DNA of 64,000 nt, from the NCBI RefSeq assembly GCF_002082565.1, contig NZ_CP020562.1, positions 3,410,001-3,474,000 on the forward strand. The letters are read 5' to 3'. Source of the stretch: Halomonas sp. GT (lineage in GTDB: Bacteria > Pseudomonadota > Gammaproteobacteria > Pseudomonadales > Halomonadaceae). A program made the position numbers and the translations under genes. This document shows, one piece after another, positions 1-64,000 of the stretch (the first letter of the stretch is position 1; each line of letters begins with the position of its first letter). The notes beneath the pieces were generated by a model. The model was not told where the DNA came from. It did not search any database and was given only the letters and a program-made list of their open reading frames with translations.

Positions 1-65
1 GCATACCAGTTTGTCTGGTGGCGAGAACGGGTTAGATAGGTTCCGTAAGTCATAGGCACACAAAA

Positions 66-93
66 AAAGTGGGGCACCGGAGTGACCCACTTT
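66..93 (-). terminator. Intrinsic terminator of the tRNA operon
   Basis: An 8-bp stem (AAAGTGGG with CCCACTTT) encloses a 12-nt loop. Read on the minus strand it ends in a run of T residues. It lies just downstream of the last tRNA gene (Thr) and fits a Rho-independent terminator. Confidence 0.8.
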
Positions 94-153
94 CTTCATG
101 AAATACTTGGTAAGCTTCTCAAGCCCTTAAAACTTAAGGCTTTAATAACGCTG

Positions 154-229
<76 letters not shown>

Positions 230-301
230 GCTTCGCGCTTTCTTGAGAACTTGACTGCTTCACTGTTAGGCTTTGCAATCAACAAGAAATCTTGTTGGCA
301 A

Positions 302-376
302 TGGCTGGGGTACCAGGATTCGAACCTGGGAATGCCGATACCAAAAACCGGTGCCTTACCACTTGGCGATACCCCA
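302..376 (-). tRNA. tRNA-Gln (anticodon UUG)
   Basis: The minus strand gives a 75-nt cloverleaf with acceptor TGGGGTA, D-arm GCCAAGTGGTAAGGC, anticodon loop TTTTGGT (anticodon TTG, reading CAA), T-arm GGTTCGAATCC and an encoded CCA. It is the middle gene of the operon. Confidence 0.96.
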
Positions 377-381
377 ACGTT

Positions 382-457
382 TGGTGGCCAGAGACGGAAT
401 CGAACCGCCGACACGGGGATTTTCAATCCCCTGCTCTACCAACTGAGCTATCTGGCC
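382..457 (-). tRNA. tRNA-Phe (anticodon GAA)
   Basis: The minus strand folds into a 76-nt tRNA with acceptor GGCCAGA, anticodon stem GGGGA/TCCCC around loop TTGAAAA (anticodon GAA), T-arm GGTTCGATTCC and an encoded CCA. It is the first gene after the promoter, and only five bases separate it from tRNA-Gln. Confidence 0.97.
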
Positions 458-473
458 GCTGCCAACGGTGCGT

Positions 474-502
474 ATTAAACTAAAAACTCAGCTTTTCGTC
501 AA
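474..502 (-). promoter_or_regulatory. Sigma-70 promoter of the Phe-Gln-Thr tRNA operon
   Basis: On the minus strand a -35 TTGACG is separated by exactly 17 bp from a -10 TTTAAT, which lies about 16 bp upstream of tRNA-Phe. The near-consensus elements and position make this a convincing stable-RNA promoter. Confidence 0.8.
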
Positions 503-568
503 CACTTTCGTGAAACTTTCTTTCTAGTCACGTGCTTAGAGGGCTTTTTAGTAGGGCTCGAAACGTGC

Positions 569-591
569 AAAAGCCACGCCATCCGTGGGCT
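569..591 (-). terminator. Likely terminator downstream of yggX
   Basis: Read on the minus strand, GCCCACG, a short loop and CGTGGC are followed by TTTTG. The stem is imperfect and the T-run short, so this is a moderate call. It sits about 40 bp past the yggX stop. Confidence 0.5.
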
Positions 592-632
592 GTACCGAGT
601 TTCACTCCTTGCAGACTTGCCAACATGTAAGC

Positions 633-908
633 TTAAGCCTGGGTAGGCGGCACGTAACCTTCGGCTTGGTCCGTAGCTTCGTTATTTAGAAAACGCTGCA
701 TTTGATCCATCAAATAAGCGCGTGCCTCGGGCTCTAACATGTTGAGGTGCTTTTCATTGATCAAGCGCGTTTGCAACGACTGCCACTCTTCCCAGGCCTG
801 TTTAGACACGGTGGCTTGAATCTCTTGGCCCTGCTTACCTGGTAATGGTGGAAATGGCAGAGCGGGCAGCTCTTGTTGGTACTTGCGGCAGAAAACGGTG
901 GTGCTCAT
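633..908 (-). CDS. yggX: Probable Fe(2+)-trafficking protein YggX
   Basis: This 91-residue protein matches the YggX family in length and pattern: an N-terminal MSTTVFCRKY with the conserved Cys, a PFPPLPG stretch, and an alpha-helical body with WQSLQTRLINE. YggX is a small cytosolic protein linked to protection of Fe-S clusters from oxidants. The start at 908 is chosen over an in-frame ATG 11 codons upstream because AGGAG lies seven bases before it and it gives the family length. It follows mutY by 55 bp on the same strand. The mutY-yggX pairing is conserved in gammaproteobacteria and suggests co-transcription of two DNA/Fe-S protection genes. Confidence 0.93.
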   Translation of the reverse strand: MSTTVFCRKYQQELPALPFPPLPGKQGQEIQATVSKQAWEEWQSLQTRLINEKHLNMLEPEARAYLMDQMQRFLNNEATDQAEGYVPPTQA

Positions 909-963
909 GGTGTACTCCTTTTTAAATAATGGTGCGAACATAAAAGTAATAACGCAAGTGAGG

Positions 964-2076
964 CTAGCGCGACGGCCCTGGCGTTGGATCTAGGGCAAAA
1001 GGCGCCAGCTGGCTCAGCAGCGATTTAACCGGCGCAGCCAAGCCAAGAGCGGGCGGTTCGTCAACGTCATACCATACGCCGTCTTCTCTTACGCCGCTCA
1101 GCCTATCGCAACTGACTGGCTGAGGCGTAATCAATAGCCGAAAATGACTAAACGTATGAGTAAAGCTGGGCAGCGGCGTATGGCGTTCGGGGGAGGTCAC
1201 ATAATCAGCCAGCCAATCGTTCAGTTCACTATGTTGCTCAAATTGGGGCAGGCTCCATAAACCTCCCCATAGGCCGCTGGGTGGCCGTTGCTCTAACCAC
1301 ACCCGCCCTTGCCTGTCTCGTAGCATCAGCATAATGGTTTCACGTGTAGGCAAGGCTTTTTTAGGCTTGGATTCGGGAAAGCGTTGCGGCTCGCCTTGGG
1401 CGTAGGCACGGCATACGTCGTTAAACGGACAGATCAGGCAATCAGGTTTGCTGCGTTTACACAGTGTGGCGCCGAAATCCATGATGGCTTGGGTATAGTC
1501 GGCAAGACGGGTATCGGGCGTGAAATACTCAGCTAGCGTCCATAGTGAACGCTCTACTGCTGGTTTGCCTGGCCAGCCAGTAATGGCATGCAAGCGAGTC
1601 AGCGATCGTTTTACATTGCCATCTAAAATCGCGGCTTGCTGACCAGAGCTTTGTTTATCAGAACTTTGCGCGATGATAGCGCCAGCCGTGGAACGGCCTA
1701 TACCCGGCAGCGCCATTAACGCTTCGACACTATCCGTTGGCAGCTCTCCCCCATGGGATGCTAATGCCACTTGGGCCGCTTTATGCAAATTGCGGGCACG
1801 CGCGTAGTAACCCAGCCCAGTCCAGAGATGCAGCACGTCGTCCTGAGGTGCGTTGGCCAGTGCTTCTAACGTGGGAAAGCGCGTCATAAAGCGTTTGAAA
1901 TAGGGAATAACCGTAGCGACCTGGGTTTGTTGGAGCATAATTTCAGATACCCATACCCGGTAGGCACTTCGGGGCGACTGCCAAGGCAGGTCATGCCGTC
2001 CATACTGATCAAACCAGGTAAGCAAGCGGCGTTGAAACTCTTCTGCTGCGAGACACGGCGTAAACATGTCGGCCAT
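964..2076 (-). CDS. mutY: Adenine DNA glycosylase MutY
   Basis: MutY removes adenine mispaired with 8-oxoguanine in base excision repair. The 370-residue protein has the N-terminal helix-hairpin-helix glycosylase domain, with LPWQSPRSAYRVWVSEIMLQ near residues 30-50 and the HhH segment ALPGIGRSTAGAI including the catalytic-region Asp further on. The [4Fe-4S] cluster loop is C-x6-C-x2-C-x5-C around residues 200-217. The C-terminal half is the NUDIX-like domain that recognises oxoG. AAGGA precedes the ATG. It lies between asmA and yggX on the same strand, but a terminator separates it from asmA. Confidence 0.96.
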   Translation of the reverse strand: MADMFTPCLAAEEFQRRLLTWFDQYGRHDLPWQSPRSAYRVWVSEIMLQQTQVATVIPYFKRFMTRFPTLEALANAPQDDVLHLWTGLGYYARARNLHKAAQVALASHGGELPTDSVEALMALPGIGRSTAGAIIAQSSDKQSSGQQAAILDGNVKRSLTRLHAITGWPGKPAVERSLWTLAEYFTPDTRLADYTQAIMDFGATLCKRSKPDCLICPFNDVCRAYAQGEPQRFPESKPKKALPTRETIMLMLRDRQGRVWLEQRPPSGLWGGLWSLPQFEQHSELNDWLADYVTSPERHTPLPSFTHTFSHFRLLITPQPVSCDRLSGVREDGVWYDVDEPPALGLAAPVKSLLSQLAPFALDPTPGPSR

Positions 2077-2155
2077 AGGATTTCCTTAAACAGTAAAACC
2101 GCACCCTGCAATCAGTCGTCAGTTGGCCTTACTATTATGTAGTTAACTAACACGT

Positions 2156-2183
2156 AAAAAAGCGCCGGCGGTAAGGCCGGCGC
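2156..2183 (-). terminator. Intrinsic terminator downstream of asmA
   Basis: On the minus strand a GC-rich 8-bp stem (GCGCCGGC/GCCGGCGC) with a 6-nt loop is followed by six T residues. It sits between the asmA stop and the mutY start, so asmA transcription probably stops here. Confidence 0.85.
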
Positions 2184-2219
2184 GCACTTATTGTATCGGT
2201 TCAAAACAAGTATGGTTGC

Positions 2220-4553
2220 TCAGTTAAATAGACGACGGATCCCCTCTCGAAGTTCCTGACCAGCGCCTTCTCCTAGCCGTTCGTCAATTTGATCAAGTGA
2301 GTCGCCCAGCCGCTCTTCAAGCTCTTCTTCAAGGCGGCCGCCTGCTTCGTTACGTAGCAGGTCTATTACCGCTGCCTGGAAAGCAGAACGATCAAATCGG
2401 CACCACTGGGTTTTATCGTCGCTCACATGGCCTTCACAGCGAACGGGAAGTGGCAACTGCTCTAAACGCCGATTCACGTTACAGGCTGCATCCGCCGTGT
2501 TAACCAGCCTAGCATTTGCCTCAGTAGTAAAATTCAGCGTATTGAGATTGAATTCGCCTTCACCTTGTACGTCAATGCCAGGAAGGGTGATAAGTAAATC
2601 GTCACTGTTTACTACGCCATTACGCACTTGGAAGGTCGCGTCAAACCGCTCAAAGCGCGTATCAGGCTCCCATTCGCGCAGGGTACCTTCGCCCTCTAGC
2701 TGCGCCACTATCTCACACATTTGCTGGGAGATATTCGTTTGCAGAATAGCGCCGTCGTTCAGTTGTGCACTTAGCTCGCCGTTAAGATTATTGGTGAGCG
2801 CATCACGGCGATTGCCTTGGGTCGTCAGTGCGCCTTCCAAGTTAAAGCGGCCTCGTAACGGTGACGCCTCTTCGCTAAAGGTTTCAATGAGCGGTGCTAC
2901 CTGAACATCACTGACACGGGGAGAAACCTGCCATTCCAGCACGTCTGCAGTGGCATCAAGACGGCCTGTCGAATTAAGCTCGCCCTCATAAAAACGCGAC
3001 TCAAAGGCTGTCAGTTGGTGCACTCCATTCTCGCCGCGCAAGCTTAGCGAAGTGTCATCGAACGTTAATCCAGCCAGCACAAGCTGGTCGACGCTTAAGT
3101 CCCCCTCTAGCGATAGCGTGCTCAGCCATTCCTGAGGCAATAGTGCCCCATCGGTTTGGGCGAAGGCTTTGCGCAGCATGCCTCGGCTAGCTTGTTGAGC
3201 GGTTTCGGGTCCAGGCAGATAATGATCAATATTTAGTTGGTCGCCTTCCAGATTAAAGGCAAGCCAAGTACCGTCCAGCGCGGCGGAAATATTACCTGTA
3301 AAGGTACTGTCGTCCACTACTAAGGAAAGACGCGGCAGTGCAATACTCGCCATATCGCCTTCAATTGGGCTAGTCATCGCCACATCTCTCAGTGCGCTTT
3401 CATTGGCCGTATTGAGGGTAATCCCTGCGCGAGATAACCAAGGCCGCAATGTAAAAGGAGCTGCGGTGAGTTGGCCGCTGTACTGAGGAGAGTCCAAAAA
3501 CTTTTCGACATTGAGATGGCCACTGACTCTCAGCCCATCTGGCCCGGTTAACTGGGCATCTTTAAACTGAGCAGTTTGCGCCGCCAAGTCACTTTCCAAG
3601 CCAAATGCCAACGAGAGCGCAAGGCTACCCTGCCAATTGTCTGGATGACGTAAGCCCGCGTCAACGACACCCTCGCGAATCGTAAGTTGTTGCTCACCCA
3701 TTCGGGCAACTATTTCAGCTGCCTTCAAACTAAGCTGCTGCGGATCACTTTCTCCAGCGCGTCGCGTACGGGTCGTTAACTGGATGTTTTCAAAAACCAA
3801 CTGTTCATCCTTCAGACCTAAACGAAGACGAGTTTCGAGATTCACTTCGCTGGTCAGGTCAGGCGTACGCTCCAACACCTCTGCATCTAAGCGATTATGC
3901 TTAGTGAGTGTGAACATGGCTTTTAAAGGGAAAGAGCGTAAAGGATTGACGTTGGCGCCTGAAATATTGAGCGGCTGCACACGCCATAGCGCTTGGCTTT
4001 GCTCATCACGGAAGCGAATGTCAGCATTTTTCACTTCTACACTGGCAATATTCAGCACCACCGACAAATTACCAGCATCTGCGTTGGGGCCAGCACTTGC
4101 AGGAGCTAGTACTGTTTCCGCTGTTTCGTTCCCCTGTTCAGCGAGGCGCTCTAGTAACGGCTGCCAATTACTTTCACCTTGTTCATTCTTCTCGAGATTT
4201 AAGCGCATGCCGTCTAGGGTTAAGCCATCAACAGCGATTTCGCCACGTAACAAGGGGGCAAAGGCCACGCTAACTTCGGCTCGTTCAATAGCGGCAAACG
4301 CACTCTCGTCCTGGGCTTGCTCTGGCAGCCACGCTTTTGCCTGCTCAACACTGACCCCTATACGCGGATAAAATGACCATGTGATAGGGCCTTCCAATGC
4401 CAGATTCAAGCCAGTTTGTTCTTCTACAACAGCGGTTAGCCGAGGCTTAAAATCTTCTGGGTCAAGAAAAGTGGTGACATATACCACTGCGGCAACAGCA
4501 ACGATCGCTAAAATACCTATCGCGGCCAGCAAAATACGTAGTAGCTGATTCAT
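2220..4553 (-). CDS. asmA: AsmA family protein
   Basis: The 777-residue protein begins with one membrane anchor (residues about 5-30, LLRILLAAIGILAIVAVAAV). It continues with the AsmA N-terminal domain (LDPEDFKPRLTAVVEEQTG, then LEGPITWSFYPRIGVSV), a long periplasmic beta-rich region and the AsmA C-terminal domain. AsmA-like proteins are inner-membrane-anchored and form bridge-like folds tied to lipid traffic and outer-membrane homeostasis. The acidic, Glu/Arg-rich tail (last ~45 residues) is probably a coiled helix. Its ATG overlaps the stop of the upstream acetyltransferase by one base (TAATG), implying translational coupling. The substrate is not visible from sequence. Confidence 0.88.
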   Translation of the reverse strand: MNQLLRILLAAIGILAIVAVAAVVYVTTFLDPEDFKPRLTAVVEEQTGLNLALEGPITWSFYPRIGVSVEQAKAWLPEQAQDESAFAAIERAEVSVAFAPLLRGEIAVDGLTLDGMRLNLEKNEQGESNWQPLLERLAEQGNETAETVLAPASAGPNADAGNLSVVLNIASVEVKNADIRFRDEQSQALWRVQPLNISGANVNPLRSFPLKAMFTLTKHNRLDAEVLERTPDLTSEVNLETRLRLGLKDEQLVFENIQLTTRTRRAGESDPQQLSLKAAEIVARMGEQQLTIREGVVDAGLRHPDNWQGSLALSLAFGLESDLAAQTAQFKDAQLTGPDGLRVSGHLNVEKFLDSPQYSGQLTAAPFTLRPWLSRAGITLNTANESALRDVAMTSPIEGDMASIALPRLSLVVDDSTFTGNISAALDGTWLAFNLEGDQLNIDHYLPGPETAQQASRGMLRKAFAQTDGALLPQEWLSTLSLEGDLSVDQLVLAGLTFDDTSLSLRGENGVHQLTAFESRFYEGELNSTGRLDATADVLEWQVSPRVSDVQVAPLIETFSEEASPLRGRFNLEGALTTQGNRRDALTNNLNGELSAQLNDGAILQTNISQQMCEIVAQLEGEGTLREWEPDTRFERFDATFQVRNGVVNSDDLLITLPGIDVQGEGEFNLNTLNFTTEANARLVNTADAACNVNRRLEQLPLPVRCEGHVSDDKTQWCRFDRSAFQAAVIDLLRNEAGGRLEEELEERLGDSLDQIDERLGEGAGQELREGIRRLFN

Positions 4554-5035
4554 TACCCTTTTCCTTGTGGGTCTAGCTCAACAAAATCACTGGTCGTTGG
4601 TGCGTCTGGTTGAGAAGAGTGTTCATTAGCCATTGGTCGGTAACCTAACTTAGAGAGCAGTACGCGGTCAGCTAACGGTAGCGATGACGTTTCAATGCGT
4701 AGCACACGCCCTTCTTGTTTCGCCTGCTCGCCTAAGAGGGCCATTAACCGCGTGCCTACGCCGCGCCGTCGAGTAGGTTTACGCACGCACAGCTCTGAAA
4801 GCCACCACGCGCGATCAGCTGCTTCTTTTATTGCCACCGCACCGAGCAGCCTATCGTTAAAATGTGCGCAAGCAAAAAAATGCTGCCCTTTTAAATGCTG
4901 TTCAATAAAAGGGGTGACCGTTGGTGTAGGCATTCGCTCTTGGGGCGCATCTTCATAAATGCGTATTAAGTCAATACGCACCTGCTCCTCAGCCTCCCAG
5001 CGGGCCTGGTCGACGTAATGCAGTGTCACCGGCAT
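4553..5035 (-). CDS. GNAT-fold protein, PanZ/PanM-like acetyl-CoA sensor
   Basis: The 160-residue protein is a compact GNAT domain. It has FFACAHFNDRLLGAVAI (beta strands 3-4), LCVRKPTRRRGVGTRLM with the acetyl-CoA pyrophosphate-binding RRRGVG motif, and a C-terminal LLSKLGYR helix-strand. The opening VRIDLIRIYEDAP and the spacing resemble PanZ (PanM), which binds acetyl-CoA and drives self-cleavage of pro-PanD in pantothenate synthesis; that assignment is inference. It is longer than E. coli PanZ by about 30 residues, and panD is not in this window. It is coupled to asmA and divergent from hisB. An ordinary N-acetyltransferase remains possible. Confidence 0.65.
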   Translation of the reverse strand: MPVTLHYVDQARWEAEEQVRIDLIRIYEDAPQERMPTPTVTPFIEQHLKGQHFFACAHFNDRLLGAVAIKEAADRAWWLSELCVRKPTRRRGVGTRLMALLGEQAKQEGRVLRIETSSLPLADRVLLSKLGYRPMANEHSSQPDAPTTSDFVELDPQGKG

Positions 5036-5133
5036 GGTGAAATCCTCTTTGCCAAAGCAGCAAGGCTGCTATTCTACCGCCAGCAAAGGCGGCTACCTTT
5101 CGCGCATTGTAGCGGATGGGGGCGCCGATTCAC

Positions 5134-5139
5134 TATAAT
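5134..5139 (+). promoter_or_regulatory. Candidate -10 of the hisBHAF promoter
   Basis: A perfect TATAAT lies about 100 bp upstream of hisB in the divergent gap with the acetyltransferase gene. No good -35 stands at 17 bp; a TTGTAG is 21 bp away. I trust the -10 more than the full promoter. Confidence 0.45.
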
Positions 5140-5241
5140 GGTCGCTTTTGGCACAGGTTATGCTTTGATCTAGCGGTGTTAACATTACCCGACGATCCAC
5201 CAATACCCCCTCAGAGTGCGCATCAGCGCAGGAGATGTAAC

Positions 5242-5835
5242 ATGTCAGCGCGTATTGCCACGGTAAGCCGTGACACCAACGAAACGCAGATTACGGTCAG
5301 CGTCAACCTTGACGGTGAAGGCCGTCTCCGCAGCGACACCGGCGTTCCGTTTCTTGATCATATGCTTGATCAAGTGGCTCGTCATGGGATGGTGGATCTC
5401 GATATTGACGCAAAAGGCGACCTACACATCGATGATCACCACACGGTCGAAGATCTAGGCATTACCCTGGGCCAAGCGTTTCACCAAGCGATCGGCGATA
5501 AACGCGGCATCTACCGCTACGGGCATGCCTACGTTCCTCTTGATGAAGCGCTGTCCCGTGTGGTTATCGACTTTTCCGGCCGTCCAGGTCTTTATATGAA
5601 TGTCGACTTTACCCGCGATACCATTGGCCGTATGGATACCCAGCTGTTTTGGGAGTTTTTCCAAGGTTTTGTCAATCATGCGCGCGTCACCCTGCATATT
5701 GACAATGTAAAAGGCTTTAATGCTCATCATCAGGCTGAGACTATATTTAAAGCGTTTGGCCGCGCGCTGCGCATGGCGGTGGCAGAAGACCCTCGTATGG
5801 CGGGACAAATGCCGTCTACCAAAGGAAGCCTATAA
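5242..5835 (+). CDS. hisB: Imidazoleglycerol-phosphate dehydratase
   Basis: HisB converts imidazole-glycerol phosphate to imidazole-acetol phosphate, step 6 of histidine synthesis. The 197-residue protein is the monofunctional form, without the N-terminal phosphatase domain of enterobacterial HisB. Both metal-binding repeats are visible: [10 protein letters not shown] near residue 66 and [13 protein letters not shown] near residue 165, which bind the two Mn ions. The start at 5242 is preceded by AGGAG at 5230. The longer open frame upstream lacks an RBS and matches no family. It heads the hisB-H-A-F run. Confidence 0.97.
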
Positions 5836-5887
5836 TGCCGAGTATTGCATCAAGTGGTAGCTCGCCAACGATAACAAGGAGCGCTTT

Positions 5888-6529
5888 ATGACCATCGCAG
5901 TAATCGATTATGGAATGGGCAACCTGCACTCTGTGGCAAAAGCGCTTGAGCATGTTACCCACGAAAATGTGATTATTACCCGCGACCCTCGGCGTATTTT
6001 AGGTGCTACGCGCCTAGTACTCCCGGGCCAGGGGGCTATTCGGGACTGTGTAGGCGAGCTGGAACGTACCGAGCTGCGCGGTTTAGTCGATGACATCCTT
6101 ACTCGTCAAGCGAAACCACTATTGGGTATTTGCGTGGGCCAGCAAATGCTGATGGAGCGTAGCGAAGAGAACGGTGGCGTAGATTGCCTGGGCTTTTTCC
6201 ATGGCAGCGTCGATCGCTTTCCGGCCAATATGCGTGATGATTATGAACAGCGCTTAAAAGTCCCTCACATGGGCTGGAATCTTGTGGCGCAACATCACGA
6301 TCACCCGTTATGGTCTGGCATTGACGATAACGAACACTTCTATTTTGTGCACAGCTACTACGTCAATGCGGCTGACGATGCTCAAGTATTTGGTACTACC
6401 CAGTACGGCAAAGTATGCGCCCATGTAGCGATTGGCCGTGATGCCACCTTCGCTGTGCAGTTCCATCCTGAAAAAAGCTCCCGCGCGGGCCTTCGCCTGC
6501 TTGAAAACTTTGTCACCTGGACGCCCTGA
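5888..6529 (+). CDS. hisH: Imidazole glycerol phosphate synthase, glutaminase subunit
   Basis: HisH releases ammonia from glutamine and channels it to HisF. The 213-residue class I amidotransferase keeps the triad: the nucleophile Cys in [11 protein letters not shown] (about residue 83) and His-Glu in [10 protein letters not shown] near residue 194. AAGGAG precedes the ATG. It follows hisB by 52 bp and precedes hisA by 11 bp, so one transcript is likely. Confidence 0.97.
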
Positions 6530-6540
6530 GAGGTTTCACA

Positions 6541-7287
6541 ATGTTGGTAATTCCCGCGATTGATCTCAAAGACGGCCAGTGTGTGCGCTTGAAACAAGGC
6601 CGTATGGACGATGCAACGTCCTACGGCGATGATCCTGTTGCCATGGCCGCTCGCTGGGTAGAAGCGGGTGCTCGCCGCCTGCACTTGGTTGACCTAAACG
6701 GCGCTTTTGAAGGCAAGCCGATGAACGGCGAGGCAGTCACCGCAATTGCGCGCGCCTACCCTGAGCTACCTATTCAAATTGGCGGCGGCATCCGCTCGGC
6801 GGAAACCATTGAACATTATTTAAATGCCGGGGTTTCTTACGTCATTATTGGCACCAAAGCAGTTAAAGAACCGAACTTCGTGGGCGAAATGTGCCGTGCG
6901 TTCCCAGGCCACATTATTGTTGGCCTGGATGCTAAAGATGGCTATGTGGCCACCGATGGCTGGGCGGAAGTATCCACTTTGAAGGCGACCGAGCTCGCCA
7001 AGCGCTTTGCCAATGACGGCGTTTCCAGCATTGTCTATACCGATATTGCCCGCGACGGCATGATGCAAGGTGTCAATGTGGAAGCCACGGCTGCGCTAGC
7101 CCGTGAAGGCGGTTTACCCGTGATTGCTTCCGGCGGCGTCACCAATTTAGATGACATTCGTGCGCTGTGTGATGTCGCTGACAGCGGCATTTTAGGCGCG
7201 ATTACCGGCCGCGCGATCTATGAAGGCAGCCTCGATGTGGCAGAAGCGCAGCGCTTGAGCGACCAACTTAGCGGAGGCGACAAATGA
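6541..7287 (+). CDS. hisA: ProFAR isomerase (HisA)
   Basis: HisA performs the Amadori rearrangement of ProFAR to PRFAR. The 248-residue TIM barrel carries the catalytic acid Asp8 in [12 protein letters not shown] and the second Asp in VGLDAKDG near residue 129. The phosphate-binding loops IGGGIRS and ASGGVTN are intact. Its last four bases overlap the hisF start (ATGA), indicating tight translational coupling. Confidence 0.97.
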
Positions 7288-8057
7288 GTTTAGCGAAACG
7301 CATTATTCCTTGCTTAGATGTCGATGCCGGACGCGTGGTGAAAGGCGTTAACTTTGTTGGCATCCGTGATGCAGGCGACCCGGTCGAAATTGCCCAGCGC
7401 TATAACCAGCAGGGAGCCGATGAAATCACCTTCCTCGACATTACCGCGAGCCATGAAAACCGTGACACAACCGTCGACATGGTAGAGCGCATTGCCGGTG
7501 AAGTGTTTATTCCCCTCACCGTGGGGGGAGGCATCCGCAGCTGCGATGATATTCGCACTATGCTGAATGCTGGGGCTGACAAAGTCTCCATTAACACCGC
7601 CGCGGTGACTAACCCTGAGTTTGTTCGCGAAGCCGCTGAGCGCTTTGGCAGCCAATGTATTGTGGTGGCGATTGACGCTAAGAAGGTGTCTAAAGAAGGC
7701 GAACCTCCTCGCTGGGAAATATTCACTCACGGTGGACGTCGACCAACGGGGCTGGATGCCATCGAGTGGGCCAGAAAGATGGTAGAGTTTGGTGCTGGCG
7801 AGTTACTGTTAACCAGTATGGACAGAGACGGTACTAAAGTGGGTTTCGACCTGGGAGTGACTCACGCTATTTCTGAGGCCGTCAGCGTGCCAGTGATTGC
7901 TTCTGGCGGTGTAGGAAACCTGGACCACTTAGTAGACGGCGTACTTAAAGGTGGTGCCGATGCGGTATTGGCAGCAAGTATCTTCCACTTCGGTGAATAT
8001 ACGATACCAGAAGCAAAACGCTACATGGCGGAACGCGGCATCGAAATGCGCCTTTAG
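7284..8057 (+). CDS. hisF: Imidazole glycerol phosphate synthase, cyclase subunit
   Basis: HisF cyclises PRFAR with ammonia from HisH, yielding imidazole-glycerol phosphate and AICAR. The 257-residue TIM barrel has the catalytic Asp in [12 protein letters not shown] (about residue 11) and VVAIDAKK (about 130), with phosphate loops VGGGIRS and ASGGVGN. It overlaps hisA by 4 bp. hisI and hisE, which often follow, are replaced here by an outer-membrane protein gene 42 bp downstream. Confidence 0.97.
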
Positions 8058-8099
8058 CAAAGCCATTTAGCAAAAAGCCCTTCTCTCAGGAGCAGTGAC

Positions 8100-8606
8100 A
8101 TGCCTCGTTATTATCAATGGGCAGGAGGGATAGCAGGAATTTGGCTGAGCACTACCGTCTCAGCCTTTTCTTTGCCAGATTGGCCTCCCACCTTAGAACT
8201 CGACCACACACTGGTGCAAACCAGTTTGCTAACGCGCCATTTCGACCCTGACCCTGACCATACCAATCAGCAAAAACTGGTAAGCATTGAACTACATAAT
8301 CCAGACCGCTGGTTAACAGGGGCGGCATGGTTTAAAAACTCGTTTGATCAACCAACCTGGTATTTTTATGCAGGACGTGAATTCCCTCTTTGGCAATTTC
8401 CTGAAGGAATCAACGTACGAGCCAAGCTAACTGGCGGGCTTCTACACGGCTATAAAGGAGAATATCGCGACAAGATTCCCTTTAACCATTTAGGCACGGC
8501 GCCTGCATTGCTACCCAGCATTGGCGTGCAATGGGGGCGCGTAGAATCAGACCTTATCATCTTCGGCACCGCCGGCATAATGGTGACGGCGGGCCTGCGG
8601 TTTTAA
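8100..8606 (+). CDS. Small outer-membrane beta-barrel protein, function unknown
   Basis: The 168-residue protein starts with a Sec-type signal peptide (hydrophobic run about residues 8-22, cleavage near VSAFS). Alternating strands follow: WFKNSFDQPTWYFYAGREF, then LTGGLLHGYKGEYRDKIPFN, IGVQWGRVESDLIIFGTAGI. It ends in an aromatic residue (GLRF), as outer-membrane barrels do. Relatives are often labelled 'sn-glycerol-3-phosphate transporter' in databases, which the sequence does not support; a PagP-like 8-strand barrel is more plausible. CAGGAG precedes the ATG. It is 42 bp after hisF on the same strand and nearly abuts convergent yjaG. I cannot assign a function. Confidence 0.7.
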   Translation: MPRYYQWAGGIAGIWLSTTVSAFSLPDWPPTLELDHTLVQTSLLTRHFDPDPDHTNQQKLVSIELHNPDRWLTGAAWFKNSFDQPTWYFYAGREFPLWQFPEGINVRAKLTGGLLHGYKGEYRDKIPFNHLGTAPALLPSIGVQWGRVESDLIIFGTAGIMVTAGLRF

Positions 8607-8619
8607 CCGGCTTCGACCG

Positions 8620-9222
8620 TTACTCTTCACCCTCGTCTAAGGTTAAACCTAGATTACTAATGCCATTATTACGCCCTAGCTGACGAATTTCTTTTAGGGA
8701 AGCTTTATTAATTGGCTCACTCACGGCGTCCAAAACAGCGTCCTGGAAGTCGTTTTCGTCGGCCATCAAGGGATGGTCGCGAATGATCAGCGCTAGCGCC
8801 TGGGCATCTTCCTCACCTTCCGTTAGCTCGATAAAAGCGCGAACGCCCGCTCGCGAGGTGCGACTGACATCTAACACTGCTTCAGGCGATTCACCCTGCA
8901 GCGTATCCAGCAGTGCGGATACCGACACAACAGCATCTAACGCTCGGCGTGCTCCAAAGCTCTCATCATTTTCCGGGGGTTCGCACTCAGCCAGCTTTTC
9001 CGCTTGCCGAGCAAAGTCAATGCTAGCATTCGAAACGCTCAGCCGTTCCCACACCAGGCTCAGCACAGTACGCAGTGTATGCTCGTCACCTAACCCCGTG
9101 GTTTGTTGATAAAGCGCGTAGTTAGGTAGCAGACGTTCACAAAGGGCTGCCATAAACGCTTGCTGAGCGGGCAAAGGCAACTGTTGAAGCCGCTGGTAAA
9201 ATCCTAGGGGTTTAGCCACCAT
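8620..9222 (-). CDS. yjaG: YjaG family protein (DUF416)
   Basis: The 200-residue cytosolic alpha-helical protein matches YjaG in layout. It has FMAALCERLLPNYALYQQTTG near the N-terminus (E. coli has FMACLCERMYPNYAMF), then SLVWERLSV, DAVVSVSALLDTL, and a C-terminal LKEIRQLGRNNGISNLGLTL. The role of the family is unknown. The start at 9222 is preceded by AGGAAA and gives the family length. The open frame continues upstream to 9336 without support. It is divergent from the amidotransferase-like gene. Confidence 0.85.
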   Translation of the reverse strand: MVAKPLGFYQRLQQLPLPAQQAFMAALCERLLPNYALYQQTTGLGDEHTLRTVLSLVWERLSVSNASIDFARQAEKLAECEPPENDESFGARRALDAVVSVSALLDTLQGESPEAVLDVSRTSRAGVRAFIELTEGEEDAQALALIIRDHPLMADENDFQDAVLDAVSEPINKASLKEIRQLGRNNGISNLGLTLDEGEE

Positions 9223-9334
9223 GCTGATTTCCTGGGTCACAATATTGGTGAAATGAACGTGATGCGTTATCGTCGCACAAACGCGGCAGGAGATCCCTAT
9301 CGCGTTATTAACATCGGCCGGCGAGGAGATTACC

Positions 9335-10027
9335 ATGCATATCCATCTGCTACAGCACGGCCCTGACCATGGTCCCGCTCGTCTAACTGACTGGCTTGAG
9401 AGTATGGGCCATAGTTACACCGTTTTTCATCTTTATGCGGGCGAGCTCACCCCACGACCGGGTGAGTGCGACGCATTAATTGTACTGGATGGCCCTGAAT
9501 GCCTAGTGAATGAACCACCCGTTTGGTTTAAAGCCGAACGAAAGCTTATTAATCGTTATTTGGATGGGCAAAAACCATTATTGGGTATTGGCTTAGGCGC
9601 ACTGTGGATAGCGGAGGCGCTAGAGGCAGTTATTGCACCAGGCACCTACCCCGAAATTGGCTGGCACCAAATAACACTTGACCCAGAAAGCACCTTTGAC
9701 CTACCCGAACAATTTGAGGCATTTATGTGGCACCGCCTCGTGTTCAGCTTACCGGAAAGCGCACTACCGCTTGGCGGCAGTGCAGCAGCACCATTACAAG
9801 GTTTTTCGTGGGATGCCGGGCGTGTCGTCGGTTTACTGTGCCATTTCGAAGCAACGGCTACCAGCATATCACCACTGCTCAATGCCGAAGAATGGCCACA
9901 ACCAAAAACTGCCGCAGCAGGACGCTTCATACAAACCAATGAACAGATCCTAGAAGATGCTGGACGCTTTCATCAGTTGGCTCCGCTGTTAGACCGCGTG
10001 ATGACCCAATGGCTGAAAGCAGCATAA
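9335..10027 (+). CDS. Class I glutamine amidotransferase-like protein lacking the catalytic Cys
   Basis: The 230-residue protein has the layout of the GMP-synthase-like GATase1 family: LLQHGPDHGPARLTDWLES at the start, a DALIVLDGP strand, YPEIGWHQITL, FEAFMWHRLVFSLPESA and a late HFEAT His-Glu pair. The nucleophile elbow, normally GICLGAQ, reads LLGIGLGALWIAEAL near residue 85, so the Cys is replaced by Gly (codon GGC) and the following Gln by Leu. It therefore should not hydrolyse glutamine by the usual mechanism. It could be a regulator, a binding protein or a degenerating gene, though the frame is intact. It converges on selU with a 22-bp gap. Confidence 0.75.
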   Translation: MHIHLLQHGPDHGPARLTDWLESMGHSYTVFHLYAGELTPRPGECDALIVLDGPECLVNEPPVWFKAERKLINRYLDGQKPLLGIGLGALWIAEALEAVIAPGTYPEIGWHQITLDPESTFDLPEQFEAFMWHRLVFSLPESALPLGGSAAAPLQGFSWDAGRVVGLLCHFEATATSISPLLNAEEWPQPKTAAAGRFIQTNEQILEDAGRFHQLAPLLDRVMTQWLKAA

Positions 10028-10049
10028 GCTATAGAGAAATACGACGCCG

Positions 10050-11138
10050 CTATGCACTCCATTGCCTAGCGGCTTCTAAGCAGCTTTCCCAATCGCCAAC
10101 ATGAAGCTCCATAGGGCGGTTATCTCGCTGCTTTTCAAGGTGATAGCGATAAAGTGGGTCGTAATACTCGGTCAACAGCGGTGCAAGCCATGCTTCGTGG
10201 GCTTGAACATTCCCTAGTGCATGGGCATCAAAAGCCATACATTGTAATCGCTGTAGACGCTGCAATCGGGCATTGCCTAAGCGTTTCGCCAAGCGCTCAA
10301 GGGCATTGGCTAATTGAAGTCGCATACGCTGCCAGCCCTCTTGCTGGCCGTAACGGGCTGTGTAGCGCTGCTCCAGTGCTTCAATATAGTCACGGCGCAA
10401 CTGCTCTAAACGCCAATCCAACGGCATTTCAATGCGTATTCGCGGCGCACGTTGTAGGCCATGCCAAAACGTAAGCGGAATATTGGCATTACCGATTTGC
10501 CGCGACTCATCCTCTATCACCAATTTTCCTGACAGACCAATTAAACGCTTAGCCAAAGCATGCTCAAAATTAATTTGGGTCGTCGGCTCTTCTGGCTGTC
10601 GGCCAAAAGCCGATCCTTTATGATTGGCAAAAGCTTCCAGATCAATGCCGTTACTCAATTGATTAATAAGCATCGTTTTTGCGCAGCCTGTTAGCCCCGC
10701 CACGACCAGCATTGGCTGACTGGAGGCCTCATCAATCCTCTGACATAGCCGTTGTCGCAGTGCCTTCCAGCCCCCGTCAATACGCGGCCTACTGATACCT
10801 GCATCAGCAAGCCACTGTTGTGCAATTTGTGAACGTAGACCTCCGCGAAAACAGTAGATAATAGCGTCTGGTTGACGCGCTACGTATTCCAGCCACGCGT
10901 CAACGCGTGCTCGCTTAGTGTCACCGCTGACTAAACGTTCACCTAAACTGATTGCCGCCTGCTGTCCCTGCTGCTTATAAGCAATGCCAACTTGATGGCG
11001 CTCATCATCATCCATTAACGGTAAGTTAACCGCACCAGGCAAACTGCCCTGAGCAAATTCAACCGGGGCGCGCACATCGATCAGTGGCGTTTTTTGCGCG
11101 ATTAAGTTCAATGATGCCGGAACAGTGGCTAGCGTCAT
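10050..11138 (-). CDS. selU: tRNA 2-selenouridine synthase SelU (MnmH)
   Basis: SelU uses selenophosphate to convert 2-thiouridine at the wobble position of Lys, Glu and Gln tRNAs to 2-selenouridine via a geranylated intermediate. The 362-residue protein has an N-terminal rhodanese domain (TPLIDVRAPVEFAQGSLPGA; active Cys in IIYCFRGGLRSQIAQQ near residue 95) and a C-terminal P-loop domain (VVAGLTGCAKTMLINQL near residue 145). The P-loop reads GLTGCAKT instead of the common TGSGKT form. Its ATG overlaps the selD stop by 4 bp (ATGA), coupling enzyme to Se-donor synthesis. Confidence 0.94.
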   Translation of the reverse strand: MTLATVPASLNLIAQKTPLIDVRAPVEFAQGSLPGAVNLPLMDDDERHQVGIAYKQQGQQAAISLGERLVSGDTKRARVDAWLEYVARQPDAIIYCFRGGLRSQIAQQWLADAGISRPRIDGGWKALRQRLCQRIDEASSQPMLVVAGLTGCAKTMLINQLSNGIDLEAFANHKGSAFGRQPEEPTTQINFEHALAKRLIGLSGKLVIEDESRQIGNANIPLTFWHGLQRAPRIRIEMPLDWRLEQLRRDYIEALEQRYTARYGQQEGWQRMRLQLANALERLAKRLGNARLQRLQRLQCMAFDAHALGNVQAHEAWLAPLLTEYYDPLYRYHLEKQRDNRPMELHVGDWESCLEAARQWSA

Positions 11139-12172
11139 CCAATGACCTCAATCAAAACATCGCCTTGAGCTGCCTTCATGGTGCCAAACGGTACCAAGTT
11201 AAGACTGTGCTCACGACCAATACGTTCTACATCGTCTTCCCAGGCAGGATCGACACTAATCAACAAACCGCCTGACGTCTGAGGATCACACAGCCATTGC
11301 CAGTGAGCATCGTCCATATTAGGCAACGCTTTACCAAGAGCGTCGCGGTTGCGCAGCGAACCTCCGGGGACAGCGCCCTGCCGACGGTAAGCTTCTGCTT
11401 CTGCTAAACGGGGTAAGCGGCGAAAATCGATCTGAGCCATCACACCGCTTGCGCTGCACATTTCAGCTAAGTGTCCAGCAAGGCCAAACCCGGTGACATC
11501 CGTCATGGCGTTAACGCCTTTCACCTTGGCTAACTCAACACCGATATGATTGGGCTTGAGCATCGTTTCACGGGCCAGACCGTGATGGCCTGGCTCCAAT
11601 AAACCACGTTTTTCGGCCGTAGTTAATAGCCCAACACCAAGTGGTTTGGTTAGGAATAACAGGTCATCAGGCTTTGCTTGGCTGTTGAGTTTTAAATGCG
11701 CCAAATCGACTAAACCGTTGACCGCTAAACCAAACATCGGTTCAGGGGCGTCGATCGAGTGACCGCCCGCTAACGCTACCCCTAGCTCACGACAAACAGC
11801 CTGGGCACCGGCAACAACATCCCCCGCGATCTCAGCACTGAGCTTATCCAGCGGCCAACCTAAAATCCCTAGTGCCATGACCGGCGTGCCACCCATGGCA
11901 TACACATCGCTAATCGCGTTAGTGGCAGCAATACGGCCAAAATCAAAGGGATCATCGACAATCGGCATAAAGAAATCGGTGGTCGCAATCATGCCGCGGC
12001 CATCACCCAAATCATATACCGCTGCGTCTTCGCGTCCCTTGTTACCGACAATGAGCCGTTTATGGCCTGCGGCAGGTCCTGCTTTAGCAAGAATTCCATC
12101 CAGCACATCTGGGGCAATTTTGCAGCCGCAACCCGCTCCGTGACTATATTGAGTTAACCGAATTGCACTCAT
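11135..12172 (-). CDS. selD: Selenide, water dikinase (selenophosphate synthase)
   Basis: SelD makes selenophosphate from selenide and ATP. The 345-residue AIR-synthase-fold protein has the N-terminal reactive segment SHGAGCGCKI with Cys, not selenocysteine, at the key site, followed by the Lys. Metal/ATP-binding DDAAVY-like and TDFFMPIVDDPFDFG segments are also present. Overlap with selU argues that selenium here goes to tRNA modification. selA, selB and tRNA-Sec are not in this window, so selenoprotein synthesis cannot be judged. It lies 45 bp after radA on the same strand and may be read from it. Confidence 0.96.
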   Translation of the reverse strand: MSAIRLTQYSHGAGCGCKIAPDVLDGILAKAGPAAGHKRLIVGNKGREDAAVYDLGDGRGMIATTDFFMPIVDDPFDFGRIAATNAISDVYAMGGTPVMALGILGWPLDKLSAEIAGDVVAGAQAVCRELGVALAGGHSIDAPEPMFGLAVNGLVDLAHLKLNSQAKPDDLLFLTKPLGVGLLTTAEKRGLLEPGHHGLARETMLKPNHIGVELAKVKGVNAMTDVTGFGLAGHLAEMCSASGVMAQIDFRRLPRLAEAEAYRRQGAVPGGSLRNRDALGKALPNMDDAHWQWLCDPQTSGGLLISVDPAWEDDVERIGREHSLNLVPFGTMKAAQGDVLIEVIG

Positions 12173-12217
12173 GAGGCCTCTCCTTAGTCTTAATATTTTT
12201 CCTTAGCATAGCTTACG

Positions 12218-13588
12218 CTAAAGCGCTTCCAGGGCATCGCTCAATTTATCGACAGGGATAACCTCCATTCCCTTCGGTGCCTGCTTAGGTGCATTGCCGC
12301 GAGGAACAATTGCTCTTAGAAAACCGTGCTTAGCCGCTTCAGCAATGCGTTCTTGCCCACTGGGCACTGGCCGAATTTCTCCTGAAAGCCCCACTTCGCC
12401 AAACACCACCAGCTCTTTTGGCAATGCGCGATTTTGAAGACTGGACACCACGGCCAAAAGCACCGCCAGGTCAGCACTGGTTTCGAGCACTTTCACCCCG
12501 CCCACTACGTTAAGGAAGACATCTTGATCACCGGTAAACAGACCACCGTGGCGATTTAATACGGCTAGCAGCATGGCAAGTCGGTTTTGATCGACGCCAA
12601 CGGCAACACGTCGCGGATTACCCAGGGCAGACTCATCTACTAAGGCCTGCACTTCTACTAAAATTGGCCGAGTACCTTCCCACACCACCATAACCAAACT
12701 ACCGGGTGCCTGCTCTTCTTGGCGTGAGAGAAAAATCGCGCTGGGGTTTTTAACCTCTTTCAAACCTTGCTCGAGCATTGCAAACACGCCCAGCTCATTC
12801 ACTGCGCCAAATCGATTTTTCTGGCCGCGGAGCGTTCTAAATCGAGAATCGGCTCCGCCCTCTAATAGCAACGAAGCATCAATCATGTGCTCCAGCACTT
12901 TAGGACCAGCCAGCGTGCCATCTTTGGTCACATGCCCAACCAGCAAAAGAACCGTGTTCGTTTGCTTAGCAAAGCGTGTCAGCGCTGCCGCAGACTCCCG
13001 TACCTGTGCCACCCCTCCAGGTGCTGAGCTAATATCCTCTAAGTGCATTGTTTGAATTGAGTCGATGACCAAAATTTCCGGTTTTTCTCGTTCAGCCACC
13101 GCCAAGATGGTTTCCACGCTGGTCTCGGCCAACATTTTCAAGCCATTGGTAGGCAACTGTAGGCGGTGCGCACGCATCGCCACTTGGGAAAGCGACTCCT
13201 CCCCGGTGACGTATAGAATACGCCGCTGCTGGGCGAGCTTGCAGGCAGTTTGCAAAAGCAGCGTGGATTTACCAGCGCCTGGGTTGCCTCCAAGCAACAC
13301 AGCTGAACCCGGCACTAAGCCGCCACCTAGCACTCGATCAAACTCGGCAAAGGTCGATGTAAGGCGGGGAACCTCACTAAGATCCACATTGCCAAGATCC
13401 ACCACATCGCGCGATAGATCTCCTGCATAGCCTGCTCGTCCTGTCGCAGCACCGCTTCCAGGGCGCGCACTGGCCAAACGAACCTCACTTAGCGTGTTCC
13501 ATTCCTGGCAACTGGAGCACTGGCCTTGCCACTTTCGATACTCTGCACCACACTCGGTGCATACAAAGGCACTTTTCGCTTTCGCCAC
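12218..13588 (-). CDS. radA: DNA repair protein RadA
   Basis: RadA is a RecA-like, DnaB-type ATPase that promotes branch migration in recombination. The 456-residue protein has a C4 zinc finger (CTECGAEYRKWQGQCSSCQE, residues about 10-29), Walker A GGNPGAGKSTLLLQ near 100, the RadA-specific KNRFG motif (GQKNRFGAVNELG) near 255 and a C-terminal Lon-protease-like domain. The start is GTG at 13588 with AAGGAG about 10 bases upstream. Three 16-bp tandem repeats lie immediately upstream and may overlap its promoter. Confidence 0.96.
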   Translation of the reverse strand: MAKAKSAFVCTECGAEYRKWQGQCSSCQEWNTLSEVRLASARPGSGAATGRAGYAGDLSRDVVDLGNVDLSEVPRLTSTFAEFDRVLGGGLVPGSAVLLGGNPGAGKSTLLLQTACKLAQQRRILYVTGEESLSQVAMRAHRLQLPTNGLKMLAETSVETILAVAEREKPEILVIDSIQTMHLEDISSAPGGVAQVRESAAALTRFAKQTNTVLLLVGHVTKDGTLAGPKVLEHMIDASLLLEGGADSRFRTLRGQKNRFGAVNELGVFAMLEQGLKEVKNPSAIFLSRQEEQAPGSLVMVVWEGTRPILVEVQALVDESALGNPRRVAVGVDQNRLAMLLAVLNRHGGLFTGDQDVFLNVVGGVKVLETSADLAVLLAVVSSLQNRALPKELVVFGEVGLSGEIRPVPSGQERIAEAAKHGFLRAIVPRGNAPKQAPKGMEVIPVDKLSDALEAL

Positions 13589-13609
13589 CGCCCTATTGCT
13601 CCTTTTGTC

Positions 13610-13657
13610 ATAAAGACTGATTGTTATAAAGATTGATTGCTATAGACACTGAGATTT
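13610..13657. repeat. Three tandem 16-bp repeats upstream of radA
   Basis: Consecutive units are ATAAAGACTGATTGTT, ATAAAGATTGATTGCT and a decayed ATAGACACTGAGATTT. They lie 22 bp upstream of the radA start, between it and the nlpE-like terminator, in the place expected for the radA promoter. Confidence 0.75.
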
Positions 13658-13673
13658 ATACCTTCAACGTCTA

Positions 13674-13704
13674 AAAATGCAAAAGGCGGCCAATGGCCGC
13701 CTTT
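13674..13704 (-). terminator. Terminator of the NlpE-like lipoprotein gene
   Basis: A perfect 10-bp stem (AAAGGCGGCC/GGCCGCCTTT) with a 3-nt loop, followed on the minus strand by T-rich sequence, lies 17 bp past the lipoprotein stop. Confidence 0.85.
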
Positions 13705-13721
13705 GAGCGTCGCTTTAAACT

Positions 13722-14171
13722 TTACTGGCGCTGCAACTGCAGCATTTCGCCATTTTCGAAACGACGACGCTCTGGATCGATCAACTCCAGCGTGCGCTCG
13801 TTGATACGCTGGAAGTAGTAGATCTGACCATCGCCATCCGGTGTTAATTCATAGACAGTAGCAGATGGATCAGACGGCGTGCCCGTCAGCACTTCCCAGT
13901 TGCCAGCATAGTTTTCGTCTGGCGGCGTTTGTGGATGATTACGATAAGTTGCGTTTAGCGTGAATGTCCGCTCTTCGGGAGCACTCATTTCTTCACCTAT
14001 CATCGTAACATCCAAGTCAATGCCATCGCAGTTGCGACAAGGCAGCGTACCTTGGTAATTAGCTTGAGAAGCAGTCATCCCAGCGTCTTCACCCTGGTCC
14101 GTTGGGCCAGATGCACAGCCCGCCAGAAGTGCCAACATAGCCGAGCCGGCTAGCAAACTCCTAAATTGCAT
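13722..14171 (-). CDS. NlpE N-terminal-domain lipoprotein
   Basis: The 149-residue protein begins with a lipoprotein signal (MQFRSLLAGSAMLALLAGCA; lipobox LLAGC, lipidated Cys about residue 19). It has the NlpE N-terminal signature YQGTLPCRNCDGIDLDV containing the CxxC pair near residue 50, then a small beta-barrel. NlpE proteins sense envelope and copper stress and feed the Cpx response; only the N-terminal domain is present here, as is common outside enterobacteria. The start at 14171 has AAGGAG upstream; an in-frame open stretch to 14252 is rejected because the signal peptide would be buried. It has its own terminator and is divergent from hisC. Confidence 0.85.
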   Translation of the reverse strand: MQFRSLLAGSAMLALLAGCASGPTDQGEDAGMTASQANYQGTLPCRNCDGIDLDVTMIGEEMSAPEERTFTLNATYRNHPQTPPDENYAGNWEVLTGTPSDPSATVYELTPDGDGQIYYFQRINERTLELIDPERRRFENGEMLQLQRQ

Positions 14172-14334
14172 TGAGTGTCTCCTTATCGTGTTGGACATAC
14201 ATTTCTTTCGCGCGCTTATGACAGCATAACCGCTACAAGGTGCGACGCCCACCCCCTTCCTACTTGAATGCTTGCGCTCGGGCAGTCATCGGGCGACCAT
14301 GGGATATTAACGTCAGGATAATCAGGTTACCCGC

Positions 14335-15396
14335 ATGAGCCAATACTGGAGTCCAGCTGTTAGGGAGCTTACCCCCTATGTGCCAGGTGAGCAGCCCCGT
14401 GAACAGGTTATTAAACTCAACACCAATGAAAACCCTTATCCGCCCGCCCCAGGGGTAAGCGAGGCGTTGCGCAATTATGCCACCGATCATTTACGCTTGT
14501 ATCCTGACCCTACCTCTCACGCGCTGCGCACAACGCTGGCTGAAAGCTATGGGGTTAGTGTGGCAGAAACCTTCGTCGGCAATGGGTCAGATGAAGTGCT
14601 TGCGTTTGCGTTTCAGGCTTTCTTTTGCCATGGCGCGCCGCTGGATGTCCCTTCGATCACTTATAGTTTTTACCCCGTTTATGCCAACCTATATGGCATA
14701 ACGCTTCGTAAACATCCGCTAACCCCCCAGTGGGAAGTCGATGTCGATGCCCTGGCAAATGCATCAGAGCGTAGCGGCGTTATTTTTGCCAACCCAAACG
14801 CGCCGACTGGCCACGCACACTCCCTCGAAACCATTGAGGCTCTGCTCAAACGCGTGACAAACCGGGTTGTATTAATTGATGAGGCTTATGTTGATTTCGG
14901 CGCAGAAAGCGCTGTCGCCTTAATTGAGCGCTACCCTAACCTGCTAGTCACGGGAACGTTCTCTAAATCACGTAGCTTAGCTGGTTTGCGCTTGGGCTAT
15001 GCCATTGGCTCCCCAGAGCTGATTGATGGGCTTCAACGGATCAAAGACTCGTTTAATTCCTATCCAGTCGATAGTCTAGCGAGCCTCATCGGTATTGAAG
15101 CCCTTAAAGATGAAGAACATTTTAACGCCTGCCGAAATAATGTAATCACGACTCGAGAGCGCACACGTCAGCGTCTTGAACAGCTAGGCTTTGAAGTGCT
15201 GCCATCAAAGGCCAACTTCGTGCTTGCTCAACATCCTAACGTTGAAGGTGCTCAGCTGTTTGCAGGCCTTCGCGAGCGAGGAGTTTTGGTACGTCACTTT
15301 AATACTGACGCGCTCAACAATTTCTTGCGCATCACCATTGGTACAGATGATGAGATGGATAGTTTAATAGAGGCACTGGAAGCAATCTGCCGCTAA
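14335..15396 (+). CDS. hisC: Histidinol-phosphate aminotransferase
   Basis: HisC transaminates imidazole-acetol phosphate to histidinol phosphate with PLP. The 353-residue fold-type I aminotransferase shows LNTNENPYPPAP near the N-terminus, the NPNAPTG segment near 158, IDEAYVDFG near 182 and the PLP lysine in TFSKSRSLAGLRLGY near 215. It stands alone, 6 kb from hisBHAF, with its own terminator, so its expression is not coupled to that cluster. The RBS is weak (AGGATAAT about 15 bases upstream). Confidence 0.95.
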   Translation: MSQYWSPAVRELTPYVPGEQPREQVIKLNTNENPYPPAPGVSEALRNYATDHLRLYPDPTSHALRTTLAESYGVSVAETFVGNGSDEVLAFAFQAFFCHGAPLDVPSITYSFYPVYANLYGITLRKHPLTPQWEVDVDALANASERSGVIFANPNAPTGHAHSLETIEALLKRVTNRVVLIDEAYVDFGAESAVALIERYPNLLVTGTFSKSRSLAGLRLGYAIGSPELIDGLQRIKDSFNSYPVDSLASLIGIEALKDEEHFNACRNNVITTRERTRQRLEQLGFEVLPSKANFVLAQHPNVEGAQLFAGLRERGVLVRHFNTDALNNFLRITIGTDDEMDSLIEALEAICR

Positions 15397-15422
15397 TTTT
15401 TGCTCTCTACCAGACCCCTTTC

Positions 15423-15455
15423 AGCCCTACTGTAAGCAGCAGTAGGGCTTTTATT
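15423..15455 (+). terminator. Terminator of hisC
   Basis: A perfect 10-bp stem (AGCCCTACTG/CAGTAGGGCT) with a 7-nt loop is followed by TTTTATTT, 27 bp after the hisC stop. Confidence 0.9.
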
Positions 15456-15481
15456 TGCAGTTTACTAACACTTTCCGAGCA

Positions 15482-15520
15482 AAAAAATCTCCCAAGGCGT
15501 AAGCCCTGGGGGGATTTTTT
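15482..15520. terminator. Second hairpin terminator, bidirectional form
   Basis: AAAAATC-TCCC...GGG-GATTTTTT forms a hairpin flanked by A-run and T-run, so it could stop transcription from either side, between hisC and the rrn operon. The stem has a small internal mismatch. Confidence 0.65.
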
Positions 15521-15561
15521 CTTAATAAGTGCCTGATGATGACTCCATTCCGAGCCGCCCT

Positions 15562-15666
15562 CGTCACTCCCGCAGGCCCTTAGCGGGAATCCATGTTGAG
15601 CTGGGGTTCCAGGCTTCTGCTGTCCAAGGTCAAGGTGGATTCCCGATAACCCCACTCGGGAATGAC
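15562..15666 (-). repeat. Dispersed palindromic repeat, inverted copy
   Basis: About 105 bp bounded by two ATTCCC/GGGAAT hairpins (the left one slightly decayed). It is the reverse complement of the 101-bp unit found three times at 60450-60927, sharing the CCCTTAGCGGGAATCCATG and GGATTCCCGATAACCCCACT blocks while the middle is diverged. The stretch 15655-15715 adds three degenerate units of about 22 bp (CTCGGGAATGACGGTG type). No ORF is supported. Confidence 0.85.
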
Positions 15667-15782
15667 GGTGTGGTGACTCGGGAATGACGGTGCGGTGGCT
15701 CGGGGATGACGTGCGGTGTACGCTTCGGGAAGTGGCCGCTTTGTGATAGGGGCCAGAGGGTGCTTTTTTCTTCCGCACAAAC

Positions 15783-15812
15783 AAAAAACCCAGCCGATGG
15801 GCTGGGTTTTTT
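15783..15812 (-). terminator. Terminator of the rrn operon
   Basis: A CCCAGCC/GGCTGGG stem with loop GATG is flanked by six A and six T residues, 13 bp beyond the 5S 3' end on the minus strand. The symmetric flanks make it usable from both directions. Confidence 0.92.
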
Positions 15813-15824
15813 GCGGTATAAGTG

Positions 15825-15940
15825 CCTGACGATGACCTACTCTCGCATGGGGAGACCCCACACTACCATCGGCGCTAAGCGGTTTCACTTCTGAGTTCGG
15901 CATGGGATCAGGTGGTTCACGCGTGCTATGGTCGTCAGGC
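15825..15940 (-). rRNA. rrf: 5S ribosomal RNA
   Basis: The minus strand reads GCCTGACGACCATAGC at the 5' end, contains the conserved CCATGCCGAACTCAGAAGTG block and ends with GGTCATCGTCAGG pairing back to the start. About 116 nt; the exact ends may shift by a few bases. Confidence 0.96.
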
Positions 15941-16106
15941 GTAACTTTTAATGTATATCATGCTGAACATGTTACTGATGTTTTGTGGCGTCTCTTTCGT
16001 CTCAAGTCCTTCGTGTGTCACGTTGGGCTTGATTCGCGTATCCGGTTCTCTGAGTGTCTTCACACTCGTCTCGTTATCACTGCGACCAGACCCCTTGGGT
16101 GTTATA

Positions 16107-18999
<2,893 letters not shown>

Positions 19000-19120
19000 C
19001 TATAACCCGAAGGAGTCTGGTGTCTCGCAATGATAACGATTGCCGGATACGCTTGAGACGTATCACAAAACAATTACGTATAAACACTTCAAAGAAGCGT
19101 TTATGTCAGCATGATATACA

Positions 19121-19132
19121 TTGTTAAAGAGC
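19121..19132 (-). promoter_or_regulatory. boxA antitermination site in the rrn spacer
   Basis: The minus strand reads GCTCTTTAACAA, matching the boxA core bound by NusB-NusE in rrn antitermination, placed in the spacer before 23S as in E. coli. Confidence 0.85.
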
Positions 19133-19271
19133 GACTGCTATGCGCAGTGATAAGCGGTTGCTTTTTTCACATTAAAAGGAAAAGAAAGGTCTTTAAAGAA
19201 GATCTTAAAAAAGCTCTTTTCTCTTCTTTCACTATGAAGAAAACGCTTATCACTGCGTATCAACAGCATTC

Positions 19272-19287
19272 TGATCAGGTAATTCAT
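19272..19287 (-). other. 3' arm of the 16S precursor processing stem
   Basis: These 16 bases are perfectly complementary to 21004-21019 on the other side of 16S, and the complementarity continues imperfectly beyond. This is the expected RNase III substrate that loops out pre-16S rRNA. Confidence 0.85.
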
Positions 19288-19320
19288 TGTGAGCGCTTAC
19301 CGCGAGGATGATGCATCGTT

Positions 19321-20854
<1,534 letters not shown>

Positions 20855-21003
20855 AAATCATTGTGATACTTACTTGTCACCCGAAGGCAACAAAAGCGCA
20901 TCAAACTTGGCTCAAGGTTCAAACGAATTCATTTCAATTTACATTGTCATGACCGCTTGCCTTGATATTTGGTGATTTATCACCCTCATCGGCAAGCGCC
21001 CAC

Positions 21004-21019
21004 ATGAATTACCTGATCA
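21004..21019 (-). other. 5' arm of the 16S precursor processing stem
   Basis: Perfect 16-bp complement of 19272-19287, located about 150 bp upstream of mature 16S in the leader. Together they form the RNase III stem. Confidence 0.85.
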
Positions 21020-21020
21020 A

Positions 21021-21033
21021 ATTGTTAAAGAGC
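21021..21033 (-). promoter_or_regulatory. boxA in the rrn leader
   Basis: The minus strand reads GCTCTTTAACAAT between the promoter and the 16S gene, the canonical place for the antitermination boxA that loads the Nus factors. Confidence 0.88.
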
Positions 21034-21106
21034 TGTTTTCGCTGCTGAACTTCCGAAGAAGTGACTGACTAACCGATGAACTGGCTTGCCTCAGCGAGGA
21101 AGGCGT

Positions 21107-21134
21107 ATTCTACGCATTTCCTAGTGTTTGTCAA
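21107..21134 (-). promoter_or_regulatory. rrn P promoter
   Basis: The minus strand has a perfect -35 TTGACA, a 16-bp spacer and -10 TAGAAT, followed by a GC-rich discriminator (ACGCCTTCC). The 16-bp spacing and GC discriminator are typical of ppGpp-controlled rRNA promoters. The AT-containing sequence upstream may act as an UP element. Confidence 0.9.
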
Positions 21135-21268
21135 TCACTGTTTTTAGCGAGTGAAGCGAGTGGGTTAAGAAAGCGAGATAACGATGCTTTCTTTATAACT
21201 ACCCTAACTCTCTGACAAACCGAAGGTTTTCACCTTCAATCACCGCTGGTAACGCTGTGCGTCCCCGG

Positions 21269-21302
21269 CAGCGGATGCGTACTTTACGGATTCGCTGCCG
21301 TC
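21269..21302 (-). other. Stem-loop between pssA and the rrn promoter
   Basis: CGGCAGCG and CGCTGCCG form an 8-bp stem around an 18-nt loop, 37 bp downstream of pssA. There is no T-run, so it is either a weak terminator or an RNA-stabilising element of pssA. Confidence 0.5.
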
Positions 21303-21338
21303 TTGGCAAGTGGTTTTTTGAGAAAACGTGAATAAACT

Positions 21339-22280
21339 TTAACTTTTAGGCTTAGCTTTACGCATAACGGCCAATACGGGGCCTGAGCACACATAAGCAC
21401 CAAAAAGCAGTAGCAACATCACTGATGGTTCAACTGAGATCATTACGAACCCTAGCACCACTGCTAGAAGCACAACAAAAGGCACAGGCTTTTTGAAATC
21501 GAGGTCTTTGAAGCTGTAATAACGAATATTACTAACCATTAGCACGCCCGCCGCCCCCACTACGAACAGCATAAGCAGCTTAAAACCTACCGCATCCGCA
21601 TCAAAACTATGGAAGGTCCACACACTAGCAGCCACCAAAGCGGCAGCGGACGGACTTGGCAAGCCGATAAACCATTTCTTATCAACACTACCAATCTGTA
21701 CATTAAAGCGTGCTAGTCGCAGTGCAGCACAGGCCACATAAAGGAATGCCACGACCCAGCCAGTTTTACCGATGTCTTGTAAAATCCAGGTAAAGGCCAC
21801 CAAAGCAGGCGCCATACCGAACGAGATCATGTCGGCAAGGCTATCGTACTCTGCGCCAAACTCGCTTTGAGTATTGGTCATACGAGCAACACGGCCATCA
21901 AGCCCATCGAGCACCATGGCGATAAAAATTGCCACTGCTGCCGAAGTGAATTCTCCGTTAATGCCAGCTACCACCGCGAAGAACCCTGAAAACAACGCAG
22001 ACGTAGTAAACAAGTTAGGCAGTAAGTAAATGCCTTTTCGGCGAATCTTCTTACCGTCTTCAACCGCTTCTTCAACTACTTCGGTTTCACGCAAAAAAAC
22101 GCTAGCAAGATCTTCATTACTTACATTGTCATGACTTGCGTTGCCATGACTTACCTTTTCGTGACTAGCGTCTTCTTGCTCTCCAGTACCACTATCTTCT
22201 GTTTTGTGGCCTTCTTGAGGCGCTGACTGCGAGGCCTGTTTACGCTCTTGATCGCGAGCATCCTGGGTCATAAATATCAT
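21339..22280 (-). CDS. pssA: CDP-diacylglycerol-serine O-phosphatidyltransferase
   Basis: PssA makes phosphatidylserine, the precursor of phosphatidylethanolamine, in the inner membrane. The CDP-alcohol phosphotransferase signature D-G-x2-D-G-x-V-A-R-x8-G-x3-D-x3-D is seen in VLDGLDGRVARMTNTQSEFG and the following EYDSLADMISFG. About eight membrane helices follow. The N-terminus is an acidic hydrophilic extension of about 80 residues that contains four tandem pentapeptides of the form (A/V)SHxx at residues 38-57, encoded by 15-bp repeats. ATG codons at 22280 and 22271 are both possible; neither has a strong RBS. It lies downstream of ilvC, but hairpins separate the two. Confidence 0.93.
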   Translation of the reverse strand: MIFMTQDARDQERKQASQSAPQEGHKTEDSGTGEQEDASHEKVSHGNASHDNVSNEDLASVFLRETEVVEEAVEDGKKIRRKGIYLLPNLFTTSALFSGFFAVVAGINGEFTSAAVAIFIAMVLDGLDGRVARMTNTQSEFGAEYDSLADMISFGMAPALVAFTWILQDIGKTGWVVAFLYVACAALRLARFNVQIGSVDKKWFIGLPSPSAAALVAASVWTFHSFDADAVGFKLLMLFVVGAAGVLMVSNIRYYSFKDLDFKKPVPFVVLLAVVLGFVMISVEPSVMLLLLFGAYVCSGPVLAVMRKAKPKS

Positions 22281-22374
22281 CCGTTTGAAGTGAAGTCACA
22301 AGAACAGTGATCTCTTTTCATTCTACACGGTGAAGCTAACTCAGCCAGTCAATTGAAGTATGTAACGCTAAACG

Positions 22375-22404
22375 CCTCGGGGCGCGACAGTGCGCGCCCC
22401 GAGG
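22375..22404 (-). terminator. Strong hairpin downstream of ilvC
   Basis: A perfect 12-bp GC-rich stem (CCTCGGGGCGCG/CGCGCCCCGAGG) with a 6-nt loop lies 30 bp past the ilvC stop. It has only a weak T-stretch (CGTTTAG). A perfect 16-bp palindrome, AGCGTGCTAGCACGCT, stands beside it at 22413-22428. Confidence 0.65.
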
Positions 22405-22434
22405 CTCTAACCAGCGTGCTAGCACGCTAACCGC

Positions 22435-23669
<1,235 letters not shown>

Positions 23670-24557
23670 ATGGATTTTCGCTTATTAAAGCATGTGGTAA
23701 CGCTGGCTGAGACGCTGCACTTTGGCCGCGCCAGCGAGCTTTGTCATATCAGCCCATCCACCTTAAGCCGCTCAATTCAGCAGGTTGAAGCCGAGCTTGG
23801 AACGCAACTATTTGAGCGCGATAATCGCCATGTCACGCTAACCCCTCAGGGCTTAGCGTTTCAGCACTATGCAAAAGAGACCTTAGAACAGTGGGAAATG
23901 CAGAAGCGAACGCTGGCCGCCACGGCGTCACAGCTAAGCGGCGAAATAAGCATCTACTGTTCGGTAACCGCCAGCTATAGCTTTCTCTACGAACTACTGA
24001 GTGATGTACGCACCTGCCATCCTGGCATCGAATTAAAGCTCCATACCGGTGACCCCGCTGACGCCATGTCACGGGTACTAGAAGGCGCAGATGATATAGC
24101 CATTACCCCCCGCCCGCGGATTCCACCCAACGCCCTGGCCTTTAAATCGCTTACCCGCTCGCCGCTACTGTTTATTGCACCTACAGAAGCTCACGACTGG
24201 CTCCCAAGTCAGCCGGAAAGCTCAACGGCCATGCAGTGGCGTGATGTCCCGATGATCCTTTCAGAGGCTGGTCTTTCAAGGGAGTACGCCAATACCTGGT
24301 TTAAAGCGATGGGGATAACGCCGCGTATTTATGCCCAAGTGGCCGGGCACGAAGCGATTGTAAGTATGGTGGGACTGGGGTTTGGCGTAGGCGTAGTACC
24401 CAAAATCGTGTTAGATAACAGCCCGCTGGCCGAACGCGTGCAAGTGCTCAACGTTAAACCCGAACTCCCCCACTACGATGTCGGGCTTTGCGTGCTTAAC
24501 CGACGGCTCAAAAACCCGATGATTGACGCCTTTTGGGCTACCGTGACGCCGCGTTAA
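23670..24557 (+). CDS. ilvY: LysR-type regulator IlvY
   Basis: The 295-residue LysR protein has an N-terminal winged helix-turn-helix (LAETLHFGRASELCHISPST then LSRSIQQVEAELG, residues 12-44) and a periplasmic-binding-fold effector domain. Close likeness to IlvY is seen in ISPSTLSRSIQ, LSGEISIYCSVTASYSFL, TGDPADAM and GHEAIVSMVGLGFGVGVVP. Divergence from ilvC supports the role: acetolactate-responsive activation of ilvC and self-repression. Confidence 0.92.
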   Translation: MDFRLLKHVVTLAETLHFGRASELCHISPSTLSRSIQQVEAELGTQLFERDNRHVTLTPQGLAFQHYAKETLEQWEMQKRTLAATASQLSGEISIYCSVTASYSFLYELLSDVRTCHPGIELKLHTGDPADAMSRVLEGADDIAITPRPRIPPNALAFKSLTRSPLLFIAPTEAHDWLPSQPESSTAMQWRDVPMILSEAGLSREYANTWFKAMGITPRIYAQVAGHEAIVSMVGLGFGVGVVPKIVLDNSPLAERVQVLNVKPELPHYDVGLCVLNRRLKNPMIDAFWATVTPR

Positions 24558-24575
24558 CGCGAATAAAAACACCAT

Positions 24576-24606
24576 AAAAAAAGCCGTCCTAGGTAAGGAC
24601 GGCTTT
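24576..24606 (-). terminator. Convergent terminator of ilvIH and ilvY
   Basis: A perfect 11-bp stem (AAAGCCGTCCT/AGGACGGCTTT) with a 5-nt loop. On the minus strand it ends in seven T residues, serving ilvH. On the plus strand it ends in TTTCTC and may also stop ilvY. Confidence 0.88.
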
Positions 24607-24649
24607 CTCAGTTGCTTGTCCAACGGATTACTCAGCTAGCATGCTTCGC

Positions 24650-25141
24650 TTACAACGACAGGACTTTATCGCCTCGGGCGATACCGGACACCCCAGTACG
24701 CGCCACCTCTAGAATGCCTACTGGCGCCATGGCCTGCAGAAATGCATCTAGCTTGGAGGCGTCACCAGTAATCTGAACGGTATAAAGGCTTGGCGTTACG
24801 TCGACGATCTGCGCCCGGAAAATATCCACTGTACGCTTCACTTCATCGCGGGCTGCGCCTAGCGCTTTTACTTTCACCAGCATTAGTTCACGTTCAATGT
24901 GGTTACCTTCCGTCAGGTCGACCAACTTCACCACATCAATCAGTTTATTAAGATGCTTAGTGATTTGCTCAATCACCCGGTCATCACCTACGGTAGTCAC
25001 CGTCAGGCGTGATAGCGACGGATCCTCAGTCGGTGCAACGTTCAGCGTTTCAATGTTGAAGTTACGCTGGGAGAACAGCCCGACCACACGTGACAGCGCA
25101 CCCGGTTCGTTTTCCATCAGAATCGAGATGATATGACGCAT
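24650..25141 (-). CDS. ilvH: Acetolactate synthase small (regulatory) subunit
   Basis: The 163-residue protein has the N-terminal ACT domain (MRHIISILMENEPGALSRVV, valine-binding in the family) and the C-terminal ACT-like domain, ending in ARTGVSGIARGDKVL. It stimulates the catalytic subunit and gives valine feedback inhibition. The length equals that of E. coli IlvH. Its ATG overlaps the ilvI stop by one base (TGATG), ensuring coupled synthesis. Confidence 0.96.
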   Translation of the reverse strand: MRHIISILMENEPGALSRVVGLFSQRNFNIETLNVAPTEDPSLSRLTVTTVGDDRVIEQITKHLNKLIDVVKLVDLTEGNHIERELMLVKVKALGAARDEVKRTVDIFRAQIVDVTPSLYTVQITGDASKLDAFLQAMAPVGILEVARTGVSGIARGDKVLSL

Positions 25142-26865
25142 CAGGTACGCTCCGTTTTAGACAGCAGCATGTCACGCATGGCACCCAACGGCACCTGCAT
25201 CGGATAGACGTGCTCAAAGGGATCAACCTTCACATCCAGGAATACCAGCTCATGCTTGTTGGCAAAAGCGCGCTCTAGTGCAGGCTCCAACTCATCAAGG
25301 GTATTCACGGTGATCGCGGTAAATCCGTAAGCCTCAATTAGCATGTGGAAGTCTGGCAGCGACTCCATATAGGAGTGCGCATGGCGGGATTTGTAGTTCA
25401 AATCCTGCCACTGCCGCACCATGCCAAGCGATGCATTGTTGAGGTTTACAATTTTGACGCCCACGCCATACTGCTTACAGGTAGAGAGTTCCTGCATCAT
25501 CATCTGGAAGCTGCCTTCCCCTGTTACACACACGACATCGTCATCAGGGAAGTTCTGTTTGATCCCCATGGCGGCCGGGAAGCCAAAGCCCATGGTGCCC
25601 AAACCACCTGAGGTGATCAGACGGTTAGGCTTATCAAACTTGTAGTACTGAGCAGCAAACATCTGGTGCTGTCCAACATCCGTCGTCACGTAGGCTTCAC
25701 CGCGAGTAACACGGCATAGCGCTTCGATAACTTCCTGTGGCTTCAACACTTCGCCTGGCTTAGAAGGCTCATATAGCTTGCCTTCACGCTCGGCACGCCA
25801 GCCGTCAATCTTTTGCCACCACTCGGTTAGCGCTTCAGGCTGCGAAATTGACTGGCCTTGAACCAAGCTAATCATCTCATTAATGACGCTAGATGCTGGC
25901 CCAACAATAGGTACATCCGCACGCACAGTTTTAGAGACCGAACTTGGGTCCACATCCACGTGAATGATTTTTGCCGTGGGGCAGAACTTCGACGTGTTGT
26001 TGGTTACCCGGTCATCAAAACGCGCGCCAATGGCGATAATCAAATCCGCATGGTGCATGGCCATATTGGATTCATACGAGCCGTGCATTCCTAACCAGCC
26101 CAGACACTGCCGGTCACTTTGCGGATAGGAGCCGATCCCCATCAACGTTGTGGTAATGGGGAAGCCGAGCTGTTTGACCAAATCGGTCAATCCTTCGCTT
26201 GCCTTGCCAGTTACCACGCCACCGCCGGTATAGAACACCGGGCGTTTGGCTTTCAGCATCATCTCAACGGCTTTTTTAATTTGACCCGTATGGCCCCGGG
26301 TAACCGGGTTATAGGAGCGCATCTTGACCTTTTTCGGGTAGACGTACTCATAGCGCTCGGTCGGTGCCGTCATATCTTTAGGAATATCGACGACTACCGG
26401 CCCTGGGCGGCCAGTCGCCGCGAGATAGAAGGCCTTTTTCAGCACTTCTGGAATCTCAGACGGATGCCGAATTGAGAAGCTGTGCTTCACGATGGGGCGA
26501 GTCACACCCACAATATCGGTTTCTTGGAAGGCATCGTCACCAATCAGGTGGCTCATTACCTGACCGCACAGCACGACCATAGGAATCGAATCCATATAGG
26601 CAGTCGCAATGCCGGTAACCGCATTGGTAGCACCAGGACCCGAGGTGACAAGCACCACACCTGGCTTACCCGCTGCACGAGCATAGCCATCGGCTGCGTG
26701 AGTCGCTGCCTGTTCGTGACGCACAAGAATGTGCTTCACCTTGTCCTGGCGGAACAGCGCATCATAAATATGCAGCGCCGCGCCGCCGGGATAACCATAA
26801 ATGTATTCAACGCCCTCATCTTGCAAGAAGCGGGCGATCATATCTGCGCCGGAAAGCAGTTCCAC
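25141..26865 (-). CDS. ilvI: Acetolactate synthase large (catalytic) subunit
   Basis: The ThDP enzyme condenses pyruvate to acetolactate or acetohydroxybutyrate, first step of Val/Leu/Ile synthesis. It has the N-terminal ThDP domain with catalytic Glu in LVRHEQAATHAADGYARA near 48, a central FAD-binding domain (IGARFDDRVT) and the C-terminal pyrophosphate motif GEGSFQMMMQELST...NN. I start it at GTG 26865: AGGGGAG lies seven bases upstream and the product is 574 residues, the IlvI length. An in-frame ATG at 26967 would add 34 residues unlike the family and run through the structured leader. Confidence 0.96.
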   Translation of the reverse strand: MELLSGADMIARFLQDEGVEYIYGYPGGAALHIYDALFRQDKVKHILVRHEQAATHAADGYARAAGKPGVVLVTSGPGATNAVTGIATAYMDSIPMVVLCGQVMSHLIGDDAFQETDIVGVTRPIVKHSFSIRHPSEIPEVLKKAFYLAATGRPGPVVVDIPKDMTAPTERYEYVYPKKVKMRSYNPVTRGHTGQIKKAVEMMLKAKRPVFYTGGGVVTGKASEGLTDLVKQLGFPITTTLMGIGSYPQSDRQCLGWLGMHGSYESNMAMHHADLIIAIGARFDDRVTNNTSKFCPTAKIIHVDVDPSSVSKTVRADVPIVGPASSVINEMISLVQGQSISQPEALTEWWQKIDGWRAEREGKLYEPSKPGEVLKPQEVIEALCRVTRGEAYVTTDVGQHQMFAAQYYKFDKPNRLITSGGLGTMGFGFPAAMGIKQNFPDDDVVCVTGEGSFQMMMQELSTCKQYGVGVKIVNLNNASLGMVRQWQDLNYKSRHAHSYMESLPDFHMLIEAYGFTAITVNTLDELEPALERAFANKHELVFLDVKVDPFEHVYPMQVPLGAMRDMLLSKTERT

Positions 26866-27190
26866 TGTGTTTCTCCCCTGGAGGTCTCGAGTGCGATCCG
26901 CAGGACATCCTGCGGTGTCGAGTGCGACGGTATGCCGCTGCCGGCCCATGCCGGCACCTGATGCCAAACCCTGGCATATGGCCCGGTTAGGGCCTGCACT
27001 CTCATCGGAAGCACCGACATATCATGAAATATGCCAGTAGCTCCCTTACACGACGGTTTGCCGTGTCGGGGCGTTGGCCAGGTCGGGCGGTTAGCCCAAG
27101 CCCGGAAGTCCTTCGGCGGGTAAAGGCTTTCGCCTACCCTTCGCGCGGGGATTAGGGGTTGCCCGTTGGTTCCGCGCCCGCAAATCAGGA
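26866..27190 (-). ncRNA. Long structured 5' leader of ilvIH, candidate cis-regulatory RNA
   Basis: Between the candidate promoter and the ilvI GTG lie about 325 bases packed with local hairpins on the minus strand. These are 27143-27177 (outer GCGCGG/CCGCGC), 27118-27139 (GAAA tetraloop), 27016-27035, 26980-26994 (GGCCC/GGGCC), 26961-26977 (ATGCCA/TGGCAT), 26939-26956 (TGCCGGC/GCCGGCA) and 26898-26915 (CCGCAGGA/TCCTGCGG). The last is bracketed by two copies of TCGAGTGCGA. There is no U-run terminator and no clear Leu/Val/Ile leader peptide. Structured ilvB-leader RNAs have been reported in marine gammaproteobacteria; whether this is one cannot be decided here. Confidence 0.6.
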
Positions 27191-27197
27191 ACCCACA

Positions 27198-27226
27198 AGA
27201 TTCCATTAGCGCCCTCAGCCTGTCAA
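27198..27226 (-). promoter_or_regulatory. Candidate promoter of ilvIH
   Basis: On the minus strand a perfect -35 TTGACA is 17 bp from a weak -10 GAATCT, between the clpB terminator and the structured leader. The weak -10 would fit a regulated promoter, but the call depends mainly on the -35. Confidence 0.45.
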
Positions 27227-27269
27227 CCTCCGATCAGGACAAACGCAACAAACGTCGCAGTAAGTCATT

Positions 27270-27304
27270 AAAAAAGCCCCGCTAGCAGAGCTAACGAGGC
27301 TTTT
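27270..27304 (-). terminator. Terminator of clpB
   Basis: An AAAAGCCNCGNTAGC/GCTANCGNGGCTTTT stem with loop AGA, ending in T residues on the minus strand, lies 84 bp past the clpB stop. The stem contains two G-T type positions. Confidence 0.85.
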
Positions 27305-27387
27305 GCCCTATTTCATTGCGCAGGCTTGCTGAGGTTCATTGCGCAGGCTTGTTGAGGACGTGGGGATTTTAATTGCCCACGCGTAAA

Positions 27388-29967
27388 TTACTCAAATACC
27401 AGCTTGCCTTCACTCGCGCTGATATGAATGGTGTCGCCAGGGGCATATTTGCCCGCCAGCAAATCTTGAGCCAGTGGGTTCTCGATGCGGCTTTGGATCG
27501 CCCGCTTCAGCGGCCTTGCGCCATACACCGGATCGAAACCGACCACTGCCAGCTGGGCCATAGCGTCGTCGCTAATTTCCAGGCTCAAGTCATGCTCAGC
27601 TAAGCGAACTTTCAAACGCTCGAGCTGAATACCGGCAATTGCCTGAATTTGCTCTTGGCCAAGAGCGTGGAACACCACCACCTCATCAATGCGGTTAATC
27701 AATTCCGGGCGGAAATGGTTACCCACTACTTCCATCACTGCACTTTTCATTACTTCGTAGTCGTTATCATCTCCACCCATGCGCTGGATAATGTCCGAGC
27801 CCATGTTAGAGGTCATCACGATCACCGTATTACGGAAATCGACTGTACGACCTTGCCCATCAGTTAAGCGTCCATCCTCTAGCACTTGCAACAGGATATT
27901 GAACACATCCGGATGCGCTTTTTCCACTTCGTCCAGCAACAGAACCGAGTAGGGCTTACGACGCACCGCTTCAGTTAAGTAACCACCCTCTTCATAACCC
28001 ACATAGCCTGGGGGCGCACCAATCAAGCGAGCCACAGAGTGCTTCTCCATGAACTCCGACATATCGATACGCACCATTGCTTCTTCAGTATCAAACAAGA
28101 AGTTAGCCAGCGACTTACATAGCTCCGTTTTACCCACCCCGGTCGGGCCGAGGAACAGGAACGAACCGTTGGGTCGATTAGGATCAGATAGCCCAGCACG
28201 CGAGCGGCGCACAGCGTTAGCTACGGCCTCTACCGCTTCATGCTGGCCAATCACCCGCTCATGCAGCGCTTCTTCCATGCGCAGTAGTTTATCTCGCTCG
28301 CCTTCCAACATCTTGGAGACGGGGATACCGGTCCAACGGGAAACCACCTCAGCAATCTCTTCTTCGGTAACGTTTGAGCGCAGCAACTGGTGACTGGCAG
28401 TATCTGCCTCACCCTCACCCGCTTCGCTGATTTTCTTCTCCAACGCCGGGATCTTGCCATACTGAATCTCTGACATACGGCCTAGATCGCCCTGGCGACG
28501 AGCCTGCTCCAGGTCAATGCGCGCCTGTTCCAACTCCGCTTTAAACTGAGCTGCGCCTTGAATACTGGCTTTTTCGGCTTTCCAGATTTCATCCAAATCA
28601 GCGTATTCACGCTCTAATTCGTGGATCTGGTTGTTCAGTGCCTCAAGGCGTTTCTTAGTAGCCTCGTCGGTCTCTTTCTTAAGCGCTTCGCGCTCCATTT
28701 TCAGCTGAATTAGGCGACGATCCAGCCTATCCATCTCTTCAGGCTTAGAGTCCAGTTCCATGCGGATACGGGACGCTGCCTCGTCGATCAGATCAATTGC
28801 TTTATCGGGCAACTGCCTATCAGTGATATAGCGGGTAGAGAGCTTCGCCGCCGCAATGATCGCTGAATCGGTAATATCCACGCCATGGTGGACTTCGTAA
28901 CGCTCTTTTAAGCCGCGCAGAATAGCTACCGTATCCTCTTCGGAGGGCTCATCGACCAACACCTTCTGGAAACGGCGCTCCAGCGCGGCATCTTTTTCAA
29001 TGTATTTACGGTACTCATCCAGCGTGGTCGCCCCTACGCAGTGCAGTTCGCCACGCGCCAGCGCAGGCTTAAGCATGTTGCCTGCATCCATCGCGCCTTC
29101 AGCTTTACCTGCGCCCACCATGGTGTGCAGCTCATCAATAAACAGGATGACTCGGCCTTCTTCCTGGGAAAGCTCTTTAAGCACCGCTTTCAGGCGCTCT
29201 TCAAATTCTCCGCGGAACTTAGCACCCGCCAGCAGGGAGCCCATGTCCAAGGAAAGGACGCGTTTCTCTTTCAGGCCTTCGGGCACTTCACCGTTTACAA
29301 TACGCTGAGCCAACCCTTCAACAATGGCAGTTTTACCCACCCCTGGCTCCCCGATCAGTACCGGGTTATTTTTGGTACGACGCTGCAGCACCTGAATCGT
29401 GCGGCGAATTTCATCATCACGCCCAATCACGGGGTCCAACTTGCCGTCTAAGGCACGCTGGGTTAGATCCATGGTGTATTTATTAAGTGCTTCACGCTGG
29501 TCTTCGGCATTTGGGTCGTCGACCTTAGCACCACCGCGCAGACTATTGATTGCGGCTTCCAGGGCTTTCCGGTTGAGCCCTGCCTCTTTCATCAGCTTGG
29601 TGATCGCACTGTTCATTTCCAATGCAGCCAGAAGTACCAATTCACTCGCAATGAACTGGTCGCCACGCTTCTGCGCTTCCCGGTCAGTTAAATTGAATAG
29701 CTTAATGAAGTCGCGAGATGGCTGAACATCACCATCGAACTGGCTTACTTTAGGTAAGTCATCTAATTGCTTCTGCAAACCGTCGCGCAGGCGCGAGCTG
29801 CTGCCCCCGGCTTTTTCAACTAGAGCTTTGATGCCAGTGTCTTTGGTATCGAGTAATGCTAGCAATAAGTGCGCGGGATCAAGCTGATTATGGCCGTGCC
29901 CAACCGCAAGGGATTGTGCCTCAGAAATAGCGGCCTGTAATTTGGCAGTAAATTTATCGAATCGCAT
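27388..29967 (-). CDS. clpB: ClpB disaggregase
   Basis: ClpB is a hexameric AAA+ chaperone that pulls proteins out of aggregates with DnaK. The 859-residue protein has the double Clp N-domain (about 1-145), AAA1 with Walker A GEPGVGKT near 206, the coiled-coil M-domain (about 400-525, Glu/Lys/Arg-rich) and AAA2 with Walker A GPTGVGKT near 605 and the small C-terminal domain. The ATG is preceded by AGGAGG. I could not find a clean sigma-32 promoter upstream. It carries its own terminator. Confidence 0.97.
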
Positions 29968-30122
29968 GGAGTTCCTCCTGGGGGTGCCGTGCGTTTGGAC
30001 CCACGGTGTTTCCCAATAACCTGTCTTTAATGTGCTAAAAACGTTTAGCTTGACAAGTTAAATGGCGTCAGTTCCACGCATTTCAAGAGGTGCGCAGAAC
30101 AAGCTCGAAGGAATAGCGCTGC

Positions 30123-30878
30123 TTAATTGACCCAGATCACACTTGCCATGCGTCCAGTGCTGCCATTGTCTCGGCGGTAGGAGTAAAAGCGCGATTCGCA
30201 GGCGGTACAGAAGTGGCCGCCACTGATATGGTGAATCCCCAACGCTTCTAGACGAAAACGCGCCAAGCGATAAAGATCCGCCATATAGTGGCCAAGTCGA
30301 TAGGGGCTGTGGTCAAACGCTTCGGCGGTCTCAGGGTGTACCGCAACAAAGGCACCATACACTTCGGGTCCGACCTCAAACTGAGCATTTGAAATAGCCG
30401 GCCCGAGCCATACCAAAATATCGCCTGGATCGCAGTTCATCGCGGCGACGGTCGCTTCCAACACGCCGCCCGCTAGCCCGCGCCAACCCGCATGGGCAAC
30501 AGCTACCTGGGACCCTTGACGATTGCAGAACATCACCGGCAAGCAGTCTGCAGTTAACACTACACAGGCATAGTCGTTGCTGCTGGCAACCGAGGCGTCT
30601 GCTTCCGGCATATCGTCTTGGTACGCCTGCTGGACGCGTGCGCCATGGGTTTGGTTAAGCCACAGTAGCGGTCGATCATCGCCTATTTCTTTATGCAGCA
30701 AACGTCGACATAGCGCGACGTGATCAGCATTATCGCCTACGTGGTTCGCTGGATTGAAAGCTGCAAAATCATCTTGGCTCGGCCCTGTTTCCCGAGTGGT
30801 CACAAACGCCCGCACATTCGCGGGGGCTGGCCAATCAGGTAACAGTAGCGTGGGCTTTAGATCAATCGCGTCGCTCAT
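30123..30878 (-). CDS. pgeF: Peptidoglycan editing factor / purine nucleoside phosphorylase PgeF (YfiH)
   Basis: The 251-residue protein is of the YfiH/LACC1 family. Conserved Zn ligands are visible in LNQTHGARVQ, LTADCLPVMF and VAVAHAGWRGLAGGVL, with a C-terminal CTACESRFYSYRRD. Family members cleave purine nucleosides and, as PgeF, help keep muropeptide composition correct. It overlaps rluD by 4 bp (ATGA); the rluD-pgeF-clpB order is conserved in gammaproteobacteria. Confidence 0.92.
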   Translation of the reverse strand: MSDAIDLKPTLLLPDWPAPANVRAFVTTRETGPSQDDFAAFNPANHVGDNADHVALCRRLLHKEIGDDRPLLWLNQTHGARVQQAYQDDMPEADASVASSNDYACVVLTADCLPVMFCNRQGSQVAVAHAGWRGLAGGVLEATVAAMNCDPGDILVWLGPAISNAQFEVGPEVYGAFVAVHPETAEAFDHSPYRLGHYMADLYRLARFRLEALGIHHISGGHFCTACESRFYSYRRDNGSTGRMASVIWVN

Positions 30879-31834
30879 CTCATGGTCTCACTATCTTCGC
30901 GCAGGTAATCCAACAACATCAGTAGATCATCGGGCAAGTCAGCATGAAACGTAAGCGTTTCACCACTCACCGGATGCACAAAGCTAAGCTTCCGAGCATG
31001 CAGTGCCTGACGCGGAAATTCACGCAAAATCTCTTTTAACGGTGCAGCAGCGCCCGGAGGCAGCTTAGCACGGCCACTATAGAGCGGATCGCCAATCAAC
31101 GGGTAGCGGGCATGAGCCATATGAACGCGAATTTGATGGGTACGTCCGGTTTCTAACTGGCAACGCACATGGGTATGCGCGCGAAAACGCTCAACTACCC
31201 GGAAGTGAGTGACTGCGGGTTTTCCGGAGGCCGTAACCGCTTGGCGCTTGCGGTCTTTTGGGTGCCGTCCAATGGGCGCGTCAATAGTGCTACCCGACAC
31301 AGGCTTACCAATTACTACTGCATCATATTGACGAGAAACGCTGCGTGCCTGTAGTTGATCAACCAACGTCGTTTGTGCGGGTAATGTTTTTGCCACCATC
31401 ATCAAGCCAGTGGTGTCTTTATCAAGGCGATGGACTATTCCTGCCCGGGGCACTTCTGCCAGTGCAGGATGATGATGAAGCAACGCATTCAACAACGTGC
31501 CGTCGGGATTCCCCGCGGCGGGATGAACCACCATGCCAGCGGCCTTGTTGATGACCATCACCGCGTCGTCTTCATAAACGATATCAAGCGGAATATCTTG
31601 GGGCTCAAAACGCGTATCGTCTTCAATAGTCGCTTTTAGCGCTAATATTTCGTGGCCGTGCAGCTTGGCCTTAGGTTTTACTTTAGCGCCGTCGACGGTG
31701 AGCTCACCGGCGTTGATCCACGCTTTCAAACGCTCGCGGGAATAATCGCTGAACAACTCAGCTGCGGCTTGGTCTAAACGCGCGCCTGCTAATGTCGCGG
31801 GTACCCGCTGCGTGGCTTCAACAATACGAGACAT
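30875..31834 (-). CDS. rluD: 23S rRNA pseudouridine synthase RluD
   Basis: RluD makes pseudouridines 1911, 1915 and 1917 in helix 69 of 23S rRNA. The 319-residue protein has an N-terminal S4 RNA-binding domain (RLDQAAAELFSDYSRERLKA, about 18-80) and the RluA-type catalytic domain, whose Asp sits in GIVHRLDKDTTGLMMVAKT near residue 140. The ATG at 31834 is chosen over a TTG two codons upstream because AAGAGG lies six bases before it. It is divergent from bamD, as in E. coli. Confidence 0.95.
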   Translation of the reverse strand: MSRIVEATQRVPATLAGARLDQAAAELFSDYSRERLKAWINAGELTVDGAKVKPKAKLHGHEILALKATIEDDTRFEPQDIPLDIVYEDDAVMVINKAAGMVVHPAAGNPDGTLLNALLHHHPALAEVPRAGIVHRLDKDTTGLMMVAKTLPAQTTLVDQLQARSVSRQYDAVVIGKPVSGSTIDAPIGRHPKDRKRQAVTASGKPAVTHFRVVERFRAHTHVRCQLETGRTHQIRVHMAHARYPLIGDPLYSGRAKLPPGAAAPLKEILREFPRQALHARKLSFVHPVSGETLTFHADLPDDLLMLLDYLREDSETMR

Positions 31835-32032
31835 GAACAACCTCTTTAAGACGCAAACGACTTTGCCACTATTTAATGCTGCTTAACTCTTCAAGCAGTA
31901 ATGGAGTGTCGCTAAGCCTGCGTTTTGCGTCTAGGTGATTTATAGTGGGCGGACTGCGACCTATTCTACCATTTCTACTTATGGCCATCGTCGCTTTTCG
32001 GTGATTGAGGCTTGTTTGCAACGAGGATGATG

Positions 32033-32848
32033 ATGCGCGCTTTTTCCGCTGCCAACCGCTTTGGCGTTCTAGCCTTAAGTCTTGCCCTTCTGGCAGGCTG
32101 TGCCAGTAACGACACCACACCTGAAGAAGAGGACGAATTCTCGGGTGTGCAAGAACGTGAGCTCTATGAGCTTGCACGCACAGCGCTGGATAGCAACCGC
32201 TTTCCGATTGCCATTGAGCGACTGGAAGCACTCGATACTCGCTACCCGTTTGGCCCCCATGCCGAACAAGCTCAGCTTGAACTGATTTACGCTTACTACG
32301 AAAACAGCAACTGGGAAGAGGCACGCGCCGCTGCTAGCCGCTTTATTCGCTTGCACCCGGATCATCCACAAGCGGATTACGCCTACTACCTTCGCGGTCT
32401 TTCTGCTTGGCAGGCAGGTCGATTTAGCCTCGAGCGTTTGCGCCTGATTGATATTTCCAAGCGCGACTTAGGTGCTTCACGGGATGCTTACAACGACTTC
32501 CGCGAATTAATTCAGCGCTTCCCCCAAAGCGAATATGCACCGGATGCCCAGCAACGCATTGTTTATCTGCGTGAGCTACTGGCACGCCATGAGCTACACG
32601 TTGCAGACTACTACCTACGTCGCGGCGCCTTTCTGGCCGCCGTAGAACGCGGCCGCTGGGTAATTGAAAACTACCCTGAGTCCAGCGCAACACGCGACGC
32701 ACTAGCAACCATGGTAGAAGGCTATCAAGGACTTGGTATGGACGATCGCGCCAATGAAGTGCTTGTCGTTCTACGAGAAAATGCGCCAGACCATGAGCAG
32801 CTACGAGGCAATCGCTTTATGCCCAAACATGGTAACGCAGATAATTAA
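32033..32848 (+). CDS. bamD: Outer membrane assembly lipoprotein BamD
   Basis: BamD is the essential lipoprotein partner of BamA in outer-membrane protein insertion. The protein has a lipoprotein signal with lipobox ALLAGC (Cys about residue 23) and five TPR repeats of the family: ELYELARTALDSNRFPIAIE, YPFGPHAEQAQLELIYAYY, PDHPQADYAYYLRGL, and FPQSEYAPDAQQRIVYLREL. Three adjacent ATGs follow the RBS GAGG; the third (32033) has the best spacing, giving 271 residues. Confidence 0.95.
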   Translation: MRAFSAANRFGVLALSLALLAGCASNDTTPEEEDEFSGVQERELYELARTALDSNRFPIAIERLEALDTRYPFGPHAEQAQLELIYAYYENSNWEEARAAASRFIRLHPDHPQADYAYYLRGLSAWQAGRFSLERLRLIDISKRDLGASRDAYNDFRELIQRFPQSEYAPDAQQRIVYLRELLARHELHVADYYLRRGAFLAAVERGRWVIENYPESSATRDALATMVEGYQGLGMDDRANEVLVVLRENAPDHEQLRGNRFMPKHGNADN

Positions 32849-32898
32849 TGCCGTTTTAGGCAGCCTTGACTCATACAGAGCTGTACAAAACGCTTATC

Positions 32899-32926
32899 AA
32901 AAAACCACGCCTCGGCGTGGTTTTTT
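32899..32926 (+). terminator. Terminator of bamD
   Basis: CCACGC/GCGTGG with loop CTCG is flanked by six A and six T residues, 51 bp after the bamD stop. Confidence 0.92.
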
Positions 32927-32998
32927 GTTTTACCTACAAAAAACTTTTACTTACATGATGTTAACAAAATAAAAAAACCTCTATATCTAAAAAATAAG

Positions 32999-33028
32999 TT
33001 GTACAAATATTATGCAAGGAACTATATT
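32999..33028 (+). promoter_or_regulatory. Candidate sigma-70 promoter of the chemoreceptor gene
   Basis: TTGTAC and TATATT are separated by 18 bp in an AT-rich stretch, 42 bp upstream of the chemoreceptor ATG. No sigma-28 match (TAAA-N15-GCCGATAA) is present, unlike the flagellar genes at the end of the window. Confidence 0.5.
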
Positions 33029-33070
33029 TCTTTCACCTAAATAATAAAGCGCCTGCTTGGAGTTCATTGG

Positions 33071-34780
33071 ATGCCCGCCCCCAAATCTTGGTTTTCAGAA
33101 ACCAATATCAGCACCCGTCTCACATTTGCTTTTTCTACCGTGCTTGCATTACTTGTTCTTTTAACAGCTATCGGTATTTATCAAGTTAACCAAATTGACC
33201 GTGGATTGACGTCAATCAATGACGTGAACGGCGCTAAACAGCGCTTCGCAGTTGATATGCGCGGCAGTGTTCACGACCGTGCCATTGCGCTACGCGACAT
33301 CGTTATGACGACGGATGCCAGCCGCCTGACGACACTAAATGAAGAGATGAGAAGGCTAGCTGCCAACTACGATACAGCGATTGAAAGCATGCAGCGGGTC
33401 ATGGGCGAAACCGATACAACGCCCCAAGAGCAAAGCATTCTTTCTACTATCAACAGCCAGTCAGAAACCACCCAAGCGCTTACCCAGCAAGTGCTCGATG
33501 CCAACACTGCTAACGCCCTTAGTCGCGCTCAAACCTTGACGCTAGAGCAAGCTGGCCCGGCCTATGCCGAGTGGCTTAACCGCATCAATCAGTTTATCAA
33601 CCTGCAGGAACAGATTAATAACGCTTCCACCGCCGCTGCTCGTAGCACCGCATCAGGGTTTCAACTACAAATGCTGGGGCTGACACTGTTTGCCGTGTTG
33701 ATTGGCGGGGCGATTGCGATATTTTTATCACGTCAGCTGCTTCGCGAATTAGGCGCAGAACCCCATCAAGTGAAAGTGTTTGCGGAAGCTATCGGGCGCG
33801 GCGAACTGACAACTCAACCGTACCTCAAAAAAGGCGATACCAGCAGTATCATGGCATCACAAGTAGCGATGTCTAAACAACTGCAAGCTATCGTGGCGCA
33901 AGTTCGCTCGTCAGCAGAGGCGGTGGCATCCAATAGTGAACAAATTGCTGAAGGGAATAACGACCTCTCTTCACGCACTGAAGAACAGGCCAGCGCACTA
34001 GCAGAAACAGCGTCAGCAATGGAGCAACTCAACAGCACGGTCAAACTCAACGCAGACAATTCACAGCAAGCCAGCCAGGAAGCCGCCAGTGCTTCAAAAA
34101 CCGCGACCCAAGGCGGCGAAGCCGTGCATCAAGTAGTCGCTACCATGAACGACCTCAACAAAAGCTCGCAAGAAATCGCTGGCATTATTTCAACCATTGA
34201 TGCCATTGCTTTTCAAACCAACATTCTTGCCTTGAATGCCTCTGTAGAAGCTGCTCGGGCTGGGGAGCATGGTCGTGGGTTTGCCGTGGTTGCAGAGGAA
34301 GTTCGTAAACTCGCGCAACGCAGCGCTGATGCCGCAAGAGAAATAAACGATTTGATTTCTAATAACTTGGAGCGAGTCAACCATGGCAACGCACGCGCTG
34401 AAGAGGCCAGCAAATCAACCGAAGATATTGTGGCAGCGATTGAGCGAGTGACCAAGATTATGCAGGAAATTAGTCATGCTAGCGCTGAACAGAGTACGGG
34501 GGTACAAGAAGTTGGCCAAGCGATCACCGAGATGGATCAAGTGACCCAGCAAAACGCTGCGCTTGTGGAAGAGAGCGCAAATGCTGCGAATCATTTACGC
34601 CAAAACGCACACCAATTGTTACATGCTATGAGCGTTTTCAAGTTACCAGCCAGCCAACAAAATGCCCATGCGCAAACAGTGACAAGCACCCGCCAGACAC
34701 AAAATCCGGCGACGAATAACGCTCCAAGCTTACCAGCCTTAAAGCGCCAACCCGCCGAATCTGCGTGGGACAGTTTTTAA
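33071..34780 (+). CDS. Methyl-accepting chemotaxis protein
   Basis: The 569-residue transmembrane receptor has TM1 at about 17-37, a four-helix-bundle-type periplasmic domain (about 38-195), TM2 at about 203-223 and a HAMP domain. The long cytoplasmic coiled coil has the signalling tip IDAIAFQTNILALNASVEAA (about 375-400) and Gln/Glu methylation helices on either side. The C-terminus ends AWDSF, a W-x-x-F pentapeptide like the NWETF tether that recruits CheR and CheB, so this is probably a high-abundance-type receptor. GGAG precedes the ATG. The ligand is not predictable. No other che gene is close. Confidence 0.93.
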   Translation: MPAPKSWFSETNISTRLTFAFSTVLALLVLLTAIGIYQVNQIDRGLTSINDVNGAKQRFAVDMRGSVHDRAIALRDIVMTTDASRLTTLNEEMRRLAANYDTAIESMQRVMGETDTTPQEQSILSTINSQSETTQALTQQVLDANTANALSRAQTLTLEQAGPAYAEWLNRINQFINLQEQINNASTAAARSTASGFQLQMLGLTLFAVLIGGAIAIFLSRQLLRELGAEPHQVKVFAEAIGRGELTTQPYLKKGDTSSIMASQVAMSKQLQAIVAQVRSSAEAVASNSEQIAEGNNDLSSRTEEQASALAETASAMEQLNSTVKLNADNSQQASQEAASASKTATQGGEAVHQVVATMNDLNKSSQEIAGIISTIDAIAFQTNILALNASVEAARAGEHGRGFAVVAEEVRKLAQRSADAAREINDLISNNLERVNHGNARAEEASKSTEDIVAAIERVTKIMQEISHASAEQSTGVQEVGQAITEMDQVTQQNAALVEESANAANHLRQNAHQLLHAMSVFKLPASQQNAHAQTVTSTRQTQNPATNNAPSLPALKRQPAESAWDSF

Positions 34781-34804
34781 GCCAATCGAGCAAACGCTGA
34801 CACT

Positions 34805-36439
34805 CTAATCGCCAGGCTGCCAGCCATTAACAATCGGGTAACGCCGGTCACGCCCAAATCCTCTGGGCGTGACCCGCACTCCGACCGGCGCCTGTCGGCG
34901 CTTATATTCACAGCGATCAACAAGCTTAACTACTTTATAAACATCTTCCTCATCAAACCCAGCAGCAATAATTGCCTCAGCACTCATATCGCCTTCGATA
35001 TAGCTCACCAGAATGGCGTCTAGTACATCGTAATCAGGCAATGAGTCACTGTCTTGCTGGTCGGGCGCCAGCTCCGCACTGGGCGGACGCTCAATCACTC
35101 GCTCTGGAATAGCAGGCGATTGGGTATTGCGCCAGCGGGCCAAACGGTACACCCAGGTTTTGTAGACGTCTTTGATGGCGTTATAGCCCCCCACCATGTC
35201 GCCATAAAGCGTGGCGTAACCCACTGCCATTTCGCTTTTATTGCCAGTAGTAAGCACCATCAGGCCTTTCTTATTGGAGATCGCCATCAGCAGAACACCG
35301 CGACAACGCGACTGCAGGTTCTCTTCAGTGGTATCCCGCTCTGTGCCCGCGAAACTTTCTGCCAAAGTGCCCATAAACGCCTCGACCATCGGCTCGATGG
35401 GCATTACGTCATAATGGACGCCTAGCATGTCAGCCTGCTCAGCAGCGTCCTGTTTAGAGATATCCGCCGTATAGTGATAAGGCATCATCACTGCTTGCAC
35501 ACGCTGAGGGCCTAACGCATCGACGGCAATCGCTAAAGAAAGTGCCGAATCGATGCCTCCGGAAAGCCCTAGCACAACGCCTTTAAAACCACTTTTATTG
35601 ACGTAGTCACGCAGACCTGTGACCAACGCACAGTAAAGACTCTCTTCAGGCTCAACTTCTGGCTCAATTTCACCCACTTGGGGTTCCCACGTATCAGCGC
35701 TCGTTTGCAGCAGTTGAACGGGCATTAAGCCAGCTTGCCAAGAAGGCGCCAGTACTTTGAGTTCGCCTTGAGCGTCCACACAACTAGAGCCACCGTCAAA
35801 AACCAGCTCATCCTGACCACCGATAGTGTTCACATACACAATCGGCCGATTTACATCCTGGGCACGCTGCTCTAACAGGCGCAGGCGCTCGCTGGGCTTA
35901 TCCTGATGATAGGGAGAGGCGTTTAAGCTGATCAGCACTTCTGCGCCTGCTTCACGGGCAGCATTAACCGGCGTACCTTCCCAAAGGTCTTCACAAATCA
36001 GCAGACCTAATTTGGCACCTTTATGCTCGTAAACCAGCGGTTTGGTGCCAGGCGTAAAGTAACGCTGCTCATCAAACACCTGATAGTTCGGCAGTGCCTG
36101 CTTGGCATACTCCGCTTCCCATTGGCCGTTATACAGTACACCTGCCAGGTTATACCGCTCACCTTCACGCACGCCTGGATAACCAATAATCACCAATACA
36201 TCACGAGCGATTTTTTCTGCCATCTTCGCCCGCGCTTCACGCAAGCGAGCTTCCATCGATGGGCGAAGCAACAGATCTTCCGGGGGGTAACCAGACAAGA
36301 AAAGCTCTGGGAAGACAACAATATCCGCCCCATGCTCGATCCTCGCTTCGCGCACCGCTTCAATGGCGCGTGCAGCATTGCCGGGAATATCTCCCACTAA
36401 AGGGTCGAGTTGGGCCATTACCAGCGTTAAGTCTTGCAT
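34805..36439 (-). CDS. nadE: Glutamine-dependent NAD(+) synthetase
   Basis: The enzyme amidates nicotinic acid adenine dinucleotide to NAD, last step of the pathway. The 544-residue protein fuses a nitrilase-type glutaminase domain (Glu in VVFPELFLSGYPPEDLL near 45, Lys near 110, Cys in LLICEDLWEG near 148) to the synthetase domain with PP-loop LGLSGGIDSALSLAIAV near 290. The ATG at 36439 begins the conserved MQDLTLVMAQLDPLVGD; the upstream open stretch is unlike the family. The RBS is weak. Confidence 0.95.
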   Translation of the reverse strand: MQDLTLVMAQLDPLVGDIPGNAARAIEAVREARIEHGADIVVFPELFLSGYPPEDLLLRPSMEARLREARAKMAEKIARDVLVIIGYPGVREGERYNLAGVLYNGQWEAEYAKQALPNYQVFDEQRYFTPGTKPLVYEHKGAKLGLLICEDLWEGTPVNAAREAGAEVLISLNASPYHQDKPSERLRLLEQRAQDVNRPIVYVNTIGGQDELVFDGGSSCVDAQGELKVLAPSWQAGLMPVQLLQTSADTWEPQVGEIEPEVEPEESLYCALVTGLRDYVNKSGFKGVVLGLSGGIDSALSLAIAVDALGPQRVQAVMMPYHYTADISKQDAAEQADMLGVHYDVMPIEPMVEAFMGTLAESFAGTERDTTEENLQSRCRGVLLMAISNKKGLMVLTTGNKSEMAVGYATLYGDMVGGYNAIKDVYKTWVYRLARWRNTQSPAIPERVIERPPSAELAPDQQDSDSLPDYDVLDAILVSYIEGDMSAEAIIAAGFDEEDVYKVVKLVDRCEYKRRQAPVGVRVTPRGFGRDRRYPIVNGWQPGD

Positions 36440-36584
36440 GGGCGTTAAAATCTCTTGAGAATCTTTAGAACACGTTGCCGCTAACCTAAGCACATTGTCA
36501 CGCAAGGGCTGCCAACAGGCAAAGGTTAGCCAGCGCACATGTTACTCTAGCCATTATTACATCCCACCATGGGAGACATAGAGG

Positions 36585-36851
36585 ATGAACCTTTTGATCA
36601 TTCGGCTGATTATTTTTGCCGTGTTGTTCTATGTGGGCCTGAAACTTTATGGTCTCTACCGAGAACGCAGACTTTCCCACCAACAAAGTGAACCCGAACG
36701 CCATGAAGGCGGACAAATGGTGCGCTGCCGCTGGTGCGATGTCCATGTTCCAGAAGAGGAAGCCCTACGCGATAGCGAACAGTGGTTTTGCTCAAGTGCT
36801 CATCGAGATCGTTTTTTGCAAGAGCAACAAGATAAGCAAAGCCGCGACTAA
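36585..36851 (+). CDS. PP0621 family small membrane protein with zinc-binding motif
   Basis: The 88-residue protein has one N-terminal membrane helix (IIRLIIFAVLFYVGLKLY) and a cytoplasmic tail with CRWC...CSSAH, a CxxC plus CxxxH set that could bind zinc like a treble-clef or LIM-type knuckle. The pattern MVRCRWCDVHVPEEEAL...WFCSSAHRD is typical of PP0621-type proteins. Function is unknown. It converges on thiO with a 5-bp gap. Confidence 0.8.
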   Translation: MNLLIIRLIIFAVLFYVGLKLYGLYRERRLSHQQSEPERHEGGQMVRCRWCDVHVPEEEALRDSEQWFCSSAHRDRFLQEQQDKQSRD

Positions 36852-36856
36852 CAACG

Positions 36857-37972
36857 CTACCGACCAACAATGTCAGCCATCAAGCGATCTGCTGTTGGCT
36901 GAAAGGGTGCTGGGTCGATAAGTGGCTCGCGCCCTAATAGCTGATCAACCAATACATGGGTAGACGCGGGTGCAAGCACCAACCCATTGCGATAGTGGCC
37001 CGCATTGACGTACACATCAGACCACCCTGGCAATGCCCCAATAAATGGAATGCCATCCGGGGAGCCTGGACGCAACCCCGCCCAATGATAAGCAACCGGG
37101 TAATCTGCCAACGTAGGAACGATACTTTCAGCGGTCTGTTTGAGTGACGCCATCGCTTCACTGTCGGTTGTTTTATCAAAGCCCGCTTCTTCTAAGGTTG
37201 AGCCTACCAACAGCAACCCATCACTACGCGGGATAATATATCGACCATCTTTCAATACCACGCGCTGCACCAATCCTGGCGGCGCTTGATAAGCAATCAT
37301 TTGGCCTTTTACGGGGCGTACCGGCAGACGAATCGTTAAGCTTTCTAACAGCTTGGCTGTCCAGGCTCCACCACACACCACCACCTTTTCAGCGCGCAGC
37401 TCACCTTGCGCAGTCGCAACGCCCAGCACCTGCTGGTCATGCGTTATAAAACGACTCACCTCGCAGCCTTCATTAAGCTCAACGTTCGGCATTGCCAGCA
37501 GCCGAGCGCGCAACGCCTGCCCAAGGCGTGGATTGCGCACACTGCCGAGTGTCGGCATCCACAACGCACTCTCTTGCGCTGCTGCCACCATGGGCTCCTT
37601 CTGATGAACAAACTCAGCGCTAACACGCTCCAGCGGCTTGGCTAAGCCTCTCGCCCAGCCAAGCGCCGTTTCCGCATCGTCAACGTTGAGATAAAGCAGC
37701 CCTTTTTGCCGATACTCAGGATCAATACCGGTTTCTTCCAGTAAGCGAAGCGACAACGTGGGATACACGCCCTCTGACCAGCGCGAAAGTTGCGAGATTG
37801 GCGGCGCATACCGCCATGGATAAAGTGGCGAAACAATACCGCCACCTGCCCAGGAAGACTCCTGCCCGCAAATGCCGCGTTCCACTAAAGTAACTTGCTG
37901 GCCAGCATCTGCTAGCTGCAGCGCCGTCATCATACCGATCACGCCACCGCCGATAATTAAGAAATTGCTCAC
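36857..37972 (-). CDS. thiO: FAD-dependent glycine oxidase ThiO
   Basis: ThiO oxidises glycine to the dehydroglycine used to build the thiazole of thiamin. The 371-residue DAO-fold protein opens with the dinucleotide-binding motif FLIIGGGVIGMMTALQLADA and has GQESSWAGGGIVSPLYPW near 45 and a C-terminal GHYRNGLVLAPAS FAD segment. I start it at GTG 37972 because the FAD motif begins there; an ATG at 38149 would overlap the divergent pilin gene by about 100 bp. No other thi gene is adjacent. Confidence 0.88.
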   Translation of the reverse strand: MSNFLIIGGGVIGMMTALQLADAGQQVTLVERGICGQESSWAGGGIVSPLYPWRYAPPISQLSRWSEGVYPTLSLRLLEETGIDPEYRQKGLLYLNVDDAETALGWARGLAKPLERVSAEFVHQKEPMVAAAQESALWMPTLGSVRNPRLGQALRARLLAMPNVELNEGCEVSRFITHDQQVLGVATAQGELRAEKVVVCGGAWTAKLLESLTIRLPVRPVKGQMIAYQAPPGLVQRVVLKDGRYIIPRSDGLLLVGSTLEEAGFDKTTDSEAMASLKQTAESIVPTLADYPVAYHWAGLRPGSPDGIPFIGALPGWSDVYVNAGHYRNGLVLAPASTHVLVDQLLGREPLIDPAPFQPTADRLMADIVGR

Positions 37973-38051
37973 AACGTTTGTCCGCTTTGGCTTACATAAA
38001 AATCGATCACCGCGAGGTAGGCTGTAGAAAACACACACGCCTGGAGCCACC

Positions 38052-38576
38052 ATGCAAGCTAACAATAACGGCGCCCCCCACACGCATATCCAAGGCTTTA
38101 CCCTGATCGAACTTATTATTGCTCTTCTGCTTATTTCAGTATTAGCCACCTGGGGAATGCCAAACTTTCAAGCACTTGGCCGAAACACAGCCGTCACCGC
38201 CGATATTAACAGATTGCAGTCTGCCTTTTCGCTGGCTCGTAACACAGCGATTACGCAGCGTAAGACGGCCACGGTTTGCCCAACCAATAAGCAAAGAAAC
38301 GCCTGCACCCGTGACTGGAGTAACGCGTTACTGGTCTTCAAGGGGGAGGCGACAAATCAAATCACCAGCAGCGATGTCATACGCGTCTTCCCTAAAGAGA
38401 AGACAACCACTGTCACTTATAATCGCAATAGGCGGCGTGTGAGCTATAGCACGCTTGGCCACGCAAACGGCTTCAATGGCCGCTTTTATATATGCGCGGC
38501 AAGCGCTCCAGGTAAAGTGCTCGTGCTCAGCCGACTGGGTCGCCTGCGCATTGATGAAACGCCCGCCGATTGTTGA
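38052..38576 (+). CDS. Type II/IV pseudopilin, GspH/FimT family
   Basis: The 174-residue protein has a short leader ending in Gly, the prepilin peptidase site QG-FTLIELIIALLLISVLA with Glu5, and a GspH-type C-terminal domain ending in a Cys (two Cys pairs: CPTNKQRNAC and ICAAS...ADC). FimT/FimU-type minor pilins help prime the pilus tip. It stands alone, 8 kb from the pilVWXE-type cluster, unlike the usual order in Pseudomonas. It converges on trxB. Confidence 0.85.
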   Translation: MQANNNGAPHTHIQGFTLIELIIALLLISVLATWGMPNFQALGRNTAVTADINRLQSAFSLARNTAITQRKTATVCPTNKQRNACTRDWSNALLVFKGEATNQITSSDVIRVFPKEKTTTVTYNRNRRRVSYSTLGHANGFNGRFYICAASAPGKVLVLSRLGRLRIDETPADC

Positions 38577-38604
38577 TCTCGACAGGCGTTAAACCATTAC
38601 TAAC

Positions 38605-39630
<1,026 letters not shown>

Positions 39631-39827
39631 TTACAAGGGTTAGCCTTCGCTATTAGGCGAAGACGCCTTGAAAGCCGGGGGTGAAACACCCATGTGCTAT
39701 TAACAAGATAAGCCATACTGGGGATAAGCCACATTAAAGAAAAGCAGTGACCGTCGCGCCTAAGCATTGCGATCAGCAAATTGTGATCAGCAATTCGCTT
39801 CAGGCTAAGCAATCAAAGGAGAGACCA

Positions 39828-42560
39828 ATGGGCAAGATACCCGATACGCTCACCACCCTAGAAGTAGGCAACCAGCAGTATCATTACTATAGCCTGCCAA
39901 AAGCCGCCGAGGCGCTCGGCAACATTGACCGGCTACCCAAAACGCTCAAAATTCTGCTCGAAAACCAGCTGCGCTTTGGCGATGACGAAAGTGTTGATCA
40001 AGAGGACGTTCAGGCGCTTGTGGACTGGCAAAAAGAGGGCAAATCAAGCCGTGAAATTGGCTACCGCCCTGCCCGTGTCCTCATGCAAGATTTCACCGGG
40101 GTGCCAGGGGTTGTAGATCTTGCCTCTATGCGCGCTGCCGTTGAGAAACTCGGCGAAGATCCCGCCCGCATTAACCCTCTTTCTCCTGTTGATCTGGTTA
40201 TTGACCACTCGGTGATGGTCGACAAATTCGGTAATGCTGCCGCATTTCAAGAAAACGTCGATATCGAAATGCAGCGCAACCGTGAGCGCTACGAGTTTCT
40301 GCGTTGGGGCCAGCAAGCGTTCGACAACTTTAGCGTTGTACCGCCCGGCACCGGCATTTGCCATCAGGTTAACCTAGAGTACTTGGGCCGCGCAGTGTGG
40401 ACAAAAGAGCAGGATGGCCAGACGTTTGCCTACCCAGACACCTTAGTCGGCACAGACTCCCACACGACTATGATCAACGGCCTGGGCGTACTAGGCTGGG
40501 GCGTCGGCGGTATCGAAGCGGAAGCCGCCATGCTTGGTCAGCCAGTCTCGATGCTGATTCCAGAAGTTGTCGGTTTCAAGCTTAACGGCAAACTGCGCGA
40601 AGGCATTACCGCCACCGACCTGGTGCTTACCGTTACTGAGATGCTGCGTAAAAAAGGCGTGGTAGGTAAGTTTGTTGAATTCTACGGTGACGGCCTTAAG
40701 GATTTGCCGCTGGCCGACCGTGCCACGATTGCCAATATGGCACCAGAATATGGCGCGACCTGCGGCTTTTTCCCTGTAGACGACGAAACGCTCAACTACA
40801 TGCGTCTTACCGGCCGTGAAGATGACCAAATTGCGTTGGTTGAGGCCTATAGCAAGACACAGGGCTTATGGCGCGAACCTGGCGATGAGCCGATTTTTAC
40901 CGACTCCCTCAGCCTCGACATGGATGAGGTAGAAGCGAGTCTTGCCGGCCCGAAACGCCCCCAAGACCGTGTGGCACTGAAAGACATGGCCGCCGCCTTT
41001 GACAAGTTCATGAAAGAGGACACCAGCGCAGACACAACCGCAAAAGGGAAACTCTCTTCGGAAGGCGGCCAAACTGCGGTGGGGGTTGAGCGGAGCTTTA
41101 AACATGACACCAGCCAAGCCGTTAAGCTTAACGATAAGGATTTCAGCCTCGACCCTGGCGCTGTGGTAATTGCCGCTATCACCTCATGTACCAACACTTC
41201 CAACCCCAGCGTCATGATGGCGGCTGGGCTGCTGGCACGTAATGCACGCAACAAGGGGCTCACCACGAAGCCTTGGGTTAAGACCTCCCTTGCCCCCGGC
41301 TCAAAAGTGGTGACCGATTACTTAGCAGCTGCGAACTTAAGCGATGACCTGAATGCACTGGGCTTTAACTTAGTAGGTTATGGCTGCACGACGTGTATCG
41401 GCAACTCTGGCCCGCTGCCCGATGAGATTGAAAAAGCGATCAATAGCGGCGATCTTGCCGTGGCATCGGTGCTTTCAGGCAACCGTAACTTTGAAGGCCG
41501 TGTGCACCCGCTAGTCAAAACGAACTGGCTCGCCTCACCGCCCTTGGTGGTCGCCTATGCGTTAGCCGGGAACGTACAGTGCAACTTAACGTCCGACCCG
41601 CTTGGCCAGGACAGTGACGGCAATCCGGTTTATCTCAAAGACATCTGGCCTTCTCAAGCAGATATCGCTAGTGCGGTTGAACAGGTCAACACTGAGATGT
41701 TCCGCAAAGAGTATGGTGCGGTATTTGAAGGCGACGATACCTGGAAAGCCATCAATGTTCCTGAAAGCAAGGTCTATCAGTGGCCTGAATCTACCTACAT
41801 TCAGCACCCGCCGTTTTTCGAAGGCATGGAGCGTGAGCCGGACGCCATTGAAGATGTTGAAAACGCCCGCGTGTTAGCCCTGCTAGGCGACTCGGTGACG
41901 ACCGACCACATTTCCCCAGCTGGATCCATCAAGCCCGATAGCCCTGCGGGTCGTTACCTGCAAGAGCACGGCGTTAAGCCCGTCGACTTCAACTCCTACG
42001 GCTCACGTCGAGGTAACCATGAAGTAATGATGCGTGGCACATTTGCCAACGTGCGCATTAAAAACGAAATGCTGGACGGGGTTGTCGGTGGTGAAACCCG
42101 ACATGTACCCAGCGGCGAGCAAATGGCAATTTACGATGCCGCCATGAAATATAAGGAGGAAGGCACCCCCCTAGTGGTGATTGCTGGTAAAGAGTATGGC
42201 ACCGGCTCTTCACGGGATTGGGCAGCAAAAGGCACCCGCTTATTGGGCGTGCGCGCGGTCATTGCCGAGTCCTATGAACGTATTCATCGTTCAAACCTAA
42301 TTGGAATGGGCGTGGTACCGCTGCAGTTCCCTGAAGGTGAAAGCCGTGAAACGCTTGGATTGACAGGTGATGAAGAAATCTCAATTGCTGGCTTGAGTGA
42401 TTTAAGCCCAGGTGGCACCGTGAAAATTGTCATCAAAAATGACGATGGGGAACGCACCGTTGATGCCAAGTGCCGAATTGATACCGTCAATGAGCTGGCT
42501 TACTACCGCCACGGTGGTATCCTTCACTACGTGTTGCGCAAAATGATCGGCGCAGCTTAA
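39828..42560 (+). CDS. acnA: Aconitate hydratase A
   Basis: AcnA interconverts citrate and isocitrate. The 910-residue protein has [4Fe-4S] ligands in [13 protein letters not shown] near 445 and [13 protein letters not shown] near 510, substrate residues in [14 protein letters not shown] near 210, and the C-terminal swivelling domain with [19 protein letters not shown] and [19 protein letters not shown]. The ATG at 39828 is preceded by AAAGGAGAG. A direct repeat (GATCAGCAA twice, 14-bp spacing) lies 30-60 bp upstream. It may, like AcnA elsewhere, turn to RNA binding when the cluster is lost; that is family knowledge. Confidence 0.97.
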
Positions 42561-42586
42561 AGGCAAAACCTACCAATGCTTGCATC

Positions 42587-42613
42587 GCCCCCACCATGGT
42601 GGGGGCTTTTTTT
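42587..42613 (+). terminator. Terminator of acnA
   Basis: A perfect 20-nt palindrome, GCCCCCAC-CATG-GTGGGGGC, is followed by seven T residues, 26 bp past the acnA stop. It lies in the convergent gap with maeA. Confidence 0.92.
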
Positions 42614-42649
42614 GCGCTCGCTTTGCTGTTTCGCTTCTCGTTATGAAAC

Positions 42650-44329
42650 TTAGAATGCCCTGCGGCGATAAACACGATATTCAGGCGACCAGCACGCTCT
42701 CTCGATACGCTCACGTAATTCGGTGCCGCTTGTTTTAAGCGCCACGCCGTTTTGCTGGGCCTGGGCAGCGACTTCAAAGGCAATCGATTTACTAATGTCA
42801 CGAATCCGCGACAACGGCGGTAGCAATGCGCCCTTGCCCTCCTTCACCAGCGGTGCTTCACGCGCTAGCGCCCGAGAGGCGCTCATCAACATTTCATCAG
42901 TCACGCGATTAGCGTTCGCTGCAATCACACCTAAGCCAATACCGGGGAAGATATAGGCATTGTTACACTGGGCAATTGGATACGTGCGACCGTTATACAC
43001 AACTGGGGCAAACGGGCTGCCAGTCGCGACTAGCGCTTGGCCGTCGGTCCAGCGAATCACATCTTCGGGTACCGCTTCTGCCTGAGAAGTAGGATTGGAC
43101 AGCGGCATAATTACCGGATGCTCGCAGCCCGCGTGCATGGTGCGCACGACTTGTTCGGTGAAAATACCACGCTTACCGCACACACCAATCAATATCGTTG
43201 GCTTCATCTGGGCAATGGTTTCTTCAAGCCCCTGACCATTCCAGTTCGCAACCAGCTCAGAATCGTGGGCCAAACGGCGCTGGAAATCCCGCTGCCAAGG
43301 CTGATCAGTCGTCATCAGCCCATCTCGATCAACAATAAATATCCGCGCCCGTGCTTCGCTTTCAGTCAGCCCTTCTGCTTGCATGGCCACGACCACCTGC
43401 TCAGCAATACCACACCCTGCCGAACCACCGCCGACAAACACTACGCGCTGCTGTGCAATCGTTTCATCGCGAGCCTGGCACGCCGCCATTAAGGTGCCCA
43501 CCACCACTGAAGCCGTGCCTTGCACATCGTCATTAAAGCAGCACAAATCGTCACGGTAGCGCTCTAAAAGCGGTACCGCATTGGCCTGGGCAAAGTCTTC
43601 GAACTGAAGTAGTACATTCGGCCAGCGACGTTTTACAGCGGTGATAAACTCTGCCATAAACGCATCGTACTCTTCCTGACTAACCCGCTCATGACGCCAG
43701 CCCATGTACATAGGGTCGTCCAGCAATGCCTGATTGTTAGTACCCACATCAATCATAATCGGCAACGTATAGGCGGGGCTAATACCACCACAGGCGGTAT
43801 AAAGCGCCAGTTTACCGATGGGAATGCCCATCCCACCGATCCCCTGGTCACCCAGTCCTAGAATCCGTTCACCATCGGTGACAACAATCACCTTAACGTT
43901 ATCTTTGGTGGCACTACGAAGGATATCATCCATATGCTCGCGATCCGGATAGCTGATGAACAGCCCTCGGTGATTGCGATAAATATTAGAGAACTCCTGA
44001 CATGCCTGCCCAACCGTAGGGGTATAAATAATGGGTAGCATCTCTTCCAGATGCTGAGAGACCAAGCGGAAGTAAAGCGTTTCATTATCGTCTTGGATGG
44101 CACGCAAATGAATATGCTTCTCTAAATCACTATGACACTGTTGATACTGGCGATATGCCCTCGACAATTGCTCGTCAATGGTCTCAACTTTTTGCGGCAA
44201 CAAACCAATCAAGTTAAACGCTAGCCGCTCCTCTTGAGTAAACGCGCTGCCTTTGTTCAATAGCGGCATTTCAAGCAAAGAAGGACCGGCGTAAGGAATG
44301 TACAGGGGGCGTTTACTCATCGTAGACAT
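42650..44329 (-). CDS. maeA: NAD-dependent malic enzyme (oxaloacetate-decarboxylating)
   Basis: The enzyme decarboxylates malate to pyruvate. The 559-residue length is that of the large single-domain malic enzymes such as E. coli MaeA (about 565). Signatures are [14 protein letters not shown] near 115, [20 protein letters not shown] near 165, metal-binding FEDFAQANA near 260 and the nucleotide motif [16 protein letters not shown] near 325. The start at 44329 has AGAGAG upstream; a second ATG three codons in is also possible. Confidence 0.95.
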
Positions 44330-44448
44330 AGGCACTCTCTTTTTATGTCGATTGCTATTGCAATGCAGCAACGCTGGGCGTTGGCGGCGTTTCGCATAAT
44401 GTAACATGCTAGTACGACAAAGGTGGGAGGGACATAAATAATGGCAAC

Positions 44449-44479
44449 AAAAAAACGCCTTGGAGGCTACCAAGGCGTT
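44449..44479 (-). terminator. Terminator of the YeeE-type transporter gene
   Basis: A perfect 10-bp stem (AACGCCTTGG/CCAAGGCGTT) with a 6-nt loop ends in at least five T residues on the minus strand, 29 bp past the transporter stop. Confidence 0.88.
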
Positions 44480-44507
44480 CTCAAAAAGTATCGAAAGCGG
44501 TCAACCA

Positions 44508-45719
44508 CTAGCAGCTTTTGGCGACGGGTTTGCGACCTTCAACACCATCAAAAAACAACGGCCGCAGCTTTACGCCCACCATGTTGCCAGCGAACGCCGC
44601 GACCATCCATAGCCAGCCATGCAAACTGCCAGAGGCAATGCCACTAAAGTAAGCGCCAATATTGCAACCAAATGCTAATCGCGCGCCATACCCCAGCATA
44701 ATCCCACCAATGACAGCCGCTAATAGCGATTTAAACGGAATGCGGAAGTTGGGAGCAAAGCGCCCAGCTAAACTCGCTGCGGCAAGCGCGCCCAGCATGA
44801 TGCCAACATTCATTACCGTCGTGATATCACTCCACACACTCGCCTCTAATGCCGCTGCATTACCAGGGGCTTGCCAATAGCCCCACTGACTGACATCACC
44901 ACCAACGAGTTCAAACCCTTTCGCGCCCCACAACGCGAACGCAGAGGTAATGCCCCAGGGGCGACCGGCAAGGGCTAACGTCGCGAAATTAAGTAGCGCT
45001 AGCGCCACTGCGCCAGCAATCAATGGCCATGGGCCCGTTAACCAGCGCTGGCTGCCCGGCTTATCGACCAGCGGCGCCTGCTCCAAGTGGCCATGACGAC
45101 GCTTTTCCATAATCACAGTAAACGCAGCAATCGTCGCAAACAGCACCAAACTAATCGCGATACCACCGCCAGCACCTGCTACATTCACCAGCGACACAGG
45201 CTGAAATGCTGGCAAGCTCTGCCACCACGTGAAATGCGCTGAACCAATCACCGACCCAACAATAAAGAACAGCAGCGTAATTAACATTCGTGCATTACCA
45301 CCACCTGCAGTAAACAGCGTGCCCGACGCACATCCGCCACCTAACTGCATGCCCACACCAAAGATAAACGCCCCCACCACGACCGAAATACCAATCGGCG
45401 CAACAAAACCACTCACACTAGTGCCAAACAATGAACCAGCGCTTAACGCCGGAAAAAACAGCACCACTGCAATCGCCAGCATCACCATTTGGGCGCGCAA
45501 GCCACGGCCCCGCCGTTCGGTGATAAATACCCGCCAAGCAGCAGTAAAGCCAAATGCCGCGTGATACAGCACCAGCCCAAGCAAGCCGCCAACAATCATT
45601 AATAGACCAATGTTCGCGCCGAACACGACACCGATAATCACCGCGCCCAGCACAATGGCTGCTGTTGAGAGTAATGGCACCCGGTTCTGACTAGGTGCCA
45701 CTGCAGAAATCGTGGACAT
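44508..45719 (-). CDS. YeeE/YedE family sulfur-compound transporter
   Basis: The 403-residue integral membrane protein has roughly ten helices arranged as two related halves, each with the Gly/Cys-rich family motif: QLGGGCASGTLFTAGGGN near 125 and LAFGCNIGAYFSGIASGSLHG near 360. YeeE (TsuA) imports thiosulfate through conserved Cys residues; relatives handle sulfur or selenium species, so the exact substrate is inferred. The protein ends in a Cys (KPVAKSC). No yeeD/tusA-like gene is adjacent. A selenium link to selD/selU is speculative, as they are 33 kb away. Confidence 0.85.
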   Translation of the reverse strand: MSTISAVAPSQNRVPLLSTAAIVLGAVIIGVVFGANIGLLMIVGGLLGLVLYHAAFGFTAAWRVFITERRGRGLRAQMVMLAIAVVLFFPALSAGSLFGTSVSGFVAPIGISVVVGAFIFGVGMQLGGGCASGTLFTAGGGNARMLITLLFFIVGSVIGSAHFTWWQSLPAFQPVSLVNVAGAGGGIAISLVLFATIAAFTVIMEKRRHGHLEQAPLVDKPGSQRWLTGPWPLIAGAVALALLNFATLALAGRPWGITSAFALWGAKGFELVGGDVSQWGYWQAPGNAAALEASVWSDITTVMNVGIMLGALAAASLAGRFAPNFRIPFKSLLAAVIGGIMLGYGARLAFGCNIGAYFSGIASGSLHGWLWMVAAFAGNMVGVKLRPLFFDGVEGRKPVAKSC

Positions 45720-45740
45720 AGCTCACCTTCTAACAACGCC

Positions 45741-45767
45741 AAAAGCGCCTGTTAGAAACAGGCGCTT
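45741..45767 (-). terminator. Terminator of trpS
   Basis: A perfect 11-bp stem (AAGCGCCTGTT/AACAGGCGCTT) with a 3-nt loop is followed on the minus strand by TTTTGG, 90 bp past the trpS stop and just before the transporter start. Confidence 0.75.
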
Positions 45768-45856
45768 GGCTGAATTGGACAATAATGATAAGCCTAACGC
45801 TGGCTGTAGAACGCTGGAAATTCTTTATTCAGCAGTGCATATGCTTTTAAAGAATA

Positions 45857-46879
45857 TTAAACAAAGCGCCCTAAACCTACCGCAGAACGTAAGCGATCCA
45901 TGGTAATGGCGGCTTCTTCTCTAGCGCGATCGGCACCTTTTTGCAGCACCGCTTCAATATGCGCGGGGTCTTCCATGAGGGCGATGTAACGCTCGCGGGG
46001 AGCACTTAGGTGCGCATTCAAGTAATCAAACACGTGGTTCTTAGCGTCGCCCCAGCCGATACCTGCCACGTACTGCTCGCGTAGTGCAGCGGCTTCCTCA
46101 TTGCTGGCGAACGCTGAGAATATCTGGAACAGCGTGCAGGTGTCTGGGTCTTTCGGCTCACCGGGTTCCAGTGAGTTGGTTTTGATTTTGCGCACCAGCT
46201 TCTGCAGTTTTTTCTCGCTGGAGAAAAGCGGGATCGTATTGTTATAGCTTTTGGACATTTTGCGACCGTCCAAGCCCTTCAATACTTCCCCTTTTTCGTC
46301 CACAACGGCTTCAGGCTGAACAAAATACTGGCCTTTAAACATGTGGTTGAAACGTCCGGCGATATCACGCGCCATTTCAATGTGCTGAATTTGGTCGCGC
46401 CCTACCGGCACTTTATTGGCATTAAACATTAATATGTCGGCGGCCATTAACACTGGGTAACCGAACAAGCCCATGGTGACGCCTTTATCGGGATCTTGGT
46501 CACCGGCTTCTTCATTTTCAGCGACCGCCGCTTTGTATGCGTGAGCGCGGTTCATCAGCCCCTTGGCGCACACACAAGAAAGCATCCACATTAATTCGGG
46601 AATTTCAGCAATATCCGACTGACGATAAAAAATGGCGTTATCGGTATCTAGCCCTAGCGCAAGCCACGTGGCGGCAATTTCCAGACGCGACTCTTGCACA
46701 CGCTTAGGGTCTTGGCATTTGATCAGCGCGTGATAGTCAGCAAGGAAGTAAAACGACTGTACGTTGGGGTCTTGGCTTGCCTCAATGGCAGGCTTAATAG
46801 CCCCCACATAGTTACCAAGATGTGGCGTTCCGGTCGTGGTAATCCCGGTCAGCACGCGGGTTTTGGCTGTCTGACTCAT
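45857..46879 (-). CDS. trpS: Tryptophanyl-tRNA synthetase
   Basis: The 340-residue class Ic synthetase has the HIGH-type motif TTTGTPHLGNYVGAIKP near residue 15, KMSKS in LDGRKMSKSYNN near 200 and tryptophan-pocket segments (YPVLMAADILMF, VGRDQIQHIEMARDI). It follows the pilin genes on the same strand with a 49-bp gap, in the place where pilY1 would be expected in a Pseudomonas-type cluster. Confidence 0.96.
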   Translation of the reverse strand: MSQTAKTRVLTGITTTGTPHLGNYVGAIKPAIEASQDPNVQSFYFLADYHALIKCQDPKRVQESRLEIAATWLALGLDTDNAIFYRQSDIAEIPELMWMLSCVCAKGLMNRAHAYKAAVAENEEAGDQDPDKGVTMGLFGYPVLMAADILMFNANKVPVGRDQIQHIEMARDIAGRFNHMFKGQYFVQPEAVVDEKGEVLKGLDGRKMSKSYNNTIPLFSSEKKLQKLVRKIKTNSLEPGEPKDPDTCTLFQIFSAFASNEEAAALREQYVAGIGWGDAKNHVFDYLNAHLSAPRERYIALMEDPAHIEAVLQKGADRAREEAAITMDRLRSAVGLGRFV

Positions 46880-46928
46880 AGTGTGGATCCAGCTGGATAA
46901 AGGTCAAAAAAGGTAAGTCATTGTACAC

Positions 46929-47423
46929 TTAATGCCAAACCACCGTCGCCTTTGTCTGATGGCTTTCCTCCCCTTCTTCTACTTTGATAAACACAGGTAA
47001 GCTCTGCGCTAGCAGCGTTTCACTATCGGTACTGGCATTAGCAATAACCGCACCTAACGCCACTACCCAAGGTTGGCCGTCACGCTCAACAGGAAGAAAT
47101 AAGCAGCTATTGTGTTCGCAGTCATCGCCAAGCACCGTGGTTAACGGATGCATTACGACATTTTCCCAGCGGAGCGTTTGATTGCTATTGATGGTGAGCA
47201 CGCTGTCCCCCCACTCCAAATGATTAAAGGAAGCCACTGCATGTGAGGCGGCTATTTCAGCGCGCATTTGCGCTAACGTCGATGCCCGATAATTGCTCGC
47301 TAAGCGTTCGTCCACAAACGCAGATTGCACGCAGATAACACCAATAATCAACGCGCTAGCTAACAATGCCATCACCACAACTAGCGCAGCGCCTTGCTCC
47401 TGCCGTCGCTGTCTAAGCTGCAT
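46929..47423 (-). CDS. pilX: PilX-like minor pilin assembly protein
   Basis: The 164-residue protein has the PilX N-terminal pattern, a Gln/Arg-rich start followed by QGAALVVVMALLASALIIGV (one hydrophobic helix without the classical Glu5) and a polar C-terminal domain with a C-EHNSC pair. PilX belongs to the priming complex of type IV pili. It starts 29 bp after pilW. It is the last pilin gene before trpS; no pilY1 follows. Confidence 0.75.
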   Translation of the reverse strand: MQLRQRRQEQGAALVVVMALLASALIIGVICVQSAFVDERLASNYRASTLAQMRAEIAASHAVASFNHLEWGDSVLTINSNQTLRWENVVMHPLTTVLGDDCEHNSCLFLPVERDGQPWVVALGAVIANASTDSETLLAQSLPVFIKVEEGEESHQTKATVVWH

Positions 47424-47452
47424 ATCGCCTCCTTGCTCACACTCCATACATC

Positions 47453-47926
47453 TCATGGGCTAGCCGAAAAATCAGGCTGCAACACAGCCTCTCGATGGGT
47501 AACATGGAAATCAATATTGGCCCCTTGCCGACCTAATGGAAGTGATACCACGCTAACTCCATTGGTGGCGGGTGCTCCAAGCGGTTCGTCCCGCTCACAG
47601 CTAGCGCCAGCGTCATAATCAAAGGTGACCAGCGGCTGAGCCTCCTGCATATCCTGAACCGTGCAGCGACAGCCAGGCTCAATCACCACGCACTGCAAGC
47701 GAAAAAAAGGCGCTCCGTTTGAATCGGTAGCGCCTTGTCTGCGCAGGGTGTCGGTAATCGATGTCGCCGCGTAAAGAAGCGCTTCCTGATGACGCCCCAA
47801 TTGATCTACCTGCTTAAACGTATGAAAGGTGCTTAAGAAAAGCTGTCCAGCACCTAGAATCACCACCATACCAATAACCATGGCGACCAGTAGTTCTGTT
47901 AACGTAAAACCGCGCTGCACATCCAT
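47453..47926 (-). CDS. pilW: PilW-like minor pilin
   Basis: The 157-residue protein begins MDVQRGFTLTELLVAMVIGM, a prepilin peptidase site (RG-FTLTE with Glu5) and hydrophobic helix, then a domain with LGRHQEALLYAATSITDTLR and a Cys-rich middle (LQCVVIEPGCRCTV). It is shorter than many PilW proteins. AGGTAGG lies upstream of the ATG; the open frame above this is spurious. It is tightly packed between pilV and pilX. Confidence 0.8.
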   Translation of the reverse strand: MDVQRGFTLTELLVAMVIGMVVILGAGQLFLSTFHTFKQVDQLGRHQEALLYAATSITDTLRRQGATDSNGAPFFRLQCVVIEPGCRCTVQDMQEAQPLVTFDYDAGASCERDEPLGAPATNGVSVVSLPLGRQGANIDFHVTHREAVLQPDFSASP

Positions 47927-47939
47927 GGCAGGCCTACCT

Positions 47940-48347
47940 TTACGGCTGATTGGGAAGTTGGAACACGTAGTTGAAGATATCGTGGGGCTCATTGGGCTCA
48001 GTACGCAGACGCACAACTGCATCAAACTGGCAGCCTTGCCGGTCGATACGACTCTCTTGCCCCTGGGTATGACCAAGCGTCGCCGATTGCCCTGCAAACC
48101 AATGGCTAAGCCATGCAGACTCAATCGTGGCCAACGGAATCGTGTCACAGTCTTGGTACGAAGAAAGCGCTGCCCACACTCGCTCTTGGGCATCTACCGC
48201 TGCGACGTTAGCCAGCGACTGCGTATAACCAGCGCTGGCGCTTTGCAGTGCCTTCACCTGCATCGCGGCGACGCCTATTAGCCCAAACGCTAAAATCACC
48301 AGCGCGATAAGCGCCTCAATTAGCGAAAGGCCGTTTTGCCTGCCCAT
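47940..48347 (-). CDS. pilV: PilV-like minor pilin
   Basis: The 135-residue protein has prepilin site NG-LSLIEALIALVILAFGL with Glu5 and the typical PilV continuation GVAAMQVKALQSASAGYTQS. Its ATG directly abuts the stop of the pilE-like gene (TAA-ATG), so translation is coupled. Confidence 0.85.
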   Translation of the reverse strand: MGRQNGLSLIEALIALVILAFGLIGVAAMQVKALQSASAGYTQSLANVAAVDAQERVWAALSSYQDCDTIPLATIESAWLSHWFAGQSATLGHTQGQESRIDRQGCQFDAVVRLRTEPNEPHDIFNYVFQLPNQP

Positions 48348-48749
48348 TTACCAGCACGCCTCAGGCAGACGCTCGCCCCGCGCATTAAATTGAATATCGC
48401 TTTCACAGCCATCGGTTTGCGAGGTTGTCGCCGTCAGTAAAAAACCACCATCATCTTCACTGCCGTCGGCGACGGTAATAGAGTAGTTGCCATCGGGAGA
48501 GGCGGGAGTAAACGAACAGTCAGCATAAGCGTATTGGCGGGAGTAGCAGCGCTCAAGCTCAGAGGCTGCCTGCAACAGGCCAGCATGGGCGTCAGTACGG
48601 AGCGAGCGCTCAACATAGCGGGTATAACTGGGGTAAGCAATGCCTGCCACTATTCCAATAATAGCGACGGTAATCAGCATCTCAATAAGCGTAAAACCGT
48701 GCTGGCGAGCTTCCTGGCGTCCAGCACGGTTAGCAAAGGGTGAAGGCAC
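48348..48749 (-). CDS. pilE: PilE-like type IV pilin
   Basis: The 133-residue protein has an 18-residue basic leader and cleavage site HG-FTLIEMLITVAIIGIVAG, then the minor-pilin PilE pattern AYPSYTRYVERSLRTDAHAG, a Cys pair (CYSRQYAYADC) and a C-terminal D-region Cys pair (CESDIQ...EACW). The start is GTG at 48749 with AGGAG eight bases upstream. It opens the pilE-V-W-X run downstream of ispH, separated by a hairpin. Confidence 0.85.
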   Translation of the reverse strand: MPSPFANRAGRQEARQHGFTLIEMLITVAIIGIVAGIAYPSYTRYVERSLRTDAHAGLLQAASELERCYSRQYAYADCSFTPASPDGNYSITVADGSEDDGGFLLTATTSQTDGCESDIQFNARGERLPEACW

Positions 48750-48762
48750 TGAGCGTGCTCCT

Positions 48763-48804
48763 GTATCAGTTGGCCCATACGCGGAGTATGTCGCAAACTG
48801 ATAC
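48763..48804 (-). other. Stem-loop between ispH and pilE
   Basis: GTATCAGTT and AACTGATAC form a 9-bp stem enclosing 24 nt that can pair further (ATAC/GTAT). It lies 8 bp past the ispH stop and has no T-run. It may be a partial terminator or mRNA stabiliser separating housekeeping genes from pilin genes. Confidence 0.55.
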
Positions 48805-48812
48805 GCTTTGCA

Positions 48813-49793
48813 TTAGTCGCTTACAATCACTTGCTCACGCAGCTCTCTCGGCATAGAGAAGGTAATATTTTCCTCGCGGCCCTGAAGCTCAACAGGCACC
48901 TCTGCGCCAAATGTTTGAAGCTTGTCGATAACGCCCTTCACCAGTACTTCTGGCGCACTGGCCCCGGCGGTGACCCCAATACGACTAACACCTTCCAGCC
49001 ACGCTGGCTTAATTTGGTCGGCATTGTCGATTAAATAGGCAGGCGTGCCCATCCGCTCGGAAAGTTCGCGCAGGCGATTAGAGTTGGAGCTATTGGGGCT
49101 GCCAACGACCAAGACCAAGTCGCTATCCGCCGCCAGTTCACGCACCGCATCCTGGCGGTTTTGAGTGGCATAACAGATATCATCTTTGCGCGGCCCCTGG
49201 ATCTCTGGGAACTTTTCCCGCAGCGCATCGATCACTTTGGCCGTGTCATCCATCGAGAGCGTGGTTTGAGTCACAAACGCCAACGCTGACGGATCGTTGA
49301 CGCCTAACTTCGCCACGTCCTGCTCATCCTCGACTAGGTAAATCTGGCCACCGTGAGAAGTATCGTAACGCCCCATGGTGCCTTCGACTTCCGGATGGCC
49401 TTCATGACCAATCAAAATGCACTCTTGGCCGCGCTTAGCATAACGCAACACTTCCAAATGCACTTTGGTAACCAATGGGCAGGTTGCATCGAAGACTTTG
49501 AGACCGCGCTGCTCAGCTTCTTGTTGCACGGCACGGGAGACACCGTGAGCCGAGAAAATCACGATTACGTCGTCAGGCACTTCATGCAGCTCTTCAACGA
49601 ACACCGCGCCACGCTCGCGCAACGTTTCAACCACAAAGCGGTTATGTACTACCTCGTGGCGCACGTAAATGGGTGGGCCAAAGACATCTAGCGCGCGGTT
49701 GACGATGTCGATCGCGCGATCCACGCCAGCACAAAAACCGCGCGGGTTCGCCAGCTTGATCTGTATTGGCTGAGAGGACTCTGATGACTGCAT
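48813..49793 (-). CDS. ispH: HMBPP reductase IspH
   Basis: IspH makes IPP and DMAPP in the last step of the MEP pathway. The 326-residue protein has the three Fe-S cysteines in [26 protein letters not shown] and [14 protein letters not shown], plus catalytic Glu/His-containing segments ([16 protein letters not shown]). ATG 49793 is preferred to one eight codons upstream because of the AAGG upstream and family length. It follows fkpB in the conserved lspA-fkpB-ispH order. Confidence 0.96.
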
Positions 49794-49847
49794 AAAAGCG
49801 CCTTGATGCAATTGCATCGCCTGTTAAATGAAAACGAGTGCTTAAAA

Positions 49848-50291
49848 TCAGTGTTTGGTGATGGGCGTTACGTTCAGCACATCGACTTCAAACGTCAATG
49901 TGCGACCTGCAAGCGGATGGTTAAAGTCCACTTCCACACGGTCGCCATCTATGGTTTTGACCACGCCAGGCAATTCCGTTCCCGCTTTATCGGCAAATGA
50001 CATCACCATACCGATTTCTGGCGCTTCATCGCCGAAATCGGCGCGCTTCAGCGTTTGAATATTTTGCGGGTTATGCTGCCCAAAGGAGTGCTCAGGTGTG
50101 ATTTGAAACGCTCCGCTCTGACCTGCGGCCATCCCTTTAATCGGGTGTTCGAAACCAGGGGGCAAGTTACCGTCGCCATACTGGAACGTCGCCGGGGCTT
50201 TCTCTTTGGTGGAATCGACTACCGTGCCATCTTCCAGCTTCAGCGTGAAGTGCAGGGTAATCTCCATACCATCATCAATTAGGTAGTCCAT
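49848..50291 (-). CDS. fkpB: FKBP-type peptidyl-prolyl isomerase (SlpA type)
   Basis: The 147-residue protein has an FKBP domain split by an insert-in-flap (IF) chaperone domain: MEITLHFTLKLEDGTVVDST, GDGNLPPGFEHPIKGMAAGQ, HSFGQHNPQNIQTL, and a closing VEVDFNHPLAGRTLTFEVDV. It speeds proline isomerisation in the cytosol. It sits 26 bp after lspA. Confidence 0.94.
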   Translation of the reverse strand: MDYLIDDGMEITLHFTLKLEDGTVVDSTKEKAPATFQYGDGNLPPGFEHPIKGMAAGQSGAFQITPEHSFGQHNPQNIQTLKRADFGDEAPEIGMVMSFADKAGTELPGVVKTIDGDRVEVDFNHPLAGRTLTFEVDVLNVTPITKH

Positions 50292-50317
50292 GGTTCCTCA
50301 CTCGTCACTCTATGCTT

Positions 50318-50866
50318 TCAATCACGCTGCTGTAGCGCGGCTTTCTTACGACGTCGATCACCCATTATCGACTCCCAAATTAACGCCACCGCTCCCAGCG
50401 TAATGCCGATATCCGCCACATTAAAGGCAGGATAGTACCAACCAGCGGCATGGAACGATAAGAAATCCACCACATAGCCATGTACTAAACGGTCATACAG
50501 ATTACCCAGGGCACCGCCAATAATCAGCGGCAACGCCACGGCCAGCAGTTTTTCATCCGCCCTAACGCGGGAAAGCCAAACGGTTAAGCCAATGCTGGCA
50601 CCAATGGCAATCAGCGCAAAAAACCAGCGCTGCCAGCCGGGGTGGTCCGCTAAAAAGCTGAACGCAGCGCCTGTATTGTGCAGTAGCGTCAGGTTGAAAA
50701 ACGGCAGCACCTCAACGGGCTGGGCGTAATTCAAAAAATGGCTGGCGGTGTATTTTGTTAGCAAATCTAACACGATAATCGCCACCGCTAGCCACAGCCA
50801 GCGCAGCGGCCGCCGCATCGGCGGCCGCTGGTGTGGATCATTGGTGGTTGACGCAGTGTTAGGCAT
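50318..50866 (-). CDS. lspA: Lipoprotein signal peptidase
   Basis: LspA cleaves prolipoproteins after lipidation; targets here would include BamD and the NlpE-like protein. The 182-residue protein has four membrane helices and the two catalytic aspartates in [19 protein letters not shown] and [11 protein letters not shown], plus [12 protein letters not shown]. Its first eight bases overlap the ileS end (ATGCCTAA), so the two are coupled. Confidence 0.95.
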
Positions 50867-53690
50867 AGTAACGAATCTCGCCGCTGCCTTCTGGAAGATT
50901 GCTGATACAGCGACCACACAGGTCGGAATGCTCAGCGTGGGTGCCTACATCAGCCCGATGGTGCCAGCAGCGCTCGCACTTCTGGTGTTCGCTTCCGCTA
51001 ACCGCCACTTTCAAGCCGTCAAGCTCGGTGCTTTCTGCATTGGCGGCATCCGCTAGCGGCGCTAGATGAACTTCACTGGTGAGCATCACGAAGCGCAGCT
51101 CGTCGCCCAACTTGGACAGCGTAGCGTTCAGTTCGTCGCTCACGTAAAGCGTGACTTCCGCCGCCAAGCTACCTTTGATGACTTTGGCATTACGGGCGTC
51201 TTCTAAGCACTTGTTCACCGAATGCTTAACTTCCAGCACCTGCTCCCAGAAGGCGCGGCCCAGCTCAGCGCCATCATCTAAGGTGCCAAGCCCAGTGTAG
51301 TAAGTTTCCAGCAGTACGCTGTCGCCACGTTTGCCGGGAATATGCTCGTAGATCTCCTCAGCGGTAAACGACAGAATCGGCGCAACCCAGCGGCTCAGCG
51401 CTTCAACCACATGATAAAGCGCGGTTTGCGCGCTGCGGCGGGCGAGCGAATCTGTTTGGGTGGTGTACTGGCGGTCTTTGATGACATCCAGGTAGAAACC
51501 ACCTAATTCCCGTGCGCAGAAACCATGTACCTGCTGATACACATCCAGGAAACGGTACTCTTCGTAGGCTTTTTCGATGCGCCCTTGCAGCTGTGCCGCA
51601 CGGTCAACCACCCACTGATCCAGCGCCAACATATCGCCAAAGGCCACCTGATCGTTTGCCGGATCGAAACCATTCAAGTTAGAAAGCAAAAAGCGTGCAG
51701 TGTTACGGATACGACGATACACATCGGCGGTACGCTTCAAGATTTCGTCAGACACCGCCATTTCACCGGAGTAGTCGGTAGACGCGACCCAAAGGCGCAA
51801 AATATCAGCGCCCAACTTATCCATCACGCTTTGCGGCGCGACCACATTCCCCAGCGATTTGGACTGCTTACGGCCCTGTGAATCGACGGTAAAGCCATGG
51901 GTTAGCAGCTGACGATATGGCGCATGACCATCAATCGCAGATCCGGTCAGTAGCGACGAATGGAACCAGCCACGGTGCTGGTCCGAGCCTTCCAGGTACA
52001 AATCAGCACGCGGGCCACTTTCATGGCCATGAGGATGCGAGCCACGTAGCACATGACGATGCGTGGAACCGGAGTCAAACCAGACATCCAATGTATCGGT
52101 GACTTTGTCGTACTCGGCGGCTTCGGCACCGAGTAGCTCGGCAGGTTCGAGTTTAAACCACGCCTCAATGCCCTCTTGCTCGACGCGCTTAGCCGCCTCT
52201 CCCATCAGTTCAACCGTGTTGGGGTGCAGCTCGCCCGTTTGCTTATGCAAGAAGAACGGAATCGGCACGCCCCAGTTGCGCTGGCGAGAGATACACCAAT
52301 CCGGACGATTAGCGATCATGCTATGCAGACGCGCCTTGCCCCACGCGGGGGTGAACTCGGTGGCTTCGATGCCTTCCAACGCCCGCTCGCGCAGGGTTTT
52401 GCCGTCTTTACCTTTGATATCCATGCCCACAAACCACTGGGCGGTGGCACGATAAATCACCGGGGACTTATGGCGCCAGCAGTGCATATAGCTATGTTTA
52501 ATGGGCGTGTGCGCCATTAGCGCATTAACCTCGCGCAGCTTCTCAACGATATGCGGGTTAGCTTTCCAAATCATCTGGCCGCCGAAGAACGGCAGATCAT
52601 CGGCGTAGACACCGTTCCCTTGCACAGGGTTAAGCATGTCGTCAAAGCTCATGTCATGCTCACGGCAGGTGATAAAGTCATCCATACCGTAAGAAGGCGC
52701 TGAGTGAACGATGCCCGTACTGCCCACTTCGGACTCAACGTAATCCGCTAGGTAAACCGGCGAGAGGCGGTCATAGAACGGATGACGGAAGTTGATCAGG
52801 TCAAGCGCTGTGCCTTGCGCAGTAGCGATTACGCTGCCCGACAGTCCAAAGCGCTCTAAACAGCTTTCTACCAGCTCTTCTGCGAGCAGCAGCAGACGTT
52901 CACCGGTATCCACAAGCGCGTAAGTAAACTCAGGGTGAACGTTCAACGCCTGGTTAGCGGGGATTGTCCAAGGCGTGGTGGTCCAGATCACAACAGCCGC
53001 AGGCTTGGGCAATTCGCTTAGGCCAAAGGCCGCCGCTAGCTTGTCGGTATCCTCTACCGGGAAAGCGACGTCGATCGCGTCGGATTTTTTATCGGCGTAT
53101 TCAACTTCCGCCTCAGCAAGGGCCGAGCCACAATCAAAGCACCAGTTAACCGGCTTTAAGCCTTTGAACACGTAACCCGCATCCACCATTTCCGCCAAGG
53201 CACGGATTTCGCCTGCTTCATTGGCATAATCCATTGTGCGGTAAGGGTGGTCCCAATCACCGATGATCCCCAGACGAACAAAGTCCGCTAGCTGCGTTTC
53301 GATCTGCGCGCCGGCATATTCACGGCAAAGCTCGCGGGCTTTATCCGCGGCCAAATGTTTACCGTGGGTGGTTTCTACCTTGTGCTCAATAGGCAAACCG
53401 TGGCAATCCCAGCCCGGCACGTAAGGGGCATCAAAGCCTGCCAGATTCTTCGACTTAACAATAATGTCTTTAAGGATTTTATTGAGAGCGTGACCAATAT
53501 GGATACTGCCGTTGGCGTAGGGAGGGCCATCGTGCAGAACAAACAGCGGCGCACCCGCGCGGGCATCGCGCAAGCGCTGGTATAGGTTCATATCCTGCCA
53601 TTTAGAAACGCGCCCTGGCTCCTGCTTCGGCAGCATGCCGCGCATAGGAAAGTCGGTTTCTGGCAAGTTTAGCGTGTGCTTATAATCCAT
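50859..53690 (-). CDS. ileS: Isoleucyl-tRNA synthetase
   Basis: The 943-residue class Ia synthetase has HIGH in [16 protein letters not shown] near 60, the CP1 editing domain ([16 protein letters not shown]), and the C-terminal zinc finger [12 protein letters not shown]...LCGRC. The KMSKS loop reads [10 protein letters not shown], Gln replacing Met at its second position. ATG 53690 starts the conserved [18 protein letters not shown]; the 25 codons above it overlap ribF. Order ribF-ileS-lspA is conserved. Confidence 0.97.
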
Positions 53691-53697
53691 AGTCCGG

Positions 53698-54735
53698 TCA
53701 GCCGTCGTTAGCATCGGCGGCGTTATCCGCCGAAGAGAAATCAGAAGAAGCGGTCTCACGCCCAAGCGGGGCCGAGGCCAGCGGAAGAGAATTCATGCAG
53801 CCAGCACCCGCTGCTGCAAAGTAGCGGCGCGCTCTGGCTTGATCGTGTTCAATTTGCGTTTTTAGCGCATCAAAGTCGTCAAATTTCACTTCCCCGCGCA
53901 AACGCGCGCAGGGGTAAACCGTCAGCCGCTGACCATAAAGGTCGCCTGAAAATTCCAACAGATGAACTTCCAGCGTGGGGCGCTTAGACCCCACCGTTGG
54001 CCGAAAGCCAACATTCGCCACGGCGGGGTAGCGCTGCCCGTTAGCCAGCTCGGCCACCACAGCAAACACGCCACGCAGCGTTAATGGCTGAGGCAACAGC
54101 GGCAGGTTGGCAGTGGGCACACCAATGGTGCGCCCTAGCTGCTGGTCGCGTACCACACGGCCATGCAGTGAATATGACCTGCCAAGCAGGCGTGCAGCCA
54201 CGTCAAAGTTACCGCTCGCCAGCAAAGTACGCACGCGTGTACTGGATACCCGCTCGTCATCAACTTTAAAGGTGCGTGTGTGCTCTACACCAAATCCTTC
54301 CACCTGCCCGACAGTTTCAAGCAAGGTGAAGTCGCCACGGCGGTCGCAACCAAAGCGGAAGTCGTCGCCCACCACCAGATGCTTCACCCCCAAGCCCTTA
54401 ATTAGCACTTGATCGATAAACTCGCGCCCGGTCAGGCTGCGTAAGGCATCGTTGAAAGGCAGGCACAGCACCTGTTCGGCACCATGATCACGCAGCAAGC
54501 GAACTTTTTCACGCAGGCGGGTAAGCCGCGGCGGCGCTTGATCACCGGCAAAAAACTCCCGCGGCTGAGGCTCAAACACCACCACGGTCAACGGCACCTT
54601 CAAACGCGCCGAATGCTCACGGCACTGCTGCAGGATCGCCTGATGGCCGCGATGCACACCATCAAAATTACCGATGGTGGCAACGCAGCCCCGATGAGCC
54701 GCTGTCAGATTGTGCAGACCTCGAATGACGTGCAT
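53698..54735 (-). CDS. ribF: Bifunctional riboflavin kinase / FAD synthetase
   Basis: RibF makes FMN and then FAD. The 345-residue protein has the nucleotidyltransferase domain ([16 protein letters not shown] near 20, [17 protein letters not shown] near 110) and the kinase domain with [13 protein letters not shown] near 205 and [15 protein letters not shown]. The last 30 residues (Ser/Ala/Asp-rich) are a tail beyond the family core. Seven bases separate it from ileS. Confidence 0.95.
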
Positions 54736-54773
54736 GGCACCTCTTTTTTAAAAGCCTTTTTTAAAAGCGTTTG

Positions 54774-54779
54774 ATTATA
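54774..54779 (-). promoter_or_regulatory. Candidate -10 of the ribF operon
   Basis: The minus strand has a perfect TATAAT 38 bp upstream of ribF. The -35 position (CTGCAC, 17-bp spacer) is poor. A 12-bp direct repeat TTTTTTAAAAGC lies between it and the start codon. Confidence 0.45.
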
Positions 54780-54862
54780 ACGAACGCGCTGATCAGGTGC
54801 AGGGTAAGATTACGTTAGCCCTGGCATCACCTTTTTTCACCCTAACGCTGCCTGTTGGCGCA

Positions 54863-56440
54863 TCAGCTATTCATCTTAAAGTGACGCAGCCGCAGGCCAA
54901 GCGCGGTCAGCCAGGCAAAATAAAGCCCGCCACCCAGCACGACTAACCCTGCTACCCAGCGAATGCGCTGCCACAGTTCAAAATCAAGCCACTCCTGCCA
55001 GTCGGGAGCAGCCAGATAAAGCGCAATACTCATCAACGCGCTACCGCCCACCAGTTGTACTGCGTAGCGTCCCCATCCCGGCTGAAAGACCAATACCTTC
55101 TGGCGATAGAGCAAATATCCCAGCAACCCAGCATTTAAAAATGCTGAAAGCGCGGTCGCCAATGCCAAGCCTGCGTGAGCAAGCGGCCAAATTAACAGCA
55201 GGTTGAACACCATGTTAGCCACCATGGCAATAATGCCTACTTTAACCGGTGTTTTAGTATCCTGACGGGCAAAGAAGCCCGGTGCTAATACCTTGATCAG
55301 CATAAATGCCACCAATCCAAAGGCGTACGCGCGCAGGCTCATGGCGGCCATTTGAATATCGGTATCGGTCATTGCCCCGTAGTGGAACAAGGTAATCAAA
55401 AACGGTTCTGCGAGTACGGCCAGTGCCAGCGCGGCGGGCACACCCAGCAGCAGTACGACGCGAATGGCCCAGTCTAGCATTGCAGAAAAGTGTTCGGTGG
55501 ACTGCTCCGCATGACGTTTGGAAAGCGCAGGCAAGATAATGGTGCCAATCGCCACACCGAAAACCCCAAGCGGAAGTTCGACCAACCTATCCGAGTAGTA
55601 CAGCCAAGACACGCTGCCCGCCGTTAACAACGAGGCCAGCACCGTATCCAGTAGCAAGTTAATTTGCGATACCGATACGCCAAACAGCGCAGGAGCCATG
55701 AGCTTCAGGATGCGCTTCACGCCTTCGTGGGCAAAATTTGGCCACGGGGTCGGCAGCAACCCAAGACGCAGCAAAAACGGCACCTGAAACGCTAACTGGG
55801 CAGCACCCGCAATCAACACCCCCCAGGCTAGCGCCATGGCGGGTTCTTCCATTAACGGCATTAATAGTAGCGCCGCGCCAATCAGCGACATATTCAGCAG
55901 CACGGGGGTGAACGCGGGCACCGCAAAGCGGTTCCAGGTGTTCAGCACACTACCCGAAAAAGCGGTTAACGAAATCAGCAGCAAATAGGGAAACGTCAGG
56001 CGTAGCATGTCGGCAGTCATGGCCAACTTTTCGGGGTCGCGCCCGAAGCCAGGGGCAAACACCCACACCAGCCACGGGGCGCCCAGCATCGCCAACGCTG
56101 TTATTAGCGCCAAAATAGCCGTCAGGCTGCCCGCTACCGCATTCAGCAGCTCGCGAATTTCCTGCTTACTGCGCTGGGTTGAGTACTCTGAAAGCACCGG
56201 CACAAAGGCTTGGTTAAACGCCCCTTCGGCAAACAAACGGCGCAGAAAGTTAGGGATTTTAAACGCAACGAAGAACGCATCGGCCCCGCTTCCCGCCCCC
56301 AAAAAGGTAGCCACCACCACATCGCGCACCAACCCCATCACACGCGACAACATGGTCATGGCACTGACCACTAACCCAGAGCGCATCAGCCCGCGGCGCG
56401 GGGGCGACATGTTTGCTTGCGGTGGCGTGTTGGCGGTCAT
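54863..56440 (-). CDS. murJ: Lipid II flippase MurJ
   Basis: MurJ moves lipid II across the inner membrane for peptidoglycan synthesis. The 525-residue protein has about 14 membrane helices and MOP-superfamily landmarks: TMLSRVMGLVRDVVVATFLG, ADAFFVAFKIPNFLRRLFAE and GAFNQAFVPVLSEY. These conserved charged residues near helices 1-3 include those needed for flipping. ATG 56440 follows an alternative GTG by one codon. It lies between rpsT and ribF in the conserved order. Confidence 0.95.
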   Translation of the reverse strand: MTANTPPQANMSPPRRGLMRSGLVVSAMTMLSRVMGLVRDVVVATFLGAGSGADAFFVAFKIPNFLRRLFAEGAFNQAFVPVLSEYSTQRSKQEIRELLNAVAGSLTAILALITALAMLGAPWLVWVFAPGFGRDPEKLAMTADMLRLTFPYLLLISLTAFSGSVLNTWNRFAVPAFTPVLLNMSLIGAALLLMPLMEEPAMALAWGVLIAGAAQLAFQVPFLLRLGLLPTPWPNFAHEGVKRILKLMAPALFGVSVSQINLLLDTVLASLLTAGSVSWLYYSDRLVELPLGVFGVAIGTIILPALSKRHAEQSTEHFSAMLDWAIRVVLLLGVPAALALAVLAEPFLITLFHYGAMTDTDIQMAAMSLRAYAFGLVAFMLIKVLAPGFFARQDTKTPVKVGIIAMVANMVFNLLLIWPLAHAGLALATALSAFLNAGLLGYLLYRQKVLVFQPGWGRYAVQLVGGSALMSIALYLAAPDWQEWLDFELWQRIRWVAGLVVLGGGLYFAWLTALGLRLRHFKMNS

Positions 56441-56506
56441 CACTCAATCCATAGCAACTAAAACAAGAGATCCAACGTCGCCGCGGGCAACGCGACGTAT
56501 AGACAC

Positions 56507-56535
56507 AAAAAAACCGGCCGCAGCCGGTTTTTTTT
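56507..56535 (-). terminator. Terminator of rpsT
   Basis: ACCGGC/GCCGGT with loop CGCA is flanked by A-run and T-run, 16 bp past the rpsT stop on the minus strand. The symmetric flanks make it bidirectional. Confidence 0.92.
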
Positions 56536-56550
56536 ATGGCGCCTGCCGGC

Positions 56551-56817
56551 TTACGCCGCCAGAGCCTTAATGCGCTTGTTCAAGCGGCTTTTCAGACGTG
56601 CAGCTTTCTTCTTAGAAAGAACGTCTTTATCAGCGATGCGGTCGACAACCGGCTGCATTGCCCGGAACTCTTCCATCGCTTTGCCATGATCGCCGGTGCT
56701 GATCGCTTTGATCACACGCTTGATGTAGGTGCGGACCATGCTGCGCTGGCTGGCTTTCAGGACGCGACGAGTCTCGGCCTGGCGGGCGCGCTTGCGTGCT
56801 TGCTTGCTGTTCGCCAC
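56551..56817 (-). CDS. rpsT: 30S ribosomal protein S20
   Basis: The 88-residue, very basic protein matches S20 along its length: MANSKQARKRARQAETRRV, then TYIKRVIKAISTGDHGKA, and a C-terminal KKKAARLKSRLNKRIKAL. It binds 16S rRNA early in 30S assembly. TCCAAGGAGA precedes the ATG. It is monocistronic with its own terminator. Confidence 0.97.
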   Translation of the reverse strand: MANSKQARKRARQAETRRVLKASQRSMVRTYIKRVIKAISTGDHGKAMEEFRAMQPVVDRIADKDVLSKKKAARLKSRLNKRIKALAA

Positions 56818-57095
56818 AGGTATCTCCTTGGAGAATAAAGGTTGCCAATAAACGGCAACGGATTAACTATGTGTTTGTCGGTTTGCGTGGGCAAGGACAC
56901 GACATTTCCGTCAGAATCTTTCCACAATAACCAATTGATTTGGAAGCAATTAAAATACTGCCAAATAGTGTAACGAGCAGTTCAAAATCTGCCCGTCCAC
57001 GGGTCTTGTCTGAGAGGATGGCGTAGTCTATCACGCGTTAAGCGGGCTTGCCAGCGCTTGTCAATGCTTTTCCCGCACGGATCGCTACTCACCCG

Positions 57096-57851
57096 CTAAG
57101 GCAATGCCTGCCCCGTTGGTGCAAGAATTTTGCGCAGAAAACGCCGCGTCCGCTCATCTTGAGGATTGGTGAACAGCGCTTCGGGCGGCCCTTGTTCGAC
57201 AATTTGCCCTTCATCCATAAACACTACCCGGTCGGCGACGTCTCTGGCGAACTGCATTTCATGGGTCACCACAATCATGGTTTGCTGTTCAGCGGCGAGC
57301 TGCTTCATTAAGCTCAGCACCTCTTCCACCCATTGTGGGTCCAGCGATGAGGTTGGCTCGTCGAATAGAATAACATCGGCATTCGCGGCCATCGCACGCC
57401 CAATACCTACCCGCTGTTGTTGGCCACCAGAAAGCGATGCTGGGTAAGCATCCGCCTTATCGGCCAAGCCAATGCGCTCTAAAATCTCCCTTGCCCTAGC
57501 GTGCGCCTGAGCCTTAGGCAGTTTATCCACGACAATCATGCCTTCGCTGATATTTTCTAACGCCGTTTTGTTAGCAAACAGCCCATAGTTCTGAAACACG
57601 AAAGCAGTTCGTCGGCGTAGTGCCAGAATATCGGCACGACTGGCACGTCGGGCATCGACTCTTAAATCGCCTACCGTGATGTGTCCCGCCTCTGGGCGTT
57701 CCAGAAAGTTAATACAGCGCAACAGCGTTGACTTACCGGTACCCGAGGGACCAATAATGACGATAATTTCACCCTGTTCCAGGTGCAAATCAACGTCGGT
57801 AAATACTGGCTGCTGGCCAAAACGCTTACTGACAGATTCGAGGGTAATCAT
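57096..57851 (-). CDS. Amino-acid ABC transporter ATP-binding protein (probably cystine)
   Basis: The 251-residue ATPase has Walker A GPSGTGKSTLLRCINFLE, signature LSGGQQQRVGIGRAMA, Walker B VILFDEPTSSLDP and switch His VTHEMQFARDVADRV. It belongs to the polar amino-acid (GlnQ/TcyN-like) family. It overlaps the permease gene by 4 bp. Cystine specificity is inferred from likeness of the partner proteins to TcyL and TcyJ. Confidence 0.88.
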   Translation of the reverse strand: MITLESVSKRFGQQPVFTDVDLHLEQGEIIVIIGPSGTGKSTLLRCINFLERPEAGHITVGDLRVDARRASRADILALRRRTAFVFQNYGLFANKTALENISEGMIVVDKLPKAQAHARAREILERIGLADKADAYPASLSGGQQQRVGIGRAMAANADVILFDEPTSSLDPQWVEEVLSLMKQLAAEQQTMIVVTHEMQFARDVADRVVFMDEGQIVEQGPPEALFTNPQDERTRRFLRKILAPTGQALP

Positions 57852-58516
57852 CGCTGGTACGCCTTATTCAGATACGTTTCCAGACGGCGCTGGCCCCAGG
57901 AAAGCGCTTCCACCACCACCCAGTAAATAATCGCCACCAGCAGAAATGCTTCCAGATAGAGAAAGCTTCCAGAAGCCTCTTTTTGGGTAGCGCCCATCAT
58001 TTCGGTCACCCCCAGGGTAAATGCCAGAGATGTCGCTTTAATCATATCGATGAAGTAGTTCATCAGCGTTGGCGTCGCCACGCGGGTGGCTTGGGGCAGA
58101 ATGATCCGTCGCATCAATTGAGACTGGGTCATACCGATGGACAGCGCCGCTTCGGTCTGGCTGCGGTCAATACCCACAATTGCCGCACGAATGGATTCCG
58201 CCATATACGCCGAAAAGTGCAGCGTTAAACCCAGCACCGCGGCGGTCACCCCGTTGATGGAAATCAGTGCATTAATCAGTTGGGGCAAGCCGTAATAAAA
58301 CAAAAATAGCTGCACCAATAGCGGCGTTCCGCGAAAAAACGAGATAAACAGCAGCGCCGCGCCGTTCAACACTGGCACCCGCGACACCCGAATGACCGCC
58401 AAGAGGCAGGCAATAATCAACGCAAACACCATGGCGATACTCGCCATCTGTAGCGTTAACGGTAAATAGCTCAGTAGGACCGGCAACAGGCCCCACATAT
58501 ACTCCACATTCAGCAT
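57848..58516 (-). CDS. Amino-acid ABC transporter permease (TcyL-like)
   Basis: The 222-residue permease has five membrane helices, the HisMQ-type entrance SFFRGTPLLVQLFLFYYGLP and the EAA loop EAALSIGMTQSQLMRRIILP that docks on the ATPase. It resembles cystine permeases (TcyL/YecS). A strong hairpin between it and the binding-protein gene may set unequal expression. Confidence 0.88.
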   Translation of the reverse strand: MLNVEYMWGLLPVLLSYLPLTLQMASIAMVFALIIACLLAVIRVSRVPVLNGAALLFISFFRGTPLLVQLFLFYYGLPQLINALISINGVTAAVLGLTLHFSAYMAESIRAAIVGIDRSQTEAALSIGMTQSQLMRRIILPQATRVATPTLMNYFIDMIKATSLAFTLGVTEMMGATQKEASGSFLYLEAFLLVAIIYWVVVEALSWGQRRLETYLNKAYQR

Positions 58517-58550
58517 GGTTATTCCAACGTTAGCTTAGTCGCAATAAGCA

Positions 58551-58576
58551 AAACGGCCGTGGCATTGCCACGGCCG
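58551..58576 (-). other. Intra-operon stem-loop after the binding-protein gene
   Basis: A perfect 10-bp stem (CGGCCGTGGC/GCCACGGCCG) with a 3-nt loop is followed by TTTTGC on the minus strand. It may act as a partial terminator or 3' stabiliser giving more binding protein than membrane components, as in other ABC operons. Confidence 0.7.
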
Positions 58577-58613
58577 CAATCTAAAGATAGCCGTCACGAA
58601 GTAAAAGCCGCGA

Positions 58614-59384
58614 TTATGGCTGAGTGATATCAGTATCGAACCATTTCCGCGATATTTCACCTAACGTGCCGTTTTCACGCAGCTCTTCCAAAGCGGCGCC
58701 TACGCGATCACGCTGAGCACGCCCCTCTTCATCATCACGGAACGGCAGCGCGTTTTCTATGATAGTGAACGGCTGGCCAGCCAAGGAAAGCGGCAAACCG
58801 CGTTCGCTGATCACCTGACTGGCGCTAACGCGATCCATCACAAACGCATCCACACGGCCAAGCGCCACATCCTGCTCGACGTTGGATTCGTAAGTACGGA
58901 TATCGATCTCATCGGCATTAGGCTGTTCACGCAGCAACTGCTCGTAATTAGATCCCAGGTTCACCGCTACGCTTTTGCCGGATAAATCTTCAACCCCCTG
59001 AATAGTGTCATTACCTGCCCGCACAACAACCTGGGCACCATCGTAAACATACGGCTCGGTGAAGGCGTACTTCGCTTTGCGCTCATCGGTAATGGTAATC
59101 TGGTTAGCAATGGTATCAATGCGCCCAGACTCCAACATGCCCGCCAAGCCAGAGAAGCTTGCTGTCACGAACTCAATCTCATCGCCAGTCACATCACCAA
59201 CGGCGTTCATAACATCGACTTCAAAGCCTTTCAGTTCGTTTTGCTCAACAAACGTAAAGGGGAAATACCCCCCAGACATGCCGACTCGCAGCGTATCTGC
59301 ATAAGCAGCGGCAGACAGCACACCACCCACAACGCTAAGCGAAAGAACGGCAACGGCTTTTTTCCAACGGCTCACATTCGCCAT
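58614..59384 (-). CDS. Amino-acid ABC transporter substrate-binding protein (TcyJ-like)
   Basis: The 256-residue periplasmic protein has a signal peptide (AVAVLSLSVVGGVLSAAAYA, cleavage near AYA-D) and a type II binding fold with LRVGMSGGYFPFTF, ELKGFEVDVMNAVGD, GLAGMLESGRIDTIANQITI and DAFVMDRVSASQVI. It resembles the L-cystine binder TcyJ/FliY; the ligand is inferred. ATG 59384 has AGGGGA eight bases upstream; another ATG two codons earlier is possible. Confidence 0.87.
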   Translation of the reverse strand: MANVSRWKKAVAVLSLSVVGGVLSAAAYADTLRVGMSGGYFPFTFVEQNELKGFEVDVMNAVGDVTGDEIEFVTASFSGLAGMLESGRIDTIANQITITDERKAKYAFTEPYVYDGAQVVVRAGNDTIQGVEDLSGKSVAVNLGSNYEQLLREQPNADEIDIRTYESNVEQDVALGRVDAFVMDRVSASQVISERGLPLSLAGQPFTIIENALPFRDDEEGRAQRDRVGAALEELRENGTLGEISRKWFDTDITQP

Positions 59385-59570
59385 ATTCATTTTCCCCTCT
59401 AGGGCACCGAAGCACCCTGCTTTAAACGTGGGCACCGGTTGCGACGTTCGTCGAATATCTACCAGTGCGATGAGGCCAAGATACCAGCAAAAAAGAAATA
59501 ATAAACAGCTTTCTTAGTGTTTTTTGGAATTTAGGGGCAACTGGTGGTGCTATAGTGATGCCTCAGATGG

Positions 59571-60164
59571 CTAAACCTTGGCCTTACCAGAAATAACGGC
59601 TTTAAACCCTGCCTTGGTGATCGGCTGCTGATTGGCGTCAACCACCTTGCCGCCTAAACGGGCCAATGATTTGGCAAGAGAAACCAACCGCGCAAGCTGA
59701 AGCTTGCTGGGCGAAAGGGAGCGACCACTCTCATTCACCTTAATAGTGACGCCCTTAATTAAGTACTGGCTATTATCATCAGTAAACGAAGGAAGCTGCC
59801 CAGGAGGAAAGGCGTTTTCAATCACAATAGGGTTACGTGAAGACTCCCCCATCACCGTAAAAGATTTCGCACTAGGCTCATACACCGCTCCCGCCGATGC
59901 CAGCGCTACGCTTAAGCGCTCATTTAGCCCAGGGGATGGCGTTTCAAACAGCACCTGCACGCCCCAAGAAGCATCGCTCTCATTCACCAGCGTGGGAATA
60001 TCTTCCGCTTTCGCGCCCATCGAAAGCTTTCTGGGCCGATCAGCAGGCTGGGAAGCGCCTCTAAACTCATCGCTAAGGATCAAATACATAGCGACAAAGC
60101 CACAGGTAAGGCTAACCCACATCGTACCAATCGCCACCACTAGCGTGAGCGTATACGTATCCAT
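59571..60164 (-). CDS. Membrane-anchored hypothetical protein with ZipA-like C-terminal region
   Basis: The 197-residue protein has one N-terminal membrane helix (about 6-29, LTLVVAIGTMWVSLTCGFVA), a short polar linker and a globular domain from about residue 60. Its end, LARLVSLAKSLARLGGKVVD then ANQQPITKAGFKAV, resembles the closing helix-strand of the ZipA FtsZ-binding domain (helix, LGGxxxDxxxxPxT), and strand WGVQVLFETPSPGL fits an opening strand. This is pattern-level likeness only. If right, it is a short ZipA relative without the long Pro/Gln linker. It stands alone between the ABC operon and the repeat array; a bona fide zipA would be expected elsewhere. Function unknown. Confidence 0.5.
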   Translation of the reverse strand: MDTYTLTLVVAIGTMWVSLTCGFVAMYLILSDEFRGASQPADRPRKLSMGAKAEDIPTLVNESDASWGVQVLFETPSPGLNERLSVALASAGAVYEPSAKSFTVMGESSRNPIVIENAFPPGQLPSFTDDNSQYLIKGVTIKVNESGRSLSPSKLQLARLVSLAKSLARLGGKVVDANQQPITKAGFKAVISGKAKV

Positions 60165-60321
60165 ACTATGTTTATTATCCTTACCCTATTTTTGCCAGCA
60201 CGGCCAAAAGTGAACCGGCCAAGTGAATTATGCTAGATAAGCGCGTCACCACAAGCTCCCTTGGTCTATAGCGGCTTTTGAAGCTACCCCAACATCGCTC
60301 ACGTATGCAACACACCGCTAT

Positions 60322-60430
60322 ACCCGAGTATACCTCCGCACCTTCATGCCCGAGTAACCCACTGCACCGTTATGCCCGAGTAACCCACCGCACCGTTATT
60401 CCCGAGTAAACCACCACACCATGCCCGAGC
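60322..60430. repeat. Degenerate tandem micro-repeats (about 25-28 bp)
   Basis: At least four imperfect copies of a CCCGAGTAACCCACCGCACCGTTA-type unit run in direct orientation before the first 101-bp repeat, and similar pieces recur between the larger units. A poly-C run of ten lies at about 60430. No coding frame is supported. Confidence 0.75.
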
Positions 60431-60449
60431 CCCCCCCCACCACACCGCC

Positions 60450-60550
60450 ATTCCCGAGTGGGGTTATCGGGAATCCATTTTGACCTTTGCCCGATAAAAC
60501 TCAGCTGCCTGCCTCACCATGGATTCCCGCTAAGGACATGCGGGAATGAC
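60450..60550 (+). repeat. Palindromic repeat, copy 1 of the tandem array
   Basis: The 101-bp unit starts with an ATTCCCGA-N9-TCGGGAAT-type hairpin, has a middle beginning CCATTTTGACCTTTG and ends with an ATTCCCGC-N9-GCGGGAAT-type hairpin. The inner GGGAATCCA and TGGATTCCC are also inverted relative to each other. It is the same family as 15562-15666, in the opposite orientation. Confidence 0.88.
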
Positions 60551-60651
60551 GGACCTGGGGCGTAACCTCTGCGAGTGGCGGGTGTTCAGCTACCTCAACA
60601 TCGCTCGCGTATGCAACACACCGCCATGCCCGAGTAACCCACCGCACCGTC

Positions 60652-60752
60652 ATTCCCGAGTGGGGTTATCGGGAATCCATTTTGACCTTTGCCCGATAAT
60701 ACTCAACTACCTGCCTCACCATGGATTCCCGCTAAGGGCATGCGGGAATGAC
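60652..60752 (+). repeat. Palindromic repeat, copy 2 of the tandem array
   Basis: 101 bp, nearly identical to copy 1, starting 202 bp after it. The linker (GGCGTAACCTCTG through ATGCAACACACC) is also repeated, so the tandem period includes the linker. Confidence 0.88.
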
Positions 60753-60826
60753 GAACCTGGGGCGTAACCTCTGTGAGTGGCGGGTGTTCAGCTAACCAAC
60801 ATCACTTGCGTATGCACCGCACCGTC

Positions 60827-60927
60827 ATTCCCGAGTGGGGTTATCGGGAATCCATTCTGACCTTTTACCAATAATACTCAGCTGCCTGCCTCACCATGGA
60901 TTCCCGCTAAGGGCATGCGGGAATGGC
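60827..60927 (+). repeat. Palindromic repeat, copy 3 of the tandem array
   Basis: 101 bp starting 175 bp after copy 2. The linker lacks about 27 bp compared with the earlier period, the size of one micro-repeat. A partial linker copy follows to about 60985. The whole 60165-61018 stretch has no supportable gene. Confidence 0.88.
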
Positions 60928-61018
60928 GAACCTGGGACGTAACCTCTGTGAGTGGCGGGTGTCAGCTACCCCAACATCGCTCCTCGCTCACCTGCTGGTG
61001 TTCGGTATTATCACCTCA

Positions 61019-61050
61019 ATAAAAAACCGACCCCCCAAAGGGAGCCGGTT
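61019..61050 (-). terminator. Terminator of the flagellin gene
   Basis: On the minus strand AACCGGCTCCC, loop TTTG and GGGGGTCGGTT form a slightly mismatched stem followed by TTTTTTATT, about 47 bp past the flagellin stop. Confidence 0.88.
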
Positions 61051-61096
61051 CATAGCACTTAGCGATAGAGCATTCACCCTATCATCAAGTCTCAGA

Positions 61097-61915
61097 TTAA
61101 CCCAACAGAGACAGCACAGACTGCGGAGTCTGGTTGGCCTGCGCCAGGATAGAAGTACCGGCCTGCTGCAGGATATTAGCGCGAGTCATATTTGAAACTT
61201 CTGAGGCGTAGTCTGCATCCTCAATACGAGACCGGGCAGCAGTGAGGTTGGTTGAAGTAGTCGCCAAGTTCTCAATCACAGAATCGAAACGATTCAACTT
61301 AGCACCAAGAGTAGAGCGTGCTGTATTGATAGTATCAAGTGCGGTATCTACTGAATCGATTGCAGTTTGAGCATCTGCCTTGGTAGCCACAGTTACACCA
61401 TCAACCCCCAGCGCTGCAGCCTGGGCATCAATACTACTAACGGTAATTCTATCGTTAGCAGTATTGCTCGCACCAACTTGAATATCCAGATCGGCTGCAA
61501 CATTTAGAAGAGGTGTTTTGTTGAAATTATTGCTATTAGCGACACGATCGATCTCTTCAATACGCTGAGCAATTTCAGTTTGGATTGAGGTGCGATCGTC
61601 AGCTGTATTAGTGTCACTTGATGCCTGAACCGCAAGTTCACGGATACGCTGCAAGTTATCATTTATCTGGTTCAAACCGCCTTCCATGGTCTGCACCATG
61701 GAAATGCCGTCATTAGCGTTACGGCTAGCTTGATTCATCCCAGTAACTTGGGCAGTCATACGGTTGGCGATGGCTTGACCAGCCGCATCATCCTTGGCGC
61801 TGTTAATACGCAGACCAGAGGAGAGACGCTCCATCGAGGTTTGCTGGGCAGACTGAGACTTGTTCAGGTTGTTCTGGCCGATCAGCGCAGTGATGTTGGT
61901 ATTGATAACTGACAT
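61097..61915 (-). CDS. fliC: Flagellin
   Basis: The 272-residue protein is a short flagellin made almost wholly of the conserved D0/D1 helices: MSVINTNITALIGQNNLNKS, RLSSGLRINSAKDDAAGQAI and NDGISMVQTMEGGLNQI at the N-terminus; SRIEDADYASEVSNMTRANI and QAGTSILAQANQTPQSVLSL at the C-terminus. The variable D2/D3 outer domains are reduced to about 50 residues. It is secreted by the flagellar export system and polymerises into the filament. GAGGAG lies upstream of the ATG. A sigma-28 promoter stands 70 bp upstream, so it is transcribed alone. Confidence 0.96.
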   Translation of the reverse strand: MSVINTNITALIGQNNLNKSQSAQQTSMERLSSGLRINSAKDDAAGQAIANRMTAQVTGMNQASRNANDGISMVQTMEGGLNQINDNLQRIRELAVQASSDTNTADDRTSIQTEIAQRIEEIDRVANSNNFNKTPLLNVAADLDIQVGASNTANDRITVSSIDAQAAALGVDGVTVATKADAQTAIDSVDTALDTINTARSTLGAKLNRFDSVIENLATTSTNLTAARSRIEDADYASEVSNMTRANILQQAGTSILAQANQTPQSVLSLLG

Positions 61916-61985
61916 AGTTGATACTCCTCAACGTTTGATTGGCCACGAGGCCCGCTTGGCGGCGTTTGTCGCGCCGGTATATTAA

Positions 61986-62012
61986 TTAACGGCCCATCAT
62001 TCGTTTTCTTTA
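61986..62012 (-). promoter_or_regulatory. Sigma-28 (FliA) promoter of fliC
   Basis: The minus strand reads TAAA-N15-GCCGTTAA, one mismatch from the consensus TAAA-N15-GCCGATAA, 71 bp upstream of the flagellin start. Confidence 0.9.
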
Positions 62013-62054
62013 GTATTCTGATAAAAAATTATTGTAAAAGTTTGTAACAAAAAA

Positions 62055-63434
62055 CTAGCGCTTACGTACGGTTTGAGCTGAAAGCGCATCAAACTGCTGA
62101 GTCAGATACATACTCATGCCGTTCATCTGCCCCAACATAACGTCCAACTGAGCAAATTGAGTGCGATAACGGCTTACGGTCCGCTCAATCATCGCTTCAC
62201 TGCGTATAAAACGATCATCTAACCGCGCCATCCGTTTTTCAGCATTTTCTATAGCTCCTTGAATTGGGCCTTTATCGCCCAGCAGCTCATCCATTGCCCC
62301 CGTTAAACGACCAGCTAAGCCACCTTGCTTGGTTGTGCCTGCAAAGAAGCCTGACAACGCATCAGGCTCACTAGCAATTAAGGCGTCTAGCTTGGTTTCA
62401 TCCAGCTCTAACCGCCCTCTTCGATCTAGTGCAATACCTAACTGGGACAGTACTCCTAGTTCGCTATCTTCAACGCTGGTAAGCAAGTCTCGCCGCAACC
62501 TTCCTTCTATACTCCGTACAGTGTTATCCCCCACCAAATCACCAGCGGTGTCACGGTCTCCCGTTGCCAAGGTTAAACGACTCAAGGTAGATTTCAGCTC
62601 GTTGTAGCCGCTAACGAAGTTTTGAATGGCCTCTTTTAGCGCTTCAGTATCGCGCTCAATCACCACAATACTTTTGCCGGTAGCGGTAAGATCCAAACTT
62701 ACTCCTTGAATAGCCCCTTCTACTCGGTTACTCGCGCTAGTAATCGAGATACCGTTCATCTGCAGGGCGGCATCAGTGCCTGCACGATAGGTGGCATCAT
62801 CCGCAGATAAACCGGCCACACCTGAAAACCCAGTAACCGAGGCAACTGCACCGGTATCTTTACTGTTTAACGCCAAGCGGTAGCCCGTGCCATCATTAAC
62901 AATCGAGGCACTCACACCTGCATTTTGGTCAGCATTAATTTGGTCGCGAATAGTCGCAAGGGTGCTGCCTGCTGAAATAGTGATGGAGTAGCTGCTGAGC
63001 GGCTCGGCACTGGGCTGAAGCACGCCATTTTGGTAGGTCGCACCAAAATCAAGCGTTAATGTAGTGTCCACTTCAGCAAGAACGGTTTCCATTGCCACGC
63101 TATTAGAAGCAATGCTGCCCACTCTCGCCAACTGAGTAACATTAATATCATAGCGCCCAGCAGTGGCATCAGCGGAGGTAGTCACCTTTACCCCGTCGCT
63201 GCTGGAAGTGCTCTTTTGGCTGGAAAAAAGTTTGGCATCATTCAGGGCAACAACAGAATCCTGAAAGCGGCCTAATGCAGACTGAAGACGACCAAACGCC
63301 GAAATCTTCGTTTGCTGCTGATTTTTTTGCTGCGTGATAGGAATTAGCTTCTGGCGCTCAGCGGTACGAAGCTGATCAACCAAGCCATTAAGATCTAGGC
63401 CGGAACCGACGCCTAGGGAGGTTATCGTCGCCAT
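62055..63434 (-). CDS. fliD: Flagellar filament cap protein FliD, complete copy
   Basis: FliD caps the filament and helps flagellin fold into place. The 459-residue protein has the N-terminal FliD domain (SLGVGSGLDLNGLVDQLRTA, ERQKLIPITQQKNQQQTKIS), central beta domains and C-terminal helices ending in VSRYRTQFAQLDVMLGQMNG then YLTQQFDALSAQ, the family signature. It lies directly downstream of a second fliD-like gene and upstream of fliC. A sigma-28 promoter precedes it. Confidence 0.95.
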   Translation of the reverse strand: MATITSLGVGSGLDLNGLVDQLRTAERQKLIPITQQKNQQQTKISAFGRLQSALGRFQDSVVALNDAKLFSSQKSTSSSDGVKVTTSADATAGRYDINVTQLARVGSIASNSVAMETVLAEVDTTLTLDFGATYQNGVLQPSAEPLSSYSITISAGSTLATIRDQINADQNAGVSASIVNDGTGYRLALNSKDTGAVASVTGFSGVAGLSADDATYRAGTDAALQMNGISITSASNRVEGAIQGVSLDLTATGKSIVVIERDTEALKEAIQNFVSGYNELKSTLSRLTLATGDRDTAGDLVGDNTVRSIEGRLRRDLLTSVEDSELGVLSQLGIALDRRGRLELDETKLDALIASEPDALSGFFAGTTKQGGLAGRLTGAMDELLGDKGPIQGAIENAEKRMARLDDRFIRSEAMIERTVSRYRTQFAQLDVMLGQMNGMSMYLTQQFDALSAQTVRKR

Positions 63435-63454
63435 AACTGGGTGCTTCCTCAGAA

Positions 63455-63487
63455 AACAAGGCTAAACCAACAAGTGTTGATTTAGCC
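63455..63487 (-). terminator. Hairpin terminator of the upstream fliD-like gene
   Basis: On the minus strand GGCTAAA-TCAACA, a short loop, and TGTTGG-TTTAGCC form a stem followed by TTGTTTTC, 60 bp past the upstream fliD stop. Its first base is the last base of the -10 element of the next promoter. Confidence 0.75.
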
Positions 63488-63513
63488 TATCGGCAGGAAG
63501 CCACCAAACTTTA
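63487..63513 (-). promoter_or_regulatory. Sigma-28 (FliA) promoter of the complete fliD
   Basis: The minus strand reads TAAA-N15-GCCGATAG, one mismatch from the FliA consensus, 53 bp upstream of fliD and downstream of the other fliD copy. Confidence 0.9.
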
Positions 63514-63547
63514 ATATTTTTCGTTAGCGTTGTGGTAGTAAACGCCT

Positions 63548-64000
63548 TTATGACTGTGCATTTAGAATATTGAACTGCTGGGTCAAATAGTCCGACATCT
63601 GATTCATTTGCGATATCATTGAGTCCAACTGCCCAAACTGGGTTCTATAGCGCGAGATAGTACTATCGATTGATGTCTCAACGCGGGCAAAGCGATCGTT
63701 TAGGCTTTCAATACGATTCTCAGCACTAGTCACTGCCGTGGTAATTAACCCATTAGTGTCTAGCATTTGCTCTATCGTGGTATCCACATTGCTCGCCAGC
63801 CCTGTCACACCTTCCCCACCCGCGAAAAATTCAGCTAGTTCGCCGCGATCATTGGAAATCACTTCGTTAAGCTGCTCTTCGTCAATACTAAGGGTACCGG
63901 TACGGGTTAGCGAAATACCCAGGTCTGACAACATAGCCAACTCACCGCCCTCACTTCCAGAAGCCAACACACTGCGTAGCGTGTTTTCCACTGAGCGGAC
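63548..64000 (-). CDS. fliD: Second FliD-like cap protein, C-terminal part (cut by the window)
   Basis: The minus frame is open to the window edge (…VRSVENTLRSVLAS), so at least 150 residues of the C-terminus are present and the start lies beyond 64000. The end, STISRYRTQFGQLDSMISQM then NQMSDYLTQQFNILNAQ, is the FliD signature and aligns with the complete copy at 62055-63434; both also share a LSDLGI/LSQLGI...LxxDExxL block. The sequences are clearly diverged, so this is an old duplication or two acquired alleles rather than a recent copy. It ends before its own terminator and the next sigma-28 promoter. Confidence 0.9.
   Translation of the reverse strand, partial: VRSVENTLRSVLASGSEGGELAMLSDLGISLTRTGTLSIDEEQLNEVISNDRGELAEFFAGGEGVTGLASNVDTTIEQMLDTNGLITTAVTSAENRIESLNDRFARVETSIDSTISRYRTQFGQLDSMISQMNQMSDYLTQQFNILNAQS

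Follow-up and report, generated by a model that had tools for sequence, protein, structure and literature searches.

Acetolactate synthase of Halomonas sp. GT is encoded by ilvI (large subunit) and ilvH (small subunit), which lie on the minus strand of the window analysed here, a stretch of 64,000 nucleotides from contig NZ_CP020562.1. The ilvI gene (25141-26865, GTG start) matches the NCBIfam profile NF005058.0 with 1041.8 bits against a cut-off of 951, and ilvH (24650-25141), which adjoins it downstream, is over the cut-off of TIGR00119.1. The gene upstream, clpB (27388-29967), lies on the same strand and is over the cut-off of NF008118.0. Between clpB and ilvI there is a minus-strand leader of about 326-332 nt, and the question raised by this locus is how such a leader might control the genes behind it. 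The original prediction described a structured RNA without an attenuator that could act on translation or bind a ligand, and the analysis leads to much the same reading: the leader is structured, has no attenuator, and plausibly acts in one of these two ways. With a probability of about 60%, it is a conserved cis-acting structured leader of the ilvIH mRNA, most likely a translational riboswitch-like element with its own promoter, in Halomonadaceae.

Four matches to biosynthetic acetolactate synthase were found in the genome and one of them, ilvI, is over the TIGR00118 cut-off; both LeuA-like matches in the genome are below the cut-off. The NCBIfam profile names of the nearby genes are ClpB, IlvI, IlvH, IlvC and IlvY. 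The gene of the IlvY-type regulator (23670-24557, plus strand) is divergent from ilvC (22435-23451, minus strand) and sits between ilvC and ilvIH, an arrangement that recalls the ilvY-ilvC pair of E. coli.

A candidate promoter precedes the leader. It consists of a -35 element TTGACA (27221-27226, minus strand) and a -10-like element GAATCT (27198-27203), separated by a 17-nt spacer, and transcription is predicted to start at about position 27191. Among 30 alignment rows the aligned -10 forms were GAATCT, GACTCT, GAACCT and GAGTCT, and the length of the spacer differs across the alignment. The distance to the ilvI GTG is 332 nt from the end of the -10 element and 355 nt from TTGACA, so that the figure of about 325 bases given originally for the distance from promoter to GTG fits the transcribed part. 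In the core set of 127 fetched loci, a GGTTGACA-like box (one mismatch allowed) precedes TTCCTGA in 126, with 320-394 nt between the box and the start codon. The ilvI start codon is GTG in 127/127 of these loci, and GGGGAGA occurs within 20 nt of it in all 127. The exception to the box, L100 (G204:C84:5733-6856), carries an insertion of about 190 nt between the two domains of the leader, positions 1-169 of the query being found at 6187-6356 and positions 206-361 at 5833-5994. Four terminator-like sites were found at the Halomonas sp. GT locus, two before the promoter, two inside ilvI and none in the leader; a terminator-like hairpin with a T-run (27292-27275) follows clpB and lies 5' of the promoter.

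The leader was searched for by blastn and by two separately built covariance models, R1 for its 3' domain and R2 for its 5' domain. By blastn, it matched 37 of 58 genomes, comprising all 37 of the genus (its own included) and none of the 21 from other families of the order, and identity was 76-97% in all 36 other genomes sampled from the genus. Within Halomonadaceae, blastn matches were obtained in 169 of 201 genomes and 17 of 24 genera, and R1 matches (E ≤ 0.1) in 188 of 201 genomes and 21 of 24 genera. In an order-wide sample R1 matched 19 of 390 genomes, namely 18 in Halomonadaceae and G544, and in a class sample R2 matched three of 369 genomes, all in Halomonadaceae; because both of these large scans filtered strictly and evaluated a small number of candidates in each genome, the lack of matches outside the family carries little weight. 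The match in G544 (L144, E 0.003), which is outside Halomonadaceae, has no ilvI and was taken as chance. When 34 loci (L142-L175), many of which are weak matches, were checked, 33 were found directly upstream of ilvI, and ilvI adjoins 45/45 loci when L144 is left out and 12 R2 loci are added. R2 also matched 18 of 20 difficult Halomonadaceae genomes at E ≤ 1; 14 of these 18 have an R1 match as well, and the two matches are always within 45 nt of each other. Three genera have no R1 match at E ≤ 0.1, namely g45 (R2 E 4e-4), g38 (R1 E 0.02) and g39. The 3' end of the element is visible by eye in L313 and L316 (g45 and g38), and none was seen in L331 (g39). A 21-mer from the P9 region (see below) matched at least 119 stretches, the best 80 of which all belong to Halomonas, Vreelandella, Billgrantia, Onishia, Aidingimonas, Modicisalibacter, Litchfieldella, Cobetia or Halovibrio.

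The predicted fold is more stable than those of shuffled sequences: the minimum free energy of a 351-nt stretch around the leader was -160.2 kcal/mol compared with -136.3 ± 5.5 kcal/mol for 100 dinucleotide shuffles (z = -4.33), and none of the 100 shuffles was as low. Ten local hairpins are present in this fold, where at least seven had been claimed. Two domains can be modelled in the leader: helices P2-P5 make up the 5' domain, and P8-P12 make up the 3' domain, which helix P7 closes. Near the 5' end of the RNA, a CCUGA motif (27185-27189) has a possible long-range partner, UCAGG (26961-26957). Of the 162 non-duplicate leaders, 159 contain the two motifs, and the three exceptions, all of genus g26, carry neither; as both are invariant, they give no covariation evidence for their pairing.

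The 5' domain begins with P2 and its inner hairpin P2a (27143-27177). P2 (27177-27172 with 27148-27143) is paired in 100% of alignment cells with both-side changes at four of six pairs, whereas P2a (27165-27162 with 27156-27153, loop CAACC), which is partly paired in this genome, is paired in 81% of cells with both-side changes at two of four pairs. P3 (27118-27139; 8 pairs, 100% paired, 4 both-side changes) is the helix with a bulge and a GAAA tetraloop described originally; in this genome it has the GAAA loop, and its two-nt bulge is at 27124-27123. P4/P4b (27078-27105, loop UAACC; 10 pairs, 94.6% paired, 7 both-side changes) contains the top co-substituting pair, 27096-27086, and is followed by P5 (27049-27065, loop AAACC; 6 pairs, 99.1% paired, 2 both-side changes). 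Between the domains lies P6 (27006-27047), an optional, variable hairpin insert that is present or absent among relatives.

The 3' domain contains P8 (26980-26994, loop UAACC; 98.6% paired, both-side changes at 2/5 pairs), P9 (26962-26976, UGCCA-GGGUU-UGGCA; 90.0% paired, no pair with both-side changes), a three-way element (26918-26961) and P12. The three-way element is composed of closing pairs (26961-26956 with 26923-26918; 98.3% paired, both-side changes at 0/5 pairs), P10 (26955-26940; 96.0%, 4/6) and P11 (26938-26924, loop AUACC; 100%, 2/5). P12 (26898-26915) varies in sequence, is paired in 89.1% of cells and has both-side changes at all six pairs. This hairpin had been described as a perfect 8-bp helix; the palindrome CCGCAGGA-UG-UCCUGCGG (26915-26898) is indeed there, but the RNA hairpin formed from it has 7 bp and a loop of 4 nt. 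Related pentaloops occur on the minus strand at 27161-27157 (CAACC), 27093-27089 (UAACC), 27059-27055 (AAACC), 26989-26985 (UAACC) and 26933-26929 (AUACC), and across Halomonadaceae the pattern is largely kept in five leader hairpins.

Compensating changes were counted in two alignments. Alignment A1 covers the 3' domain (59 sequences, 58 distinct; 7 helices, 38 pairs), in which 95.9% of cells pair compared with 89.1% after shuffling and 26-38% when the structure was slid, and 14 pairs have both-side changes compared with 8.8 shuffled and 5-8 slid. The corresponding values for the 5' domain (alignment A3; 58 sequences, 5 helices, 34 pairs) are 96.0% of cells compared with 92.0% shuffled and 35-49% slid, and 19 pairs compared with 8.2 shuffled and 3-8 slid; here, as in the branch count below, the structure is somewhat favoured over its slid versions because it was derived from the same sequences. 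Since shuffles ignore relatedness, the branches on which both partners of a pair change were also counted on a tree of 126 leaders (72 pairs). There were 73 such co-changes against 21.0 ± 4.0 under independent placement, a number reached in none of 2000 simulations, and a standard pair was kept in 54 of the 73 compared with 3-6 when the structure was slid. When pairs were scanned by mutual information (G-test) against two simulated phylogenetic nulls, none reached significance (the lowest E was about 0.9), so support for the fold rests on the pair counts and the branch test, the latter having been picked after the scan had failed. In our reading, the mutual-information measure is weakened here by deep clades. 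Covariation among relatives, which the original prediction had named as its test, was thus found by the pair counts and the branch test and was not significant in the mutual-information scan. With the same reservation about that scan, the leader has what is looked for in a riboswitch, a conserved fold with compensating changes before a biosynthetic gene.

The region before the start codon contains the elements through which translation might be controlled. The 5' strand of P7, GAGUGC (26996-27001), pairs with the 3' strand GCACUC (26889-26894), which ends nine nt before the Shine-Dalgarno (SD) sequence AGGGGAGA (26872-26879), the site of the conserved GGGGAGA. The tract GAGACCUCC (26880-26888) between them is, from local folding, a possible anti-SD strand, and its AGACCU (26887-26882) is a possible pseudoknot strand. 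P7 is invariant in the 58 distinct rows of alignment A1, which means that the core alignment gives no covariation evidence for it. The two P7 strands are found as exact motifs in 146 of the 162 non-duplicate leaders. In genus g29 (L163 and L164) the strands can be read by eye as GUCGC and GCGAU, a compensating change, and P7 is ambiguous in part of genus g36. In two similar leaders, L073 and L076, the strand GAGUGC is replaced by AAGUUC and the closing helix is weakened or decayed.

P12 had also been described as bracketed by two copies of TCGAGTGCGA. Both copies are present here on the plus strand (26887-26896 and 26918-26927), but the repeat is not family-wide: the upstream copy (copy 1) has its GCACTC in place in 117 of the 162 leaders, whereas the other copy, close to the SD, forms the 3' strand of P7. 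A switch in which the two copies compete for GAGUGC was not adopted, since several genera lack copy 1 and yet retain P7.

When 166 tails were folded locally, the GUG of ilvI was paired with the P7 strand (probability 0.5 or higher) in 75 of them, or in 17 of 55 once identical tails were counted a single time; after one shuffle of the tract the number was 21 of 166. Pairing between the SD and the tract was seen in 61 of the 166 tails. When 40 leaders were folded whole, the SD had a mean unpaired probability of 0.39 and was not clearly masked. The local pairing of the start region suggests an off state that would compete with P7. It may also be suggested that the P9 loop GGGUUU pairs with the AGACCU tract as a pseudoknot. 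Loop variants in other genera make this pairing attractive: AGGUCU is found in g29, GGGUCU in g31 and AGGUC in g37, while g36 has AGGUCU in one part and AGGUC in the rest. The AGACCU tail is absent from the sequences read of g23, g24, g25, g26 and g43, and the pseudoknot was significant in no single sequence (p 0.10-0.88).

On these grounds the following mechanism is proposed. The ilvIH leader would be made from its own promoter and would control ilvI in cis at translation initiation. With P7 closed, GAGUGC being paired with the GCACUC nearer the SD, the latter strand would be held off the start region; with P7 open, the CAC of its 3' strand could pair with GUG and the C-rich tract with the SD. 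The balance would be tipped by an indicator of how well the cell is supplied with branched-chain amino acids, in the simplest case a small molecule. Should the ligand-bound fold include P7, translation would be switched on by binding, and this would fit a starvation or precursor signal; binding that opens P7 would fit end-product repression. A stronger form of this proposal is that the leader, about 330 nt long, represents a new class of riboswitch in which a branched-chain amino acid or pathway intermediate is sensed directly and translation of ilvIH is gated across all Halomonadaceae, and that a sister family has a distant relative of it; this is put forward tentatively, as a possibility to which we give less than even odds.

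Many branched-chain operons are under attenuation or tRNA-sensing control, which makes leader-peptide attenuation or T-box-type tRNA sensing a natural rival. The original prediction had noted neither a U-run attenuator nor an obvious leader peptide, and both statements held. The longest T-run in this leader is 3, and runs do not exceed 4 in 152 of 162 non-duplicate leaders. Three start-like codons are conserved inside the leader, but the frames that follow them come in 31, 23 and 26 different lengths (in 124, 126 and 125 leaders) with branched-chain fractions of 0.18, 0.17 and 0.19, and an SD-like sequence precedes these codons in 0/124, 4/126 and 0/125 cases, respectively. A fourth, in the -10 region, opens frames of 22 lengths with a branched-chain fraction of 0.18 and is preceded by an SD-like sequence in 50 of 120 leaders. 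Neither a conserved upstream open reading frame (uORF) nor a run of branched-chain codons was found among 126 core leaders. Leader-peptide attenuation was rejected on these grounds and for want of a terminator within the leader. The ilvB-OMG RNA has been suggested to work in this way (PMC10272879), but variable frames of low branched-chain content, the lack of a U-run and the lack of a T-box or other credible Rfam match make attenuation or tRNA sensing very improbable for the Halomonadaceae leader. The region could also be conserved as DNA for the binding of a regulator, its hairpins being incidental; in E. coli, Lrp regulates ilvIH by acting on the DNA. Changes that compensate one another so that pairs are preserved, a P12 that varies while its pairing is kept and an optional inserted hairpin are features of RNA, and given the covariation result this explanation is unlikely and is rated the least probable of all.

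The main rival of the riboswitch-like reading is a leader bound by a protein, either a regulator or acetolactate synthase itself, in which the pentaloop hairpins would be repeated sites and binding would decide the access of ribosomes to the SD. Protein binding to long leaders with many hairpins is well established, and the related pentaloops in five hairpins keep this rival alive: an NNAYC loop occurs in P2a (57/58), P4b (51/58) and P11 (54/59) and an NNNCC loop in P5 (49/58) and P8 (47/59). The loops are nevertheless looser than one motif, since NNAYC is found in P5 in 22/58 and in P8 in 38/59 and NNNCC in P2a in 31/58, and the conserved junction and long-range motifs suggest a single compact fold; protein binding is regarded as unlikely. 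Improbable, too, is a constitutive leader that does not switch and serves to stabilise the mRNA, to insulate translation or as the source of a small RNA. Such a leader would agree with an alternative conformation that is only predicted, with the invariance of P7 in the core alignment and with an SD that is not clearly masked in whole-leader folds. On the other side, the length and intricacy of the leader and its fixed place before the sole acetolactate synthase gene over the cut-off seem to go beyond the needs of stability, and the SD and start codon can be masked locally in part of the tails.

The Rfam covariance-model search that had been proposed for this region was run, and no credible match of the leader was found in Rfam 15. 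At gathering scores there was no match, and at E values up to 10 there were seven sub-threshold matches. Five of these lie near the clpB terminator (His_leader, Phe_leader, togavirus frameshift element, Spot_42 and L10_leader) and two are on the opposite strand (P33 and Pseudomon-groES). The weak matches at 27261-27400 (minus strand), around the clpB terminator, are far below gathering scores and are artefacts. Ten diverged leader loci gave no Rfam match at E ≤ 1. A literature search for a Halomonas ilvI riboswitch or an acetolactate synthase leader or untranslated region, with most subscription papers outside its scope, found nothing. The leader RNA is therefore neither matched by Rfam 15 nor found described in the literature searched.

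Several known leaders invite comparison. T-box leaders sense amino acid supply before biosynthetic genes, and the Halomonadaceae leader had no match in Rfam searches, in which a T-box model was presumably included. The ppGpp riboswitch likewise precedes branched-chain genes, but its class, which is presumably included in Rfam and shorter than the Halomonadaceae leader, gave no match to it either. It is described as a ligand-responsive leader before branched-chain biosynthesis genes (PMC8632094; PMC11109978, for Firmicutes). The ilvB-II motif of Corynebacterium ilvBNC was first taken as a riboswitch candidate upstream of ilvB and acts via a uORF (PMC11109978; PMC10272879), whereas the Halomonadaceae leader has no such frame. 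A study of 26 genomes reported an ilvD motif (Veillonella) and an ilvB motif (Leptospira, 7 representatives) as weak riboswitch candidates upstream of branched-chain genes, of one lineage each (PMC8632094); these belong to other bacteria, and the Halomonadaceae leader was detected in 188 of 201 genomes. The ilvB-OMG RNA is similar in that a conserved RNA structure precedes the gene for the large subunit of acetolactate synthase. A start codon with an in-frame stop is reported in all but two of its 41 representatives, the encoded peptides are rich in branched-chain residues and threonine, and control of the leader-peptide type has been proposed (PMC10272879). Going by that published description, the Halomonadaceae leader differs in having no conserved uORF. 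The earlier suggestion that it might be a member of the ilvB leaders of marine gammaproteobacteria is at odds with this difference and gained nothing from the Rfam searches, in so far as Rfam 15 includes ilvB-OMG; membership of ilvB-OMG is not supported.

As a candidate regulatory RNA, the leader is large, is well conserved and has a clear target gene, ilvI, and its anatomy and covariance statistics make it directly testable. To our knowledge, no natural riboswitch has been shown to bind a branched-chain amino acid, and direct sensing of valine, leucine, isoleucine or a precursor, if true, would fill this gap. If the leader is bound by a protein instead, it would be a pointer to the control of acetolactate synthase in Halomonadaceae, on which the literature searched held nothing. 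The salt-loving bacteria of the Halomonas family are of interest for industrial production (PMC3227634).

Sequences upstream of ilvI were also read in a sister family, f20, and in family f7. In f20, an IlvI match at the set limit was found in 59 of 61 genomes. Thirty of its ilvI loci (L318 and L335-L363) were read, and these have another leader, preceded by a promoter of its own with a TATTGACA-like box at a distance of 313-406 nt from ilvI. The motifs CCTGA (20/30), GGCAAYCCC (16/30), CCTCAGGAG (15/30) and CACTC near the SD (15/30) are shared in part of these loci. R2 run with filters off on eight loci, four of them from f20, gave nothing below E 0.18, and the two best matches were unconvincing. 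An RNAalifold structure from 18 of the 30 loci had 17 pairs with both-side changes compared with 14-19 when slid, which is no excess, and an Rfam search of 10 loci from f20 and f7 gave no match. Homology of the f20 leader was not accepted, since motifs alone are shared and neither R2 nor covariation was supportive; the two leaders may be distantly related or may have arisen in parallel. In f7 (L319 and L364) the region upstream of ilvI is for the most part unlike the Halomonas leader, and contains a promoter-like box TATTGACT followed by a similar GGGCAACCCC/AGGCAATCCC hairpin.
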